From: Oidiodendron maius Zn
Taxonomy: Eukaryota; Ascomycota; Leotiomycetes; Myxotrichaceae
Reading direction: 5' to 3'
DNA: 64,000 nt
Assembly: GCA_000827325.1 (NCBI GenBank)
Contig: KN832887.1
Location: 806,001 to 870,000 of the forward strand
The position numbers were made by a program, and so were the translations under genes. Positions within the stretch are counted from its first letter, which is position 1. Each line of letters opens with the position of its first letter. Positions 1-64,000 of this stretch are shown here, piece after piece. Under the pieces are notes generated by a model that was not told the origin of the DNA, searched no databases, and worked only from the letters and a program-made list of their open reading frames with translations.

Positions 1-797
1 GTATCTCATCTTAATAAGTGTCATTTTTCCAAGGGATCAGATTTTGTTTATACACTGAGTGCTAGTTTGACTATTGAAAGTCCACACGTCATCGTTGACA
101 ATCCTAGGCGCCTTATTGTATTGGTCCATATGGAATTTGCTGCGACCAACGAGCATGCTTCCGCGCTGTGCGTTCAAAGGCAGATTGAGAGAAATCCTAG
201 TACCCGTCAGTTAAGTGATATTACATATCCAATATTAGCTTCCTACCTTACTCCTCTCTGGATCTCTTCCTTCGCGCGCATTACCACATCGTCGGTCAAT
301 CGATTTATGGTTCCCAGCTCATCATCACTGCCGTAAACACCCCATGCTGAGTGAGGTGGGTCGCCCTTATTCAGTGGCAAGTCTGAAAACTTTGGGAGGG
401 CTCTGGACATGGTGAGAGAGGTGATTTGAAATCAGAGATATGGTAGGCAGCCGAAAAGTGAGATTTGGTCTGTACCGGCTACAACTTTATGCTTTTGAGG
501 ATGTTTTGATATCGGCGCCAGAGCCAGGGCAATGTGGGTTGGTTTGTGAATTACAAATACATTTGGAATAAATCTTGTTATTCAATTCATATGTCCCGGA
601 GCTCTCGCGGTCATAGGGCTGATCGGCGCCGAAGCGGCATTCAGGATCTCCGAGAGTCGGAATTCGTCCCTTCGCTTCGCTGCGCCGAAATGGTCAATAT
701 CTTAAAAGGATGGCCTGAACAGCTTGCAAGATGCGTTTTGAAGCCACAGGTAAAAATCGTTGGAATTTCCTTAATATAATCTCCATGCTATTGAAAC
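1..797. other. Intergenic, no gene recognised
   Basis: Short open frames occur here on both strands but none resembles a known family or has convincing splice signals. The last 150 bases probably hold the promoter of the aldolase gene that starts at 798. Nothing else could be supported. Confidence 0.5.
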
Positions 798-1836
798 ATG
801 GCCCCTTCAGCCTCTGTTGTTCCTGAAGGCCACAGTGGCATGAGTAAAGGTACGAGTGATGTTTCGGGAAGACCTGGATTTCGGTACGGTGGTATTCCAA
901 TGCCTCCGGGGCAGACTGCACCGCTGAAACAGGTTCGGATCCCAAGATATGAGTCTCTAGAAGATGAGCGGTCTTTTCGAAAACTCCATCAGGCGGCGGC
1001 GCTTCGCTGGTTGTCTTCCAAGGGCTATAATAACGAGGGCGCTGGAGGCCACATGACAGTCCGCGACCCTATCCTTACGGATCATTTCTGGATCAACCCT
1101 CACGGCAGAAGCTTTGCATACATCAAACCAGACGATCTCTGCTTGGTCAACCCCGAAGGCGTGGTGGTTGGAGGCAATATGCACGCCATTAACCCCGCCG
1201 GTTTTGTTATTCATTCGCATGTACACCAGGCTCGTCCTGATGTCATTTCCGCAGTACATTGCCACTCCGTACCAAGTAAAGCGTTCGCTGCGTTCGGAAA
1301 AGAGCTGGACATGATCAATCAGGATGCCTGCCGGTGAGATGCCTCACTCCTGTTGTAAAACAACCGTGTATTATCGGTTCTGACTATCCGATAGCTTTTA
1401 TAAATCTCACGGTCTCTACAAGGAGTTCGGTGGTTCTGCTCTCGATCCACAAGAGGGCATTAATATTGCAAACGCTCTGGGCCAGCACAAGGCTGTTATA
1501 CTGAGGGGTCATGGTCTCCTCACCGTCTCAAAGACGCCTGATGGTGCTGCTTTCCTCTTTGGGGCACTGGACAGGGTCTGTGAAGCTCAGCTATTGGCTG
1601 ACGCCGCAGGCAAGACTCTCGAAGTCGATGTTGCTGCGGCGGAATTCACACGAAAGGTGTATAATGACGAGTTGGAATATATCACCTTCCAACCTGCGTT
1701 TGTCCCCCCTATTCATGAATGTAGATAGTGACGGTGACGCTAACACCCGTTCAGGTTCGAAGATATGGTCCGTCAGTCAAATGGTGAACTAACACTGACA
1801 CCGCCCAATACAGGTTTTGATCAGGTGCCTATCTAG
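798..1836 (+). CDS. Class II aldolase/adducin-domain protein
   Basis: Three exons are inferred: 798-1333, 1395-1697 and 1755-1836, giving 306 residues. The introns (1334-1394 and 1698-1754) are GT-AG, with branch-like CTGAC and GCTAAC. The second intron restores the C-terminal reading FEDMVRQSNGELTL, which is typical of fungal members. The fold is a class II aldolase/adducin head. The metal-binding histidines are visible in the HSHVH motif (about residues 140-144) and in the later RGHGLLT motif. Family members are Zn-dependent aldolases or epimerases acting on sugar phosphates, but many fungal copies have no known substrate. The protein has no signal peptide and is probably cytosolic. It is the first gene of a group with a Zn2Cys6 regulator, an MFS permease and an oxygenase, all on the plus strand, so a catabolic or specialised-metabolism role is possible. 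It looks intact. Confidence 0.88.
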
Positions 1837-2460
1837 TTCGGATAACATATTCGTGCAAGGAATCCTTGGATCAACCAATGTATTTACATAGCAAATCGTT
1901 CTGTTATTCATTTAATTCAGTCGTGTTTCAGACTTCCAGTCCTCATCACTGTAAACTCACTTGCATGGATGCCTACCTACCTGGCTACCCCATTTAGCTC
2001 GGTGAATGATACGATGAGAACTCTTCAATTCCTTTCTAATGGCTGAGGTTACAATCGCACCACGCATATTACTTACCCTTTTCGACCTTATAATGTATAC
2101 TCTGTACATACATGGTATACAATCACTATATTAAGCAGGGCAGGCTTAGGTTAGAGAGTTAGTGAGCATACACCATAAATTTAGTGAGTGGCCACTGTAA
2201 ATTTAGCGGGTAGTCACTGTAAAGTCAGAAGTAGCGTATACTCGCACCCTTCGGTGGTGCGCCTGTAAGGAGCATTATGGGTGTGAATGTAATGGAAGCG
2301 TTTCATTCGTTACATTACAAATTTACCCCGCAATCCCAATATGGGGGATGTGACGCAGGGGAAAAGTCTCAACTCCGCCCTTCCGTATTCCGTATCCATT
2401 CCACGTACACTGTGGCATTTCTCGAAGTTGCACATGTCCCGACATACATTGCAGTTAACA
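1837..2460. other. Intergenic, likely promoter of the regulator at 2461
   Basis: No gene is seen. The stretch is AT-rich and holds a three-unit 22-bp tandem repeat (listed separately) about 240 bp before the start codon of the next gene. Confidence 0.5.
2161..2226. repeat. 22-bp tandem repeat, three diverged copies
   Basis: The units lie at 2161-2182, 2183-2204 and 2205-2226 and begin AGTGAG, AGTGAG and AGCGGG. All share a CACYRTAAA-like core at the same offset. The spacing of exactly two DNA helical turns, upstream of a regulator gene, could be a row of protein-binding sites, but this is inference. Confidence 0.6.
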
Positions 2461-4762
2461 ATGACCTCTCGAATAGAGGAACCCAAGTCTACTAGAGTGA
2501 AAGCCTGTACCGAATGTAGGCAGCAGAAGGTGTGTTGAGTTGCTAAATCGCATTTTCAGCCCAAGGAGTCCTTTACCATCCATGTACTGATATACAATGT
2601 CTCACAAGCTTAAGTGCGATGCGTCTAAAAAGGGCTCGTTAGAATCATGCTCGAGGTGTGGTCGTTTACATCTACAATGCGTCGTTTCAAAGTCCTTCAG
2701 GCGCGTCAAGCGCCGCACGTATGCTATATCACAACTCCTCTATTTCGTCGTAGGCTTACTATACAAAAGCAAATCTGAGCTGCAAGCTGAAGTTGATAGT
2801 CTCCGACAGCGCGTGCAAGAGGGACGCGCTGCTGAAAATGGTGAGGGCCGTTCTTCAATCCATGGTCCTTCACCCAGGTCTAGCGACATTAATAATGATG
2901 CCCACGGTACAAATTCTGCGCCTTCATCTCTGCCTCATATAGAGCCGGAGAGTGTTCTGAATATTAATCATCTCCAAGACAACATGAATCAAAGTCTACC
3001 CATCGTCCCGAGAGCCGTTGCCGAAGCCGTGTCAAACCTCGGCCCGGAAGCAACGATACCACAGACCTTGGATAATCTGAGCGTAGGTGCTGAGGAAATT
3101 GATGATTGCTTTAAGTTGTGCGGAAATCCCAGACGAAACGTCTTGACATCAATTTACTTACTTTGCTTTGCAGGTTCTTACGCCATCATCTGCAATACGT
3201 ACCCGTAGTAGACACATGCTTGCGGCCCAACGAATGTCATGCTCAGTCACCCTTTCTTTTCTGGACCATTGTTGCCATAGGTTCACGGAAGTATGAAAAA
3301 GACCCGACATTAGTGCTTATGCTAGGCCCGAAAATAATACAGCTGGCCCAGCGGGCCATTCTCACTCGTGAGGAGGTATTGACAACAATACAAGCATTGG
3401 TCTGCCTTTGCTCCTGGCCAATGCCATTTAGCACCCTTAATAATGACATAACACCCATGCTCGCAGGAGCTATGCTGCAACTGGCAATGTCTATAGGATT
3501 GCATGTTTATGGAGTAGGGCAGGACTTTTCACGGACAAAGCTGCAGTTTGATCGATGGCAAAGCGTCCAACGAGCGAAGCTCTGGGCCCTTTGTCTTACT
3601 GTCAGTCAAAAGTTGGTTCCCTTTGAAGATCTGTCGCGACTAGAATGCTGAAAATTATTGGCAGCGTCAATATAATCACAGGTATACCGCCAACATATAT
3701 TCCGGATACTTACGATCATGATTGCAATCGGGTAGAAGTGGCCACAGCTCTTTCTCCGCAAATTCGGTTTCTCAAAGAACTGACGCGACTCCATGCAGAA
3801 GCAATTCTTAATATTGAAAGAAATGCGTTGTCCAAAATTCCAGACACCAAAGCGCTCCTTCTAGATTCCGCGATCGATGCGGCTCTGTTAAGCCTGTCTC
3901 GGTTGGAAAGCCAAATATCAGAGAAGCTCGGTTCGTATTGCATACCTTTGAGACGATTTGTATGCTCACAATCGTAGACGAGTTCTATCTCATATGTGCA
4001 CGCCTCCATATTCTCTCTTTTCATTTATTCACACCTAAAGCATCTATGAATGATGCAAGGCTTGCAACCCTCTATGAGACGGCATGCAATTTGATAGAAG
4101 TCACGATGCATCTTGATATGATGCAGAAGTTTGCTGAGTTTGGGCCCATGCTTGTGTCACGATTCTCAAATTTAGCAGCATTCGTGATACTGAAGATTGG
4201 CAGATCGCACGTTCGGGATGCTCTAGACCTAACAAGAGGACAGAGATTGTACTTCTCCGTGATTCAATTTCATAAAAAATACTCCGTGCAGTCAGATGAT
4301 GTCTACGCAAGAGCAACTTTAATCAACACGCAGTTGTGGACCAGCCATAAAATATTTAAGCGCTCAGACGGCAGCGTCGATAGTCTGACCCTACGCTGTA
4401 GAAGTCGTCTTGGAATGAGCCTAGTCTACGATTGTTATTGGTGGTGGCGACAAGAATTTGGAGGTCAATCCAACCCTTACGAGGGAATAAACGGTAAGTG
4501 TTAAGCTTGCATATTGATGTAGTTCTGGGGCAACCTTGGCTGAGATAACATTATAGACGTGGTCAGAGATGGAACTGCTACACATCCCTTCACTGGCCAG
4601 ATATGCTCGGACTCGACAAATTTTCTGGAAACAGGATGGTCACCACAAGAATATTTTCCCTTCTATGAATGGTCAGGGGCTGATTTACCAATCGAAAACT
4701 GGCCACAGCTAACTGCAGGAGTTGATTCGGAATACCAACTGCCTGCTAGCCTTGATCGATAG
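2461..4762 (+). CDS. Zn2Cys6 transcription factor with fungal_trans domain
   Basis: Seven exons are inferred: 2461-2529, 2609-2718, 2770-3117, 3174-3611, 3665-3930, 3978-4493 and 4557-4762, giving 650 residues. All introns are GT-AG and 47-79 nt long. The N-terminal binuclear zinc cluster starts with CTECRQQK and is completed across intron 1, with six cysteines in C-x2-C-x6-C-x10-C-x2-C-x6-C spacing. A basic linker (RRVKRR) and a short coiled coil (KSELQAEVDSLRQRVQ) follow, as in Gal4-type dimerising regulators. The middle region, with FLFWTIVAIGSRKY and GIPPTYIPDTYDHDC, is the fungal-specific transcription factor domain. A nuclear DNA-binding role on CGG half-sites is typical of the family. 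The gene lies between the aldolase and the MFS permease and is a candidate local regulator. The start ATG at 2461 was chosen because it directly precedes the cluster; an upstream in-frame ATG exists at 2341. Confidence 0.85.
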
Positions 4763-6393
4763 AGCGATAGAGCGGGGAATATGCTTTCGAATCCTGGAGC
4801 TCCTGACACGAGCTGACTTGATAACTCCACCTTTTCGCAGAAGTTGCAGTCAGTCATGCACACATGTCACGTGTAGCCTATTGCTAGTTATGAGATGTCC
4901 GTCTAGATCATATTTATATGTGTATTTGTATACATGCAATAAAGGACACCAGCAAGCAGATAATATCTCCCAACACTTTCTTTCGATTGAGTCGCACTGC
5001 AGCTGCGGATCGTCCTTCTTTTCAGCGTGCCGCGAGATGTAAAAGGACGCTGTACGCCTGGTTAATTTCCCCGTAGATGATGCGGAATTGCTGAGATTGC
5101 CCCAACATCCACCGAATTAGGCCAGGGCGAACACCAATGCCGATCCGGAGGTAGCAAAGCCGATTAGGAGATACAAAGCCGATTAGGAGATACAAAAGCC
5201 GATGCGGGGATACGAAAGCCGATGCGGGGATACAAAGGCCGATACGGAGGGGCCTAGGATTTGCCAGAGCTGATACGGAGCTGCCCAAGATTCCCATCCC
5301 GCCCAAAACCTGGCTTGCATTACATCCTGCAGCACACCAATAAGACGACATACTACTACCGTCCAATTTCTAGATACTTCAACATGCATACAAAAGGCTT
5401 TAGATTAAGCTTGGACATCTTTGTTAAGAAAGTATAGTTTTGCTCCACTTCTGACCGTCATTTTTAAAGCATTTCACGCCTAGATCTACTTAGTTCAACT
5501 TGATTCGTTGATAGCATATATGAACATTGCCACATGTAGCCCAAGACGCCTAGTGATGACATGCGCTGAAGAGCAGTCCTGTCCCGTCATACCCCAGTGC
5601 CCTGAAATACTGAAGGAGGATAGAGACGCGGAGATACTATTTGATCTTGCAGAGTGCCACGTCTGCTCAACTTCTACGGGCGCGGTATAATTAGTGCACA
5701 GTGGTGCCTATCGAGTATATCTACTACAATATGTGATATGCGTGACTCTAAATCGCTTCTTCCCAATGTCTACATAAGTCTGTAAAGAGTCTGTTTGTCT
5801 ACATTATATCCTATGAATGCACTGCTAACATCGTATGGTTTTGCATATAATAGAAGCTGTTTGTGCATCTATGAAACATTTGGAATCGCATTCTCCAGCA
5901 TGTTAATTAGTGTATACTGCTCAGACTGAGCCATATACTTGCCAGAAGTTTGGCCTGAGAACTTTGATGCGAAATCGGGAGAGAGATGGGTGATAACAGC
6001 CCGTGTCGTGATAAAGGTATACCAAATTTTATGCGTAGATATATCTATATAATTATGAACCTGCTCTTTTGACTTACGTGTCGTGAATAAATATCAATTT
6101 GAACAAAATGTAGACAACCCTTCAAAGCTAAATTAAACCAGACTATGAATGAATGCCTTTCAAGTCAGACGGGTGCTAAGTGGCGAGAAACCTGATCTAG
6201 CCCGTCTTATGGTGCGGGGAAGGTATGCAGTGTTCACAGTTCCCCGGATCCACTGCGATTTGACCAAACTAGTCTTGATATATAAAAGAGCACCTTTCCC
6301 GCTCTTTAGCCACTGCGACTTCTGCGACTTCTGAACCTGACAACTTATTCTAAAGACAAAAAGTCCTGTCACTCAACAAACTCTCACGCAAGG
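4763..6393. other. Intergenic with minisatellite
   Basis: No gene could be supported. The region holds a six-unit imperfect tandem repeat at 5139-5257. The last few hundred bases are probably the promoter and leader of the transporter starting at 6394. A short frame at 5508-5690 has no recognisable features. Confidence 0.5.
5139..5257. repeat. 19-20 bp minisatellite, about six units
   Basis: Units of the form GCCGAT-NN-GGRGATACAAA start at 5139, 5159, 5178, 5198, 5218 and 5238. Units 2-5 are nearly identical, while the first and last are more diverged. The array lies in a gene-free gap. No coding or regulatory role is visible. Confidence 0.75.
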
Positions 6394-8185
6394 ATGGAGA
6401 AGAATATATCATTAACAAAAGATTTCATTGGTGATCCAGTAGCATCTCATCACGAGCTTTTGGAAGATCAAGGTAGACCCCAGCACCGAGTTCATGAGGA
6501 TGAAGCCAATTATCGCATGAGTAAAACAGAGAGACGCGTCTTGATGAAACAGGATATGGTTATTGTGCCACTCCTGGCTTTCATATTCTTTACTGAGTAT
6601 CTGGTAGTCCACACTGCAGACATGTCTAGGACGTTCTTGGCTGACCGCAGTGGATAGGACCGTGCTGTGATTGGAAATGCTCGAGCTCTGGGCATGCAGA
6701 AAGATATCAAACTAAGCAACCAGCAGTATTTCAGTGCTGCCAGCGTTTTCTGTATAGCCCTCTGTTTCATATATATTTCTTTCCATTTTAGATCATCCTA
6801 ACTCTTCTTTAGATGTCGGCTTCATGAGTCTAGAGCTTGTCGCTGCCATTTGTATTTGTTATATCCCACCTTGTTATGTTTTTGGGGCCTCACTCATAAC
6901 ATTTGGGGCATGTGCTGCACTCTTAGCACCAGCTAAGAGCTATGCTTGGGTGATTATCCTACGTTTAATGATTGGCGTTGCCGAAGCTTTCGGCCAGGTC
7001 GCATACCTCTACGTGACTCTCTGGTACAAGCCAAACGAACGAGCATCTAGGACAGGCAAGTCTACCAGCGATCCGCATGCTTTATGGATAAAAGAGTCAT
7101 TAATTCTTTGCTTAGCTGCTGTCTATTCATTGACACCACTTGCAGGAGCCATGAATGGCCTCATTTCGTGGGGTGCTCGCAAAAATTTAGCCGGCCTGAA
7201 TGGCCTACTTTCTTGGCAGTGGCTCTATGTTATTGAAGGCATTGTCACGGTTTCACTAGGGGTCGTAGTCATGATATTTCTCCCTAATATGCCGGATGTG
7301 GTAGCGGCAAAGGGAAGCTGGCTGTTTAGGCATGAAGATGAGCGACAACTTCTTTTAGAGAGACAGAAGGCAGGTGAGTGCAGACTGAAGCTTAATGGAG
7401 TATATTAAGGCTATCTTGCCAATTAATCGTGCTATATTGCTGACGCCATATGATGTCTTGTAGGGCAAAATTCCAAAAATGCGAAACCCAGCATGCATCA
7501 GGTCGTTATGGCACTTAAGGATCCCAAAATCTACTTGGGTGCCTTTATGGTCGGGGCACAAGGTATAGGAATTGGCGCCTTTTCCGTCTTCCTCCCTACA
7601 TTCATACTTGAGTTTGGCTTCTCTGAGCTAGATACACAGCTCTACTCTATGGTTCCGTATGCATTTGCACTCGTGACGATGCTCTCCCTCTCATATGCAG
7701 GTGATCTTCTTGCCAAAAGGGGCATTATGACTTTGGCCTGTCTGTCTACAACAATTATTGGGTTTGTAATTTTAATGTCTACAACGAATAATGTGGCTCT
7801 TTTGGCTGGGGCTTGCTTTGTCGCGGCTGGTTCTTATCCAGGCACGGTTATCGGAATCTCTTGGGCGCTTTCTTTTCACGGCGGCTATACAAAACGATCT
7901 TGCGCGGCATGGTTCATGTCCATTTCCGTAAACGCCCAAGCCATTATCGCCTCACAGGTATATCGGAAACCGCCTCGTTATCGTGTAGGCCATGGTGTTG
8001 CGCTGGGGAGCTACATTCTTGCCACAATTTGTACTCTCACTCTGATTTATCTCCTTTCAAGAGCAAATAAGGCCAAAGATCAACGAGCCACAAACTTTGC
8101 GGTAAGACAGGAGATAGATCCGGATATGGCAGAGGATTACGAGCGTCTTGGAGACTATCATCCGGGATTCAGGTATATGCTCTAG
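6394..8185 (+). CDS. MFS permease, anion:cation symporter (allantoate/nicotinate-type) family
   Basis: Five exons are inferred: 6394-6603, 6658-6751, 6813-7055, 7116-7373 and 7464-8185, giving 508 residues with about 12 membrane segments. Intron 1 (6604-6657) removes an in-frame stop and restores the FTEYLDRAVIGNARALGM motif typical of the ACS family (Dal5/Tna1-like). The third intron (7056-7115) appears to be of the GC-AG class, with donor GCAAGT; removing it gives NERASRTAAVYSLTPLAGAM, which fits the family, and its 60-nt length keeps the frame either way. The conserved loop LFRHEDERQLLLERQ and the second-half GISWALSFHGGYTKR motif are present. The family imports organic anions such as allantoate, nicotinate or pantothenate across the plasma membrane; this substrate is unknown. 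Its neighbours suggest uptake or export for the local pathway. It looks intact, although the YRKPPRY segment is slightly shorter than usual. Confidence 0.88.
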
Positions 8186-8520
8186 TGGATGGCGATGGCG
8201 GCCTAAGCTTCTGTTAGAGTGTCACTATGTTTGGGGTCGGCACCGATGAATGATACCGGCCAGCATCTCTCCACGTACAACTAGTCCTGTGTTTAGTTGA
8301 ACATTTTCCCTATGCTTTTATATTCCCGCTGCTACTTTAATGCCCACAAAATAAACTCTACAAAATTTCAAAGTGAAGTGATGCTCTCTTCTTGCCGCTC
8401 TTAAGTACTCTCCACGTGCAGACTTGACATTCACTGTCTTACTCTTCTCAAGATAACATGCTTCAGTTATTTGCATTTTCACAAGAATATGCTGTCATTT
8501 TACAGTTCTTGAGTCGCTCG
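8186..8520. other. Intergenic 3' flank of transporter
   Basis: No gene or clear element is seen between the transporter stop and the exon-like frame on the minus strand at 8521-8685. Confidence 0.5.
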
Positions 8521-8685
8521 TCAATCGCGCACAACTAAACGAACGGCCTTAAGCATCGGAGTCTCGACCAAAGCCGGAGTTGCGTCGCTTAGGACGAAAA
8601 TGTCCATCACTTCATTCAAAGGCCGGCCGATGTTGAGTTCGTAATCCGCAGGCCCGCTATTGTTATTGTAAAATCGGCCCAATTT
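8521..8685 (-). pseudogene. Exon-like fragment of unknown protein, cut off near the LTR element
   Basis: A 54-residue open frame ends with a stop at 8521. It has coding-like composition, including NIGRPLNEVMDIFVLSD and ALVETPMLKAVRLVVRD. It is preceded on its own strand by a plausible acceptor (CGTAG at about 8686-8690) and, 66 nt further back, by a donor-like GTAACT at 8751. No joined upstream exon keeps the frame cleanly. Only about 100 bp remain before the Copia insertion at 8780. I infer that it is the last exon of a gene whose 5' part is lost or decayed. The family is not recognised. It could also be a chance frame. Confidence 0.35.
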
Positions 8686-8774
8686 CTACGACGTAGGGTG
8701 AGGAAAGCATATTTAATAGATAAGTTCATGACATCAGCCAGGTAAAGTTACTTATTGCAGCCATAGCCGGCACT

Positions 8775-8779
8775 ATATC
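8775..8779. repeat. Target-site duplication (left), ATATC
   Basis: The five bases ATATC directly precede the left LTR and recur directly after the right LTR at 14857-14861. This marks the insertion boundaries. Confidence 0.8.
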
Positions 8780-8982
8780 TGTCGGTATATCCTTGAGGAT
8801 ATACTAGTAGTTGCCTTGGTGGCAAGGCAACTGCCCTCATCAGCCGAATTAGGGGTAAATCCATCCCGGCTAGCGATTGAATATATTTATATAGGATCAC
8901 GCTGTATTAGAACCTTAGACTGAATATAACCTTTATTTTAAACCCTTTGAATACATTGCTTTACCTGATAGGTAAAGCTATA
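8780..8982 (+). repeat. Left LTR of Copia element
   Basis: This LTR is 203 bp and aligns without gaps to the right LTR at 14654-14856. About 13 positions differ, all of them transitions. It begins with TG. Confidence 0.88.
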
Positions 8983-11900
8983 CTGATCAGTTTTGATTCA
9001 GATCAGCTATACTTACCTAGAAGAAGAAGATATATTTGATTAGATCGATAGTAGTTCTGTTATAATTGCGGTGGCTATTCGACTGCTTGACTATTCGAGT
9101 CTCTGTCTTATCAACAGAAGCAGCTTATCAGCTTTCTGTTACAATTGCAGTGGCTATTAGCTAGACAGCTACTCTGAGGTTTTGTATTCCCCTCTTCCGT
9201 TATAATTGCAGTAGCCATTGAGGATATATTTGACCTGTATATGCTATCTACATACGATCCTTGACCTTTACTAGTCAGAATCAACCTCTTGACCTTTGCT
9301 AGTTGAATCAAAACTATCAAATCTATCGAATCTATCGAATATTCAACTAAAGACACTTCGATCTAGTCAATCAGACCACTCACTTACCTTCCTTATAAGG
9401 ATATAGACCCACAAGCAGAGTAACTGACTCAGTTCACTTACTTGCCTTCCTTACTTGGATACGGAATACTGAGCAGAGCATCTAAAAGGCTAAAATATAC
9501 AGGATAGAGGATTAAGGCAATATAGAGGATACAGCAGAAGGCAGTAACCAACAAGGAGGATCACCTGGTATTTGACCTGAAGACTAGTAGCTAAATAAAG
9601 TGATACAGCTACCAGCAACTACAGAAGACTTCAATGAATTCGTTGTATAGCGATATATAGAATACCTTCAACTGGCTCTTACTAGCGGCAGCCTCTCCTA
9701 GCTATATAATAAGAACTTCCAGAACTTTACTATAGATATATTCAGACAAGTACGACTAAGCCTTCTGAACAAGCTATACGACTGCCTCCGAATATAAGGT
9801 GTTTATATGGATAACTTAAGGAATGTAGATAAAGCAGAAGCCTTAATAGCAGCTGTAAAAGATGAATTACCTTGGCCAGAAGGTGATCCTGAAGCTCTAA
9901 ACAAGAAGACTCCTTCGAATCAAACTCAAAACCCTCCTGCTTGATTCTAAAGCCTTCAGATCTGCTTTATAATCCCTCCCCAGATAAATACTTGATCTTA
10001 TAGACTACAAGGACCTTGAGCACCTGCTTTCGGATTGACTAGGTCAGTCAGATATCTATTACTTAGTGGATATAAGTTAGTGTTGGGATAACAACAAGAG
10101 CCTCGATAAGACCCTTAACTAGAGAATCAACCTGATATCTATAATACTAGCCCTCCTATAAGCCTAACAAGACTATATCTACTAATATAGCCTTGAATTC
10201 CCTAAGATCCGATACTCCAGATACCTTGAATCCAGACTCCCTAGATTGAAGAACCCTAGCCTGACTTTAGTTAATAGATAGCCAACCTGGCTAAGATATA
10301 TACTAAGGAGGATTGATATTCAGGATAACCTGATGATAGCTTTGACTTTAAATTTGGTATATTCCTTGATAACTATATAAAAGCTGGTGTCTCTAGAGAA
10401 GCTTAGAGCTTAGCCTTCTTAATGATACTTAGTGGTCTAGCTAAGGACTACTACTATAAGGTATATCGACAAAAAGGCTACAATATCAACTAGCTTTGTA
10501 AGGCTATTAGCAAGAGATTCGAAACTAGTGAACAAGGCTGTCTAAATATACTTAAATGGGAGACTCTTTCATTGAGTACTATAATCAGGGAGAATCCGGG
10601 TAAGACTACAGCTTAATGCCTTGATATCTTGATCAAGCAGATAACAACAATCTAGCGTAACCTTCCAACTGTATATTATAATGACAAGATTGCCTGTAAC
10701 AAGCTTATCAATATATGTCGAACTAATAAAGCCTGTTGCTTTGTATGTTATAAGGCTAGTAATACTTTTACGGGTATTATTAGTGATTTGTAGTCATTAA
10801 TTGCTATATTTAAGCAGTCTAAGCCTCTGAATGCTTATATTACGGATCCGCTAGACCCTGATCCTGATCCTGAACTAGATCCTGATATGTATTATGTTGA
10901 CCGTTAGTATTGTGGACCTTCTCGACTACCTCTCTCTTGATTTAGACCTAGACGATAGTCTTATATACCATTAAAGGATCGAAAATACCGCTAGCCTTGA
11001 GACTATACTAAGAAGTGCTTAGTCTGTCAGAAAGCTGGCTGTTGGTCAACCAATTATATGCCTTTAGAGTGTAAGGAAGCTGCAAGTAAGCTGAGATAGC
11101 GTTTTGACCAAGCAGATAAGAGCTTTCAGTAATATATAGCTGAACTGGAGGATATAGATAATATGGACGATCTTCAAGAAGCTTTTGAAGCCTTGATTAT
11201 AGATGATACTTAGCCAAATTCAAATAATCCTGATTCTATAACCTATCTTATAACATATAGGATAGTAAATACAGAGCAGGCTTAATAGATGGTTGATATA
11301 CTAGCCAATCAAACCTTTGAGTATACTTTGACCAACACTACTGCTTATAGAATTGATTAATCAGAGCAGCCATTAACCTACTTGACTTGGTATTCAGATA
11401 ACCACTTTGCTGGTATAATGATCGATATAGGTGTAGTATAGATCTCTATAGCTGGAAAGAACCAGTATCAAGCTTACTTAAAAGCATTCAACCTTGATAT
11501 CCTGGATACTACAACCGCTGGATTAACCTTAGTCTGTTTTGGTATTAGTACTACTACTTCAATTGGGTCAGTTACGCTTAATATGCCTATTGGATTAGCT
11601 GTATTCTATATAGTTGATGCAGATACCCCTTTCCTTCTTTGTCTTCAGGACCTTGATAAGATAGGAGTATATTACAATAATCTTACGGATCAGATTGTCT
11701 ATCCAGGAGGATCTTACCTAGTTATCCGTAATTACGGACATCCCTTTATTATATGGGGAAACCCTGCAGTCAGCTACCTTATAGAGCCTGAATTACACTA
11801 GCTATACTGTTGATTCGGATATCTAACTGTAGAACGCCTCTATTCAATCTTGAATCAGGCTGGATATAATAATCCCTAGTATCTCAGCTTGATCCAGAAG

Positions 11901-14653
11901 CTTACTAAATACTGTTCCCTTTACCAGAAGAGCAGCCAGGCTCCCTGACGATTCAAATTCACACTCTATAACAATAATATTACTTTTAATTATACTATAT
12001 ATGTTGATATGCTATATATCAACGGATTACTAGTCCTCTATATTGTTGATGAAGCTATATGCTTCCAGGCTGCCAGATGGCTTGAAAACATAATAGCTTA
12101 ATATATATGGGATATGCTTCGATTTTGCTGGATTGATACCTATTTAGGATCCCCAGATCTGATAGTTTATGATACAGGAACTAACTTTATAGCTACTGAG
12201 TTCCAGCAGAACGTCCAGATCCTGAGTATTCGAACTAAAGCAGTTCCTACTGAAGCAGTATAATCAATAGGAATTATAGAACAATATTATATACCTTTAT
12301 ATCGTGTGTATAAAGTGATATCAGAGGAATTAGCGGGTATAACTGTAGGCAAAGCTATCCTTTTACAACTCTCAGTCAAGGCAGTTAATGATATAATAGG
12401 ACCTGATGGACTAGTGCCTACTCTACTAGTATTTAGCTTATATCCTTGATTATCCGAATCTGACCCTCCTTCCCCTTTAATTACCTAGAGAGTAGCTACT
12501 ATCAAGAAAGCTACTCAAGAACTCTTGAAGCTACAGGCAAATTGATAAGTTACAGATACTCTGCAATAGCGCAATGGCCTACAAGTCGATAATATATATG
12601 ATTTGGAGGCTGGATTAGAGGTATTGGTTTGGAGGATTTACAAGAAGGTATAGAACGGACTATATAAGCTCTTGATAATTGAGGGGGAGATAGCTATAGT
12701 GGAAATTAACGGACGATCTACCTAGTTTAGAACTACGGTTATAAAGCTGTATTTACGGGAACTACTAGCTTTAGAGCCAGTAATCTAACCAGACAAACCT
12801 ATAGCCGGAACCCTGCTGCTAGAAGGATCAATTTAACCAGCAACTCAGCTACCTATCTAGCTAGCTACCTAGCCAGCTATCCAGCTGGACAATACCCTCC
12901 TAGAAGATACTATTGTAGTGGAAGATCCTGGCCAATCAGAGCCTTTATAAAGACCTTAAGGTCGCCTACAGAAGCAACCTCGACTTGACTCTTTTACAGC
13001 TGATATTAGGATCCGAATCCCCGATCCCGATCTCCAGAACACCTGGCTTAGTGGTAGTAGCAAACCTTTTAAGTAGTCTTGCTAGAAGGAATTGAATGGC
13101 TTATTTAAATATAGTGTCTTCGAAATCGTCGACTATATCCTACCTAATAGTTAAGTCTTTAAGACTAGGTTTATAGATAAAGTTAAGTATACAGGTACTG
13201 AAAAAGCCTTTGAAAAATCCTGACTAGTCGTTCAGGGATATAGTGATAGCAGCAAGGATAAGATCCTTATATAGGCCCCTATAATCTAGCAGGCTAGTCA
13301 GCGGATACTCTTAAGTCTTGTATCTTTTCTTTATACCTAGGATATAAAGCTATATCTTCAGGATATTTCTTAAGCTTATATATAGTCTTAGATACAGCTG
13401 ACTAGAGATATCTATCTCAAACCACCTACTAAACTAGCTCTTTAGTCAAAGTTTTTATGGCTTGTCCAATCTCTTTATGGATTAGCTGAATCAGGCATTT
13501 ACTAGTATAATATATACTACAAACACTATATCGAGAAGCTTGATATAGAAGACTTAACCTTTGATCCTTGTCTCTTGATTGAGAAGTATAGTAATAGAGT
13601 CATTAGTATACAGACTGACGATATACTGCTACTAGCTAATACTGCCCTGGCTAATAAGGAAGAAGCAGCCTTGACCTTTTCTTTAAAGCCTTGCTAGGAG
13701 TTACTGATTACATCACCTATTCTTTTTAATAGTGCAGTTATTCAGCTTCATGATATAGACAACTTAATTACAATCAGCTAGACCTGTCAAATCTTAAAGA
13801 TCAAATTGGCTAAAGACTACAACTCTTATATTACCTAGCGTGCTTGTAGGGCCTATATTGCAACTGTATTACAGCTAGAGCGGGCCTTTAGATACTCCTT
13901 TACTGTATAGATAACTAATTTGACTATTATAGACAAACAGATTGTTTTTCTGAATAAACAGCTGTCCTGGCAACTTAATTACCTGGAGAGAGGACTACGC
14001 TTTGTCCCCCTTGACCTGCAGACCCTTTGTGTAGCAGTCTTTACGGACTCTTCTTTTGCAAACAACCACGATATATCTTCCCAGATTGGATATATGGTTA
14101 TTACGGTGGATAAGGACAACAGGGCGAATATAATCTACTGGAGTTTAGTCAAATATAAGCGTATTACCTGAAGCGTCTTAGCAGCTGAGCTATATACTAT
14201 GTCTTTAGGTTTCGATAATGCAGCAGTAATCAAATCAACGATTCAGCAGATCCTATAACAACCAATCGACCTTACGATTTATATTGACTCGAAATCCCTT
14301 TACGATTGTCTTGTATAACTTGGAACAATATACAAGAAGCGTTTGATGATCGATATAATATGCCTACAATAAGCCTACGAGTGTAGAGAGATATTACAAG
14401 TGGTGTAGATCGATGGGAAGCATAATATCGCTAATGCTATGACAAAGGAGAAGCCTGGTAACAGCCTTAAGACCCTTATTGATTCGAATCGGCTTGATAT
14501 AACGGACGGAACAATTGGCTGGGTGGATCAGGTAGATATACAAATAGATACAGGTGATAAAAGAGGAAGTTTACGGGCTCAAGACGACTAAGTTATGTCT
14601 AAATCCGAGGACTAGTCTCTGGGGTAAAACCTCTTTCTTTTAGGTTTGCCCAG

Positions 14654-14856
14654 TATTGGTATATCCTTGAGGATATACTAGTAGTTGCTTTGGTGGCAAG
14701 GCAACTGCCCTCATCAGCCGGATTAGGGGTAAATCTATCCCGGCTAGCGATCGAATATATTTATATAGGATCGCGTTGTATTAGAACCTTAGACTGAATA
14801 CAACCTTTATTTTGAACCCTTTGAATGCATTGCTTTACCTGATGGGTAAAGCCATA
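14654..14856 (+). repeat. Right LTR of Copia element
   Basis: This LTR is 203 bp, equal in length to the left copy, and is followed at once by the ATATC target duplication. The divergence of about 6% is only transitions. It therefore cannot be turned into an age with an ordinary substitution clock if RIP acted. Confidence 0.88.
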
Positions 14857-14861
14857 ATATC
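14857..14861. repeat. Target-site duplication (right), ATATC
   Basis: This matches the five bases at 8775-8779 exactly. Confidence 0.8.
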
Positions 14862-14976
14862 CTTCTAACCTAACCTCGTGAGACGTAATAGGAACAAATA
14901 CTAGGAGAATCTATCGTCTATCAATAATTCAAAACGCTTTCTCTTTCCAAACAGCCTATCATCTATCATATTCGCC

Positions 14977-16091
14977 ATGATCTCCAAGAATCTTCCTCCT
15001 GTTGACCATTTTGTCCCCGTTCAACCTAGCAAAGAAAACATCCCCTTCGTTGAGCTCCGCACCATCGATCTTTCCAGGTACAATCACGGTATAGAAACCC
15101 GCAGACAGCTAGCGGATGAAGCCCGCCTTGCCTTGACGACTCAAGGTTTCTTTACAGTTATCAATCATGGCCTGAGCGAGGAGGACATCACGCGTCAAGT
15201 TGACATTGGACATACTATCCTAACTCGCACTCCACATGAGGAAAAAGTTAGGCTCCAAGCATCAATGGTAGATGGCGGTTCGTACCACGGATTCAAGCCA
15301 CGCGGTCATTAGAGGGTCAAGGGTGGCGTGCGCGATCAAGTCGAAAACTTCAATGTATATCGCAAGATGACGCTGAGGGAGCAGCCTAAGGCTTTGGAGC
15401 CTTACAGGTCTGAGATTCAGTCATTTATTGATTTTACGCATAAGGAAATCATGTTTAAGCTACTCCGCCTGTTGGCCATCGCGCTTGAAATACCAGACGA
15501 GGATTACTTTGTGAAATTGCACGACTATGACGGGCATGACGAGACCTGGCTGCGATATATGGAGTATTATGATGCGTATAACGATGATGAGAGGAAGGAA
15601 ACTGGTAATGTCTGGCTTGGTGGCCACCAGGACTTCACGAGCATCTCTCTTCTCTTCAGTCAGCCAATGTCGACACTCCAGGTTCGCGACTACAATGATG
15701 ATTCTGAGCGGAAGTTCGTAAAACACGTTCCCGGTGGATTGATTGTTAATATGGGTGAGATTTTCTTGTGGTGGACGGGAAATTACTTCAAGGCAGCGAT
15801 CCATCGTGTTGTTGAGCCGCCAAGTGATCAGCGTGGCCATGATCGCAGTAGTGTATTTACTTCGCGGTGCCGAATGATCAAGTTGTCATCAATACTCTGT
15901 TGGAAAAAAGCCCCATACTGCGAGAAGCAGGCGTTGAGATGGCACACTTGCCTGAGAATGCACCTACCAGCAAGCAGTGGAGCAGCGGACGGATCTCAAT
16001 TACTGGGCGAAATGCTGTCTTCAAGGGTAAGGAGACTCAGGCCGTGGTGGAAGAGAAAGTCGGAAAGGTATCTACAAAGTGGTTCCAATAG
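14977..16091 (+). pseudogene. 2-oxoglutarate/Fe(II) oxygenase (isopenicillin-N-synthase-like), disrupted
   Basis: An almost full-length member of the plant/fungal 2OG-Fe(II) dioxygenase family of about 371 codons. The N-terminal DIOX_N region includes ARLALTTQGFFTVINHGL. The Fe-binding facial triad is visible as HQD in GGHQDFTSISLLF, with the distal His in AAIHRVVEPP. Two lesions break it. A TAG at 15310-15312 falls where the family has a conserved Trp after GFKPRGH, as expected from a TGG to TAG RIP-type transition. A one-base loss near 15857 shifts the last 76 codons (FAVPNDQVVINTLL onward) into another frame. No intron explains either. The Copia element ends only 115 bp before the start codon, so RIP spilling over from the repeat is a reasonable cause of the stop. 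The gene was probably the oxygenase of the neighbouring cluster. A truncated product is possible but would lack the catalytic core. Confidence 0.82.
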
Positions 16092-16803
16092 AAGCATAAC
16101 TCGAGTGTCTAGTTAAGCCTTAGCGCTAGATATGTATTTCATTAGTTAGTACTATAACACGAATAGCCATCCCAATTTATCATTATAGTGGAAAGGAAGG
16201 TTACTAACGGTTAAGATCTGACTATAGTTCCGCTCAATTCCTTTACTATCCCACTAGAAAAATGTGCTTGATTCAGGTCTAGATCCCCAGCCGGCGGTTG
16301 CGGCGAGTGAGGAGAAGGATAGGATAGGAAGGAGCTGCAAACCTGGCCGGAAGCAGCAGCAAGTTGGACCTTTATACTAGACGACGTACACGCGCTAAAC
16401 CGTATTTGTCACGATAATCCACCAAAACACCATGCCTATCATCACCAGATTCTCAGCAGTATATTTTATGGGTCAATGATGATAATTTACATCTCTGAAC
16501 CTGAGCACAGTTTCCCTCTTTGTTTCATCATTGACTGATGCTTCCAATTTGCCCTCTGCCCATCCTCCCACCACACACACTTTTATCTCCTCTATCTCCA
16601 CAACCCTTTAACCTGGCGTCTCTATCTCAAGACAATTTGCGACTCCCGTTGGCTCTCCAGACTAAGCTGAAGGTTCGTAGCCAGCACCACGGACAGGTGG
16701 GAGTTCGACTTTGCTGGCCGACCGCCTCGAGAGGTTTCCGTCATCAGTGGTCAGGGGCCATTTATGGGCCAGGCCCCCGGAGCCCTCCTATAGCATCGTC
16801 AGC
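16092..16803. other. Intergenic, no gene recognised
   Basis: A proline-rich plus-strand frame begins near 16538, but I cannot support it as coding. No repeat or RNA gene was seen. Confidence 0.45.
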
Positions 16804-17016
16804 TCATCTTCTACGAGGGCTGCGACGCAGTGGGCGCGGACCCTCCAGTAGACGGTCTACCAACTCCGTGATCTCGTCGATATTGGGGGGAGGATGGGGA
16901 TGGAGACGCTCACCAATGTTTCCTTCGGGCCATATAAAGGCCCAGAGATGCAAGATTGCGAGGATGGCGACAGGAGTCGCGAAAATGAGGCCAACAAGAT
17001 CAGTCCAAAAAGGCAT
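16804..17016 (-). CDS. Possible small single-span membrane protein
   Basis: A 70-residue frame starts MPFWTDLVGLIFATPVAILA, which reads as one hydrophobic membrane segment. A proline-rich stretch, an amphipathic helix (DEITELVDRLLEG) and an arginine-rich tail follow. The ATG at 17016 was chosen because it begins the hydrophobic segment. The tail may be longer if an intron is present. The family is not recognised. The composition is credible for a small fungal membrane protein, but a chance frame is possible. Confidence 0.35.
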   Translation of the reverse strand: MPFWTDLVGLIFATPVAILAILHLWAFIWPEGNIGERLHPHPPPNIDEITELVDRLLEGPRPLRRSPRRR

Positions 17017-17185
17017 TGTGATTGTTGTTTTGATGAATAGAATCACTGTGAAGGGACGAAATTAATAGAATGTAAACATAGTTAATATTAACATAGAGGA
17101 AGCTACGATGGAGCTGCTATAGCTACTTCTCTTCTGGCTAACTATAACGGCTTTTCTGAAAAGGTGCCTTCTTCTCCTCTTTAGA

Positions 17186-18205
17186 TTAAAGTTTATCAAA
17201 CTCAAACTCGACATGTTCCTTCCCCTCGAACGCAGAACAGATAGAACCCAGTTGAAACTTAACCCTCTTACAGAGTCGATCTTTTAAAATGTGGCCCTGC
17301 CATTTAGGATCTAGAGGAGAAAGGCCATGGCCCAAATCCTGCCATTTTGTAACATATATGGCGTTGCCACGTTTTCCAAACTCTTTAAAGTCGATCCGGA
17401 ATTCAGTAAAGCAGTATTTGCATTTTATAAGTCTCTTCCCATTCTGATAGCTTCGCGACTCTCTCCGACGTACTATGTCCATAATGTCCCTATGTCCGTA
17501 GTACCCCCATGACGAAAATAGGATATGCCGGCAAATGGACAAAATGATGTTCCTTGAAATTGTAATTGGTTGTATCGGTGGCATCATAAATCTCCTCTGC
17601 TCCCGAATAAACATGGAGCCGGCCACAACTTTTGAAGATGCGGAGCGTTTCTCCATAGTTGAGTAGCTACTATCGACATAGTTTTCAGATTGGTGGGACA
17701 AGAGCTTCAAGAGTTTTGAGTAGTCGGAACCTTGACGATAAAGCTTCATTGCCATGTGGAAAACAGTGAAGGAGAAAGCGCGATGAATATTTGAGCTGAT
17801 TATATTTTTTAAGTCAACTTGGCAGCATGGCAAGAGGTGTCCCCTGTTGCGGTACTTCGGATGATTGTAGAAATATTGGTGAGCTTTCTTAATTGCGTGA
17901 AGTCTCCTGCAATAGTAGCATAAAATATAGTCAGGCAGGTCGCGTTCTAGCAGCGTCAAAAACTTATAGCGATCTAACTGCTGGTCATCTTTTATGATCT
18001 TGACATATTGTGATTTAAGTGTAGAGTAAATGGGCCAACAGCACAGACAGAATGACAGAGCCGATTCAGGTGGTAGAAATTGGGCGATGTGAAGTATGAG
18101 TTCGAGCGGAAGGCTGCCAAGCAATGAGGATTCGAGAGCGATAGGTCTGGATTTGGGATGAAACCATACACCAATACGGCACAGAATAGACATGAGGATG
18201 CCCAT
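17186..18205 (-). CDS. F-box-like protein
   Basis: A single-exon gene of 339 residues. Residues about 27-60 (SLLGSLPLELILHIAQFLPP onward) match the F-box/F-box-like signature LPxELxxxIxxxL. F-box proteins bind Skp1 in SCF ubiquitin ligases and recruit targets through variable C-terminal parts. Two CxxC pairs follow (CYYC near residue 96 and CKYC near 265), as in the cysteine-rich fungal F-box proteins without LRR or WD40 repeats. The substrate is unknown. The start ATG at 18205 is followed by a second in-frame ATG four codons later. The gene is isolated, with long gaps on both sides. Confidence 0.75.
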   Translation of the reverse strand: MGILMSILCRIGVWFHPKSRPIALESSLLGSLPLELILHIAQFLPPESALSFCLCCWPIYSTLKSQYVKIIKDDQQLDRYKFLTLLERDLPDYILCYYCRRLHAIKKAHQYFYNHPKYRNRGHLLPCCQVDLKNIISSNIHRAFSFTVFHMAMKLYRQGSDYSKLLKLLSHQSENYVDSSYSTMEKRSASSKVVAGSMFIREQRRFMMPPIQPITISRNIILSICRHILFSSWGYYGHRDIMDIVRRRESRSYQNGKRLIKCKYCFTEFRIDFKEFGKRGNAIYVTKWQDLGHGLSPLDPKWQGHILKDRLCKRVKFQLGSICSAFEGKEHVEFEFDKL

Positions 18206-18945
18206 CTAGTCTATATTAAAGGTGTTTGGTGAATCATGAGATTGTTTGGTGATGGAGCTTTGTGGAAGGAAAGCGAGTACAGAAAAGATGACGACGACGA
18301 CATCATTGCGAATTCTCTGGTGGCTTGCCTAGTCGGGTCACGTGAACCTTCTGATATACATCCATGTTATTCATCAACGTCCTAAGCAAGGACAGTAATC
18401 TCAATAGCTGGATATGTCCAATCTGGACAGTGCGGACTTGTCCAGGTGGGGTAGTTTGAAAATTGAGTTCCGTCACCCAATGACGCCCAGATCATTGGTC
18501 AGCTATTTTAAAATTATGTGCAGTATATCTTGGCTCCTAGAAGAGTAGCGATAAATCACGACTGTTCTTGTAGCCTTATGGCGGGGAGCGGTTCATAAAC
18601 GGTTCATACCTATCTGATGATATCCTCTACACATGCCTATCTTGCTTACACATGCGATAGGGGCATGTCCTTTGTAGATGTTTGTCTAGCCTGTATTAAG
18701 GTTGTAGCCGTATTTACTCTAGCCCGCAGTTAAAGTGTACCAGACGTAACGGATCTGAAGTTGTACAAAGTCATTCAAACCATGTATGACGCCACGATAT
18801 ATCATGTGAAATTCACGTGATGAAAGCCACTTCCCACTCAACCACTGAGGGAGTTTCACCCTATTTTACCACGAAATATTGGGCATATAGAGCCTACTTC
18901 ACCCCTTAGATAGCTTTTCGATCGAGTCTTTTGGCAGAGAGGGAA

Positions 18946-18965
18946 CCCCCCCCCCCCCCCCCCCC
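18946..18965. repeat. Poly-C tract of 20 bases
   Basis: An uninterrupted run of 20 C is visible on the plus strand. Its exact length may be affected by sequencing error. Confidence 0.85.
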
Positions 18966-19630
18966 TTCCCTTTTGACCTTTTTTTCAATATGACATATGA
19001 CTATCTCTCGACACAAGGTATCTTGAATCTGCAAGTTCGCTTCCTGCAGCCACCCGAGGCCTTTCGTTTAGTGACAACTTTAGGCAACAAACCACCATAT
19101 GCATTAAGTGTCTGCTCGTTGGAGCTGTGCTCGAGGGTGAAGCAGAAGCTTGGAATATGCGTTTCGCGACTTCCTCGCATTGTTCGGTGCCAGAGTTTGT
19201 GGGTTTATCCACCGTGCACTGGCTTGGAGAGTAATTCCAGCAGACTGGCCGGTAGCAAGAGTCAATGACTTGCTGGACTGCGCCCGCGACCTTGCACGTT
19301 GTGCCTGTGTCGCCTTGGCGATAGCAGCAAGGCTCGCATCGCAGCTGGGACGAGAAGAAAGTGTGTTCAGGACGAATGGAGATATCGTGACTTGGACTGC
19401 AACCCAGTGTCCTTGGATGGCAATCACTAGGTGAACATAAGGGTTGCTGTCGCGAGATATCTGGCGCCGAGGCACTCTACTCTGCTCGCTGGCCTCTCTC
19501 TGTGCCTGGAACGGATAGTAAGATGTCGGGTCGGCACACAAGGACTGCAGGATGTAATCCCCCATATTCCGTAATGAAAGCAAGATGTGAGAGATGGGAC
19601 TTTTCAATACCTGGGGGAGGGGGTGACGTG

Positions 19631-19682
19631 CTTTGCAGGGGTTGATAACATGCAGGGGTTCATGTTATCAACCCCTGCAAAG
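19631..19682. repeat. Perfect 22-bp inverted repeat (hairpin)
   Basis: The arms at 19631-19652 and 19661-19682 are exact reverse complements (CTTTGCAGGGGTTGATAACA followed by TG). They are separated by an 8-base loop, CAGGGGTT, which itself repeats part of the arm. Such a stem could be an inverted duplication scar, a MITE-like end or a strong RNA hairpin. No gene reads clearly through it. Confidence 0.85.
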
Positions 19683-21709
19683 AGGCAAGCCAAAATCCCA
19701 CGCCCTGAGTTCAAATTCCCGTGCAACGTGATCCCTGAAGGGAACATCGGATCCCTTGCCATCCGTGTGATCAAGCTCATCGCAGCGATCTCCATCGACG
19801 AGTTGGATTCGTATCTTGTGCCGGAACAGATCCAATTGACATGATGGGTTACAGTGGAACGAGGCGATCCGCGGATATCTCGACGCGCAGTTTGCTTGGT
19901 CTGCCCCGTATTGCTATCTGTGTCTAATCGTGGAGTTCACGACTGGATACATAAGAAGAGGGTGTAGAACGAGGCAGCCGCCAAATGACTTCCTCAATTC
20001 ATTCCCAGCCACTACGTCTCGTGCGCCTTGTTGTCTTTTACCGACCATCGCAGGGGCTATGGTATATACTTAATCTCTGACCTAGGGTCTTTTGGCTGCC
20101 AGTTCAATATGAGCCATACCGCGTTTCCCAGCAGGATATCTCTCCTGCGAGAATGAGAAGGCGCTGGCTATTGACAGACATCATAACTCGGTTAAGGAAA
20201 CTGGAATTCAAGTGACAGGAAGCTTTCAGATGGGCCATTCACCTTTTCTGAGCGAACCTAAAGAAGCAGCTGTCTTTATTCGATGGGTCATTGGAGAATA
20301 CCAAGGCACCATAGCTAATCCCATTGATCTGTAGCTACTCTAACGGATCCAAGCCCATGTCCTTGCTAACTATGAATACAATATTCCTGTTTATTATATA
20401 AAATCCGGCGGACTTATTCACATTATCTCCCAACGTCCGAGCAGTTTTCTTAATTCTCTCTCGTGCAGAAAGGAAATTCCTCCTAAGCCTAGAGCGTTTA
20501 TCTTTTCTTCTTTAAATTTTTGATCCTTCAAAGCACCGGCAACCTTTCTCAATGGAAAGCTGGCCTGTGTCTGAACGGACAAAGACACTGGACTGCTGAT
20601 GTGGTCCTTCAGCTACGAACCTCTGCATTGGTGTCATAAGCCGGCTTGGTTTCTCTTGTTTAGGACTGATAAGAGAGCTATGATAAGGGCAGGATAATAG
20701 GACATTGTCGTGATACTGTTGGCTGAAATATAGACTGTCGGCCGGCTTCTTCGTGCCTGTTATTTCCTTTTCTCCAAGGCTAACGATAGTGTCCGATGCT
20801 TCCGATCGATTCTGAGTCTGACCTTGGCTGAACGAGAGCATATCAATCAGAAACGCCCGTTGAGTGCTACATGAAAGGCAGCAAGATGACTGAGATGATG
20901 CCTACTGTGGAGAATTTTTGACGTCACGCCTTTTCTTAACTGTGGCCATTCTTATGGAGTAGGGTCAAGCCTTTCTGACAATTGATGATGTATAAGAGTA
21001 AACTTGGGGCTTGCACCTTAACTTTGTTTAAAGTGAGCAGCTGTAGCTGGGAGTATAAAGGAACTGGGGTACATCCTTATATATCACATTAAGGGGCTGT
21101 GGCCTCTACTGGAGCTTCCGACCAGGAAAGCTTTTATTACCGGTACCGTCTTTCAATTGCCCGGATCGCACCATGCTGGGGATGGTATACGTTGTCTGGG
21201 AATAATCATGTACCGTACGAAACAGGGGCGCAATTGTCTCTATTGGAAGATGTCACGGTCCTTAATAGGTTAGTTCCTTTTTGGCAAGCGGTGGCAACTG
21301 TCTCGCCTAATGATTTCTCAATTGGCTGTTTCATTTTCTCCGACGGGACACCGGGATGCAGTGTGTCTTGGCACGGCATGATTGGATACCCAACATGTCG
21401 CGATTCTCAATTGGCTGGTTCCGTTTTGTTCCACGGGGGGCCACCCAGATTTGTTGCAGTATCTACGAATGCCGAAATAGACGACAGGCGGACAAGGCAA
21501 CCAGAGCCTGGACTAAACTGGCAGCCTATATTGTGAGCGCCCCTATTGGCTTTTACCGTTTTGTTGTCTCTTACCTACCTTGTAACTCGGTCACCCTGTC
21601 TTCACCGCTCTCCCTCTTACACACTTTTCACGTCCTCTCTTTGACCTTCCATACCCCTTCGTTTCCAAGATTCTCACATATCTTCAAACATTGTTGACAT
21701 GCTTTTGAT

Positions 21710-24362
21710 ATGGCTGCTGAGTCCTTCGTCCTTTGTACCGATCATCTAAAGCTTGTTCCTTTTGCTGACCGATGGGAGCTTCTACGGCCGGAGCTGAAGC
21801 GCCTGTTTTTAGAGGAGAAATGTAGTTATGCACACATCGAGAATGAAATGAGGATCAGATTCGACTTTGACGCTAAGTAAGACTTCCATAGCAACGTGCA
21901 GCTGCGTTCAGACCTGATAGGCTCGACATCAGCGAGAACCAATACCGTTATCAATTTACGAAGAAATGGGGTTGGAAAAAGAACCTGTCCTCGAAAATTA
22001 AAGATGAAATGGTGTCTAGAGCAGAGCAGCTAGCTGCTCTTGGGAAGGAAACGGACATTATATATAAAGACAGACCAATAGATAATAAGAAACTTCTAAG
22101 GCATACGAAAGAAATCACACGGAAAAGAAACTCCGCTTTGTCATTCGAGCGAGGTTCGAGTCCGCAATCAAACATCTTTGGTCATGGGTCTATATTCCGG
22201 GATCGAATGTAAGTCTACTTGGCGATTTGTTAGAGAACTGGGCTATTTCTAACACCAGCAGCTTTCTCCAGTGGAATAAGCCATACGCTGCCATACGTCT
22301 ATCACAAACTCCTCCAGCGGACCAGCCTTCTTCTTTCAGTCTGCCTAGATCGATCCAAGGTGGCATATTGCTGAAAACACCCCCTGGTCAATCTCCAGCC
22401 AATGCTCCTTCTCCACTGTCCGTTGCCCTAACTAAGAAGGTCTTATCAGACCGGGCCCGGTTATTCGTTCTGGGAGACTATGACCACCTTATTCAATCAT
22501 TAAACAACAGAGAACGGGAGTGAGTAGTTCTAGTTTAGTTCGGTTTAAATAAGATGGCTGAGTTGTCCACTAGGCTTGTATCGAACTGGCTATACCAGTT
22601 TTGGCTCTACTCATTCAACACTGCGAAGTATTGGGGTGAAGGGCCACGTTATTGGAAGGCACAAGACCTTGGATTTGCTGTAGATGAGGACATCAGTCGA
22701 CATGAAATGATCTCCAAGCCGCCTATGGCATCTATAGAATCTCTTGATCAGCTGGGTCACTCTACAAAGAATGTCTCCCCTTCCCAGCTATGTCGGTGGT
22801 CAATCCATATCCTCAAGGAGAGCTATGAAGCTGTTTCTAGCCCGCTTTCTGAGCCGTATGATGAGCAAGACACGAGTAACTCTATGCAACCCTGGCCAAA
22901 AATCTGGCGCCACCCACCTTTCGAAGAGAGACTTCAAAATAATCTAATACATCATGATTTCAGCAATATTAATCGGGAAGACATACCTCTAGCCATTGAC
23001 GTCGTGGCAAATACGGCAAAAAGATCACCAGATCAACTCCGCATGGAAGCCTTGGGATTTGCCATCATGGGCCGCAATCCGTCCCTTGTCGCAGACTTAT
23101 TGGGGGAAGTAATTGATGCAGACCAGAACATAGAGTCACTGCACCCACTCCACCTTGCGACTAGCTTTTTGGACGGCTCAAAATCTTGCTGCCAGGTGTT
23201 TCACTTGATAAGCTACGTTATAGGGAGCAATCGTAATGCATATGTCAACGAACTGGGACATACAGTGCTGGACAATCTAATGATTACCATTCTGAAAAAC
23301 CATACATCCATTCGCCCGGGAATTGTTGATGATGCTTTAAGAGGCGAATCTCATTTTGGTAGTGAACAGGTGAGCATCTGTGGACGATGGGATGCAGATT
23401 CCGAATGTTATCGAGCTCTCTTGGCCAGCGGAATATCGACCATTCCCTTCACGTGGAAGCACAAGTTTTGCCACACGTCGATCCAGGCAGTTTGCCATTG
23501 CATTGAACTAGCGTCATCTCACATTATTGGTGGATTACTAGAGAGAACACCTAGCGGCCTGTTCTTAAAGCATTGTCCCTACTGTGACCTGAAACTACAA
23601 CTCTTGCCGTTACACACCCTTGTGCTTACCGCTTTCTGGCTTGGAAATAACGGCTGTGAAGACGAGGACCTCTTCGGGATAATCTGTTGTCTACTATCCC
23701 TGATATCCTGCAGCATAGATGAGCACCTGTCGAATACCGCTGAGATATCTCTCTCATTGCTGCTTGGTGATGACGATTATGACACCTGTACTCACAGCAG
23801 TCTCTCTCCACTTGAGATGGCCGAGATCATTTGGGAAACAAAAGTCAGTAATTGGTCAACCAGAGCAGTAAATGGGTGGCAGGTCTTTCTTCATATCCTT
23901 GGAGAAGCCAAAGAGGGTCTCGTAGATCGGGATAGGCAACTCGACTCTGACGCCCCAGACTATTTATCTGACTGTGACTTCCACCGCGACTCCGACTATA
24001 GTAGAGGATCATTTGGTGCAAGTAACCGTCTAGGTCATATATGGGCAGCTGCCCAGACCGAATTATTAACATATCGTCGCCGCAAAGAAGAGACACCATG
24101 GATGTCCGAGAATTTCGATATGGAAGCGCTACTTCGAAGCCTAGAGACTAAGACTGCAGTATCCATACCTCTTGTCCAAAATAGCATGATGAAATCTTAT
24201 TGTCCATGCGGTATCTTCGGAGATGAACGTGAGTATGACTTCTATTGCCTGCGCCGTGAAGAAGCTGCTGCCTATTACTTCTCAAATCTTGATGACTGCG
24301 CTCGGACATCTATTGTTGATGACTCTATCACGAAGGAATTTCAAAATATGTTTAGATCTTGA
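21710..24362 (+). CDS. Clr5-domain protein with helical, ankyrin-like C-terminal region
   Basis: Four exons are inferred: 21710-21876, 21933-22208, 22262-22519 and 22574-24362, giving 829 residues. Introns are 53-56 nt. The last (22520-22573) could instead end at 22553, changing a few residues. The N-terminus (RWELLRPELKRLFLEEKC, then across intron 1 NQYRYQFTKKWGWKKN) is a Clr5 domain (PF14420), a fungal helical module named for a heterochromatin-silencing factor and usually placed at the N-terminus of large proteins. A Ser/Pro-rich linker follows. The long C-terminal part contains ankyrin-like segments such as LHPLHLATSFLDGS and ELGHTVLDNLM, plus a Cys/His cluster (HCPYCDLKLQLLPLH). The function of this class is unknown; it may be nuclear. 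Confidence 0.8.
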
Positions 24363-24876
24363 TTATTACGATTGATGTTAAATGTACGATTGATATTAAA
24401 TGTACTTACTCCTGACACCAAAGAATCTCACTTCCTGGCTACTCAGAGACCCCAGCCATGACTCGGAGGTCTGTGATATCGTCGGTCGGAAGATAGTCAA
24501 TGTTGGGAAACATTTACTATACATTAGAAGCCTCGATAAAGCTTGTACAGTGAAGCTTACTACCTATCTTTTATATTATATTATTGCGCATAGGAGACCT
24601 ATAGTATTACAGCAACCTTCCCTTTATATGTAAGTTATAATTAGTAGTGTCTAGTATATAAAAAGCCCTGTAGAACATGTATGTACTTAGTTATAATGCA
24701 TAGACTCATTAATAGGATATAGAAATATTTATACAAAGTTAAGAACTCGCCTTAATATAGATCCTCATTTAAGGTTCCTTTCCTCTTACTGCTTCCTTTA
24801 TCACAATTATATTAATAATAATAATATCAGCTGGAATGAAGTGATATTTCTAGGTCTAGCTTAATACAAACATGTT
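24363..24876. other. Intergenic between convergent genes
   Basis: An AT-rich spacer between the 3' ends of the Clr5-domain gene and the carboxylesterase gene. No gene or structured element was recognised. Confidence 0.5.
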
Positions 24877-26858
24877 TTACAATAGCCACGCCAAATTTAT
24901 CATCACAGCGGAAAATAAGACTACCAAACCTTGATATCTTACTACAGCTCCGCTTGATGTCTTAGGTGTCGCACTAGGTATTGACCCGCTAGTTGTAGAA
25001 TTCGTATTACCATTAGCGTCAAAAACTGTCTTACACGCTATATCGTACATTCCAGGTAATACGAGATTGGTTCCAGTGGGATTAGTGGAGTTGAATGCTA
25101 GCCTGATGAGTGTAGCATTTGTAGGATTGTAAAGTGGCCTGTTGGTGGTGCAAGTCAGTATTCCAATTCGCTGGACAATGAAATGAGTAAGAGGTGAAAA
25201 AAACATTGTTGGAGCTATTTTGCGTCAAGCAGCGATGAAAAACAAGATTGGATGGCTACGACTTGTTATTAAGAGGTTTGCGCGACACTTACCATCCGCT
25301 CCCATAAGATGTCAAGCCACTGGTTGGATTTTTCGCAAATGAGGCCCATGCTCCGCGCATAAATGCCATAACTTCTAGTTCCTCAATCGTATTATTGGCA
25401 ATGCCTTTTCCAGCCGGGGTTGTCTTAAAGATTATGGGGATTTCGGAGCCGTGATAAGCACCGCTGTCCGGAAAAGAGGTAAGGTTTGTGTTTGGAAACA
25501 CACCGAACCACCGATACCGCCATGTTGGAACCTGATTATAGACTGACACATTCGCACGCATGGAACACGGACAGAAGAATTTCATGAGGTTGAGAGCCTC
25601 CCAGGTCGATGGTGGTTGGTCGGGAGCACCGGTGAGAAGAGCGCCAGCACGGAAAATGGCTTCTTCATTGTCGTTGGTGCCTATGAGCACCGGTTTTCGC
25701 ACAAATTGTCCGGAGAGAGATCGTGATATGTATTCAGAGCTGTTGAAGACGATGGTGTTGTCGATAGTAGGCGTGAAAGATGGTGTTGCAATGAGTGCGG
25801 AGACGATAGAGGTTGAATTAGCAGCGCGCATGCACTTCAGCACAGCTGAGGAATCGGATTGTGTCGAATTGCCACAGCCGACGGCGCTGGTAACGTTGTC
25901 CCACCGTGCGCCGCTAGTGGTCGAATTCAGTGGAGGAATAACCTGAGTCGTGCCAGATTCTAAGATCATGCCTTCAATGATGGGATCACTCGGCCAGGCA
26001 TAGCTATAAAAGTCGATCGAGGCAGCTCCTGCAGATTGCCCAAAGAGTGTGATGCGACTTGGATCTCCTCCAAAGGCTGCAATATTATCCCGAACCCATT
26101 CTACAGCTAGTCTCTGGTCCAGAAGTCCAACATTTGGTGTTCCTGCGCCCGGAAATCCGAAAATATTTTCACGGTAACTGTGCTATTATCAGTTTTCTTC
26201 CTGAACAAAGGGAAGTTGCTTATCATACTTAAAAGAAACAACAACAACATCTTCTGACCCTGCAAGGCTCTGTCCATTGTACTGAGGGTCTCCCGACCAC
26301 CCATTAAGGAATGCTCCGCCGTAAACCCAGAGCATCACAGCCTTACTGGCCTCCCCAATCTGTGGCATAGTCCAAACGTTCAAGGTCAAACAATCTTCAC
26401 TTGTCCTCACTCCGGATTCTGCACCTTCCTCCACCACTTGTGTGCCTGCTACTGTTAGGTTCGCGGGGTTTGATGTCACTCCATGACTTCCACTAGGTGG
26501 AGCGATAAGACAGCCATCTCCCTGATCCAATCACCAATTAGCAAAGATGCCCAGTCAAATGTATTGATATAGATTAGATTCTTGTATAAGTACATACAAA
26601 AGCCGAAGCGACGATGGTATCGTTACTGGCATACCGAACCGGGGCTGCGAACCGTAAATCTCCAACAGGAGGTTGAGCATAGGGAATTCCAAGATATTCC
26701 GACACTGATGTAACATCTGGAGCTGCGTGGCCAACAACTAGCCCACTGTCAGTTTGCACCGTCTGACCAACAGTCCATTTTGACTGTCGAGTTGGTAATG
26801 ACTGATGCGCAACAGCTGTAGAGCTAGCAGCAATCCCAAGCAATATACTGCTTCTCAT
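24877..26858 (-). CDS. Secreted type-B carboxylesterase/lipase, probably GPI-anchored
   Basis: Four exons are inferred on the minus strand: 26858-26598, 26521-26229, 26177-25293 and 25138-24877, giving 566 residues. Introns are 76, 51 and 154 nt. The start MRSSILLGIAASSTAVAHQ is a signal peptide. The carboxylesterase fold (PF00135) is complete: YLGIPYAQPPVGDLRF, the oxyanion-loop motif YGGAFLNGW, SEDCLTLNVW, and the nucleophile elbow FGQSAGAAS with Ser about residue 233. A likely catalytic acid lies in GTNDNEEAIF and the His in GAYHGSE. The final hydrophobic stretch after a Ser/Thr-rich spacer (VVRYQGLVVLFSAVMINLAW) looks like a GPI-attachment signal. The protein should hydrolyse esters or lipids at the cell surface. 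Many N-glycosylation sequons are present. It looks intact; the 154-nt intron is the least certain join. Confidence 0.9.
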
Positions 26859-27807
26859 GCCGGAAAATAAAATAATCGTGACAGTTGGAGGACAGTGAAG
26901 TTGACAGAGTCAGAAAAGGAGCTGCAAGTACATTTACGAGACGGATAGATAATTAAGGAGTAAAGCCATTTATAGCACAACGCGGAACAAACCAGCCTCT
27001 GGGAAATGGTAACACTAGCGGCGTCACTTAGCCTTCCGATGTTTCTAGTCTGCTAGAATAGCAGGAAGTACTCAACACAAGATTGCAGGCTGTGTCAAAA
27101 TAAATTGAGTTAAGTCGCATAGGCTCCGTATTTCGTATCTCGGATAATGTGTCCAATAGCAGCCCTAGTATCCCCATCCCTGGCGCTATTTGTCTGGCAC
27201 GGCACCCAGATACAGGATTAAACCTCTACTTACGTACGTTTCAGCCGCAGATTTTTATTAGTGAAAGCACGATTCTGATGCTTGTTGTGCCAATGTAGGG
27301 GGCGTATGCAGATCGCGATTGACAAATCCCAGCGGCCCCGAAAAGAATAGATATTGATAAACTAAGGTTTGTAAATTATTTCCCCCAGTTAGTCTTATAG
27401 CTGTTTCAAAGTTTAAGCCCAAGAGCGTAAAAATAATAGGGATCGACCAAGTTCACTAATTAGTTCTGCGAGAAGCAGTCTCCCAGAAACCGGCTTGTAG
27501 GCGCGTAAAGTTCCCAGGACTATCCATAAAGTCCGCTTTCCATTTCCATACACATCCTAGCTCATAGTGTGAGCCGGGGAACTGGAACGGATGACACTTG
27601 AGAAGCGACTGGCATTAGGGTGCGTGAATATGGAACTGCCTTCACGCACGCTGATGAGACTCCAGAGTTTCATCATCGTATTCTTAAAGCGCATGCGAAA
27701 GTCCGTCTTGAGATAAACTAGATAATAATGAGGTACTTTTAAGACATTAAGTTAGAATCAAGACTCCTATATATCCCATTTCAGTTTCGCATAAACGCGA
27801 CCAGTAT
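26859..27807. other. Intergenic, promoter side of esterase
   Basis: No gene is seen. The first 300 bases upstream of 26858 are the likely esterase promoter. The rest shows no repeat or RNA structure that I can support. Confidence 0.5.
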
Positions 27808-29268
27808 TTACACAATAGGGGCGACACTACTTTGGACAGACGTGTAACGATCTACCCCAAGTATCCTTAGTGGATGTTGTATACAAACAGTCCATTCCTC
27901 ATCTAGATTCATCTGAACGGCGTTAAATAGGCTGTATGCTCGATTCTCCATGTACCAGCAGAATTGGCACTTTTTAAGTAGCAGGCAGTAATGAGCCATA
28001 ATAGCAAGTGCAGGAGGTCGCATTTCATCAAGAAGCCGAATGAAAATTTCTGGCACTATAACGGGCCATATACAGGCAAAGGCTCTCTGGGTAAGAGAAT
28101 CTTCTGCGTGTGAAAAGGCAGTGAGTAGTCTGCGCAGCTGGCCGACCACGGTCTCATACGCTTCCATCTCAGTAATAGTCGTCGAGGCTCTGATGATTGG
28201 CGAGCTACGAAGGAACTGGAGTAGATATTCTATACTTCGATCATCGTCATCTCCTGAAAATCCTTTAGCTGCCTCAGTCATGCATTTTGCTCTCTTCTCT
28301 TCACCGATCAAAGGTCCAAGTGGACCAGATTTGATGTAAGTCCTGGCTTGGTTTAGGATGGTTTGACAGCCGCGGTGCCAAACGATCCAAGTTGCTAGTC
28401 CTTTGTATTCGGTAGCTCCCGATGAATGAATGACAAAATCGGGAGATTGAAATGAAACGAAGTGGGAGACTAATAGGAGAAGAGAAAATGCAAAGACTTG
28501 GTTACAATTCTCCGAGGTTATATTTAGAATTTCGGCTTGGAAAGGACCTAGGGCAATGTTCTGGTGCTGTGCCGCTAGAAGCTGGTACTTTCCTCGCTGG
28601 TCTGGATCTAGGTAGGCCAAATGAAGAGCAGCGGTGGAAATCATGCCGTGCAGGAGGTAGGTGCAAGAAAGAGCTATTTTCGGAAGCTCTTTCTCCCAGG
28701 GAGCTGACATTGTGGCGGCGGTGGACGTCATAAAGTGATGCCACTAGAAATTAATACAGTCAGCCACTTGCATCTACGAGGGGTATCAAAGATAAATTTA
28801 AATCACCACGGATTGAGTATGAAAGGATTTAAAGGGAGAAGGTTATCATACTAGAGCCAAGTCTTCAGCGTCAAAGTGTCCAAGATTTCTTGGAGAAATC
28901 TGTGGGTTCGTGAGTTTATGTGCAAACGGAAACCCTCGCGTCCCGTTAGATAAGACTTCGACAGAAAGACCTGCCATGGATGGAAGGATTAGTGGAGATA
29001 GTTTATCGGATCTGACCGCATGCCGCCTAGAATCGCCCCCGCTTTGAGATGGCGCTGCAAGCGCGGATGGATACTCGCAAGCAGTCTCATGTTTTATGCA
29101 GCCGGCACATATCGGCTTCGCTTCATTGCACTAGAATGTTCAGCATTGTAAATTATTGGCCGAAGCGGTATGGATAGGGTAAAAACTATGCACCTTTACT
29201 TTTCGCCGCTTGCACTCAAAGCAGCCGCCTCTGGACTTGGTGTGAGTCCGTCTGCCTCTCTGTGACAT
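27808..29268 (-). CDS. Zn2Cys6 transcription factor (short, sterol-regulator-like architecture)
   Basis: Three exons are inferred on the minus strand: 29268-29194, 29130-28852 and 28743-27808, giving 429 residues. Introns are 63 and 108 nt, the second with a GCTGACT branch site. The zinc cluster spans intron 1: GGCFECKRRKVK, then CNEAKPICAGCIKHETAC, with six cysteines in C-x2-C-x6-C-x6-C-x2-C-x6-C. A linker and the DLALWHHFMTST segment follow, which is the common DLELLHHYTT motif in fungal_trans_2-type regulators related to sterol uptake control proteins. HGMISTAALHLAYLDPDQR continues that match. The product should be a nuclear activator. Its target is unknown, although the esterase lies downstream on the same strand. 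Confidence 0.87.
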
Positions 29269-29970
29269 TATATGACGACACTGATTCCCACGATATTAAG
29301 TAATAGATAAAGTGTTCCCCAGAGATACTTGCCGCAAGAGAGTGAAATCCGAATTTAGGGGAATTGGAAGGATGGAAATACGAAACACAAAGCCGAGATA
29401 CGGCGTCGCATCTCTACGCCCTAATTCTTATCGCGTATTGAACCAACCAGGCTTGGTTCGACATAGGTAAGAGTATGCGTAGATCTCCTACCGTATTAAT
29501 GGTGGTGGATGCGCTAGGCCTTCTCTGCTCTGTACTATGGAGTAAGCTTCTTCCCCTTTTCTTAGCGTCGCAAGGCAAACCCTAAGAGGAACTGAAACGG
29601 GCAGACACAAGGTGGCGCAGTTGATAATCTGGCTCGCTTGGCCCTCGAATCACATTCTCTGCTAGTCGCAAGAGCAAGTACGGTACGTAATGTAAGCAAT
29701 AGGGTGCTTTCAGGGTGACGATACTTAGGTTCGAAATATCAGTAGCCGTGCTTTCGTTTCGGCAACAGCCGGTAATTTTCATCCTATCCTAAAATCACCC
29801 GAAACCTGCCCCCCTTCTACTGGTAATAATAAGCTCACTAGAGACTGGAAAAATATAACTCGTATCTTGTTGACTAATGCCAGGGAGAGATACAAAGCAT
29901 CTAGAATATTCTTGCTTAAATAATCCCGATCTGCTTTTGAATCATCTCATAGCAATGTATGAGGAGCCTG
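29269..29970. other. Intergenic, promoter of regulator
   Basis: No gene is seen. The part just above 29268 is the likely promoter of the regulator. Confidence 0.5.
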
Positions 29971-30144
29971 CTACGATGATTCAATGGACTGCAGCAGTTT
30001 GACCACGGCCTCGTGTCCTTCCTCAGCAGCCCATAGTAGCGGTGTTCGACTAAACCTGTTCCTAGATGCGACTTCGGCCCCTTCCTTGCCGAGCAGTAGC
30101 TTGACTACATCCTCATGCCCATTCGCAGCGGCGTAGCACAGGGG
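29971..30144 (-). pseudogene. Ankyrin-repeat relic
   Basis: The minus strand reads PLCYAAANGHEDVVKLLLGK and then RTPLLWAAEEGHEAVVKLLQS, ending at a stop codon at 29971. These are almost two consensus ankyrin repeats (TPLxxAAxxGHxxVVxLL). The frame is cut at its 5' side at 30144, where a palindromic AATTAA-containing sequence begins, so only the tail of a larger ankyrin protein remains. Fungal ankyrin arrays are common at the C-terminus of NLR-like proteins, which fits the rest of the window, but the original partner domain is gone. Confidence 0.75.
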
Positions 30145-30539
30145 TTAATTCCTGTCCAAGTGTGATGGAATTAATCCTGAGGCAAAAAGTTCCATTTCCC
30201 GCGAAACCTCCCCCCCCCAAAGAGAATCCATTAATATCCATTTCCGATTCTCTTTTTATTATAAAAGAACCGTTGTATGCAGGCAATTTAAAAATTTAAG
30301 ATAACAAATGCAGGTATTCTAACGAAGGAGGGCTTCGGCAATGGCAAGCGTAGGAGGGGTGGAGGGCTTAATATAAGTCGTGGGACATACGCCCAAGCCT
30401 CTCACGATGTATAGATATTGATCGCCAAAGCAGTGCATAATTTAACAGAGGTCGAGTCGCGCAACAAATTTTGGAGATACCCATACATCGCCTTGGTATA
30501 GAGTTGAGACGTTATTTATTTTTCTCTTCTGACCTACAC
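30145..30539. other. Intergenic with small hairpins
   Basis: Two short inverted repeats lie next to the ankyrin break. TTAATTCC and GGAATTAA lie around 30145-30175. AAAGAGAATC (30219-30228) pairs with GATTCTCTTT (30246-30255). A short C-run precedes the second. The stretch may be the scar of a small inserted element. The remainder is the 3' flank of the next gene. Confidence 0.5.
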
Positions 30540-31646
30540 TCAATCTTCTAGCTCTAGCAGTTCTCTATATTTTTCGCCCATACAAGGAGTAAGTAACAAC
30601 TTCTGAAAAGAGTCTAGCTTATCAGGAATCTGGCCGCTCTCCCACGCCTTTGAAAAGTCGCCATACAGCAACGTGTCAGACTTCCCACACTGCGACTCGG
30701 TCGACCACGCGGTGCTCGTAGTGACGTGCCACAACGCTGTCCCAGGTGTAAATGGCAACAAACTTAGTGCTGGCACATTTGTGCAGTATCCGAACTTCAG
30801 CACCGAATACAAGCCGTTAACGAGCAGGGAAAGAATAGCCGTCCTCCGTACACTTTCTGCAAAGATCCATTCTTGCCACGTTAGCGCCGGCCCTAGGCCG
30901 CTCGTGCGGGCCCGGAGCTGTATAGTCCAAAATTGTAGGGTGTAGAAATTCTGCTCCGCGACCGAGCGCTGTCGGATGTTGCCATCGAAGATCTGGATTA
31001 TGTGCAAGAGCATCAATGCCTGCACGGCGGCGAGAAGATCTTCCAGAGAACTGGACTCGAATTGCTGTTGAACTAGATGTGCTGTTTTACTTTCTAGAAT
31101 ACGGCATATCATATCCTCGGTCTCTGGGGACTTTGTGGAATAGGCCGCGCAGACGGTAAACGCGTCTTGAATTGCATCGGGTAGACGAGTTTCGTATAAT
31201 CGCGGGTGGATAAATGGCGTCTGTTGGACGCGGGCGAACATTCGTGGGTAGCTCTTGATATTTCTCTCAAGTTGATTGATTGACCATCTGTCTAAGAAGG
31301 CGATTTCTGGGTACGATGTGTCTAGTTCCAACCACGGGCATGTGAAAAAGCAAGGGCTTATGGTCAGCAATGGGTTGTTATCCAAATCATCGCACAGTGA
31401 TGACCCAATTAGTGGCGAAACGGAGGAAATATCACTAGAATTCTCCAAGTATCCTGGATCGAATGGCCGCAAGCCTGTCTCGCGCTGGCCCTGCAATGTG
31501 GAGACTCCCTTCGTGTAGAAGCACGGTATCCCCCGGTCGAGACATCGCGAGCACAGGGGAATTTGACGGTTACAACGCCGCTTGCCCTCGGCGCATGCCA
31601 CACATGACTTCTGCCGGGAGCGCGGACAAAGTGATTTGGGATTCAT
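30540..31646 (-). CDS. Zn2Cys6 transcription factor, single exon
   Basis: A single-exon gene of 368 residues. The zinc cluster near residues 15-42 reads CVACAEGKRRC, then CSRCLDRGIPC, with the correct C-x2-C-x6-C-x6-C-x2-C-x6-C spacing and a basic start (PRSRQKS). The rest lacks an obvious fungal_trans core. It contains predicted helices such as SSLEDLLAAVQALMLLHIIQI, typical of short regulators in specialised-metabolism clusters. The gene is divergent from an ABM-type small-protein gene starting at 31987, with 340 bp between the two start codons, so it may regulate that neighbour. The start was chosen as the only ATG before the cluster. It looks intact. Confidence 0.87.
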   Translation of the reverse strand: MNPKSLCPRSRQKSCVACAEGKRRCNRQIPLCSRCLDRGIPCFYTKGVSTLQGQRETGLRPFDPGYLENSSDISSVSPLIGSSLCDDLDNNPLLTISPCFFTCPWLELDTSYPEIAFLDRWSINQLERNIKSYPRMFARVQQTPFIHPRLYETRLPDAIQDAFTVCAAYSTKSPETEDMICRILESKTAHLVQQQFESSSLEDLLAAVQALMLLHIIQIFDGNIRQRSVAEQNFYTLQFWTIQLRARTSGLGPALTWQEWIFAESVRRTAILSLLVNGLYSVLKFGYCTNVPALSLLPFTPGTALWHVTTSTAWSTESQCGKSDTLLYGDFSKAWESGQIPDKLDSFQKLLLTPCMGEKYRELLELED

Positions 31647-31986
31647 GAGCCTGAATTGCTGGCGTCCAGATGTTGGAAGGGTTAAACAACAATCTCACGA
31701 CATGGCGATACTCGAAATGCCGCATGAAACTCCGCAAACTCCGCAAGCGCGGTTGCCTGGCGTCATCAGTCGACCGGTTCACTGTAGTACTGCTGGAATA
31801 GAAACTGGAAATGGCGGGTTTCAAAAGCAACTTCTACAGGGTAATTAGTAAAAGATCCGCCGAAATGTTCCGTCTTACAAAATAACGTGCGGCTTGCATG
31901 TAGATAAATAGAGGGTGATATTCAAAAATGGTGTTTGGCTTCCAAGATTCTCGTTGGATTACACAAGAAGCATCTAATCTATTACT
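31647..31986. promoter_or_regulatory. Shared divergent promoter region
   Basis: This 340-bp gap separates the start codons of a Zn2Cys6 regulator (minus) and an ABM-like gene (plus). Such bidirectional spacers often carry the binding sites of the local regulator. I have not identified a certain CGG palindrome, so the regulatory role is inferred from layout only. Confidence 0.4.
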
Positions 31987-32794
31987 ATGGCTATCACAGA
32001 ACTTGCCTTCCCCATATTGAAGACTGATAAGGCCACTATCGAGGAGGCCGAGCGAAGCCGGCCAATCTTTACCAAGAAGTTGACAGATCCGAACCCGGGT
32101 CTCCTCAATGCCTTTCGTGGCCGGATACTGTATGAAGACGACCGAAGCGTGCGAGACGAGCATAAGGAGATTCTGATATTAGGTGAGAGTTTATTGGCAC
32201 TCGTCACGGCCAATATTTCTCTTTTTGCAACTATATTACCGCGTGACTGACACCTAGATAGAGTGGCAGGACGAGGAGTCTTTCCGTACCTTCCTCGGTT
32301 CAGACCAGTTTGCCGCCTTCATTGGCATAGTCCAACACCTGCTGGCTGAGCCGCCGAAGCTGCAACTCTATGAGACAAACACAAGTCCAAAAGATGTGGC
32401 CATCGCTCCTGTTGTCGAGATCGTACGAGTTAGCATCAAAAACGCCGAAAGTAGGAAAGCAGCAGAGCAAGTCTGGGAAAGTATGTGCAAATTTCTGACC
32501 GAGAGGCACGAGCAACGTATCGTCGTCACGTATGGGGCGAGCCTGAACCTCGAGGAATGTGTAATCGTAGGCATTTTGGGGTGGCCGAGCTCCGAGGTAA
32601 GTACCAGGAATCCCTTCCAGCCGGTAGAATTTGGGCTGCGTACTAACACCAAGAAGGAAAGATCCACTGTTTCTAATGAAGCTGCATTCACCGAGGGCTT
32701 GGATTCTTTGAGGTCTCTTGGAGAGATATCGCAGATAATTGTTGACGTAAGTCCAGTGGCGCTACCGGCGTTGCAAGGAGCTTCAGAAACATAG
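31987..32794 (+). CDS. ABM-like (dimeric alpha/beta barrel) small protein
   Basis: Three exons are inferred: 31987-32182, 32262-32596 and 32657-32794, giving 222 residues. Intron 1 is 79 nt. Intron 2 carries a strong ACTAAC branch site and could end three bases earlier. The protein shows two similar halves with the pattern of the antibiotic-biosynthesis-monooxygenase superfamily, for example EWQDEESFRTFLGSDQFAAF followed by a second half with GWPSSE. Many fungal proteins of this length are uncharacterised duplicated ABM-fold proteins, sometimes in polyketide clusters. There is no signal peptide. The C-terminus is uncertain because a GTAAGT at about 32745 could start another intron. The gene is divergent from a Zn2Cys6 regulator. 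Confidence 0.65.
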
Positions 32795-33109
32795 TCTCTA
32801 AGTTGAGGGCGGACTGTAAAAACAGAAGATTCGCCACTTATTTGTAGTATAGTAAACACTTAGAGAATATAGTTTAATATGTTTAAAGGCTGATCATAGA
32901 TGGACGTTGTGCAAAGTCCTATAATGCTAAGATCAGGCCAATAACCCTCTCCTATGTCGGCGGAGATGCTGATATCCTGAGTTGCTCCATCTAGGGAGAA
33001 GGTTAGTTAGTTGTCTGGCGCATACGCTACATCCAGAGAAACGAGGCCAACACCAACTCAAAGTCACTAAAAACTACAATAGAGATATGTCAAATTTTCT
33101 TGAACATCC

Positions 33110-35405
33110 TCAACCTAAAATCAAAGACACCTCTTCCAGGTCTAATTCTTCCCACCCTGCCTTCTCAACATGTCCACCAGCAAGACGGCATGCAACTTGC
33201 TCCTTCCACTCCACCCATAACACTTGATACCTCTCCTCTATGGTCAAGGGATAGGTGTACCGTTCTTGCGTCTTATCCCAAGTCTTGGAATATATGGTTG
33301 ATCGGTAGATAGCAACCAATTCAATTAGCTTCCCTTGCGCACCACTTGCTACTGTCTTTGGAAAGAGTTCTAGCTGTTCCTGGTTGTGCAGATGCAGTAC
33401 TCCGATCCTACGACCTGATTCGTTATGAAGTTCCAAATTGTTCCCATCTCCAGCTTGATGGGCCCATAGACGAGCCTTGCTCGTTTTACAAAAGATATAT
33501 GGCGTTTGCTCAGGTGTGAACGGCAGGGTGGTGTCTTGGATATTTGGGACCGGGAATGGATAGTACCAGGAGTCACAGTCCTTGTCAGGCATGTTGGGAT
33601 GCTTGAAAATGTCGCCACTGCATCCAGAGGGGTAAAGAAGCGGTTCCCATTTCATCAAGTCCTCCGGGGGAACCTTGTGGCGGGTCCAGCCCGCCGGTAA
33701 AGGATTAGTCAAGCTCTTGAAGGCGTCGCGCTTCTCAAACCAAGTAGACCTGATCCTTCGTAATGGAGAGCCGCTCGGAGCACTACTGGTAAACCATTCA
33801 GTTATTGGGGTTGTCTCCTCTATCCAGTGCTTCCGGTAGTTAATACGAGCGGCTTCATCACCAATTGATACCAGACCTTGCCATCCAATCCACGACCAGG
33901 ATGGCAAAGCTGAGTATGATAATCGTCTGCCGCTAGAGCTGGACGATACAATTCGTCGTCGGAGGTTAGTGTGACTCCAGCAGGGTTTCCAGCCCAGCCC
34001 TCGCTCAAATAACATTTCCGGGAGTCCGTACAGAAACCCGTTAGTAAATGTGCGACTAGCTACCGAAAGAAGCCCTGAGATACCAGGGAGAGCGTCCTCG
34101 TCGTAACGGAGGTTTCGCTCATTATAGCGTGCGATGATATGGCTGAGGGATCCCATGTCTGGAAATCCGGCCAAAAGGACGCCCATCCGCGGGTCGATGT
34201 ACTTGTCGAGCTCAGTCCCAGGGATCATTTCTTCATGCCAGACACTACATTGACACTCCCAGTGCAGTTCCTTCTGATTAAAAATGATTTTTCTTGTAGA
34301 CATCTTATACTCTTGGTATGTCCAGCCACGATCGTAATAGGGAGTACCAGAATCCATATCAAAAATACCGGTATTCCGGACAATGATTCTCTCTTCGCCA
34401 AATGGAATAATCCGTTGTTCCAGCTTTCGAGGACTAGAGACATTCCTTAGACCTAGAAGCCCGTCCTGAGAGTCCCCGTCTGCTGCAATAATAGTAACGA
34501 TGGCACTTGCGTAAATAGCGCTCATAAGTTGCAGCTGTTCTGTTGTAGTTGCATTGTCGCTATGATCGATGCAGAGCGCATCTACCCAAAGATAACGCTC
34601 GCCAATGACGGAGGTCAAGTGCATAGAGTGGTAAATAATTGGGGGCAGACGGGATGAAATCTCCGGGCTATCTAGAGCATTGGGCATGCGGAGCTTTTTC
34701 ATTATGTCGGCATCAATTCTGAACCCCAAATGATCTCCCTGTCTGTAACTGAGGGCCACAAAAGGGCTGCAACCTTCGCCTGGAACGAGGCATTTGTTCT
34801 TGATATCAATGAGAAAAGCAGGTGATGTCGGCCAGATCTTCATAGGGTTGTTGCATTTCGCGCCATGTGAAGACAGGCACTGGTTCTTCCACTGATTGGC
34901 AATGCCAATATCAACCCAATCGGGATCTAAAACACGCCCAGTCCCAGCGTGACCGGGAACAGAAGCTTGCTTAACGAGTAGGAGGTTCCAGAATAGGCCC
35001 AGTGTCGACAGTGATTGCGTTAAAGTGACACTCGATCCCTTCCCCCCCGCCTCTATACCTATATCATGAGATTTATCGATCGTACTATGCATACAGGGGC
35101 GGCAAAAATCTCCGAAACTCTCCACCAACGGTCTATGCCTAGGACATCCGGAAGATATCACGTCTTCCAAGGACCCTAAATTGAGTTGATGGGTAGCATC
35201 GGAGTCTGTGAATCGATGCCAGATGTCATGACAAACTTTGCAATCTGAGAATTTATCTGCAATAGCCTTTTGGTTGGGAGCCTTGTCCTCCAATTTTTTT
35301 TGCGAATATCTGGCTTTTCGATCAGAAACGCTAACTAGTCAAATTGATTGCGCGAGTTTTAAGCCAGTTAGATTTAAATATTTAACCAGTGCGTTTGGTT
35401 CGCAT
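33110..35405 (-). CDS. HET-domain protein (heterokaryon-incompatibility type)
   Basis: The main exon (35334-33110) encodes over 740 residues. The HET domain (PF06985) spans about residues 215-385: PFVALSYRQGDHL, LPPIIYHSMHLTSVIGERYL, WVDALCIDHSD, MSAIYASAIVTIIAADGDSQ and later DRGWTYQEYKMSTRKIIF. An N-terminal Cys-rich segment (CKVCHDIWHRF, CPRHRPL, CRPC) precedes it, as in the long class of HET proteins. The open frame itself starts without ATG. I propose a 19-nt first exon at 35405-35387 (ATG, then five codons and one base) joined by a 52-nt intron (35386-35335) with a TCTAAC branch site, giving 747 residues. HET domains trigger cell death when non-self partners meet; the trigger here is unknown. 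It looks intact. Confidence 0.85.
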
Positions 35406-35984
35406 AATGTTAATGTATTGTAATCTTATATCCTTTCCTGAGCACGTTTTACGTCGCACAATGAAAGCACGGCTACGCCTAAAATGGCAGCTGGTACAGT
35501 ATGTGTCACATGATTTCACTTCCTTCAATATTAGCCAGTAGTCCCGTCTGAGCCCATGCTTTATAATATATACTGTGAAGGATATTCAGATACTTAGATT
35601 CGCACAGATAGTCGGTATATCCATAACAGATCCGTAACAAAGCGAGCGAAGGCGCACAGTGTAAATAGTATGGCTATTTATAGCCTAGAGCCTTACACAA
35701 CAAAATTAGGGCGCCGCAAGTTCTCGAAGTATGACTTATGGCTATCGCTACTTGGTTTGAATGAGCCTTAATACAATCGATAGTAAGATCTCGTATCGGT
35801 GGGATTACTTCTACCCTATGATTCATGTTCTCCCTGAAACCCCACTTACATCATCCTTTATGAACATATTTCCAACTCTATACCCGTTGTTTCAAGATTG
35901 GGTCTTGAGAACGTGTGAATCCGGGAGCTTTCTCTTCTCTGTCCACAATTATGGGCGTTACGTAGTGACTGTGTGAGATTTCCT
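35406..35984. other. Intergenic, no gene recognised
   Basis: This is the promoter side of the HET gene and the 3' side of the deaminase gene. A short plus-strand frame at 35761-35976 has no recognisable features. Confidence 0.5.
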
Positions 35985-36440
35985 CTACTGGACGCTCTTC
36001 ATCAGAGGCTTCTCCCAAACATATGCCGCCGGCAGTAGCTCCGACAGTTCAACGCATTTAAGCAGACCGCCACCATCAGTGACAATCACCTTGATCGCCG
36101 GGTGATAATCCGAGAGAATCTGTCTGCACCTCCCGCACGGATTCACCACGCCCCGTCCTCTGTCCAGCACAGCTGTGATATGGGTCAGAAATTCTCCCTC
36201 ACTATCATTGCAATTCAGAACCCCGCCAGCGTTCGCGTTGCTAAGCGCTACGAATTCGGCACATGCGCCGCCACTGAAATGCGAGAGGTTCACACCCGTG
36301 AATATTCGACCGGTGGAGGTAAGAATCGCTGAGGCGCAGGTAGGTGTGCAAATTTGACGAGGAGATGGGCTCTTTATCGCATCGAGCACTGCCGTTGCCC
36401 TTTCCACCAGATTGCGCTCAACGTCAGATAGAGAGTTCAT
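35985..36440 (-). CDS. Blasticidin-S-deaminase-like cytidine deaminase
   Basis: A single-exon gene of 151 residues in the cytidine deaminase superfamily. The zinc site uses Cys60 in GGACAEF with catalytic Glu62, and Cys102/Cys105 in PCGRC. A first ligand of Cys with the CAE signature, plus surrounding text such as SSTGRIFTGV-type (here TSTGRIFTGVNLSHFSGG), GVVNPCGRCRQIL, DYHPAIKVIV and ELLPAAYVWE, closely follows the Aspergillus terreus blasticidin-S deaminase (BSD) rather than ordinary cytidine deaminase. It carries about 20 extra residues between the two zinc motifs. BSD inactivates the nucleoside antibiotic blasticidin S by deaminating its cytosine. The true substrate here is unproven and may be cytidine or another aminonucleoside. 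The start at 36440 was chosen because it matches the BSD N-terminus. It looks intact and lies between two HET genes. Confidence 0.87.
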   Translation of the reverse strand: MNSLSDVERNLVERATAVLDAIKSPSPRQICTPTCASAILTSTGRIFTGVNLSHFSGGACAEFVALSNANAGGVLNCNDSEGEFLTHITAVLDRGRGVVNPCGRCRQILSDYHPAIKVIVTDGGGLLKCVELSELLPAAYVWEKPLMKSVQ

Positions 36441-37351
36441 TTGATTGGTTGAAGTAGAAGTTTGACCAATGGAGTTAAGCACAAGATGAAGCGTCTGTCT
36501 AGTGCTATATTGTCTCAAATATCAAGTGAGCGAGGCACCTTGATAGACGGATGGTGGGCGGGTACAGCAACTATGACTCTGTCGAGTAGAACTTTGTGGC
36601 CGAGATTCATGAGTGGGATACGAGCCATAGCCGTATGGATTAGTGCATCCGAAACAAACCGACAAGCCAGGATTGCAGGGTATTGGTGTTCGCCCGATTT
36701 GGTCAACTTACCAATTCGCTTAGAAGTTGGCTAACGCGGAACTGATATCCATCTTTCAAATTGCGAAATGATTGTTTTACTGCTAATTTATGTTTGAGTC
36801 ATTCGGGTAGACTATAATCTTCCCAACACTACTATCTAGCTTAACAGTTGATACAGCATGTAGGATCTCCTATAATTTTTATAAATTATGTTACATAGCC
36901 ATTCAAAGACACCGTAAACCTCTTCTAAAAAATCGCATTTATATCGTCGCCCTTACGCTTGATTTGTAAAGGGTCTCCTTTTATAGCATAATTGTGTTCC
37001 TCCACTATAGCTCCATCACCAAGCTTATACTATTCCTAATACTTTTAAAGGAGTCTTATCCGGATCTAAGACCTTACCACTATACAGGAAATTGCTATTA
37101 GTCTTGCGGCTACCGTAGCGGGCAAATTCAAGTAAAGTTGTCACGCGGATCAAACATTGGCTGACAGTTTTGCTTTTAGCGCAAAATAGCCCCGCACGGC
37201 CTTTAAATACAAGTATTTGCGTGGTAATTTCAATTACAAAGCCTTAGACATAAGGGCCAAGTGTGGCTAGAGGTACCTGGTGTTGGTGTTTCAAATCCAG
37301 CTTAATAATGACTTCAACGCCTGCACTAGCTGCCGTATTTGGTCCAAGCGA
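36441..37351. other. Intergenic, AT-rich, with coding-like relic
   Basis: No intact gene is present. A decayed, coding-like stretch on the minus strand at about 36924-37117 is listed separately. The rest shows no clear feature. Confidence 0.5.
36924..37117 (-). pseudogene. Decayed coding relic, possibly ubiquitin-like
   Basis: The minus strand reads SGKVLDPDKTPLKVLGI and, after a frame change, GDGAIVEEHNYAIKGDPLQI, ending KRKGDDINAIF and a stop. The pairing of a KTPLKVLGI-like segment with a following GDGAIVE segment recalls the end of ubiquitin-like folds. The family assignment is tentative. A stop and a frame change interrupt it. Confidence 0.3.
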
Positions 37352-39046
37352 CTATAAGTCCGCACCACACGTAGTCGAAATTGTTACAGTATATAATAGC
37401 CACATCAGGCTCTCATTCACTTCCAAACTTATTTTGACCATCTTAGCCCCTACAGATATCGTGGCACTCGAAGGTTCTATAGTATGGCCTCGTGACTCTG
37501 GTAATGAGCCCCGCACGAGGGATCCGTCGTGCTCATCACAAACCTCCAGCCCCAGCCTCCGAAATCGCCAGCGGTCAGATTTCTCGATATTACCTTCACT
37601 GCTCTCTGACGCAATAAAAGAGTTTGAGATACGCAAGTTGAAGCAAGACCGCATATCCGCAGTGTCCAAAAACCGTAAGACTGATTGTTGTGTGTCATAT
37701 GATACATCTGGATGAAGCATAAGTGAATTGTCAGTTGGTCTCCAATCACATCTGTGTAATTTAACAGGATGAACCTCAAAACCAATCGCATCAACTAAGA
37801 CAAGCTTGTCCCTTATGGCCGGGGGCAGCACCTCGCGATATGATGGTAGGTCCGTCAGGTAAACCTTTGAGACTTTCGCTTGGGACACTAATCGCGCAGG
37901 TACCATCACTGATGGGTATCCTTTCGGACAAGAGATGCGGTTGTAGGTACGCTCCAACGAGTTCCCTGATAAAAGCAGCCCAGGGCATTCGAACAAGTTC
38001 CCTGGACGCGTGAAGGACAAAACGGCAATTGCGAGATCATGTCTTTGCGGGGTACCTTCTTCATCCGCGATGATGTACCAGTCTGCTTTCTCGACAAGCA
38101 TCAGCTCAACTTTGAATCCGCGATTTGTGTGAACCCAGGCCTTGCTGCGGTCCCTCAAGGTGGCGATAGATTCCAAGACAAGCTGATTTGAAAAACACTT
38201 TGGAGATTGCGCCAAGATATCTTGTCGTTTGATGGACCGTGGGAAAATGCTCCACAAATCCGGCCCGGTTGAAATGCAGTTTTTAAAGCTTATCCCCCAT
38301 GCTAATAGGGAACTCGAGGATGTTCGTTTGACTAGCTCATGCTGCAGTCGCTTAAAGGCCTTGAACTCCCCCTCTCCATAATGCAGAGGCATATGGACAT
38401 CAAGTATGCCCATCAAGCAGTATGCGATATCTTCCGCCTTAGTTGTCTGTCTGTCCTCGACCCATGATATACGAGTGAAATATGGTTGGCGCCTAACCTC
38501 CAAATAATTAAGTATGCAATTGACTCCGATGCCCGTGATGGAGGATATTATGGGACAGCACGATTCCTTGTCTCCGATTAGTCTCCAATTGGAGTCGTAG
38601 AACATCACCTTGTGGGGCGCGAGAAGCTCTTGAAGAGTCCAGCCCCGTTTGAACCATTTGCTTCCCCGGATAACGAGCTTCCCAAGATCATCGTTAACTT
38701 CCAGATGAACGTCCGATAGATATACGTAGCAGACTTTTGCCTCTTGGTACCATCGAAACATAGAATTTATAGCCTCTTGAAGCTCGACACTGTTGGTTTT
38801 GTCGATGCAACAGGTGTCCACCCAGAAGTATTCTAACCGATCGCGTCTGGCTTGTTCTCCGCAGAATCGAATCTTCTCGTATCCAATCTTGTTCTTCCCA
38901 GTGCCATCTGTCACATCTCTGTATGTGACCTCTTCTATATCCGCCCCCCACATGTGCGAAAGGATGGCATAGTCAGGAATATCGGCGCTAAACAGGTCCT
39001 TGGTAAGGCTAAACTCGCATTCGTTGTTGCACTGTAGGAGGCGCAT
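37352..39046 (-). CDS. HET-domain protein, HET-D/E-like N-terminus
   Basis: A single-exon gene of 564 residues. It begins MRLLQCNNECEFSLTKDLF and contains the short-class HET domain of the HET-D/HET-E type: YAILSHMWGADIEEVTYRDV, YFWVDTCCIDKTNSVELQEA, INSMFRWYQEAKVCYVYLSD, SKWFKRGWTLQELLAPHKVM and AYCLMGILDVHMPLHYGEGE. In known proteins this N-terminus is fused to NACHT-WD40. Here it is followed instead by about 300 residues without a recognisable NTPase or repeat domain. It is clearly a relative of the HET part of the NLR at 56008, sharing INSMFRWYQ and the phrase order. The role is inferred to be a cell-death effector or sensor in non-self recognition. No damage is seen. Confidence 0.88.
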   Translation of the reverse strand: MRLLQCNNECEFSLTKDLFSADIPDYAILSHMWGADIEEVTYRDVTDGTGKNKIGYEKIRFCGEQARRDRLEYFWVDTCCIDKTNSVELQEAINSMFRWYQEAKVCYVYLSDVHLEVNDDLGKLVIRGSKWFKRGWTLQELLAPHKVMFYDSNWRLIGDKESCCPIISSITGIGVNCILNYLEVRRQPYFTRISWVEDRQTTKAEDIAYCLMGILDVHMPLHYGEGEFKAFKRLQHELVKRTSSSSLLAWGISFKNCISTGPDLWSIFPRSIKRQDILAQSPKCFSNQLVLESIATLRDRSKAWVHTNRGFKVELMLVEKADWYIIADEEGTPQRHDLAIAVLSFTRPGNLFECPGLLLSGNSLERTYNRISCPKGYPSVMVPARLVSQAKVSKVYLTDLPSYREVLPPAIRDKLVLVDAIGFEVHPVKLHRCDWRPTDNSLMLHPDVSYDTQQSVLRFLDTADMRSCFNLRISNSFIASESSEGNIEKSDRWRFRRLGLEVCDEHDGSLVRGSLPESRGHTIEPSSATISVGAKMVKISLEVNESLMWLLYTVTISTTCGADL

Positions 39047-40458
39047 TGATTTAGACAGGATCTGATAGGATCTCTAAACGACAAAATACTAGTGAATAGT
39101 TGTTGCAGGGTCGATATGTATGCACTTGTTAAGAGGGGGAGTACTGTTCGGGTCGAGGTTGTGTTCATACAGCTCAGCTGGACGGTAGCCTCGCGGCATA
39201 GTGTCATTGTGCACTATCGCACGAGCGCGCCAGATCAGCCAGTCGTGGCCAGCCACTGCAGAGACTAACCTTATGGCGGCTGTTCGGACCATTCGAGCGA
39301 GGCGCCATGCATGGTTTTCGATGCATCACTGAGGGCGCATGCGCAGTTAGAACTCTTAGTTGGTGGCTACTAATGGAAAATCCTAGAAGAACGCCACATT
39401 TTATATAAATTTGGTATAATATACAGCATAATACGGCTAGCTTCCCTGTTAATACAGTATGACATGATATAAGCGTGGTAACTCGCTTGGCGTTTAGTCT
39501 CCCCTCTGTCCGGATAAACTCGGCATGCAGGTTTCCTTGTGCTCTAATTGTTCAAAACTTGGAGTCATATTCTTTCCTGATAGTACCTTTTTGCTGTAGC
39601 CCCAAAATTTAGAGACAGGCAGATAGTCATGATAGAGTAGGGGGTAATACCTAAAGCAGCTTTTGACGCTCTCAGCGGGACGATTGATAGAATAGCTAAA
39701 CTACAGTATTTTTCTAAATACAAGTCAAGCCCTTGTAGAGAAATAGCTAAAGAACAATTATAAATATATTGTAGCTTTATATATTTATGTGGTGGAGATT
39801 TAAGACACTTAAACTATAAATTATTTTCGGCACACCGGTTTTTCGCCATGCAGGGATAGACGTTACCCCTCTTTCCTGCCATCCTGCATATATATACTAG
39901 TCAAACTTACAGTAATATTCAAAATCAGTTTCAGTCTAAACTCTCTATGTTTTTATAATTGACCGGGAGTCATCATTTGTACTAGTAATGATACGGCTAG
40001 CAACATGGTACCCACTGGTGCCCATGCACAACCTGCTTGGCACATAACACGTGAGAGGTACACACAGTTACTACCAGCAACCTCAAGGAGCGTGGCTTAG
40101 CTAATAAGTTTTTATGCCAAAGCTATCTTTACTGGCCTGAGGCACTTACTCTCCTAAGAGGTCTATCAAGTGGTATTGTCATGAATAAGAATCTCGAGAA
40201 TAAGCTTAAAGTAAAACTCTTCACGATATCTTCTTGAACAGAGGCAATATAGGTGCACAGGTCGTAGTCAGGAATCAAGGTGAAACTCAGTTATATTGGC
40301 TATTGAGTGATGCAGAGACAACTGAGGGGTTTAGACTACAGAATACAACGCTTATTATATGCCTGCTTATGTGGCAATATGCGTAAGCCATTACGACTAT
40401 ACAGTCGTATGCTATTGCGTATATTGCCACTACTTCTGAGACATCGTGACATATGTGC
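39047..40458. other. Intergenic, AT-rich, decayed
   Basis: No gene is supported. The region contains an imperfect 60-bp palindrome at 40371-40430. Its last part may hold further decayed sequence of the NACHT-WD40 relic that starts near 40459. Confidence 0.5.
40371..40430. repeat. Imperfect 60-bp palindrome
   Basis: GTGGCAATAT at the left end is matched by ATATTGCCAC at the right end, and the centre contains ACGACT-ATAC-AGTCGT. Several mismatches lie between. It could be a small inverted-repeat element or a hairpin. Confidence 0.6.
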
Positions 40459-40936
40459 TTGAAGCCTTAGTCAATATATCTTACAAATTTTTATTTGAAT
40501 GTCTTAGCTAACTAGGGCTTAGGCTGATAAAAGCCCTGACTTATATGCGTTTGCCTATGATGCCAAGAGATTTGCCTTATCTAATCGATTAATAGTTAAG
40601 CAGGCATCTCTCTAACTATACTGTTCTGGTCTTATCTTTGCCCTAGAAAAGAGCATCGTTCAGGGATACTTCGAGCAGTGTATCCCCACTTGGATCTAAA
40701 CACAACCAAAAGTGCAAGCATATTGGAGTACGGTGCTACAGGCACTCGAGGCCCACTGGGGCCCGGTCTACTCAGTGGCCTTCTCGCCCGATGACAAGAA
40801 GGTCGTGTCTGGCTCTAGCGAGGTGCGACTCTGGGACCCCGCGACGGGCCTTAATCGTATTTCTATAACGAGGTTTGACTGTACTCATTTTTCATATCCG
40901 ATGTGGGATTTTGCTGGAGAGGAGCCAGACACTTAG
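40459..40936 (+). pseudogene. Relic of a NACHT-WD40 NLR gene (linker and first WD40 repeat)
   Basis: In one frame the plus strand reads DLYAFAYDAKRFALSNRLIV, LYCSGLIFALEKSIVQGYFE, QCIPTWI, QPKVQAYWSTVLQALEAHWG and PVYSVAFSPDDKKVVSGSSE-VRLWDPATG. This is the typical linker between the NTPase region and the WD40 propeller in HET-E/HNWD-type NLRs, followed by one WD40 blade. A piece reading LEALVNIS lies upstream in another frame. Two in-frame TAA codons, one where a Gln codon is likely, and missing flanks show that it is dead. The changes are compatible with RIP, which is known to act on the repeat-rich WD40 region. No HET or NACHT core remains nearby. Confidence 0.78.
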
Positions 40937-41074
40937 CCTGAATGTCATGTGGGAGCAAGGTCACTAGGCCCAATGTTTTTGAAATTCCTGATGGTAAGAC
41001 CGTCTTCACGCTAATGGAAAAGCTGTAAGGACGTTAATCAGTTGAGATGTAGTATCATAAGCTACACAATGTTC

Positions 41075-41985
41075 TCACACTGCCTTACGTCTCGCTAACA
41101 ATCGACTTATCCGTGTTAAGAAGAGGTAATCCTTCAGCCAAGTTGGAAGATAAGGAAGAACCCACTTTCCAACCCAGGCCTGCGTCCCAATATATAACTC
41201 TCCACTCTTGCCTTGCAGTGCATCCTGAGCCACCTGTCTTCCGACCTCTTCAGCAGTCGTGACATTTGCAGGTAAATCGTTAAGTGTAGTAACGATCTCC
41301 TCTTCATAGGAATGGTAGGGCGAAGCGGGAGGTAGCCGATATGACCTATTCGCATGGAAATTGGAAGAGACATACCCCGTCATAATACTAATAACTCGGA
41401 CATGAAGAAGCCCCAGCTCAAGACGCATCGTTTCGGAAACAAGGTTGATGCCCGCTTTAGAGGATCCATAGATTCCTGCGCCGAGCCACTTAGTTATGCT
41501 AGGAATGAATAGTTTAAATAACTGGGGGGCAAACCAGTCCACGGGAAATACACCAATCCTGCTCCGGAGCCTATATTCACAACACACCCCTTTTCCTGAA
41601 TTAGAAGCTCAGAAAACGCCTTCGTCACTCTCAACACACCCCAATAATTGACTTCCCACATTTCTCTCGCGCTACTCCCCGGCTCAACATCGACATGTAT
41701 GAGTGGCGTTGTATGTCCCAAACCCGCATTGTTGACCAAGTACTTTAACTTTCCACCACCCTTCTCGCTCTTCCGTACCGCCTCAACCGCTGCTTCGACG
41801 CTTTGCTTCGAAGTTACGTCTAGTGGAAGGAGCGTGACGTTTGCCAAGTCTTTAAGATGCATAAGTTTCTTGATGTCCCGAGCTGTTGCGAAAACATGTA
41901 GACCTTGCTTCTGAAACTCAATCGCAATTCCAGAGCCTATACCACCAGCACTACAGCCCGTAATAAGGACGGATTCGAATGCCAT
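41075..41985 (-). CDS. Short-chain dehydrogenase/reductase, AYR1-like
   Basis: Two exons are inferred on the minus strand: 41985-41535 and 41475-41075, giving 283 residues, normal for the family. The intron (59 nt) is placed so that YFPWTG joins IYGSSKAGIN. The Rossmann motif TGCSAGGIG lies near residues 9-17, NNAGLG near residue 95, and the catalytic YGSSK near residue 155. Classical SDRs of this type resemble the NADPH-dependent 1-acyldihydroxyacetone-phosphate reductase Ayr1, which acts on lipid intermediates. Fungal copies also reduce polyketides, so the substrate is not certain. A second SDR gene and a bZIP regulator follow upstream on the same strand, which suggests a small co-regulated group. 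The ATG at 41985 was preferred because the Rossmann strand begins at once. Confidence 0.88.
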
Positions 41986-42862
41986 CTCGAGGATATAGAG
42001 TAATATGTGAAGATTGCAAACCCGTAGATTTAGTTTCAACGAATTACAATTAACTCTATCAAAGTTGGAATGCAGCCTTTTATATAGCTCGGAGTATGCT
42101 CGTTGTATACAGCTCCGAGACCTCGGATTATGAATCCTGCGTTCTTCACGTCATCCCATTATTAAGATTTAATTAGATCTGATCACCCATGTCTTTCTTG
42201 TAACTCCCATTCGAAATACTCTGGGCCCGCAGTGGTAAATAGCTAAGTGACATATACCGTGTCAGCTCCTTGCATTAGCGTCGATGGGCGTTAATTCTCC
42301 ACTAAGTCCGATACCGAGGCTCACCGAGTACATCGCTGCCTCAAACCCCGAATATCATGTACCTGTCATCACCTCACGTCAAAGTATGAAGAGATTCACC
42401 AAGCCCATAAATTTTGCTGAACTGCATGCTCGAGGGCTAATGGAAGTAGAATCTTACTAAACCTCTAGCCATTTCAAAGCCACGTCAGAGATGGTGAGAC
42501 TAAAGGTGGATAACGACTCCGGTTGAGGATCTTGATCATGGTAAAGGTGATGAGGCTCTTGTTATTGGCCTAGACCTAAGTGCTTAGAATTTCAAGGTAA
42601 AGTCTTCATTGTTTTAACTCAATGCCAGAGGACCACTCTGTTGCGCGTACCTCCGTCAAGAAAGTGGTTTGTCTGTTAATCACGTCTGCTCTGCACGGGC
42701 TCCTCCTGATAAAACAACCCCAAAATGCCAACCATTCCCCTCGCTGGATGAACTTATCATGATGCGTATGCCCTACGCGGCATTTAAAAGCATGCTTTAG
42801 TTATCAAATTTAGTATATTGATTTGCATCGTTCCCAAGACTGCTAAGCCCCAATCAAAAGTC
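41986..42862. other. Intergenic between two SDR genes
   Basis: No gene is seen. This is the promoter side of the SDR at 41985 and the 3' flank of the SDR at 42863. Confidence 0.5.
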
Positions 42863-43867
42863 CTAAAGAGTAGGATACAAATCATCATCCCTTATCCCAA
42901 CCAAATCTATACTCGTCTTCCATAACTTTCCTTCCTTCACCTCATCATAAGCCCATGGAGCATATCCCGGCGCGTACCTCCCATTCTCTTCCACCCACTT
43001 CTTGCTAACCTGGCAGTCTTCCAGATACAATCCTCCTTTGTCTTCAAGTGCTTTCGCAGTAGCAGCCCAGACCGTGGTAGCAGCACCTTGCTCAATAGTC
43101 TTGCCACCCAGGTCTAACAGCCTGTACATACCAACCTTTGCCTCCTGAGGCATGTGTCGCTGCAAATCTGTCTTGATGCCTCCAGGATGGACGGCGAAAG
43201 CGTGAAGCCCTTTCGTGCCGTAACGGCGGTCAATCTCGTTAGCGGTCCATATATCCGCTGTCTTACTAGCACCGTAAGCCACAGAAGGTTGATATTCGCT
43301 TTCGAAACTCAAGTTTTCGAACTTTGGTTCTCCTTGGCGGTGGGAGATTGAGCTCAGGAACACGGCACGGGAGGGGAGCCGTGCCTCGGCCGACGTGAGC
43401 AGAGTGGGCATGAGGAGGTTGAAGAGCAAGAAGTGTGCGAGGTGGTTGACACCGAATTGGATCTCAAAGCCATCTTTGGTCTTGCCTTCAGGACAGGCCA
43501 TTACAGCTGCGTTCGCAATGAAGATGTTGAGGGTTTGTGACTTGGAGAGGAATTCAGCGGCGCAAGCTCGCACGCTGTCTAGGGACATGAGATCCAGCTC
43601 GAGGAGGTGGACCCGGTCAGAGGTAATAATATCCGGCAGCGCGGACTTGGCTTTGGCAAGATCACGAGCTGTCAGGTACAGAGTTGCTCCCGTGGCATAG
43701 AGAGCACGAGCTGTTTCGACGCCGATGCCTGATGAGCAGCCAGTAATGAAAGCAACACGCCCCGCGAGTTTGTCTTCGAGATTCGCATCACGGATGATTT
43801 GGAGAGCTGTTGGTCGGGAATCCCCTGGCCCTTTGATATTTTGGTGAACTGCTGCGTACCTATCCAT
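42863..43867 (-). CDS. Short-chain dehydrogenase, retinol-dehydrogenase/WWOX-like
   Basis: A single-exon gene of 334 residues. The cofactor motif TGCSSGIG lies near residues 43-50 with TARDLAKA after it, which indicates NADP(H) preference. NAAVM and FGVNHLAHFLL are the family substrate-side motifs. The catalytic Ser is in SSISHRQGEP and the Tyr-Lys pair in YGASKTAD. The C-terminal part (YAPGYAPWAYD) is typical of fungal WW-domain-oxidoreductase-like enzymes. These proteins oxidise or reduce hydrophobic alcohols or ketones; the substrate is unknown. It is intact and has the same orientation as the SDR and the bZIP gene next to it. Confidence 0.9.
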   Translation of the reverse strand: MDRYAAVHQNIKGPGDSRPTALQIIRDANLEDKLAGRVAFITGCSSGIGVETARALYATGATLYLTARDLAKAKSALPDIITSDRVHLLELDLMSLDSVRACAAEFLSKSQTLNIFIANAAVMACPEGKTKDGFEIQFGVNHLAHFLLFNLLMPTLLTSAEARLPSRAVFLSSISHRQGEPKFENLSFESEYQPSVAYGASKTADIWTANEIDRRYGTKGLHAFAVHPGGIKTDLQRHMPQEAKVGMYRLLDLGGKTIEQGAATTVWAATAKALEDKGGLYLEDCQVSKKWVEENGRYAPGYAPWAYDEVKEGKLWKTSIDLVGIRDDDLYPTL

Positions 43868-44360
43868 GGTGTTGAGTAGTATTGTTTTGATTAGAAATGA
43901 TATTGATTATTACGTTGAGAATAGTGCAAAGATACTGGGAAGACTTATATATGATAGATGAACGAGGTGGTAGGAAATTAAAGGCCGATATATCCATTTA
44001 CAGTATATGCATCCTGATGACACTGCATAGAGCGTGCAAGTAGAAATAAGAGTGCCACTAAGACCTGAATCAGGAATGTATGCTATGTTAGCTGAATTTA
44101 GCCACAACTAATGCGGGTCCCTCCTCGCAGACATATCTCACACAAGAAGTAGTGGCCAAGAGGCGAGGGGAATTCTAAACCCAGCCGCCATTCCAGCCCA
44201 TTCTATACCGCTGTAAGTTATAAAGCTGATTTCAGGACCCCTGTAATAGAATGGTTAAGTTCGCACATATAGTCACCCAGCCAAGAGACCACAATAGTTA
44301 ACCGATGAGTTGATTACGCGTATTACTATATATCTCATGCCTTGGCAACTGGAAGACTGC
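43868..44360. other. Intergenic, promoter of SDR
   Basis: No gene or repeat is recognised. Confidence 0.5.
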
Positions 44361-45385
44361 CTATTTCCTTACAACCTCTTCTAGCTTCAATGGAGGCTCG
44401 CCACGTATTCCTCGCCAGTAATTTGTAGCTCGCAGAAGCTCGTCACAACCGCAAAGAGCCCATGCCCAGTCTTTCATAAATGGCTCTGTAACTTCCCAAC
44501 CAGAAGGATCCCAAGGCTCACCCCAGACGATCATACCACTTCTTCCTGTAGAAGAATCAAACAAGCCTATTAAAACTGCACAAAGCCCCTGCTTGTAATA
44601 AGCACCACTTGCGCGTATAAGATTGTCTCGCATTACAGGGTGGGGGAACAAATCGAGCCAAGGGTGATGGGGAGTTCGACATTGAAATGACGTAGGACGA
44701 AGAGCCAGAGGAAGCGAACGGAGCGATTCTTCAGGACGCATGGGATTAGCAAACGGAGAAAGTGCGTCATCGTTGAGGTATTCTCCTGCGGTAGAGAATC
44801 CTAGCATTTTGCCGTTGTTGAGTAGGGCCCGGAAAACATTGAATTTGACCAGTATGAGGAGGCAATCTGTGCGCGGAGATGATGCTGCATTTTGGTACTT
44901 GACCCATTGCTGTAATGCTGTAATGGTTCGTTCTGACTCGATGTCGTCAGATCCGCAGAGCTTACCGACTCGTTTAAGGATTGAGTAATTTACATATCGA
45001 GGGCTAACAGCAGAGTAGAACAAGGGCCACAACTCCTCTAGTAAGGCGGAAGCTTCGGTAGTTGCCCTCTTGCGTTGCGTTAAGTAATTTGGCCCTGTTA
45101 TAATGCTACAGTCACTTGTAAATACGGCGTCTGACCCAGGAAAGGCTAAGTGATGCAGTTTTGCTTCTTCGCGCTTCCGTTTCCCTACGTTTAAAAGTTA
45201 CATCTAATTCCCAGCACAAAACGTCTCGAAAACTCACGGTGAGCCCTCTGGTTGATCCTATTCTGGAGCTTTCTCCTCTTAGAACCCGTAGAGCCAGTCC
45301 AGTCGTCACGGTCTCTAAGTAGACCTAACTGTTGAGGGACATGGTCTGGCATAATGCCAGGACTTAGGGCAGTTTCCGTGGCCAT
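44361..45385 (-). CDS. bZIP transcription factor with DUF3425 domain
   Basis: Two exons are inferred on the minus strand: 45385-45238 and 45184-44361, giving 323 residues. The 53-nt intron restores the basic region: DDWTGSTGSKRRKLQNRINQ, then RAHRKRKREEAKLHH. This N-terminal bZIP-like basic region is followed by the C-terminal DUF3425 domain (PF11905), seen as LRPTSFQCRTPHHPWLDLFP, HPVMRDNLI and a Trp-rich end (WGEPWDPSGWEV). This pairing is a common fungal regulator class (AP-1-like) without a full leucine zipper. The product is presumably nuclear. It is adjacent to two SDR genes on the same strand and is the obvious candidate to control them. It looks intact. An ATTTAGCGG triplet repeat lies about 85 bp above its start codon. 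Confidence 0.88.
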
Positions 45386-45468
45386 GATGAATCTCTTGAC
45401 ACTTTGATGTGAAGTGCTGACAGGTGCAGGCAGAGTAGATAATGTTCGGTATTTAAAGAAGTGATATG

Positions 45469-45495
45469 ATTTAGCGGATTTAGCGGATTTAGCGG
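45469..45495. repeat. ATTTAGCGG repeated three times
   Basis: Three perfect 9-bp units lie at 45469-45477, 45478-45486 and 45487-45495, about 85 bp upstream of the bZIP start codon. They could be a leader microsatellite or clustered binding sites. Confidence 0.8.
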
Positions 45496-45641
45496 AGAGT
45501 TTATGCCTATCAGCGCTAATGTATGCTGCTGACACCTGGGAGACCCCATTAACGCCACGCTAATCGACTCCATGCGTAGCGTGTATTAACAAGCTTAACA
45601 CATGCGAAGCTGACCGCAGCTTTCGAAATTGATCCATAGGG

Positions 45642-46445
45642 AAGCAATTGGCCATGGAGGAGTTACTACATTATCATTGGATGGCGGGATGGTTTGATAA
45701 TATGGCAGGCAGCCGTGTCTTGATTCTTATGGACAACTTTAGGGCAAATGGACTAGCTGTAGAACTGATTAAGGAGAGTGATCAGCCATTAAAGTGGGCA
45801 CAGATTCAATGCTTTCCAGTTGACACAACCTTTTGTTTTTAAGCCAACGACCAAATGATTCAACACTACCTGCGCATCCAACAATCCTCATCTCAAGAGA
45901 TTTTAACTCGCCTTGCATATTATTTCAAACCTATACCTATGCCAAGTTAGTAACGAAATGCTTCCTAAACTATAGACATAGTGTTCGTTCGCCTGATTTT
46001 GTCACATGCCTCACAAGATATATCCATCCATATTCCTCCGGCCCACCAACGCGCGATGATTATGCTATTAGGCACTTATATATCGTTAGTTGCTACAAAT
46101 CGGATGTAAGAATATTTCCTGAATCGCTCTACATGGTGCTAAGAACCTTCAACAGACGTTAAATCTTGAAAACAAACTCGCCGATTATTAATAGCGGGGC
46201 ATGTAAAATGGATCAGTAAGTCAGTCCCTCACGAGAACAAATATTTCCGTTTGTTACCCCATACGAAGATTATTATGAGGCCAAGGACTAGATAGAGATG
46301 ACTGCAAGAATATCTGAACAGTGAGCTAGTTTTATCTCCAGGATATTGAACTTCGAGAGTTGTCTAGGCGGCTAGAAGAGGCAGCAGACTTAGCGGATCT
46401 ATCAGCATCTATTACATCACAAATTTGTTGTTATATTATACCCTG
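45642..46445 (+). mobile_element. Relic of a pogo/Fot1-like DNA transposon
   Basis: The plus strand reads WFDNMAGSRVLILMDNFRAN, GLAVELIKESDQPLKWAQIQ and CFPVDTTFCF before a stop. This matches the DDE_1 transposase core of pogo/Fot1 elements, where (L)LMDNFSAH carries the second catalytic Asp and the text normally continues with a Gln-Pro-Asp-Gln-Gly region. Here TAA follows TTFCF and only a weak ANDQ trace continues. A further coding-like piece, LQDIELRELSRRLEEAADLA, near 46335-46400 resembles the C-terminal helices of such transposases. The N-terminal helix-turn-helix part is missing. It is a dead, truncated copy. I did not find terminal inverted repeats, so the ends are approximate. Confidence 0.7.
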
Positions 46446-47653
46446 AAAAGCCTAGTCTATTTCTCCAGAGGCTCTGAAGTGGTCCTAGGCAGATTTCGTC
46501 CGGTACAAAAAAAGCCAAGTAGCCTTAGCGTAACCGTTCTCCAATCATCTCAAGTCAGATAAATTGCCTTATTCATGAAGAATAGCAAGACAAGTCCTAG
46601 AGCAAACCTTCCAAGACTCATAATCATTAATCATCTTTCCCTTGACCGGATCTAACTTGGAGCTGATTACCGAAGTCTGAAGTCGTCATTCAGGCTAGAA
46701 CACACTAGAATTCCACCGGCAGCAAGAAGAAACCATATTCTGGAGGCTAGTGAGTAAGAGAGTGTCCGAGAGATTTCAGTAGACTGTTATCCCTCCCAAT
46801 GAAATGCCATCCAACCCAACGAAATGTCGTTCATCCTAATAAAATTTTGTCCAACTTAATGAAATGCCGTCAGCTTCCAGGCACCTAAACAGAATTATGA
46901 TGCGTGCAACACTCGAAGTAGGACGAAGCAATACCAGTGGCATTGCTTACTTTTGCTCGATATTAGCTGCATGTAACAGTCGTTTAGGTATCTCCGAGAT
47001 CGGATCACTTACTTTCTACACCACCTCACATGTTAGATATGTAGAACATAGCTTATATATCTCTAAAGAGAGGCCACTTATAAGCTACATTACCTGATAC
47101 GTTAGTTCTATGTAATAGTAACTGATATTTTTAAAAAGACGAAGTACTTACAAACTATACCGTCTTATAATTAGTTGTGTATTAAGTATTTGGGGTAATT
47201 GTCGGCTAGCTTACACCGGCCGGCTAAGTACATTCACTCTGGCCATGTTACCGGTTTCATAAACTCCCGCCACTTCATCAATCATGAAGGTGATATTGGT
47301 AGAACTAAGTCCCATCTAGGATCCACTGCGTCGGATCGGACACGATGAGGTGAGGCGCAGAACATCCCTGCGAGTTGTACATTCGAAAGCTTATTCTCAA
47401 GGTCGTGGGGCGGAAAGCCTTCGAGGCGGTGGAAGGATGCGACCCAGCCTGGTCCGACCGGCATTGTACGGCCTACTTGAATGCCTGTGATTCGGTGACG
47501 ATTAGCGGCGAACTTACAGTACGTCACAAAATTAGGGCCACTCCTTATATCAGCTGAATTCTGCATCGGTCCTGAAGCCCTCCTCTGCACGGAAGTGCTC
47601 AATTAGCCGACTCATTTATATGTGTGATCTCGCTGCCGGTGTAACTCTTCCGC
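46446..47653. other. Intergenic with 20-bp tandem array
   Basis: No gene is supported. An exact-period 20-bp array lies at 46799-46878. Overlapping frames on both strands at 47282-47602 are not recognisable. Confidence 0.5.
46799..46878. repeat. 20-bp tandem repeat, four units
   Basis: Units start at 46799, 46819, 46839 and 46859 and have the consensus AATGAAATGCCGTCCAACYC. The period is exactly 20 bp, while the sequence drifts mainly by transitions. It lies in a decayed, gene-free area after the transposon relic. Confidence 0.78.
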
Positions 47654-48133
47654 ATGGCCACCCGTTCTGTTAAGAAGGTTGTGGGCGCACACAATCTCCC
47701 CAAGCGTATACGGAGGCTGAACTCATTACCTCGCGTTGACTACGCCGACCAATTTACCCTCTCAACGGACGTGGATGCAAAGCCAGAGCGGTGGGCTCGA
47801 GCTATGTTTGGCGATATCCCTAGCTTCACGCAGTTGCTGATCTGGCGTGGCCTCCTCGGGTTCCGACTCAGTCGAAACCGTTCACCGTCCACGGTCGCAG
47901 GATGGCAGATTGACGGATGTGGCGAAGATTGGATTCGACTTAAGGCTACTTCCTGGTTTCTGACTGGCAATCTCCTGATACAAAGAGATACTAGGCAGGT
48001 TTCACTCGTAACATTCCTGCACTATCGCCGGTGGCTCGGCCATCTTGTGTGGCCCTTGTTGTCCACACTCCATCGCCAGCTTGTGCCCAAAATCCTTCGC
48101 GGCTCACTGGCAAAGATTCAAGCCCCCCAATAA
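47654..48133 (+). CDS. DUF2867-family protein
   Basis: A single-exon gene of 159 residues. It carries the DUF2867 pattern: LPRVDYADQFTLSTD near residue 30, KPERWARAMFGDIPSF, then the strands DWIRLKATSWFLTGNLLI and VSLVTFLHYR. The conserved end LVWPLLSTLHRQLVPKILRG is also present. DUF2867 proteins are small, cytosolic and of unknown function, found in bacteria and filamentous fungi. It is complete from the ATG at 47654. Its neighbours are a transposon relic and an empty region, so context says nothing about its role. Confidence 0.78.
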   Translation: MATRSVKKVVGAHNLPKRIRRLNSLPRVDYADQFTLSTDVDAKPERWARAMFGDIPSFTQLLIWRGLLGFRLSRNRSPSTVAGWQIDGCGEDWIRLKATSWFLTGNLLIQRDTRQVSLVTFLHYRRWLGHLVWPLLSTLHRQLVPKILRGSLAKIQAPQ

Positions 48134-50239
48134 GTATGCAGCATGCCATCCATTGCTCTATTATTATTCATTCGGCCTCGTGTTGGCAAGAATTCCGATG
48201 TTTTCTGTGCTCAAATTTTGGACCATACATCTATCTCCCTACGCGTTCTCTGTGCGGAGACAGCTGCCCACCGGCAATATCGGGACCAGTGCTATACCTG
48301 GTTCCAGTTGTGGCTGAGTGCTTTGAATTATCGACAAACGTTTACGCTAGATCCTAGCAACGAGGACAATCCTAGATACTTAGCGAAGGACTTCGGCAGA
48401 CGTAAGGGACACCGAATGGCCATGGAAGGTACTGAGAGAGTGTCTGCTCATGGTGTATGAAGCTTACATGTATCAATCAATGCCTAAGAGCAGCCCAATT
48501 TGCAGCCGATTGGTTAATCTAGCTCACTGAATTGGACCATATTTCGGCATGTGACCTGAGGGTTTCATAGGAGGGGCATTTTCATCGGGCAGTGACATCC
48601 CGCCATTCAACTCGATAGGTTGGAGCTGACCGTTCCTACGATCAATTTTTCTTTATATATCTGACATTCATCTTGACTGAGATCTATGGACCTGTACGTG
48701 TAGTAGCGACCATTCTTACGCATAATTACAGCAATGTCAATTTCGTGTACCTTAGCTAGCTTACAGGCTTTTTAAATAACGTTTTCATCCCCCCTCCTTA
48801 GCTGCTCACTCTTGTTTCTAAGAGTTTTAGCCTCCATGATGTGTACTGAGTAAGGAGAGGCTAAACGCAGGAAGATGTGCGAGAGAAGCACAGGTCTCCT
48901 TATGCCCTTGGCCAGCGGCATAATGCATAATCTAATTAGCCGCACCAAATCCACAGCCATTTTTAAACCACGAATCAGCCAATGATCACCTTTCACCCAT
49001 CACAGCACTTTGGAATAGGGAGACTCCTTAAAATACAAGTGATAAAGATTCTTACTCATGCAACATAATTTCTTTTTTTTAATAAGGGGGGAAGCTTTAA
49101 TAAGACGCTGCCCACCGTCCTAGCCTTGTAGGATATGACTAGGAAATAGTGTATTATTATACCCCTGCTAGAGTGGGCGGCTCGTACCAGACGAGGGGAT
49201 AATCCGCGACTAGCTGTAGGTACGGATTAAGGTTGACCTGGTAGCCGTATTTGTATTCGAGTCTTCTTCTAGGCTCGAGTCCTCCTCTTCTTCTCTCTTT
49301 AGTTTAGTATTCGCGTCTTAATACAACACTTCTCCCCTGCGACTCTGTTGTTGAGCCTACCTGCAGTAAGGTTGTTACAGTTGTATAACACCTAGACTAT
49401 ATATGTCCGTGCAATATATACGCTAGGCAATTGTCGAGAGCTGTCAGTATCCATAACTCTCAGCAACTAATGTAATTCAATATTTCTATTTCTTAATAAT
49501 ACTCGTGCAGCACAAAATTTCAGCAGTATTGATAATGCTTAATTCAGCATAGGATTATAGTGATTTGATATGCGAGTTTTATGTGACTTACACATAAAAT
49601 TTAAATGGCAAATCATCTTGAACAGTTCTCACTTCCAATTTGAGAACATGTACTTTTCCATTACGGATCCATCAAGAATTAATGAGAGCTCCAAAACATC
49701 ATTATTTTAGGATTCAGGGCCACAGTAGTCCACTACCTAACCTTAGAATTAGTCATTGGCGCACCATTCTTCACTCCGTTCATCATACCTAGGACAAAAC
49801 ATTCGCCAATTAAAATAAAATAATCCTCTACTTTCCGCAACAGAAGAGGAGCCTTACTGCCAAACAAGGCACACACATTGACGCCGTTCTTCAACCCCTT
49901 TAGACCGAGCCTATAAATCCCGCTTGAAGTTAAGAAGTGTTGTTTCTGTGACTTGGTTGTACCTCTCACGTGTTATGTGCTAATCCTATATTACATGGGT
50001 CAAGCGGTGTTAACTGTATCAGCACTAAAAAAAAACATATAGAGTTCTAGACTGAAGTTGGTTTCGAATATTACTGTAAATATTCTGATTAATGGACTCA
50101 GGAAGTGGGGCTAGAGACCGGGACTCCCCGTATTTTGCCTCCCTCTCTTCCTCTCTTCTCGCTAACCCCAAGGCCAGTGACATCAAAGTAATATTCCAAC
50201 GATTTAAAGTACCATATCGAATTTCTACTTGATCTGTTA
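48134..50239. other. 2.1-kb gene-poor stretch
   Basis: No gene is supported. A sequence around 49124-49390 has some features of a solo LTR end, but its borders are unclear (see rejected items). Short frames on both strands at 48772-48996 and 49733-49969 are not recognisable. No tRNA was seen. Confidence 0.5.
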
Positions 50240-51519
50240 TTATCCTGCTGCAGTCGAGATATTCATATCCCAAGCATCCGCCGGCTGGTCCATGTCGTCG
50301 TCATCCTCATCCATATCATCTGTTTCATCAGCTCGATTTACAGTCTCCTTTTCTTCTTCAATAGCAGTCGAGAAAGACGCCTCGGAAGGTGCAATAGCGT
50401 CATCAACACTTTTTCCAGCCAGAATCTGATACTCCCTATCCTCTCTCTCCATCTCAGCAATGGCTATGCTTTCTAACCGTTTTAACTCCTCACGCTGTGC
50501 CGCTATTCCCCGCAAAGTATCTTCGAGTCTCGAACGAAGAAAATGCTTGTTCCTCTGAAGCTCATCCACCGTAGCCTGTGTCTCCCGGCGCAGCTTGGCA
50601 ATTTTTTCGGTATTCTTGGCGTCTCCTAAGAGTGTAGCCAGAGCCTCAGCATCGAGAAGGAACTTCTCTATACCCTTCGCGCTAACTGGAATTCGGTGCA
50701 CAGCAGCATGCCGAATATTGGCGATGGAGCGGAAAAGCTGTTCAAGTGGCTTTTTATCGTGCTTAGAGGCTGGGAATTTCCGTTGTCTCTTCAAAAATTC
50801 ATCAGTCCAACGATTAAGCTCTACAGATTCCACGCAATCCCAACCGCGATGTTGCAGGAGATCGGGTATCTCACGCTTTCCAAAATCATAGCAGATACCC
50901 TCTAACAGCTTTTGTAGATGTACCAGAAGCCCATGTTGAGTCCGGAAAGGAAGATAGATGGGAAGAGATGCGGTATAGAAGTGGTGTGGGCGCCTTGTCG
51001 TGAGCCATTCGGCATTTGGGTGACTACAGACGATAATGGTGGGTCTAGGGACGCATCCTCGACTTTGAAAAGCGTTCAGCATCGTTACCTTAATGTGAGC
51101 AAATATTTCTTACCTTCAGCATGAAGTCCCATTCGTTCGGGAGCTGCATGTTCAAAGGGATGCATGCATCCCTGCACAGCGAGTGCAATAGCATCCGCTT
51201 CGTGCCTAGCAGCTTCAGCTTCAGAGGCCTCTTTCTCCGCACTTTGGGTGGGAGATAAGTCAAATAGCTCTGGGAAACGAATTTTGGCCTTTAGGGTAGA
51301 CGCAAATATCTCATCACAGAGAAGAGTTCGTGCTGAATTGTAGACGACGTCGAAGTTGTGTTCACGCACTAGATCCGCGACATCCTCCTGCTCCTGGTGC
51401 TGCTTGATAAGCTTTCGTATTGCCTTGTTCTGACGAACTTCGGCGTCCTGGCCCTTAAACACATTCTTAAGGGCGAGAAAGACAACTCTTTCGTCAGGTG
51501 GAGGATTCTTATTTCCCAT
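50240..51519 (-). CDS. Unrecognised protein with coiled coil and acidic tail
   Basis: Two exons are inferred on the minus strand: 51519-51114 and 51057-50240, giving 407 residues. The 56-nt intron joins HAEG to CVPRPTII. An upstream in-frame ATG at 51573 would add 18 residues. The start was set at MGNKNPPPDERVVFLALKNV, which looks like a protein N-terminus. Residues 1-90 are helical (NKAIRKLIKQHQEQEDVADL, NSARTLLCDEIFASTLKAKI). The middle part contains LLEGICYDFGKREIPDLLQH and RGWDCVESVELNRWT. A coiled coil follows (ETQATVDELQRNKHFLRSRL, EELKRLESIAIAEMEREDRE), then an acidic tail (DETDDMDEDDDDMDQPADAW). I recognise no domain. The good codon structure over two exons argues for a real gene. Confidence 0.72.
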
Positions 51520-52910
51520 TATTGCGACAGTGGCAGGGCAGCTGGCACGTGATTCGTGCTGAGTGCTTAGCATTAGAGAGTCAACTGCTAGAAGGACTAT
51601 GCCGTAAATATTTCACTTCTCGGGTGGCCATGTTGATCTTTGCTTACAGGCCCCCATCAGGATAGGATAACCACATCAGATAATTGTCTCTGCATTATTC
51701 TTTACCGGTTGTTCAGCAGTTGGTCTCACTCACATAGTCTGAACATTTCCACAGCTTATTATTGGCCATATTGGCCCATTGGCTGCAGAACTTCTGAGAT
51801 ATTGAATTCTGACCTACAGTATACCTGATAGATAAACTTTGAATCCAATAACTCTCATTCCAGATCATCACTCGTTTGAAACAATGTCTCGGCTTTGGCT
51901 ACAAATGATTCTTCCAAATGAAGCAGATCGATGGAGGAAGTGCGTAGATGTCCTGGAAGCAGCAGCAATACTAAGGGCTCTGCGAATTTTCGTGACTTGG
52001 CTCCGGACAATGCCGCTTCATCGTGTATCTCAAGCCTAAGAATCACAGTCGATCATCTTGCTCCTCCACTGCCGGTCTGTCCATCCACATTGGAGATGCA
52101 TACAAGCATTGCGAAGCATCTACAATCTCATGCTCATAACCGCCTACTTGTCACTCGTCCCGCTTCGGTCTCTCAACACCCTTTCATCTTCGTGTGCGTC
52201 TCAAGCAGTACAATTTAGCTCTCACTCGCTGCCATCAATAACGGTTCTCGATAATGGCCCCATCTGACCCAAAGCATGGGCCAGCACCTAGAATCCTCTC
52301 ACCATGAGAGTGAGAGAGTCGGCTTTCCCAACCTGGCGGACCCTGCCATTTAAAAAAATATATATATAAAAAATAGGCATGCTGCTTGCCTGTAGCGTTG
52401 ACCACTACGTTGATCTGCCCCAGGCTGTGGTGGTCGGTTACTAATTCAGCGGCAAGAACAGTATTATGGCAAACCTGACCGGCCGCCATCCTGGGAAAGA
52501 CTCAATCTTAGAGCACACAGAAATGGTCCGTAAATGGGGCAAGGAGCTCAAAACACTGGACGAGAAGTCCTTTGCCGAGATTATGCAAGAGGTATAGTAG
52601 TCGCTGCCCAGAGCTATCCCTCCACAAGGTACTAAGGGTTAGTAGGATCACGATGTTATAGGCATCAGCGAGTTCGTCAAAACCTTCTCCGATGATATCC
52701 ATACGATTGAGGATTGTATTAGTCGTCTCTGCTCTAACCGAATCAACAAATCGGGTCTATTTGTCAGGATTGGGTATTATTAATGGTCGCCTTGCTTGCG
52801 TTGCCTCTACCTCGTAAGGAGTTCCGGAGCTCCTTAAGAGTCAGCCGTAAGCGAGCTGACAAGATCTCGGGCGACGTGACACAAATTTTCTACCATTGAA
52901 GATACAAAAT
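51520..52910. other. Intergenic, no gene recognised
   Basis: Several short frames overlap at 51839-52490 without family resemblance. A coding-like stretch, EMVRKWGKELKTLDEKSFAE, lies near 52522-52590 but ends in stops. A short TA-rich run occurs near 52358. Confidence 0.45.
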
Positions 52911-53693
52911 ATGCATCGCGACAAGATGCACTCCACGAATCTCCAGTGTCACCGTCTAATACTCTGCCTTTTATCCCTCTCAGTTGCTTCTAGCGCACAG
53001 TGGATCTATCCGCCACCACTACCGCCCGGTACAACATTGTCCGACTTTGCGAGCGGAGCTCAAGTCTCGAACCTCACCTATGCCGTTCATGACACCATCC
53101 TGGGCTCCTTTCAGCCCGCTACTGTAGACCTGTATATCATCTACAGATGCACACATACGCCTACCACCACGCCCATATATCCATCAAACTTGACTATCAC
53201 CTCTGCAGAGGGTTCTCTAACCGCTGATGGCACCTGGCAATACCCGTGGACCTACCTGTCCTGGGCCTACTCCAACTCCTTTTCCCCTGGACAGGACCTT
53301 CTTTTCTTCTCGGCCTTTCCCGAGCCAAACGCTACTGTGGGCCCACTATGCTGGTTCGAACTGTCCACCGGCACGGATGAGACAAATCAACAACCGCCCT
53401 TCAACCGCTCCATAACACTCGATGGCGGTGACGCCGCTCATCATTTTACCACCAAGCCTTTTAATGTGGTTCCTGCGAGGGCCGTAAATACTACGTGGAC
53501 GATCAATGGGAACGCCTCAGGGAGTGTGCCAAGTGGGTCCAGCGTCGTCTTCTCTATTGGGACTCAGCCGACAGCGTCAGGCGGAGCGGCGAGTGCAACA
53601 CCCAGCAGTGCAGGCGCGGCGCACATCTATTCCCAAAGCTCCCTATATTTCTTGCCGTGGGCTATCTTTATATGGACTTTAATATTGTTATGA
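52911..53693 (+). CDS. Secreted, probably GPI-anchored protein of unknown function
   Basis: A single-exon gene of about 260 residues. ATG codons at 52911 and 52926 are both possible; each precedes the signal peptide (CHRLILCLLSLSVASSAQW). The mature part has several N-glycosylation sequons (SNLT, PNAT, FNRS, VNTT, GNAS) and the phrases DGTWQYPWTYLSW and GPLCWFELSTG. A Ser/Gly/Ala-rich stretch and a final hydrophobic segment (YFLPWAIFIWTLILL) form a GPI-type ending. This is the architecture of fungal cell-surface proteins. The family is not recognised, and catalytic motifs are not seen. Confidence 0.78.
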   Translation: MHRDKMHSTNLQCHRLILCLLSLSVASSAQWIYPPPLPPGTTLSDFASGAQVSNLTYAVHDTILGSFQPATVDLYIIYRCTHTPTTTPIYPSNLTITSAEGSLTADGTWQYPWTYLSWAYSNSFSPGQDLLFFSAFPEPNATVGPLCWFELSTGTDETNQQPPFNRSITLDGGDAAHHFTTKPFNVVPARAVNTTWTINGNASGSVPSGSSVVFSIGTQPTASGGAASATPSSAGAAHIYSQSSLYFLPWAIFIWTLILL

Positions 53694-56007
53694 TTTTGTA
53701 AACCACGATCCAAACAGTCATCGCTCCAATTCCTAATGTTACGCTCGAGAATTAAGCCGGAGCTGTTAGGCACAAGTGGCTGCAAGAGCCAGCCCCATTC
53801 GCGTCACAAAGGAGAAGAGATGACTAATGTAATTGGCAAGCCGAGAGCAAAGAGCCTCCGGAAATGGCTAGGTCATGAGGGATAGGCTCCTTAGAATGTA
53901 TTATCTATTAAGCAAGTTGCGGACACGCGTCGGCAGCAGCTAAGCATGACAGCTAGATATGAAACAATCATGTCTATACCTTCTTCAATAAGCATGTGTC
54001 CAGATCATGGACCTTACGAGTAATTTGACTGTCCTAAGAGATAATTCGTGAACGAATGAGCTCATGCCTGTCGATGGATAGTAGTAAAATAACCAGGAAA
54101 GTCAGGGCTATTCATCAAAAGAGTTGCAAGGACGTCCCCAAATTTGAGCTATTATATTCGGCACCTCCTTTGACAACGGCAGGGAAGCAACGCATATACA
54201 GATTAACTACGTTACCGCAACCGTTGGGTGACTATAAAAATCACCTCCCTCTTGTTCCAGAACTTCGCTTCACCGTTAATCAGACTCCAAAGCAGCACTT
54301 AGGAATTCTCAGTCTTACTAAAGTCGGACCAACTTCACACAGTCAAGGACGAGCAAAGGTCACACCTTGTTAAATTTTCTTTTCATCGATGACCCAACAG
54401 AATGCTCTGAGCAATCATTATTCAATAACAACATTGACGCCTTATTTCAAAAGGGAGATAGTGGCATTCAGCAGCTCGGTACGGCGTTGACGATGGCATA
54501 CTGCAAAGCATATCTGGAGACAATACAGGAAACCCGACTTCCAGACTTTTCTACTCAGTGACTTTAGCATCATGAAAGCCAATTGATCTAATGTATTTCT
54601 TATTGGGTTTAAGAACCCCCCTCAAAACCGTGCTCTCAGCTACTAGATGGCACATGTCCAACCGACGCAAATCATGGCTCTGCGGGAAGGTAATCGCAGG
54701 GGAGAACCACATCCGCTCAATCGTAAGAGTTGAATCAAGTCCACCAACTCTCCCAGGACTTCTGATGAAGAACCCCAATCGAAGACTTGCCAGGGACGAT
54801 AGTACGGAAGTCGGAGCTCGACAGACTGGAGGTATTGATGGAATCACCCATATCATCGTAGACCCACTGCCAGAAGTGAGATCATTCGCCATCTTCGCCT
54901 ATTCTACCAATGGCTGAACACCTTACTGAGCTGTGTTGAATGTTTCTAACCCAGATTAAGGCGCAATACTAGGCTCACGTTTCTAAGTAATTCCGAGCTC
55001 TCGTAATATTTCGTTATTGCTTGCCATACCATTTGTGCATTAAATCCTTCCCTCCTCCTGGCGTTTCAAGACACCATCGTCGACCCTAATTACTAAAGAA
55101 CAAACTTCAACACGTGCTGCATGATGCCTTCCATCAAGGGAATTCAGTGTTCTCTCATGCTTGGGCTGGAACGTCGCCGGGCTCGCGAAATTGAATCTCG
55201 CGTGTATGAATTCCCGATAATCGATGCAGCGGAGAGTAAAGAAAAGCACGGGAAATGGTTCAAGCAGCGTCTTATTTTTGAACCAGTGAAAGATTAATAC
55301 AAATCTAGGTATAACTTATAAAATTATAGGGACCCAGAACCCAATAAAGGACCCATTGGATCCTTGGCGACCCATTAGGGACCCCGTGGGTAGGTCCTTA
55401 GACAAGTAGAGGACCTGGACCGATCCAGGGGTCCCCACCTGGCGGGGCCTCAAAGCCAATGGGGCCTCATTGGGAGACCTATTTGCAGCGTACATATAAT
55501 ACAACTCAACTGCTTGTCATTATATTCCCACATCCCAACCATCATTAGCACACCAAAGTGCGACACTATACCAGCTTAGTCTTTGTCCCCTGTCAGATAT
55601 TGCTTATATAATTGATACCCAATCCGGTGGATTGAGGCCCAACCCTAGAAACATATAAACCACTAAGTCAGAGGGTTATATCCTTAATTAATTGAAGTAC
55701 TTACACGCCCTTTATAGCTGTATTTCCGTGCCATTTACAGTTCATCCTTCTGTGTGTGATATCTGTAGAGATCTCACCTATCCTTAGTAGTTGTAGCCGT
55801 ATTGAGTTTAGCGCTGCATTGCTCGTCTTGACAGACAGAAATGCATGTCTGTGCGCAACACACTTGGCATTGAGGCTGAAATCGCGACAACCGCGCGAAG
55901 AATCATACCTTTTCCCTAACCCTCCTCCATGTCACCTCAGTCTCCATGACCACTCTCTACAAGCGTCAATATTAGGAGCAGTTTTATTGTTACTATATGC
56001 TAGTACT
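53694..56007. other. 2.3-kb gene-poor stretch before the NLR gene
   Basis: Frames of up to 113 codons exist on both strands at 54056-54917 but lack recognisable domains. A GGACC-rich segment lies at 55329-55480. The last 300 bases are the likely NLR promoter. Confidence 0.5.
55329..55480. repeat. GGACC/GGTCC-rich segment
   Basis: At least six GGACC or GGTCC words occur within about 150 bp, among them GGACCTGGACC followed by GATCCAGGGGTCC. They make several short complementary pairs. The stretch is far more GC-rich than its surroundings and may be a small repetitive or foldback element. Confidence 0.5.
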
Positions 56008-59000
56008 ATGCGTCTTCTGAGAATCAATAGTGATGGCAACTTCAGCCTGACTAGGTTTCTTCCCGGCGAGATTCCTCCTTACGCTATCCTCTCGCATACA
56101 TGGGAGACGGACAACCAGGAACTTACCTTTCAGGACATGGTGAATGGAGCCGGGAGAAACAAGGCTGGTTATAGAAAAATCCAGTTTTGCGGAGACCAAG
56201 CAAAGAAGGACGACCTACAATACTTCTGGGTGGACAGTTGTTGCATCGACAAAGCTAGCAGCGCCGAGCTTTCAGAGGCTATCAATTCTATGTTTCGCTG
56301 GTATCAGGATGCAGTCAAATGCTATGTTTATCTCTCAGATCTGTCAACCAGTGATGTCATATCCTTGGTGTCCTCCCGGCTTCCAGGTTGTTCACCCTTC
56401 AGTCGGAGCAAGTGGTTTACCCGAGGTTGGACACTTCAAGAGCTTCTGGCACCATCGTCAGTCGAGTTCTTCTCCAAAGAGGGCGACTGGCTCGGTGACA
56501 AGGGGACCTTAGAATTGCACATCAGTGATATCACTGGTATCGCAGTTAAGGCTCTTCAGGGAACTCCCATGTCCTATTTCAGCCTTGATGAACGAATATC
56601 ATGGGCGACCGACCGACAGACTACAATTGAAGAGGATCAAGCGTATTGTTTGCTGGGAATTTTCGAAGTACATATACCGCTCATTTATGGAGAAGGAAGG
56701 ACGAATGCCTTTCGTCGCCTTCAAGAGGTCGCCAAATTCACTTCTAAGCCCAAGCCCTTCTCGACCGTCCCGTTCGCCCCCGACCCTGGCTTCGTCAACC
56801 GGCCTGAATTCTTAGCGTGGATTCACGACAAGTGCGCGGGACCAGGAGCTCGGGCGGCGCTCGTCGGCCTTGGCGGTGTAGGGTTTGTCACCGTCCGCTT
56901 CCGTAATATCACAGTGCTAACGTGACACAGAAAGTCGCAGTTGGCTATCCGATACTCCCACGATGTCCGTGATGCGTCGCCGCAAACGTTCGTGTTCTGG
57001 GTGCATGCCAGTACCCAGGCCAGGTTCGAAGAAGCGTACAGACATATTGCCGACAGGCTTGAACTTCCGGGACGAGATAATCCGAAAATCGACGTTTTGC
57101 GGCTCGTTTATGACTGGCTGTGCAATGATACAAATGGAAAGTGGATCATGGTCCTAGATAATGTCGACGATATCGAGACTTTTTTTTCACTAAACCGCAC
57201 GCAGGATAAGCTGTCCGGAAGCCCGCCAGCATCGCTGGCAGGTTACCTTCCCCAGAGCCGTAACGGATCGATCTTGATTACGTCTCGGAACAAGGATGTG
57301 GCAACCAAGCTGGCAGGAGGTTACAACAGCATCAAGGAGGTTCGTGCAATGGACGAAAGCCAAGGTCTGCAGCTCCTTCGGAACAAGCTGCAGGACAGGT
57401 CGACCGAAGACGGCGCGGTTGATCTGCTGCGTGCTCTCGACTACATACCTCTCGCAATTACCCAGGCCGCTGCATACATCAACCGGCGAGCTCGAATGAC
57501 GATTTCCGGATACCTTGACGAATTTCGCAGAAACGACAAGAAGAAAGAAAATCTCCTGAATCGAGATGCAGGCGATCTCCGTAGGGATGACAGCGCATTG
57601 AACTCAGTGGTGACGACATGGCAGATATCGTTCGAGCGTATTCGTGAAGAAAGACCTTCTGCTGCAGACTTGTTGTCGCTCATGAGCTTCTTCAATCCCC
57701 AAGGAATTCCAGAGTCTATACTTCGAAGGCACAGCAGGAGAGGGGCAAAGCCGGATGATGAAGACGAGGCTGAGAGCGCGTTTGAAGAGGACTTCGACAC
57801 GCTGTTGGCGTATTCCCTAATAGTAGTGACGGCCGACACCCATGTGTGTGAGATGCATGCTCTCGTGCAATTCTGCACACGAGTCTGGCTTTCCTCGATC
57901 GGTGATACGGAGCAGTGGAGACGGAAATTTTTGGCATTAATGGCAGCCGAGTTCCCTCTTGGGGAGTTTAAGAACTGGGCGAAATGCCAGCAACTGCTTC
58001 CACATGTGGAGTGCTTGTTCCACCAGGAGCCGACCGAGGAAGAATCACTGAGAAAGTGGGCCCAAGTACTTACGAATGCTGCATGGTACATGTGGACGAA
58101 GGGTAAATACAGTGCAGCTCGGGACGCCGCAATTAAAGCAGTAACAACTAAAGAGCAGATACTGGGGCACGACCATCATTCCACGCTTGCAAGCGTTGAA
58201 ATCTTGGGGTTAGTGTTGCAGCACCTAGGGAAATACGACGAGGCAGAGAAGATGAACCGGCGAGCACTGGAAGGGTACGAAAAGACGCTTGGGAGAGAGC
58301 ATGACTACACGCTTAAAAGCATGGGCAGAATGGCGGAAGTGCTGCGGCACCAGGGAAAGTACGAAGAAGCAGAGAAGATGAGTCAGCAAGCATTTGAAGG
58401 TAGCGAGAAGGTACTGGGGAAGGAGCATTTGACTACGCTTACAAGCTTGAATAACCTAGCGTTAGCGTTAGAGGCCCAAGGAAAGTTTAAAGAGGCGGAA
58501 AATATGTACCTGCGAGCACTAGATGGATATGAGAAGGCGTTGGGAAAGGAGCACCCGGACACGCTCATACTTGCGAACAACCTAGCTTTAGTGCTAATGG
58601 ACCAAGCAAAGTATGAGAAGGCAGAAGGCATAGCTCGTCAAGCACTGGGAAGGAGGGACAAGGTACTGGGAAAAGACCATCCAGATACACTAAACAGTGT
58701 ATCTATCTTGGCGGAAGTGCTGGATTGCCAAGGAAAGCACGACGAGGCAAAGAAGATGAGTTGGCAAGCACTAGAAGGGAAGGAAAAGGTGCTGGGGAAG
58801 GAACACCCGCTCACGCTTACAAGCGTGAGCAACCTAGCTGTGGTGTTGCATAACCTGGGGAACCTTGACGAAGCAGAGAAGATGAATCGGCGAGCGCTTG
58901 ACGGGAGAGAAAAGGTGCTTGGGAAAAAGCACCCTGACACACTAGTAAGCGTGAGCAATCTGGCGTCACTGCTACATGACATGAGGAATTATAGTGAGGC

Positions 59001-59355
59001 AGAGAAGATGTATCGGCGAGTATTAGACAGCCAGGAGAAAGTGCTTGGGAAAGAGCACGTTCTGACTCTGATGAGCATGAATAATCTGGCGTTAGTGCTA
59101 CTGGACCATGGGAACTATGGTGAGGCAGAGAAGATCTGTCGCAGAGCACTAGATGGCATGGTGAAAGTCCTAGGCAAAGAACATCCTTCTACGCTGACGG
59201 TCCAGAACAACCTGACTCAGTGCTGCAGTACGGATCAGGGAAATAATAAAGAGCCAGCGAGCAATAGCCATAAAAGTAAGCAAGGCTCACGTTATATGCA
59301 CGCGCTTGAAGTCAAAGATATGGAGAAAAGAGTCGCAGCATATAACTTAGGTTAG
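56008..59355 (+). CDS. HET-NB-ARC-TPR NLR-type protein
   Basis: Two exons are inferred, 56008-56882 and 56931-59355, giving 1099 residues. Domain order: HET (about residues 26-170; YAILSHTWETDNQELTFQD, YFWVDSCCIDKASSAELSEA, KWFTRGWTLQELLAPSSVEF); the HET tail YCLLGIFEVHIPLIYGEGR near residue 215; and NB-ARC with Walker A GLGGVGKSQLA (about 287-297, completed across the intron), Walker B KWIMVLDNVDD, the sensor-like GSILITSRNKDVA and the GLPL-like LDYIPLAITQAAAYI. A linker follows, then a TPR array of nine near-regular 42-residue modules (about 660-1055) of the kinesin-light-chain type, with repeated AEKMNRRALDGREKVLGKEH-like phrases. Such NLRs sense a ligand through the repeats, oligomerise through the NTPase and signal through HET to kill the cell; this is known for the class and inferred here. 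The ATG at 56008 matches the start of the related HET gene at 39046. It looks intact. Confidence 0.93.
58159..59200 (+). repeat. 126-bp coding repeats (TPR modules) in the NLR gene
   Basis: The phrase LG-x-x-H-x-x-TL recurs nine times at 42-codon spacing (for example at about 58160, 58286 and 58412), so the DNA holds a near-regular 126-bp array. Units are diverged at third positions but strongly alike in protein. Variable residues cluster in the first helix of each unit. Confidence 0.85.
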
Positions 59356-59479
59356 ACATTGTTCTTGCATGTTCTCAGTGACGTTCTGCGCAGTAAAGAA
59401 TGAATCACTTGACTTAGATCAGTCTAAGGCAGCAATGCTCTAGCTAAGAACGGTGTATTATAGTCGTGCTTTTATAGGA

Positions 59480-59880
59480 ATGAATGAGACTCCTCGTTTT
59501 CATTAAAAAGGGCGGCGTAATGACGGTAAAGAGGCATATAAAAGCACTTGAGGACCACTTTATTCTATTCTACAGAGGAATGTACAGGAAATATGGCCCC
59601 AAAGTAGTCATGCAAGAGGATAATACACCGTAGCACAAGGCCAATATCGTGAAGAAAATCCTCTAGGGCAAGGAAGTAAAGTTTTACTAGTAGTTATTAC
59701 AATTATAATACGGTAAGTCGAAGCGTGTTTCTTCGCGTGACCGCACCTTAGCACTACCTCAACATTAGAGGGCTGATAGTGAATGTATGAAAAGATAAAC
59801 AATAGAATGCGCTTGGAGAATTACCCTAGTTACCGATATTATTTGGGAATATATCACGTATCTTAGAGATCAGGAAAGTG
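59480..59880 (+). mobile_element. Relic of a Tc1/mariner DNA transposon
   Basis: The plus strand reads EDHFILFYRGMYRKYGPKVV followed by MQEDNTP, then HKANIVKKIL after a stop codon. This is the second catalytic Asp motif of Tc1/mariner transposases (MQEDNAPWHKA), with TAG in place of the Trp codon. A faint C-terminal trace may continue to about 59880. The N-terminal half is absent and several stops remain, so the copy is dead. It lies just after the NLR gene. No terminal inverted repeats were identified. Confidence 0.68.
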
Positions 59881-60546
59881 TTCAAGGGTTGTCTGAGGAG
59901 CAGTCGAAGCTTGGCCGTCGTCACTTGTGCCATGTGTATTTGAGAGTGGTGGACTATAGTTCCAAGCACACGTCTTTAAAGGTTACAAGGACGGTTTTGT
60001 AGGTATCTCCCGGAGGAATTCTACTGTTTCACGCAAACTTACGATAGCCTAGAATCCTCTATGCCAAAGAAGAATTCGGGGTTTGAAGCATTCCTTGTCA
60101 GCCAAGCCAAACATAAGCAGGGAGTGTTCGCATGCATCAAACATCAGACTAAGCTGTGAATAAGTCGATGCTATACACATTCCACACACTAACCGCCACC
60201 GCCAAATAGTTGGGACTGCGTGATTTTGAGGAAAATCGCTCACCCACTTCGAGAAAAGTACCGCACGCTAAGCATCCTAGACTGTTTATTATCTGTTCTA
60301 ACCAAATCGTAGGATCATGGGATTATAATCCTTTCTGATGTCTAGAATATCTGATACTACCATCCCCACTCTTCCGCTCAATTCACGCTTTGTGTATATG
60401 AGGAAATAGAGGCTCTTCGCCTCTTTTCTTCGCAAGATCCGTTACTCTCACGCTATTTCCCCTTTTTATCTCCTCGTCTTTCCTATCCTCTAACCATCTC
60501 TTTGTTACCCTTCACCGCCGTCTCACTTTTCTCTTCTCAAATCGAT
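59881..60546. other. Intergenic, promoter of small gene
   Basis: No gene is seen. Pyrimidine-rich sequence at 60400-60540 precedes the ATG at 60547 and looks like a fungal core promoter and leader. Confidence 0.5.
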
Positions 60547-60898
60547 ATGCCTCATTTGCCCTTTAACGCCGCTCCGTCGGCTAGTTCCAATATGACTGAA
60601 CCCCAACCTTCGATTGTTCTTCATATCGCACCAGGTAATATACGCTGAAAATGATTCTATCCAATTTAATCTAACAACAAACTTTTGTTCTTTCTCACCA
60701 GACGCTACGTCTCAATCTACGGCTCGCATAGTTTCGGCCTACCGTAATCGCTACGCCTCATACATTGCAGCCACTTTCAAGATCAGTATTGAAGCCGCCC
60801 AGTCAGAAGCAGACTACCAGCTCGCCACAAGGCTCACATCCGAAACCCCGTCAAAGCTGATCCTTAAGGAAAGCTTCCACATAAGGGACGATCATTGA
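60547..60898 (+). CDS. Small two-exon protein, unrecognised
   Basis: Two exons are inferred, 60547-60634 and 60702-60898, giving 94 residues. The 67-nt intron has a good donor (GTAATA), a TCTAAC branch site and a pyrimidine-rich acceptor (TTTCTCACCAG), and the join keeps the frame. The product is hydrophilic and partly helical (ARIVSAYRNRYASYIAATFK, ISIEAAQSEADYQLATRLTS) with no signal peptide. No family is recognised. The strong splice signals and the pyrimidine-rich leader make it more likely than a chance frame. The coding end could differ if a further intron exists near 60885, since a related-looking frame (MAELVAVDEYMENLDARADI) begins at 60924. Confidence 0.5.
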
Positions 60899-63079
60899 GC
60901 TCCTATTCCGATTAGGTATCTTTATGGCTGAGCTTGTGGCTGTGGATGAATATATGGAGAATCTGGACGCACGAGCAGATATTAGGACGGGGTTACAAGA
61001 GTTTTCATGGGTCGGAATATTGTTTTGCCATAATCATGATTTCAACACTGAATTAATCAATTTAGCACTCAATTTTGTGCATCGACTCTGGAACAAATCT
61101 ACTCTAAAATAACATACTGTCCCCTCTTACGCTTTAAAACAGCTTTAAAGCCTTGCGGTTGGCTCGACTTCAATATGTCCTCATCGCTGAGCTTGTCCTT
61201 TCGCCTCTCTCTATTCCCTGGCATGCATTTATTAATGCTATAGACGGCCTAAGAAAGTGCTTATTGCTGTACATGAAATAAACTACTACCAGGCAGTTAT
61301 CACATATAACCCATGTGCTGAGGCCGTGGCCCAGAAACTTGTTAAAATATTGGGATGTTTATTGCTTAGGAGGTAAAGTGGGTGATAGCAAGCTCCCTAT
61401 ATACATAAAAGACGTAGCTCCATGAGACAATATTCAATTCAACTCAACGAAGAAAAATTCAGAAATCAAGCTCAACTGCCGGATAATGATGATACAGGAT
61501 TTGAGAAATCAGAGAGACACAAAGAAGGGAAGATCCTGTAGCGTTCGTGAACCGTGCGGATGTTGAACCAGACGTTGAAGTAGAGGTTGAAGTACAGCAG
61601 GCATTGGTACCGACTATCTTGGAAGGTAGAGAATCATGTGTGGCAGCAGGTACCATGATCTCCATCAGATCTGCCTTGTCCGTATAATTCTATTCCAGTG
61701 TTATTGTCAGCGTTACCCCGGCTTATTGTCACTGATGAAGGGTCATTATACAACCTGTAGGATACGGACTCGAATATTTCCGTGCAAAATGATCATGCAT
61801 ATCACAAGACTAGTTCCCATTATGATAGATAAAAGTGGCTCCATGGGTAGTGGTTCGATGGAGCAGTGATATGAAATTTTTTGGAGGAGACGAGGGATCT
61901 CGAGGAGAACAGTAAAAATTCTACTAAATTATCCAAGACTTGAGATATTCATTTATGCTTGCGATGCAAAATTCCTTGTCGTTGATTCATTAATTAATAC
62001 TACATTCTGTGGATCACTTGCGGGATTTTTGTTGCCGTAGCGTGGTCTCGCAGATGATGTGAACTACACCCCTCAACACCAGTTGTCTTGTGTGAACACG
62101 GCTAGTTTGTCTAGACATATCTAGGAGGGAGACAGATCATAAAATACAGATCATCCATACATAACATACATTTCAAAGGAGTGTATTACCAATAGCAAGG
62201 TACAAGAACACACCCTGAAGTTCCATGCGGGCTTTTGAATTTTACTATGATATAGTTGTCTATGAATATGACTCAGGCACGGTAGAGGATACTGCATGCT
62301 CCCACTTTGGATTCTACTCAATTCCAGTCTATGTGTAGTGGGAAAATATCAAGATTTAGAAAGTCTAGCGTTGTACAAGCTATGAAATCTCAAAATGAAC
62401 CGACATCAACTCCACAGAGCGCATGAATTTCCGAAATTCCACTTGCGAACTTCTATTCCATCTCTTTAACAAGATTCGCTCCGCAATCAGCTTATTCATC
62501 AAATCCCTCGCAGTTGCGTCATGCTGCCGGATGAAGGATGCATCCTAATCAAATTCTTAAAATCCCTCATCTAGTGCCACCATGTGTTGGTACATCAAGC
62601 GACGCTATCAAAAATCCCGCAGACAAAATTGGGCCTGAGAAATTTCGCGGTAACACGTACCATACTTCGAAAACGCGATTCTCGTCTCCCCGCATGTGAT
62701 GAACTCTGCAGGTTACATCGCATAATCGGAAGATAAGGGGTGTGCAAACCAGGATGGACGTGGGATCCTCAGATCTGAGGGATTGATCTCCAAGGTCCGT
62801 AATTTGTTTTATGATACACCCCCTCTTCATGCTAAGGTCAAAGCCACAGGCAGTTAAGCGTGTGGCGACTGAACAGGTAAGACTTTAATCACAACAACGT
62901 CTGGAAAACACAAACACTGTAGCCTAAAGTCACAGAGCAGAAACACCGAACTTCCTTGTCAACAAGAGCAATATATTTTCCTCGGAAGTCGTGAAAATGA
63001 AGGGTACAATCACTCATCTCGCAAAAGCAAGCGCACCAGCACATCATCCACCCGCTCTGTGCAAAAGCACCAAAGCAGA
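60899..63079. other. 2.2-kb gene-poor stretch
   Basis: No gene is supported. The frame at 60924-61112 may be a remnant tail of the small gene before it. A short phrase, IMIDKSGSMGSGS, near 61823-61860 recalls a von Willebrand A metal site but stands alone. Confidence 0.45.
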
Positions 63080-63911
63080 CCTCGCGACATGGCACGGTGC
63101 AGCGACAGCGCTCCCAAATTTCATCACAACGTCCTCTATCCCAATAACTTTCTCCAGGCGGAAAATCTACCAAGTTGCGAGCTTAGAATTCTTCCCATTA
63201 TCCACCTTGGCGCGCCGTGAACCAACGCGTAAGGAAACGAGGAGTTGAACAAGCAGACTGCGGCTTCAAGCAACTGGTCTGCGGCATCAACTATCTCCAT
63301 AATACCGGTGTCGCAAATCGCGTTAATGCCGGAGAATTTGCACCTCACAGCTGACGGTGTCCTAAAAACCACCCGTTTTAGCGCAGCAGAATGGTTTAGG
63401 CAGCCTGCGGAACCGGCAGCGGATGTGAAGGGTAGCATGAAGCGATGTGGCAGCGTAGAATACCTGGCACCAGAGGTTTTCCATGAAAACGAGTTTGACC
63501 CCAGACGGGTAGATATGTGGGCGGCCGGTATTCATATATACATGGAAATGAGGATGGGGAAGAGGCCATGGGGCTTTGCTGCTGAGTGTGCAAATGAGGG
63601 CTACGATCAGAACTTTCGGGAGCGGAAAGGGCTATGGGGTTATCGGCCTATTGAGAATTTGAAGAACGTGAGTTGGACTCAATATCTAGCTGACATAGAG
63701 TATTAATGGGAAGCAGAGTCATTGTCGAAGGGTGATGAGTTCGCTGCTGGAAACCTCTCCTGCTGGAAGACTGACGGCTCCTAGGGTGTTGAAATCTCGC
63801 TGGGGTAACGAGATTGAGTTATGTAAAGCTGTGGTGACGGAGCAAACGCTCTTGAGCAGTGAAATAAGTAAGTTAGTAAATAGTATACTGCATTTGAAAT
63901 CAACATCTTGA
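63080..63911 (+). pseudogene. Protein kinase pseudogene (fungal Hal4/Hal5-like Ser/Thr kinase)
   Basis: The plus strand shows kinase pieces in the right order but different frames. EQADCGFKQLVCGINYLHNT is the helix before the catalytic loop. The loop itself then breaks, with NR where HRD is expected and a small deletion. PENLHLTADGVLKTTRFSAA carries RFS in place of DFG. CGSVEYLAPEVFHENEFDPR is the activation-segment end (APE), and VDMWAAGIHIYMEMRMGKRP is the F-helix. RLTAPRVLKSRWGNEIELCK near 63773-63835 is the C-terminal end. A possible N-lobe piece lies at 63080-63245, with the section between it and the C-lobe missing. The lost catalytic residues and frame changes show it is dead. It is a host-type gene, not a mobile element. 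Confidence 0.78.
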
Positions 63912-64000
63912 ACAATAAAAGCGCATTAGAGGGAAACCCGTAATTTATACCTAGCTGGCGATTGACGCTATACAAAAGCCTGTTAGGTTTCTTAATATCA

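What the first reader, a model, noticed from the sequence alone, without database searches (positions are those of the whole stretch)
56008..59355. Complete HET-NB-ARC-TPR NLR with a regular, homogeneous 42-residue repeat array
Seen: an intact 1099-residue frame with HET, Walker A/B, GLPL-like motif and nine TPR modules of equal length with very similar sequence. Established: fungal NLRs with highly alike repeats evolve by repeat shuffling and positive selection at a few repeat positions. Inference: this is a live, fast-evolving recognition gene and the best candidate immune-type receptor in the window.
Basis: partly seen in the sequence, partly recalled or inferred. Interest (0 to 1): 0.7.

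Follow-up and report, generated by a model that had tools for sequence, protein, structure and literature searches.

The report
Fungal immune receptor with aged repeats
This is an intact fungal relative of plant and animal immune receptors, but its sensor repeats turn out to be old and diverged rather than freshly shuffled, so it looks like an ordinary member of a large gene family and not the fast-evolving receptor it was taken for.

Summary
The gene is real: 56008-56882 plus 56931-59355, a 48-nt intron, 1099 codons, HET, NB-ARC, DUF7779 and a 42-residue TPR array. The spacing is regular; the homogeneity is not there. The eight full units average 54% amino-acid identity (best pair 64%) and 64% nucleotide identity (best 71%), with synonymous distances of 0.72-1.87 or not computable. 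The published mark of a highly conserved array is 85% (Dyrka 2014). Among 46 arrays of this family that I held from the same genome with at least four stop-free units, it ranks 41st by mean identity and 45th by best DNA pair; 34 of 46 hold a pair at or above 85%. So: an intact receptor with a long-individualised sensor, not a live repeat shuffler. Its variable positions match the concave ligand face of TPRs. Side result: the intron splits the Walker A motif at the same place in 11 of 38 testable loci, which fall on one side of a tree branch yet carry at least three, probably four, kinds of effector domain. New member of a known kind.

The parts
56008..56882 (+). exon 1: HET domain, linker and first part of the Walker A motif
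   Evidence: same start in five related HET frames
56080..56352 (+). HET domain core (residues 25-115, Pfam PF06985 positions 1-92 of 146)
56761..56882 (+). linker STVPFAPDPGFVNR... to GLGGVG, similar in intron-bearing paralogues whatever their effector
   Evidence: print, read by eye
56883..56930 (+). 48-nt phase-2 intron between GGVG and K of Walker A; if retained, the frame stops after FVTVRFRNITVLT
56931..59355 (+). exon 2: rest of NB-ARC, DUF7779, TPR array, tail and stop
56857..57411 (+). NB-ARC match (residues 284-452; span includes the intron)
57646..57888 (+). DUF7779 match (residues 531-611), where the winged-helix/ARC2 region is expected (recalled)
58060..58182 (+). diverged first TPR-like unit (residues 669-709)
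   Evidence: helices in model
58183..59190 (+). eight 42-residue TPR units (residues 710-1045)
   Evidence: model mean pLDDT 89.7
59191..59352 (+). half TPR unit and low-confidence tail
   Evidence: pLDDT under 50 at model residues 401-431 and 433-440

Best explanation
A single-copy, apparently intact HET/NB-ARC/TPR receptor of a filamentous fungus. Inferred mechanism: a peptide or protein ligand binds the concave groove of the TPR solenoid, the NB-ARC switch exchanges nucleotide and oligomerises, and the N-terminal HET domains are brought together and trigger regulated cell death. The groove was diversified long ago; the array now shows net constraint and no sign of current homogenisation by repeat exchange, unlike most of the family arrays examined. 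Shown here: the architecture, the intact motifs, the age of the repeats, the position of the variable residues. Inferred: ligand binding, switching, cell death, expression.
For: Domains. Open frame and splice signals. Unit identities, dN and dS. Rank among 46 arrays: 41 by mean aa and by mean nt, 45 by best nt pair, 44 by best aa pair and by nearest-unit identity. Of the 10 DNA matches returned for the array, the best beside itself is 66% over 533 bases, the most alike 77% over 79 bases; the nearest NB-ARC is 51%, so no recent duplicate was seen. Confident solenoid model, matching APPBP2 bound to a degron (8jal, TM by query 0.75 and 0.82 for two chains) and KLC1 with cargo peptides. Variable positions 3, 6, 10, 13, 14 equal TPR positions 2, 5, 9, 12, 13 (the shift of one is my register). 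Entropy in the focal array is 2.27 bits at the eight most variable positions of the close pairs (the focal array has no such pair) against 0.81 at the other 34; rank correlation with the 47 other arrays that have stop-free units is 0.73. HET is reported sufficient for fungal cell death (PMC10197012, passage).
Against: No expression, strain or ligand data. The HET motif reads SHTWE where the five closely related HET sequences read W-G, so the effector could be weakened. HET matches Pfam only over 92 of 146 positions; its five relatives are partial too, 88-100 positions. Six of eight focal units have their nearest relative inside the array, at 67-71% nt, so some homogenisation happened in the past. 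The HET model failed (mean pLDDT 37).
Confidence: 0.77

Rival explanations
1. Live hypervariable receptor: the array is now being reshuffled by unequal exchange, under positive selection at groove positions.
For: Regular 42-aa spacing; variable residues lie at groove positions; other loci of the same genome look like this (34 of 46 arrays with a pair at 85% aa or more); published for Podospora (PMC4986451).
Against: Best unit pair only 71% nt; dS 0.72-1.87 or not computable; dN below dS in 23 of 23 computable pairs. Rank 41-45 of 46.
Confidence: 0.08
2. Decaying or silent receptor: an intact frame by chance of age only, with the W-E change in HET and the half-unit C-terminus as early damage.
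For: SHTWE against W-G in five related HET sequences; no recent homogenisation; a broken paralogue exists (L021, 26 stops).
Against: 1099 codons without a stop, clean splice sites, intact GLGGVGKS; eight TPR positions invariant across the eight units while their codons vary.
Confidence: 0.12
3. Not a self/non-self receptor but a constitutive TPR adaptor or housekeeping STAND protein, which would explain the lack of repeat turnover.
For: Slow, constrained array; KLC/APPBP2-like fold.
Against: HET effector; large dispersed family (52 loci merged); dN/dS contrast at groove positions in the family.
Confidence: 0.08

Closest known systems
Fungal NLRs of the HET/NB-ARC/TPR architecture (Dyrka et al. 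2014, PMC4986451, passages; a Botrytis HET/NB-ARC/TPR protein is in its table)
   Same: Domain order, TPR sensor, effector swapping over a shared nucleotide-binding domain
   Different: Array not highly internally conserved (54% against their 85% cut-off); in that paper most TPR arrays (all but 21.2%) are not either
Podospora NB-ARC/TPR genes such as Pa_2_10340, with repeat number polymorphism (PMC4986451, section 17)
   Same: TPR sensor; variable residues on the concave side
   Different: Those were chosen for over 85% repeat conservation; this one has none
HET-D/HET-E/HET-R (HET-NACHT-WD40) of Podospora (PMC12222747, passages)
   Same: HET effector, STAND switch, repeat sensor
   Different: NACHT and WD40 there, NB-ARC and TPR here; repeats over 80% alike there
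Kinesin light chain and APPBP2 TPR domains (PDB 6swu, 8jal)
   Same: TPR solenoid that binds short peptides
   Different: Not part of a receptor; 18-36% identity in the Foldseek rows listed

Membership tests
Fungal NLR (NOD-like receptor) | N-terminal effector domain | tested here: met
   HET, 47.7 bits over a 22.5 cut-off
Fungal NLR (NOD-like receptor) | NB-ARC or NACHT nucleotide-binding domain with intact P-loop | tested here: met
   NB-ARC 31.8 bits over 23.5; GLGGVGKS after splicing
Fungal NLR (NOD-like receptor) | C-terminal superstructure-forming repeats | tested here: met
   nine TPR_10 stretches, solenoid model mean pLDDT 89.7
Fungal NLR (NOD-like receptor) | ligand-triggered oligomerisation and cell death | not testable with these tools
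   none
NLR with high internal conservation (HIC) | repeats at least 85% identical over at least 100 aa | tested here: not met
   0 of 28 pairs at 85%, best 64%
NLR with high internal conservation (HIC) | repeat number polymorphism among isolates | not testable with these tools
   one genome only
NLR with high internal conservation (HIC) | positive selection at groove codons | tested here: inconclusive
   focal units too diverged; in close pairs of 28 other arrays dN/dS is 1.07 (0.85-1.29) at eight positions and 0.25 (0.21-0.32) at the rest, so not above 1
Het (allorecognition) gene | allelic difference that triggers incompatibility | not testable with these tools
   none

The most novel reading that the evidence does not exclude
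The intron that cuts Walker A between GGVG and K marks one lineage of NB-ARC/TPR receptors in which effector domains are exchanged upstream while the split P-loop is kept; keeping or removing the intron could act as a safety switch, since the unspliced message would encode the effector and linker alone, cut off from the switch domain, in all 11 copies examined.
Probability: 0.06. Interest if true: 0.6.

Novelty: new member of a known kind. Interest (0 to 1): 0.24.

Why it matters
It removes a false lead and shows where better ones are: 34 of 46 arrays in this genome hold at least one unit pair at 85% or more, among them the HET relatives L011, L012 and L016. It also shows that one genome holds both states of the same receptor type, homogenised and individualised, so the question why some arrays leave concerted evolution can be tested. 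The P-loop intron gives a marker for tracing effector swaps, and a gene caller that misses it would report a broken or 'noncanonical' P-loop (inference).

Tried and rejected
Repeat shuffling at this locus: rejected. Recent duplication of the whole gene: not seen, nearest NB-ARC 51%, nearest array DNA 66%. Intron as the breakpoint of effector swaps: rejected, because the linker upstream of the intron is shared by loci with different effectors (L011 HET and L015 SesB-like, NB-ARC 76% identical). Intron retention leading to a stop in 11 of 11 is not striking: eight introns shift the frame anyway, and an in-frame intron of 45-54 bases would hold a stop about half the time (my estimate). Positive selection above 1 at the groove: not shown; the intervals include 1 in all three identity bins. 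Bacterial relatives: seven loci only, 23-29% identity, mostly to the TPR part. HET fold and a TIR comparison: model at pLDDT 37, not searched further. Bacterial-type promoter scan: one hit against 1.1 expected, and the wrong promoter type for a fungus. Organism: left unnamed; I did not try to match a marker.

Limits of the census: one search scored 56 of 191 candidates, so the family is larger than the 52 loci I merged from its rows. Some loci were held only in part. Three of 52 loci gave no array of four units (L029, L033, L058); three of 49 arrays were dropped for stops (L021, L036, L064); several arrays contain gaps and may join two blocks, L012 among them. Fourteen of 52 loci had no NB-ARC start to test for the intron, most because that part was not held or not matched.

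Full report
Gene model. The frame runs from ATG 56008 to stop 59355 with an intron at 56883-56930; joined, it gives 1099 residues. Donor GTTTGT, branch CTAAC and acceptor CAG fit fungal introns (consensus recalled). Pfam finds HET, NB-ARC, DUF7779 and nine TPR_10 stretches. Walker B (MVLDNVDD), a GLPL-like IPLA and an MHD-like MHALVQ are seen by eye in the translation; those names are recalled. The start MRLL...LT is shared with four paralogue HET frames and with a HET-only gene in the window.

The repeats. Eight units of exactly 42 residues lie at 58183-59190. Pairwise identity averages 54% in protein (range 40-64) and 64% in DNA (range 55-71). By the NG86 count dN is 0.24-0.54 over 28 pairs and dS 0.72-1.87 in 23 of them; in five pairs dS could not be computed. 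Tandem Repeats Finder sees only two partial stretches. Dyrka et al. 2014 (PMC4986451; passages, section 17) call repeats highly conserved above 85% identity over at least 100 residues and report this for 21.2% of TPR repeats in fungal NLRs. The focal array misses that by a wide margin; by the same figure most published TPR arrays do too.

The genome as a control. The window lies in a 45.9-Mb, 58-contig genome with at least 150 HET matches (150 of 481 candidates scored). A search with exon 2 gave 107 match rows from 56 of 191 candidates scored, which I merged into 52 loci. Of these, 49 gave arrays of four or more units, 425 units in all. By mean protein identity the focal array is 44th of 49; with stop-bearing units removed and three arrays lost, 41st of 46, and 45th of 46 by its best DNA pair. 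Medians over the 46 are 0.63 for mean protein identity and 0.92 for the best DNA pair. Thirty-four of 46 arrays hold at least one pair at 85% protein identity and 28 of 46 a pair at 90% DNA identity. Of 411 stop-free units, 341 have their nearest relative (DNA) in their own array; for the focal gene it is 6 of 8, at only 67-71% identity. So most arrays examined show recent exchange and this one does not. Because its units are so unlike, the assembly is unlikely to have collapsed them (inference).

Where the variation lies. In 171 close unit pairs from 41 arrays (DNA identity 80% or more; the focal array has none) the eight positions with most non-synonymous change are 3, 6, 10, 13, 14, 25, 32 and 42. 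In the 73 pairs at 90% or more, from 28 arrays, these have dN/dS 1.07 (bootstrap 0.85-1.29, dS over all positions) and the other 34 have 0.25 (0.21-0.32). At 80-90% identity the figures are 0.97 and 0.25, at 93% or more 1.06 (0.59-1.70) and 0.24. The positions were picked from overlapping data; in a split-half check the top six chosen on one half gave a median of 0.99 (0.73-1.25) in the other. Nothing here is significantly above 1. Magliery and Regan 2005 (PMC1261162, passages; authors' names recalled) give TPR positions 2, 5, 9, 12, 13, 33 and 34 as the variable concave face; five of my eight are the first five of these shifted by one. The focal array follows the same pattern: entropy 2.27 against 0.81 bits, rank correlation 0.73 with the pooled other arrays. 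That supports an old binding groove, not current positive selection.

Structure. The TPR region (residues 660-1099, in a six-sequence alignment with five bacterial loci) folds with mean pLDDT 89.7 into regular helix pairs. Foldseek ranks APPBP2 (8jal) first, TM 0.75 and 0.82 by query for two chains, and KLC1 with peptide next. A sequence search also lists 4y6c, titled a putative kinesin light chain of P. anserina. The HET model failed (pLDDT 37).

The split P-loop. The intron falls between GGVG and K. Of 52 loci, 38 have an NB-ARC start that could be read; 11 have an intron at this place and phase and 27 read through (for L016 a second donor six bases on was also possible). The 11 are one side of a branch in the NB-ARC tree, support 87/86, found so in 86% of 200 bootstrap trees, one change against 9.8 by shuffling; whether the intron was gained there or lost elsewhere is open, since the root is only a midpoint. 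They are also the 11 best NB-ARC matches, the gene itself included. Their effectors differ: HET in five (focal, L011, L012, L016, L058), SesA in L010, patatin in L014. L015 shows a GHSLG hydrolase motif (SesB-like, recalled; no Pfam match to the two pieces sent). L013, L019 and L021 got no assignment from the pieces sent. L011 (HET) and L015 are 76% identical in NB-ARC and, read by eye, alike from QKTPLS onward but not before, so the swap boundary is at the start of the linker, upstream of the intron. Effector exchange over a shared NOD is known.

Is the split P-loop in print? Two literature searches aimed at it listed no such report (11 papers, all listed, 10 of 30 listed); I saw the listings. 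In Dyrka 2014 the word intron does not occur in the main text held; splicing is mentioned there only for Tuber microexons, and noncanonical P-loops are mentioned. In the Sordariales study PMC12258605 both uses of intron concern gene-model correction. This is weak evidence of absence. The library is open-access only.

Conclusion. The gene is an ordinary, apparently intact NLR-type receptor. Its regular spacing is real; its homogeneity, and with it the reason for calling it fast-evolving, is not.

Noticed in passing
window 37355-39073 (-): HET-only protein whose HET region is 54% identical (252 aligned residues) to that of the focal receptor, 17 kb away on the other strand.
   Followed up: partly
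window 33113-35338 (-): A second, distant HET protein of 742 aa (80.8 bits); two free HET genes and one HET receptor within about 26 kb.
   Followed up: no
L012, L016, L061, L059, L042: Arrays whose best unit pairs are 92-97% alike in DNA: better candidates for live repeat exchange than the focal gene.
   Followed up: partly
L021 (G000:C31:169030-171243): Broken paralogue with 26 stops; an upstream frame reads a G/N-rich stretch (RGIQIGINNGPI) that resembles an amyloid signalling motif (recalled, untested).
   Followed up: no
L010:4100-4771 (-): SesA domain followed by a G/Q/N-rich tail that looks like a sigma-type motif (recalled, untested), upstream of a separate frame with the NB-ARC linker.
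   Followed up: no
L038, L013, L035, L016: TPR blocks in two reading frames separated by 380-542 bases: introns, diverged units or frame changes inside the array.
   Followed up: no
window 8001-14000: Dip in G+C to 0.37 with TA/AT dinucleotide ratio up to 1.34, a possible mark of repeat-induced point mutation (index recalled).
   Followed up: no
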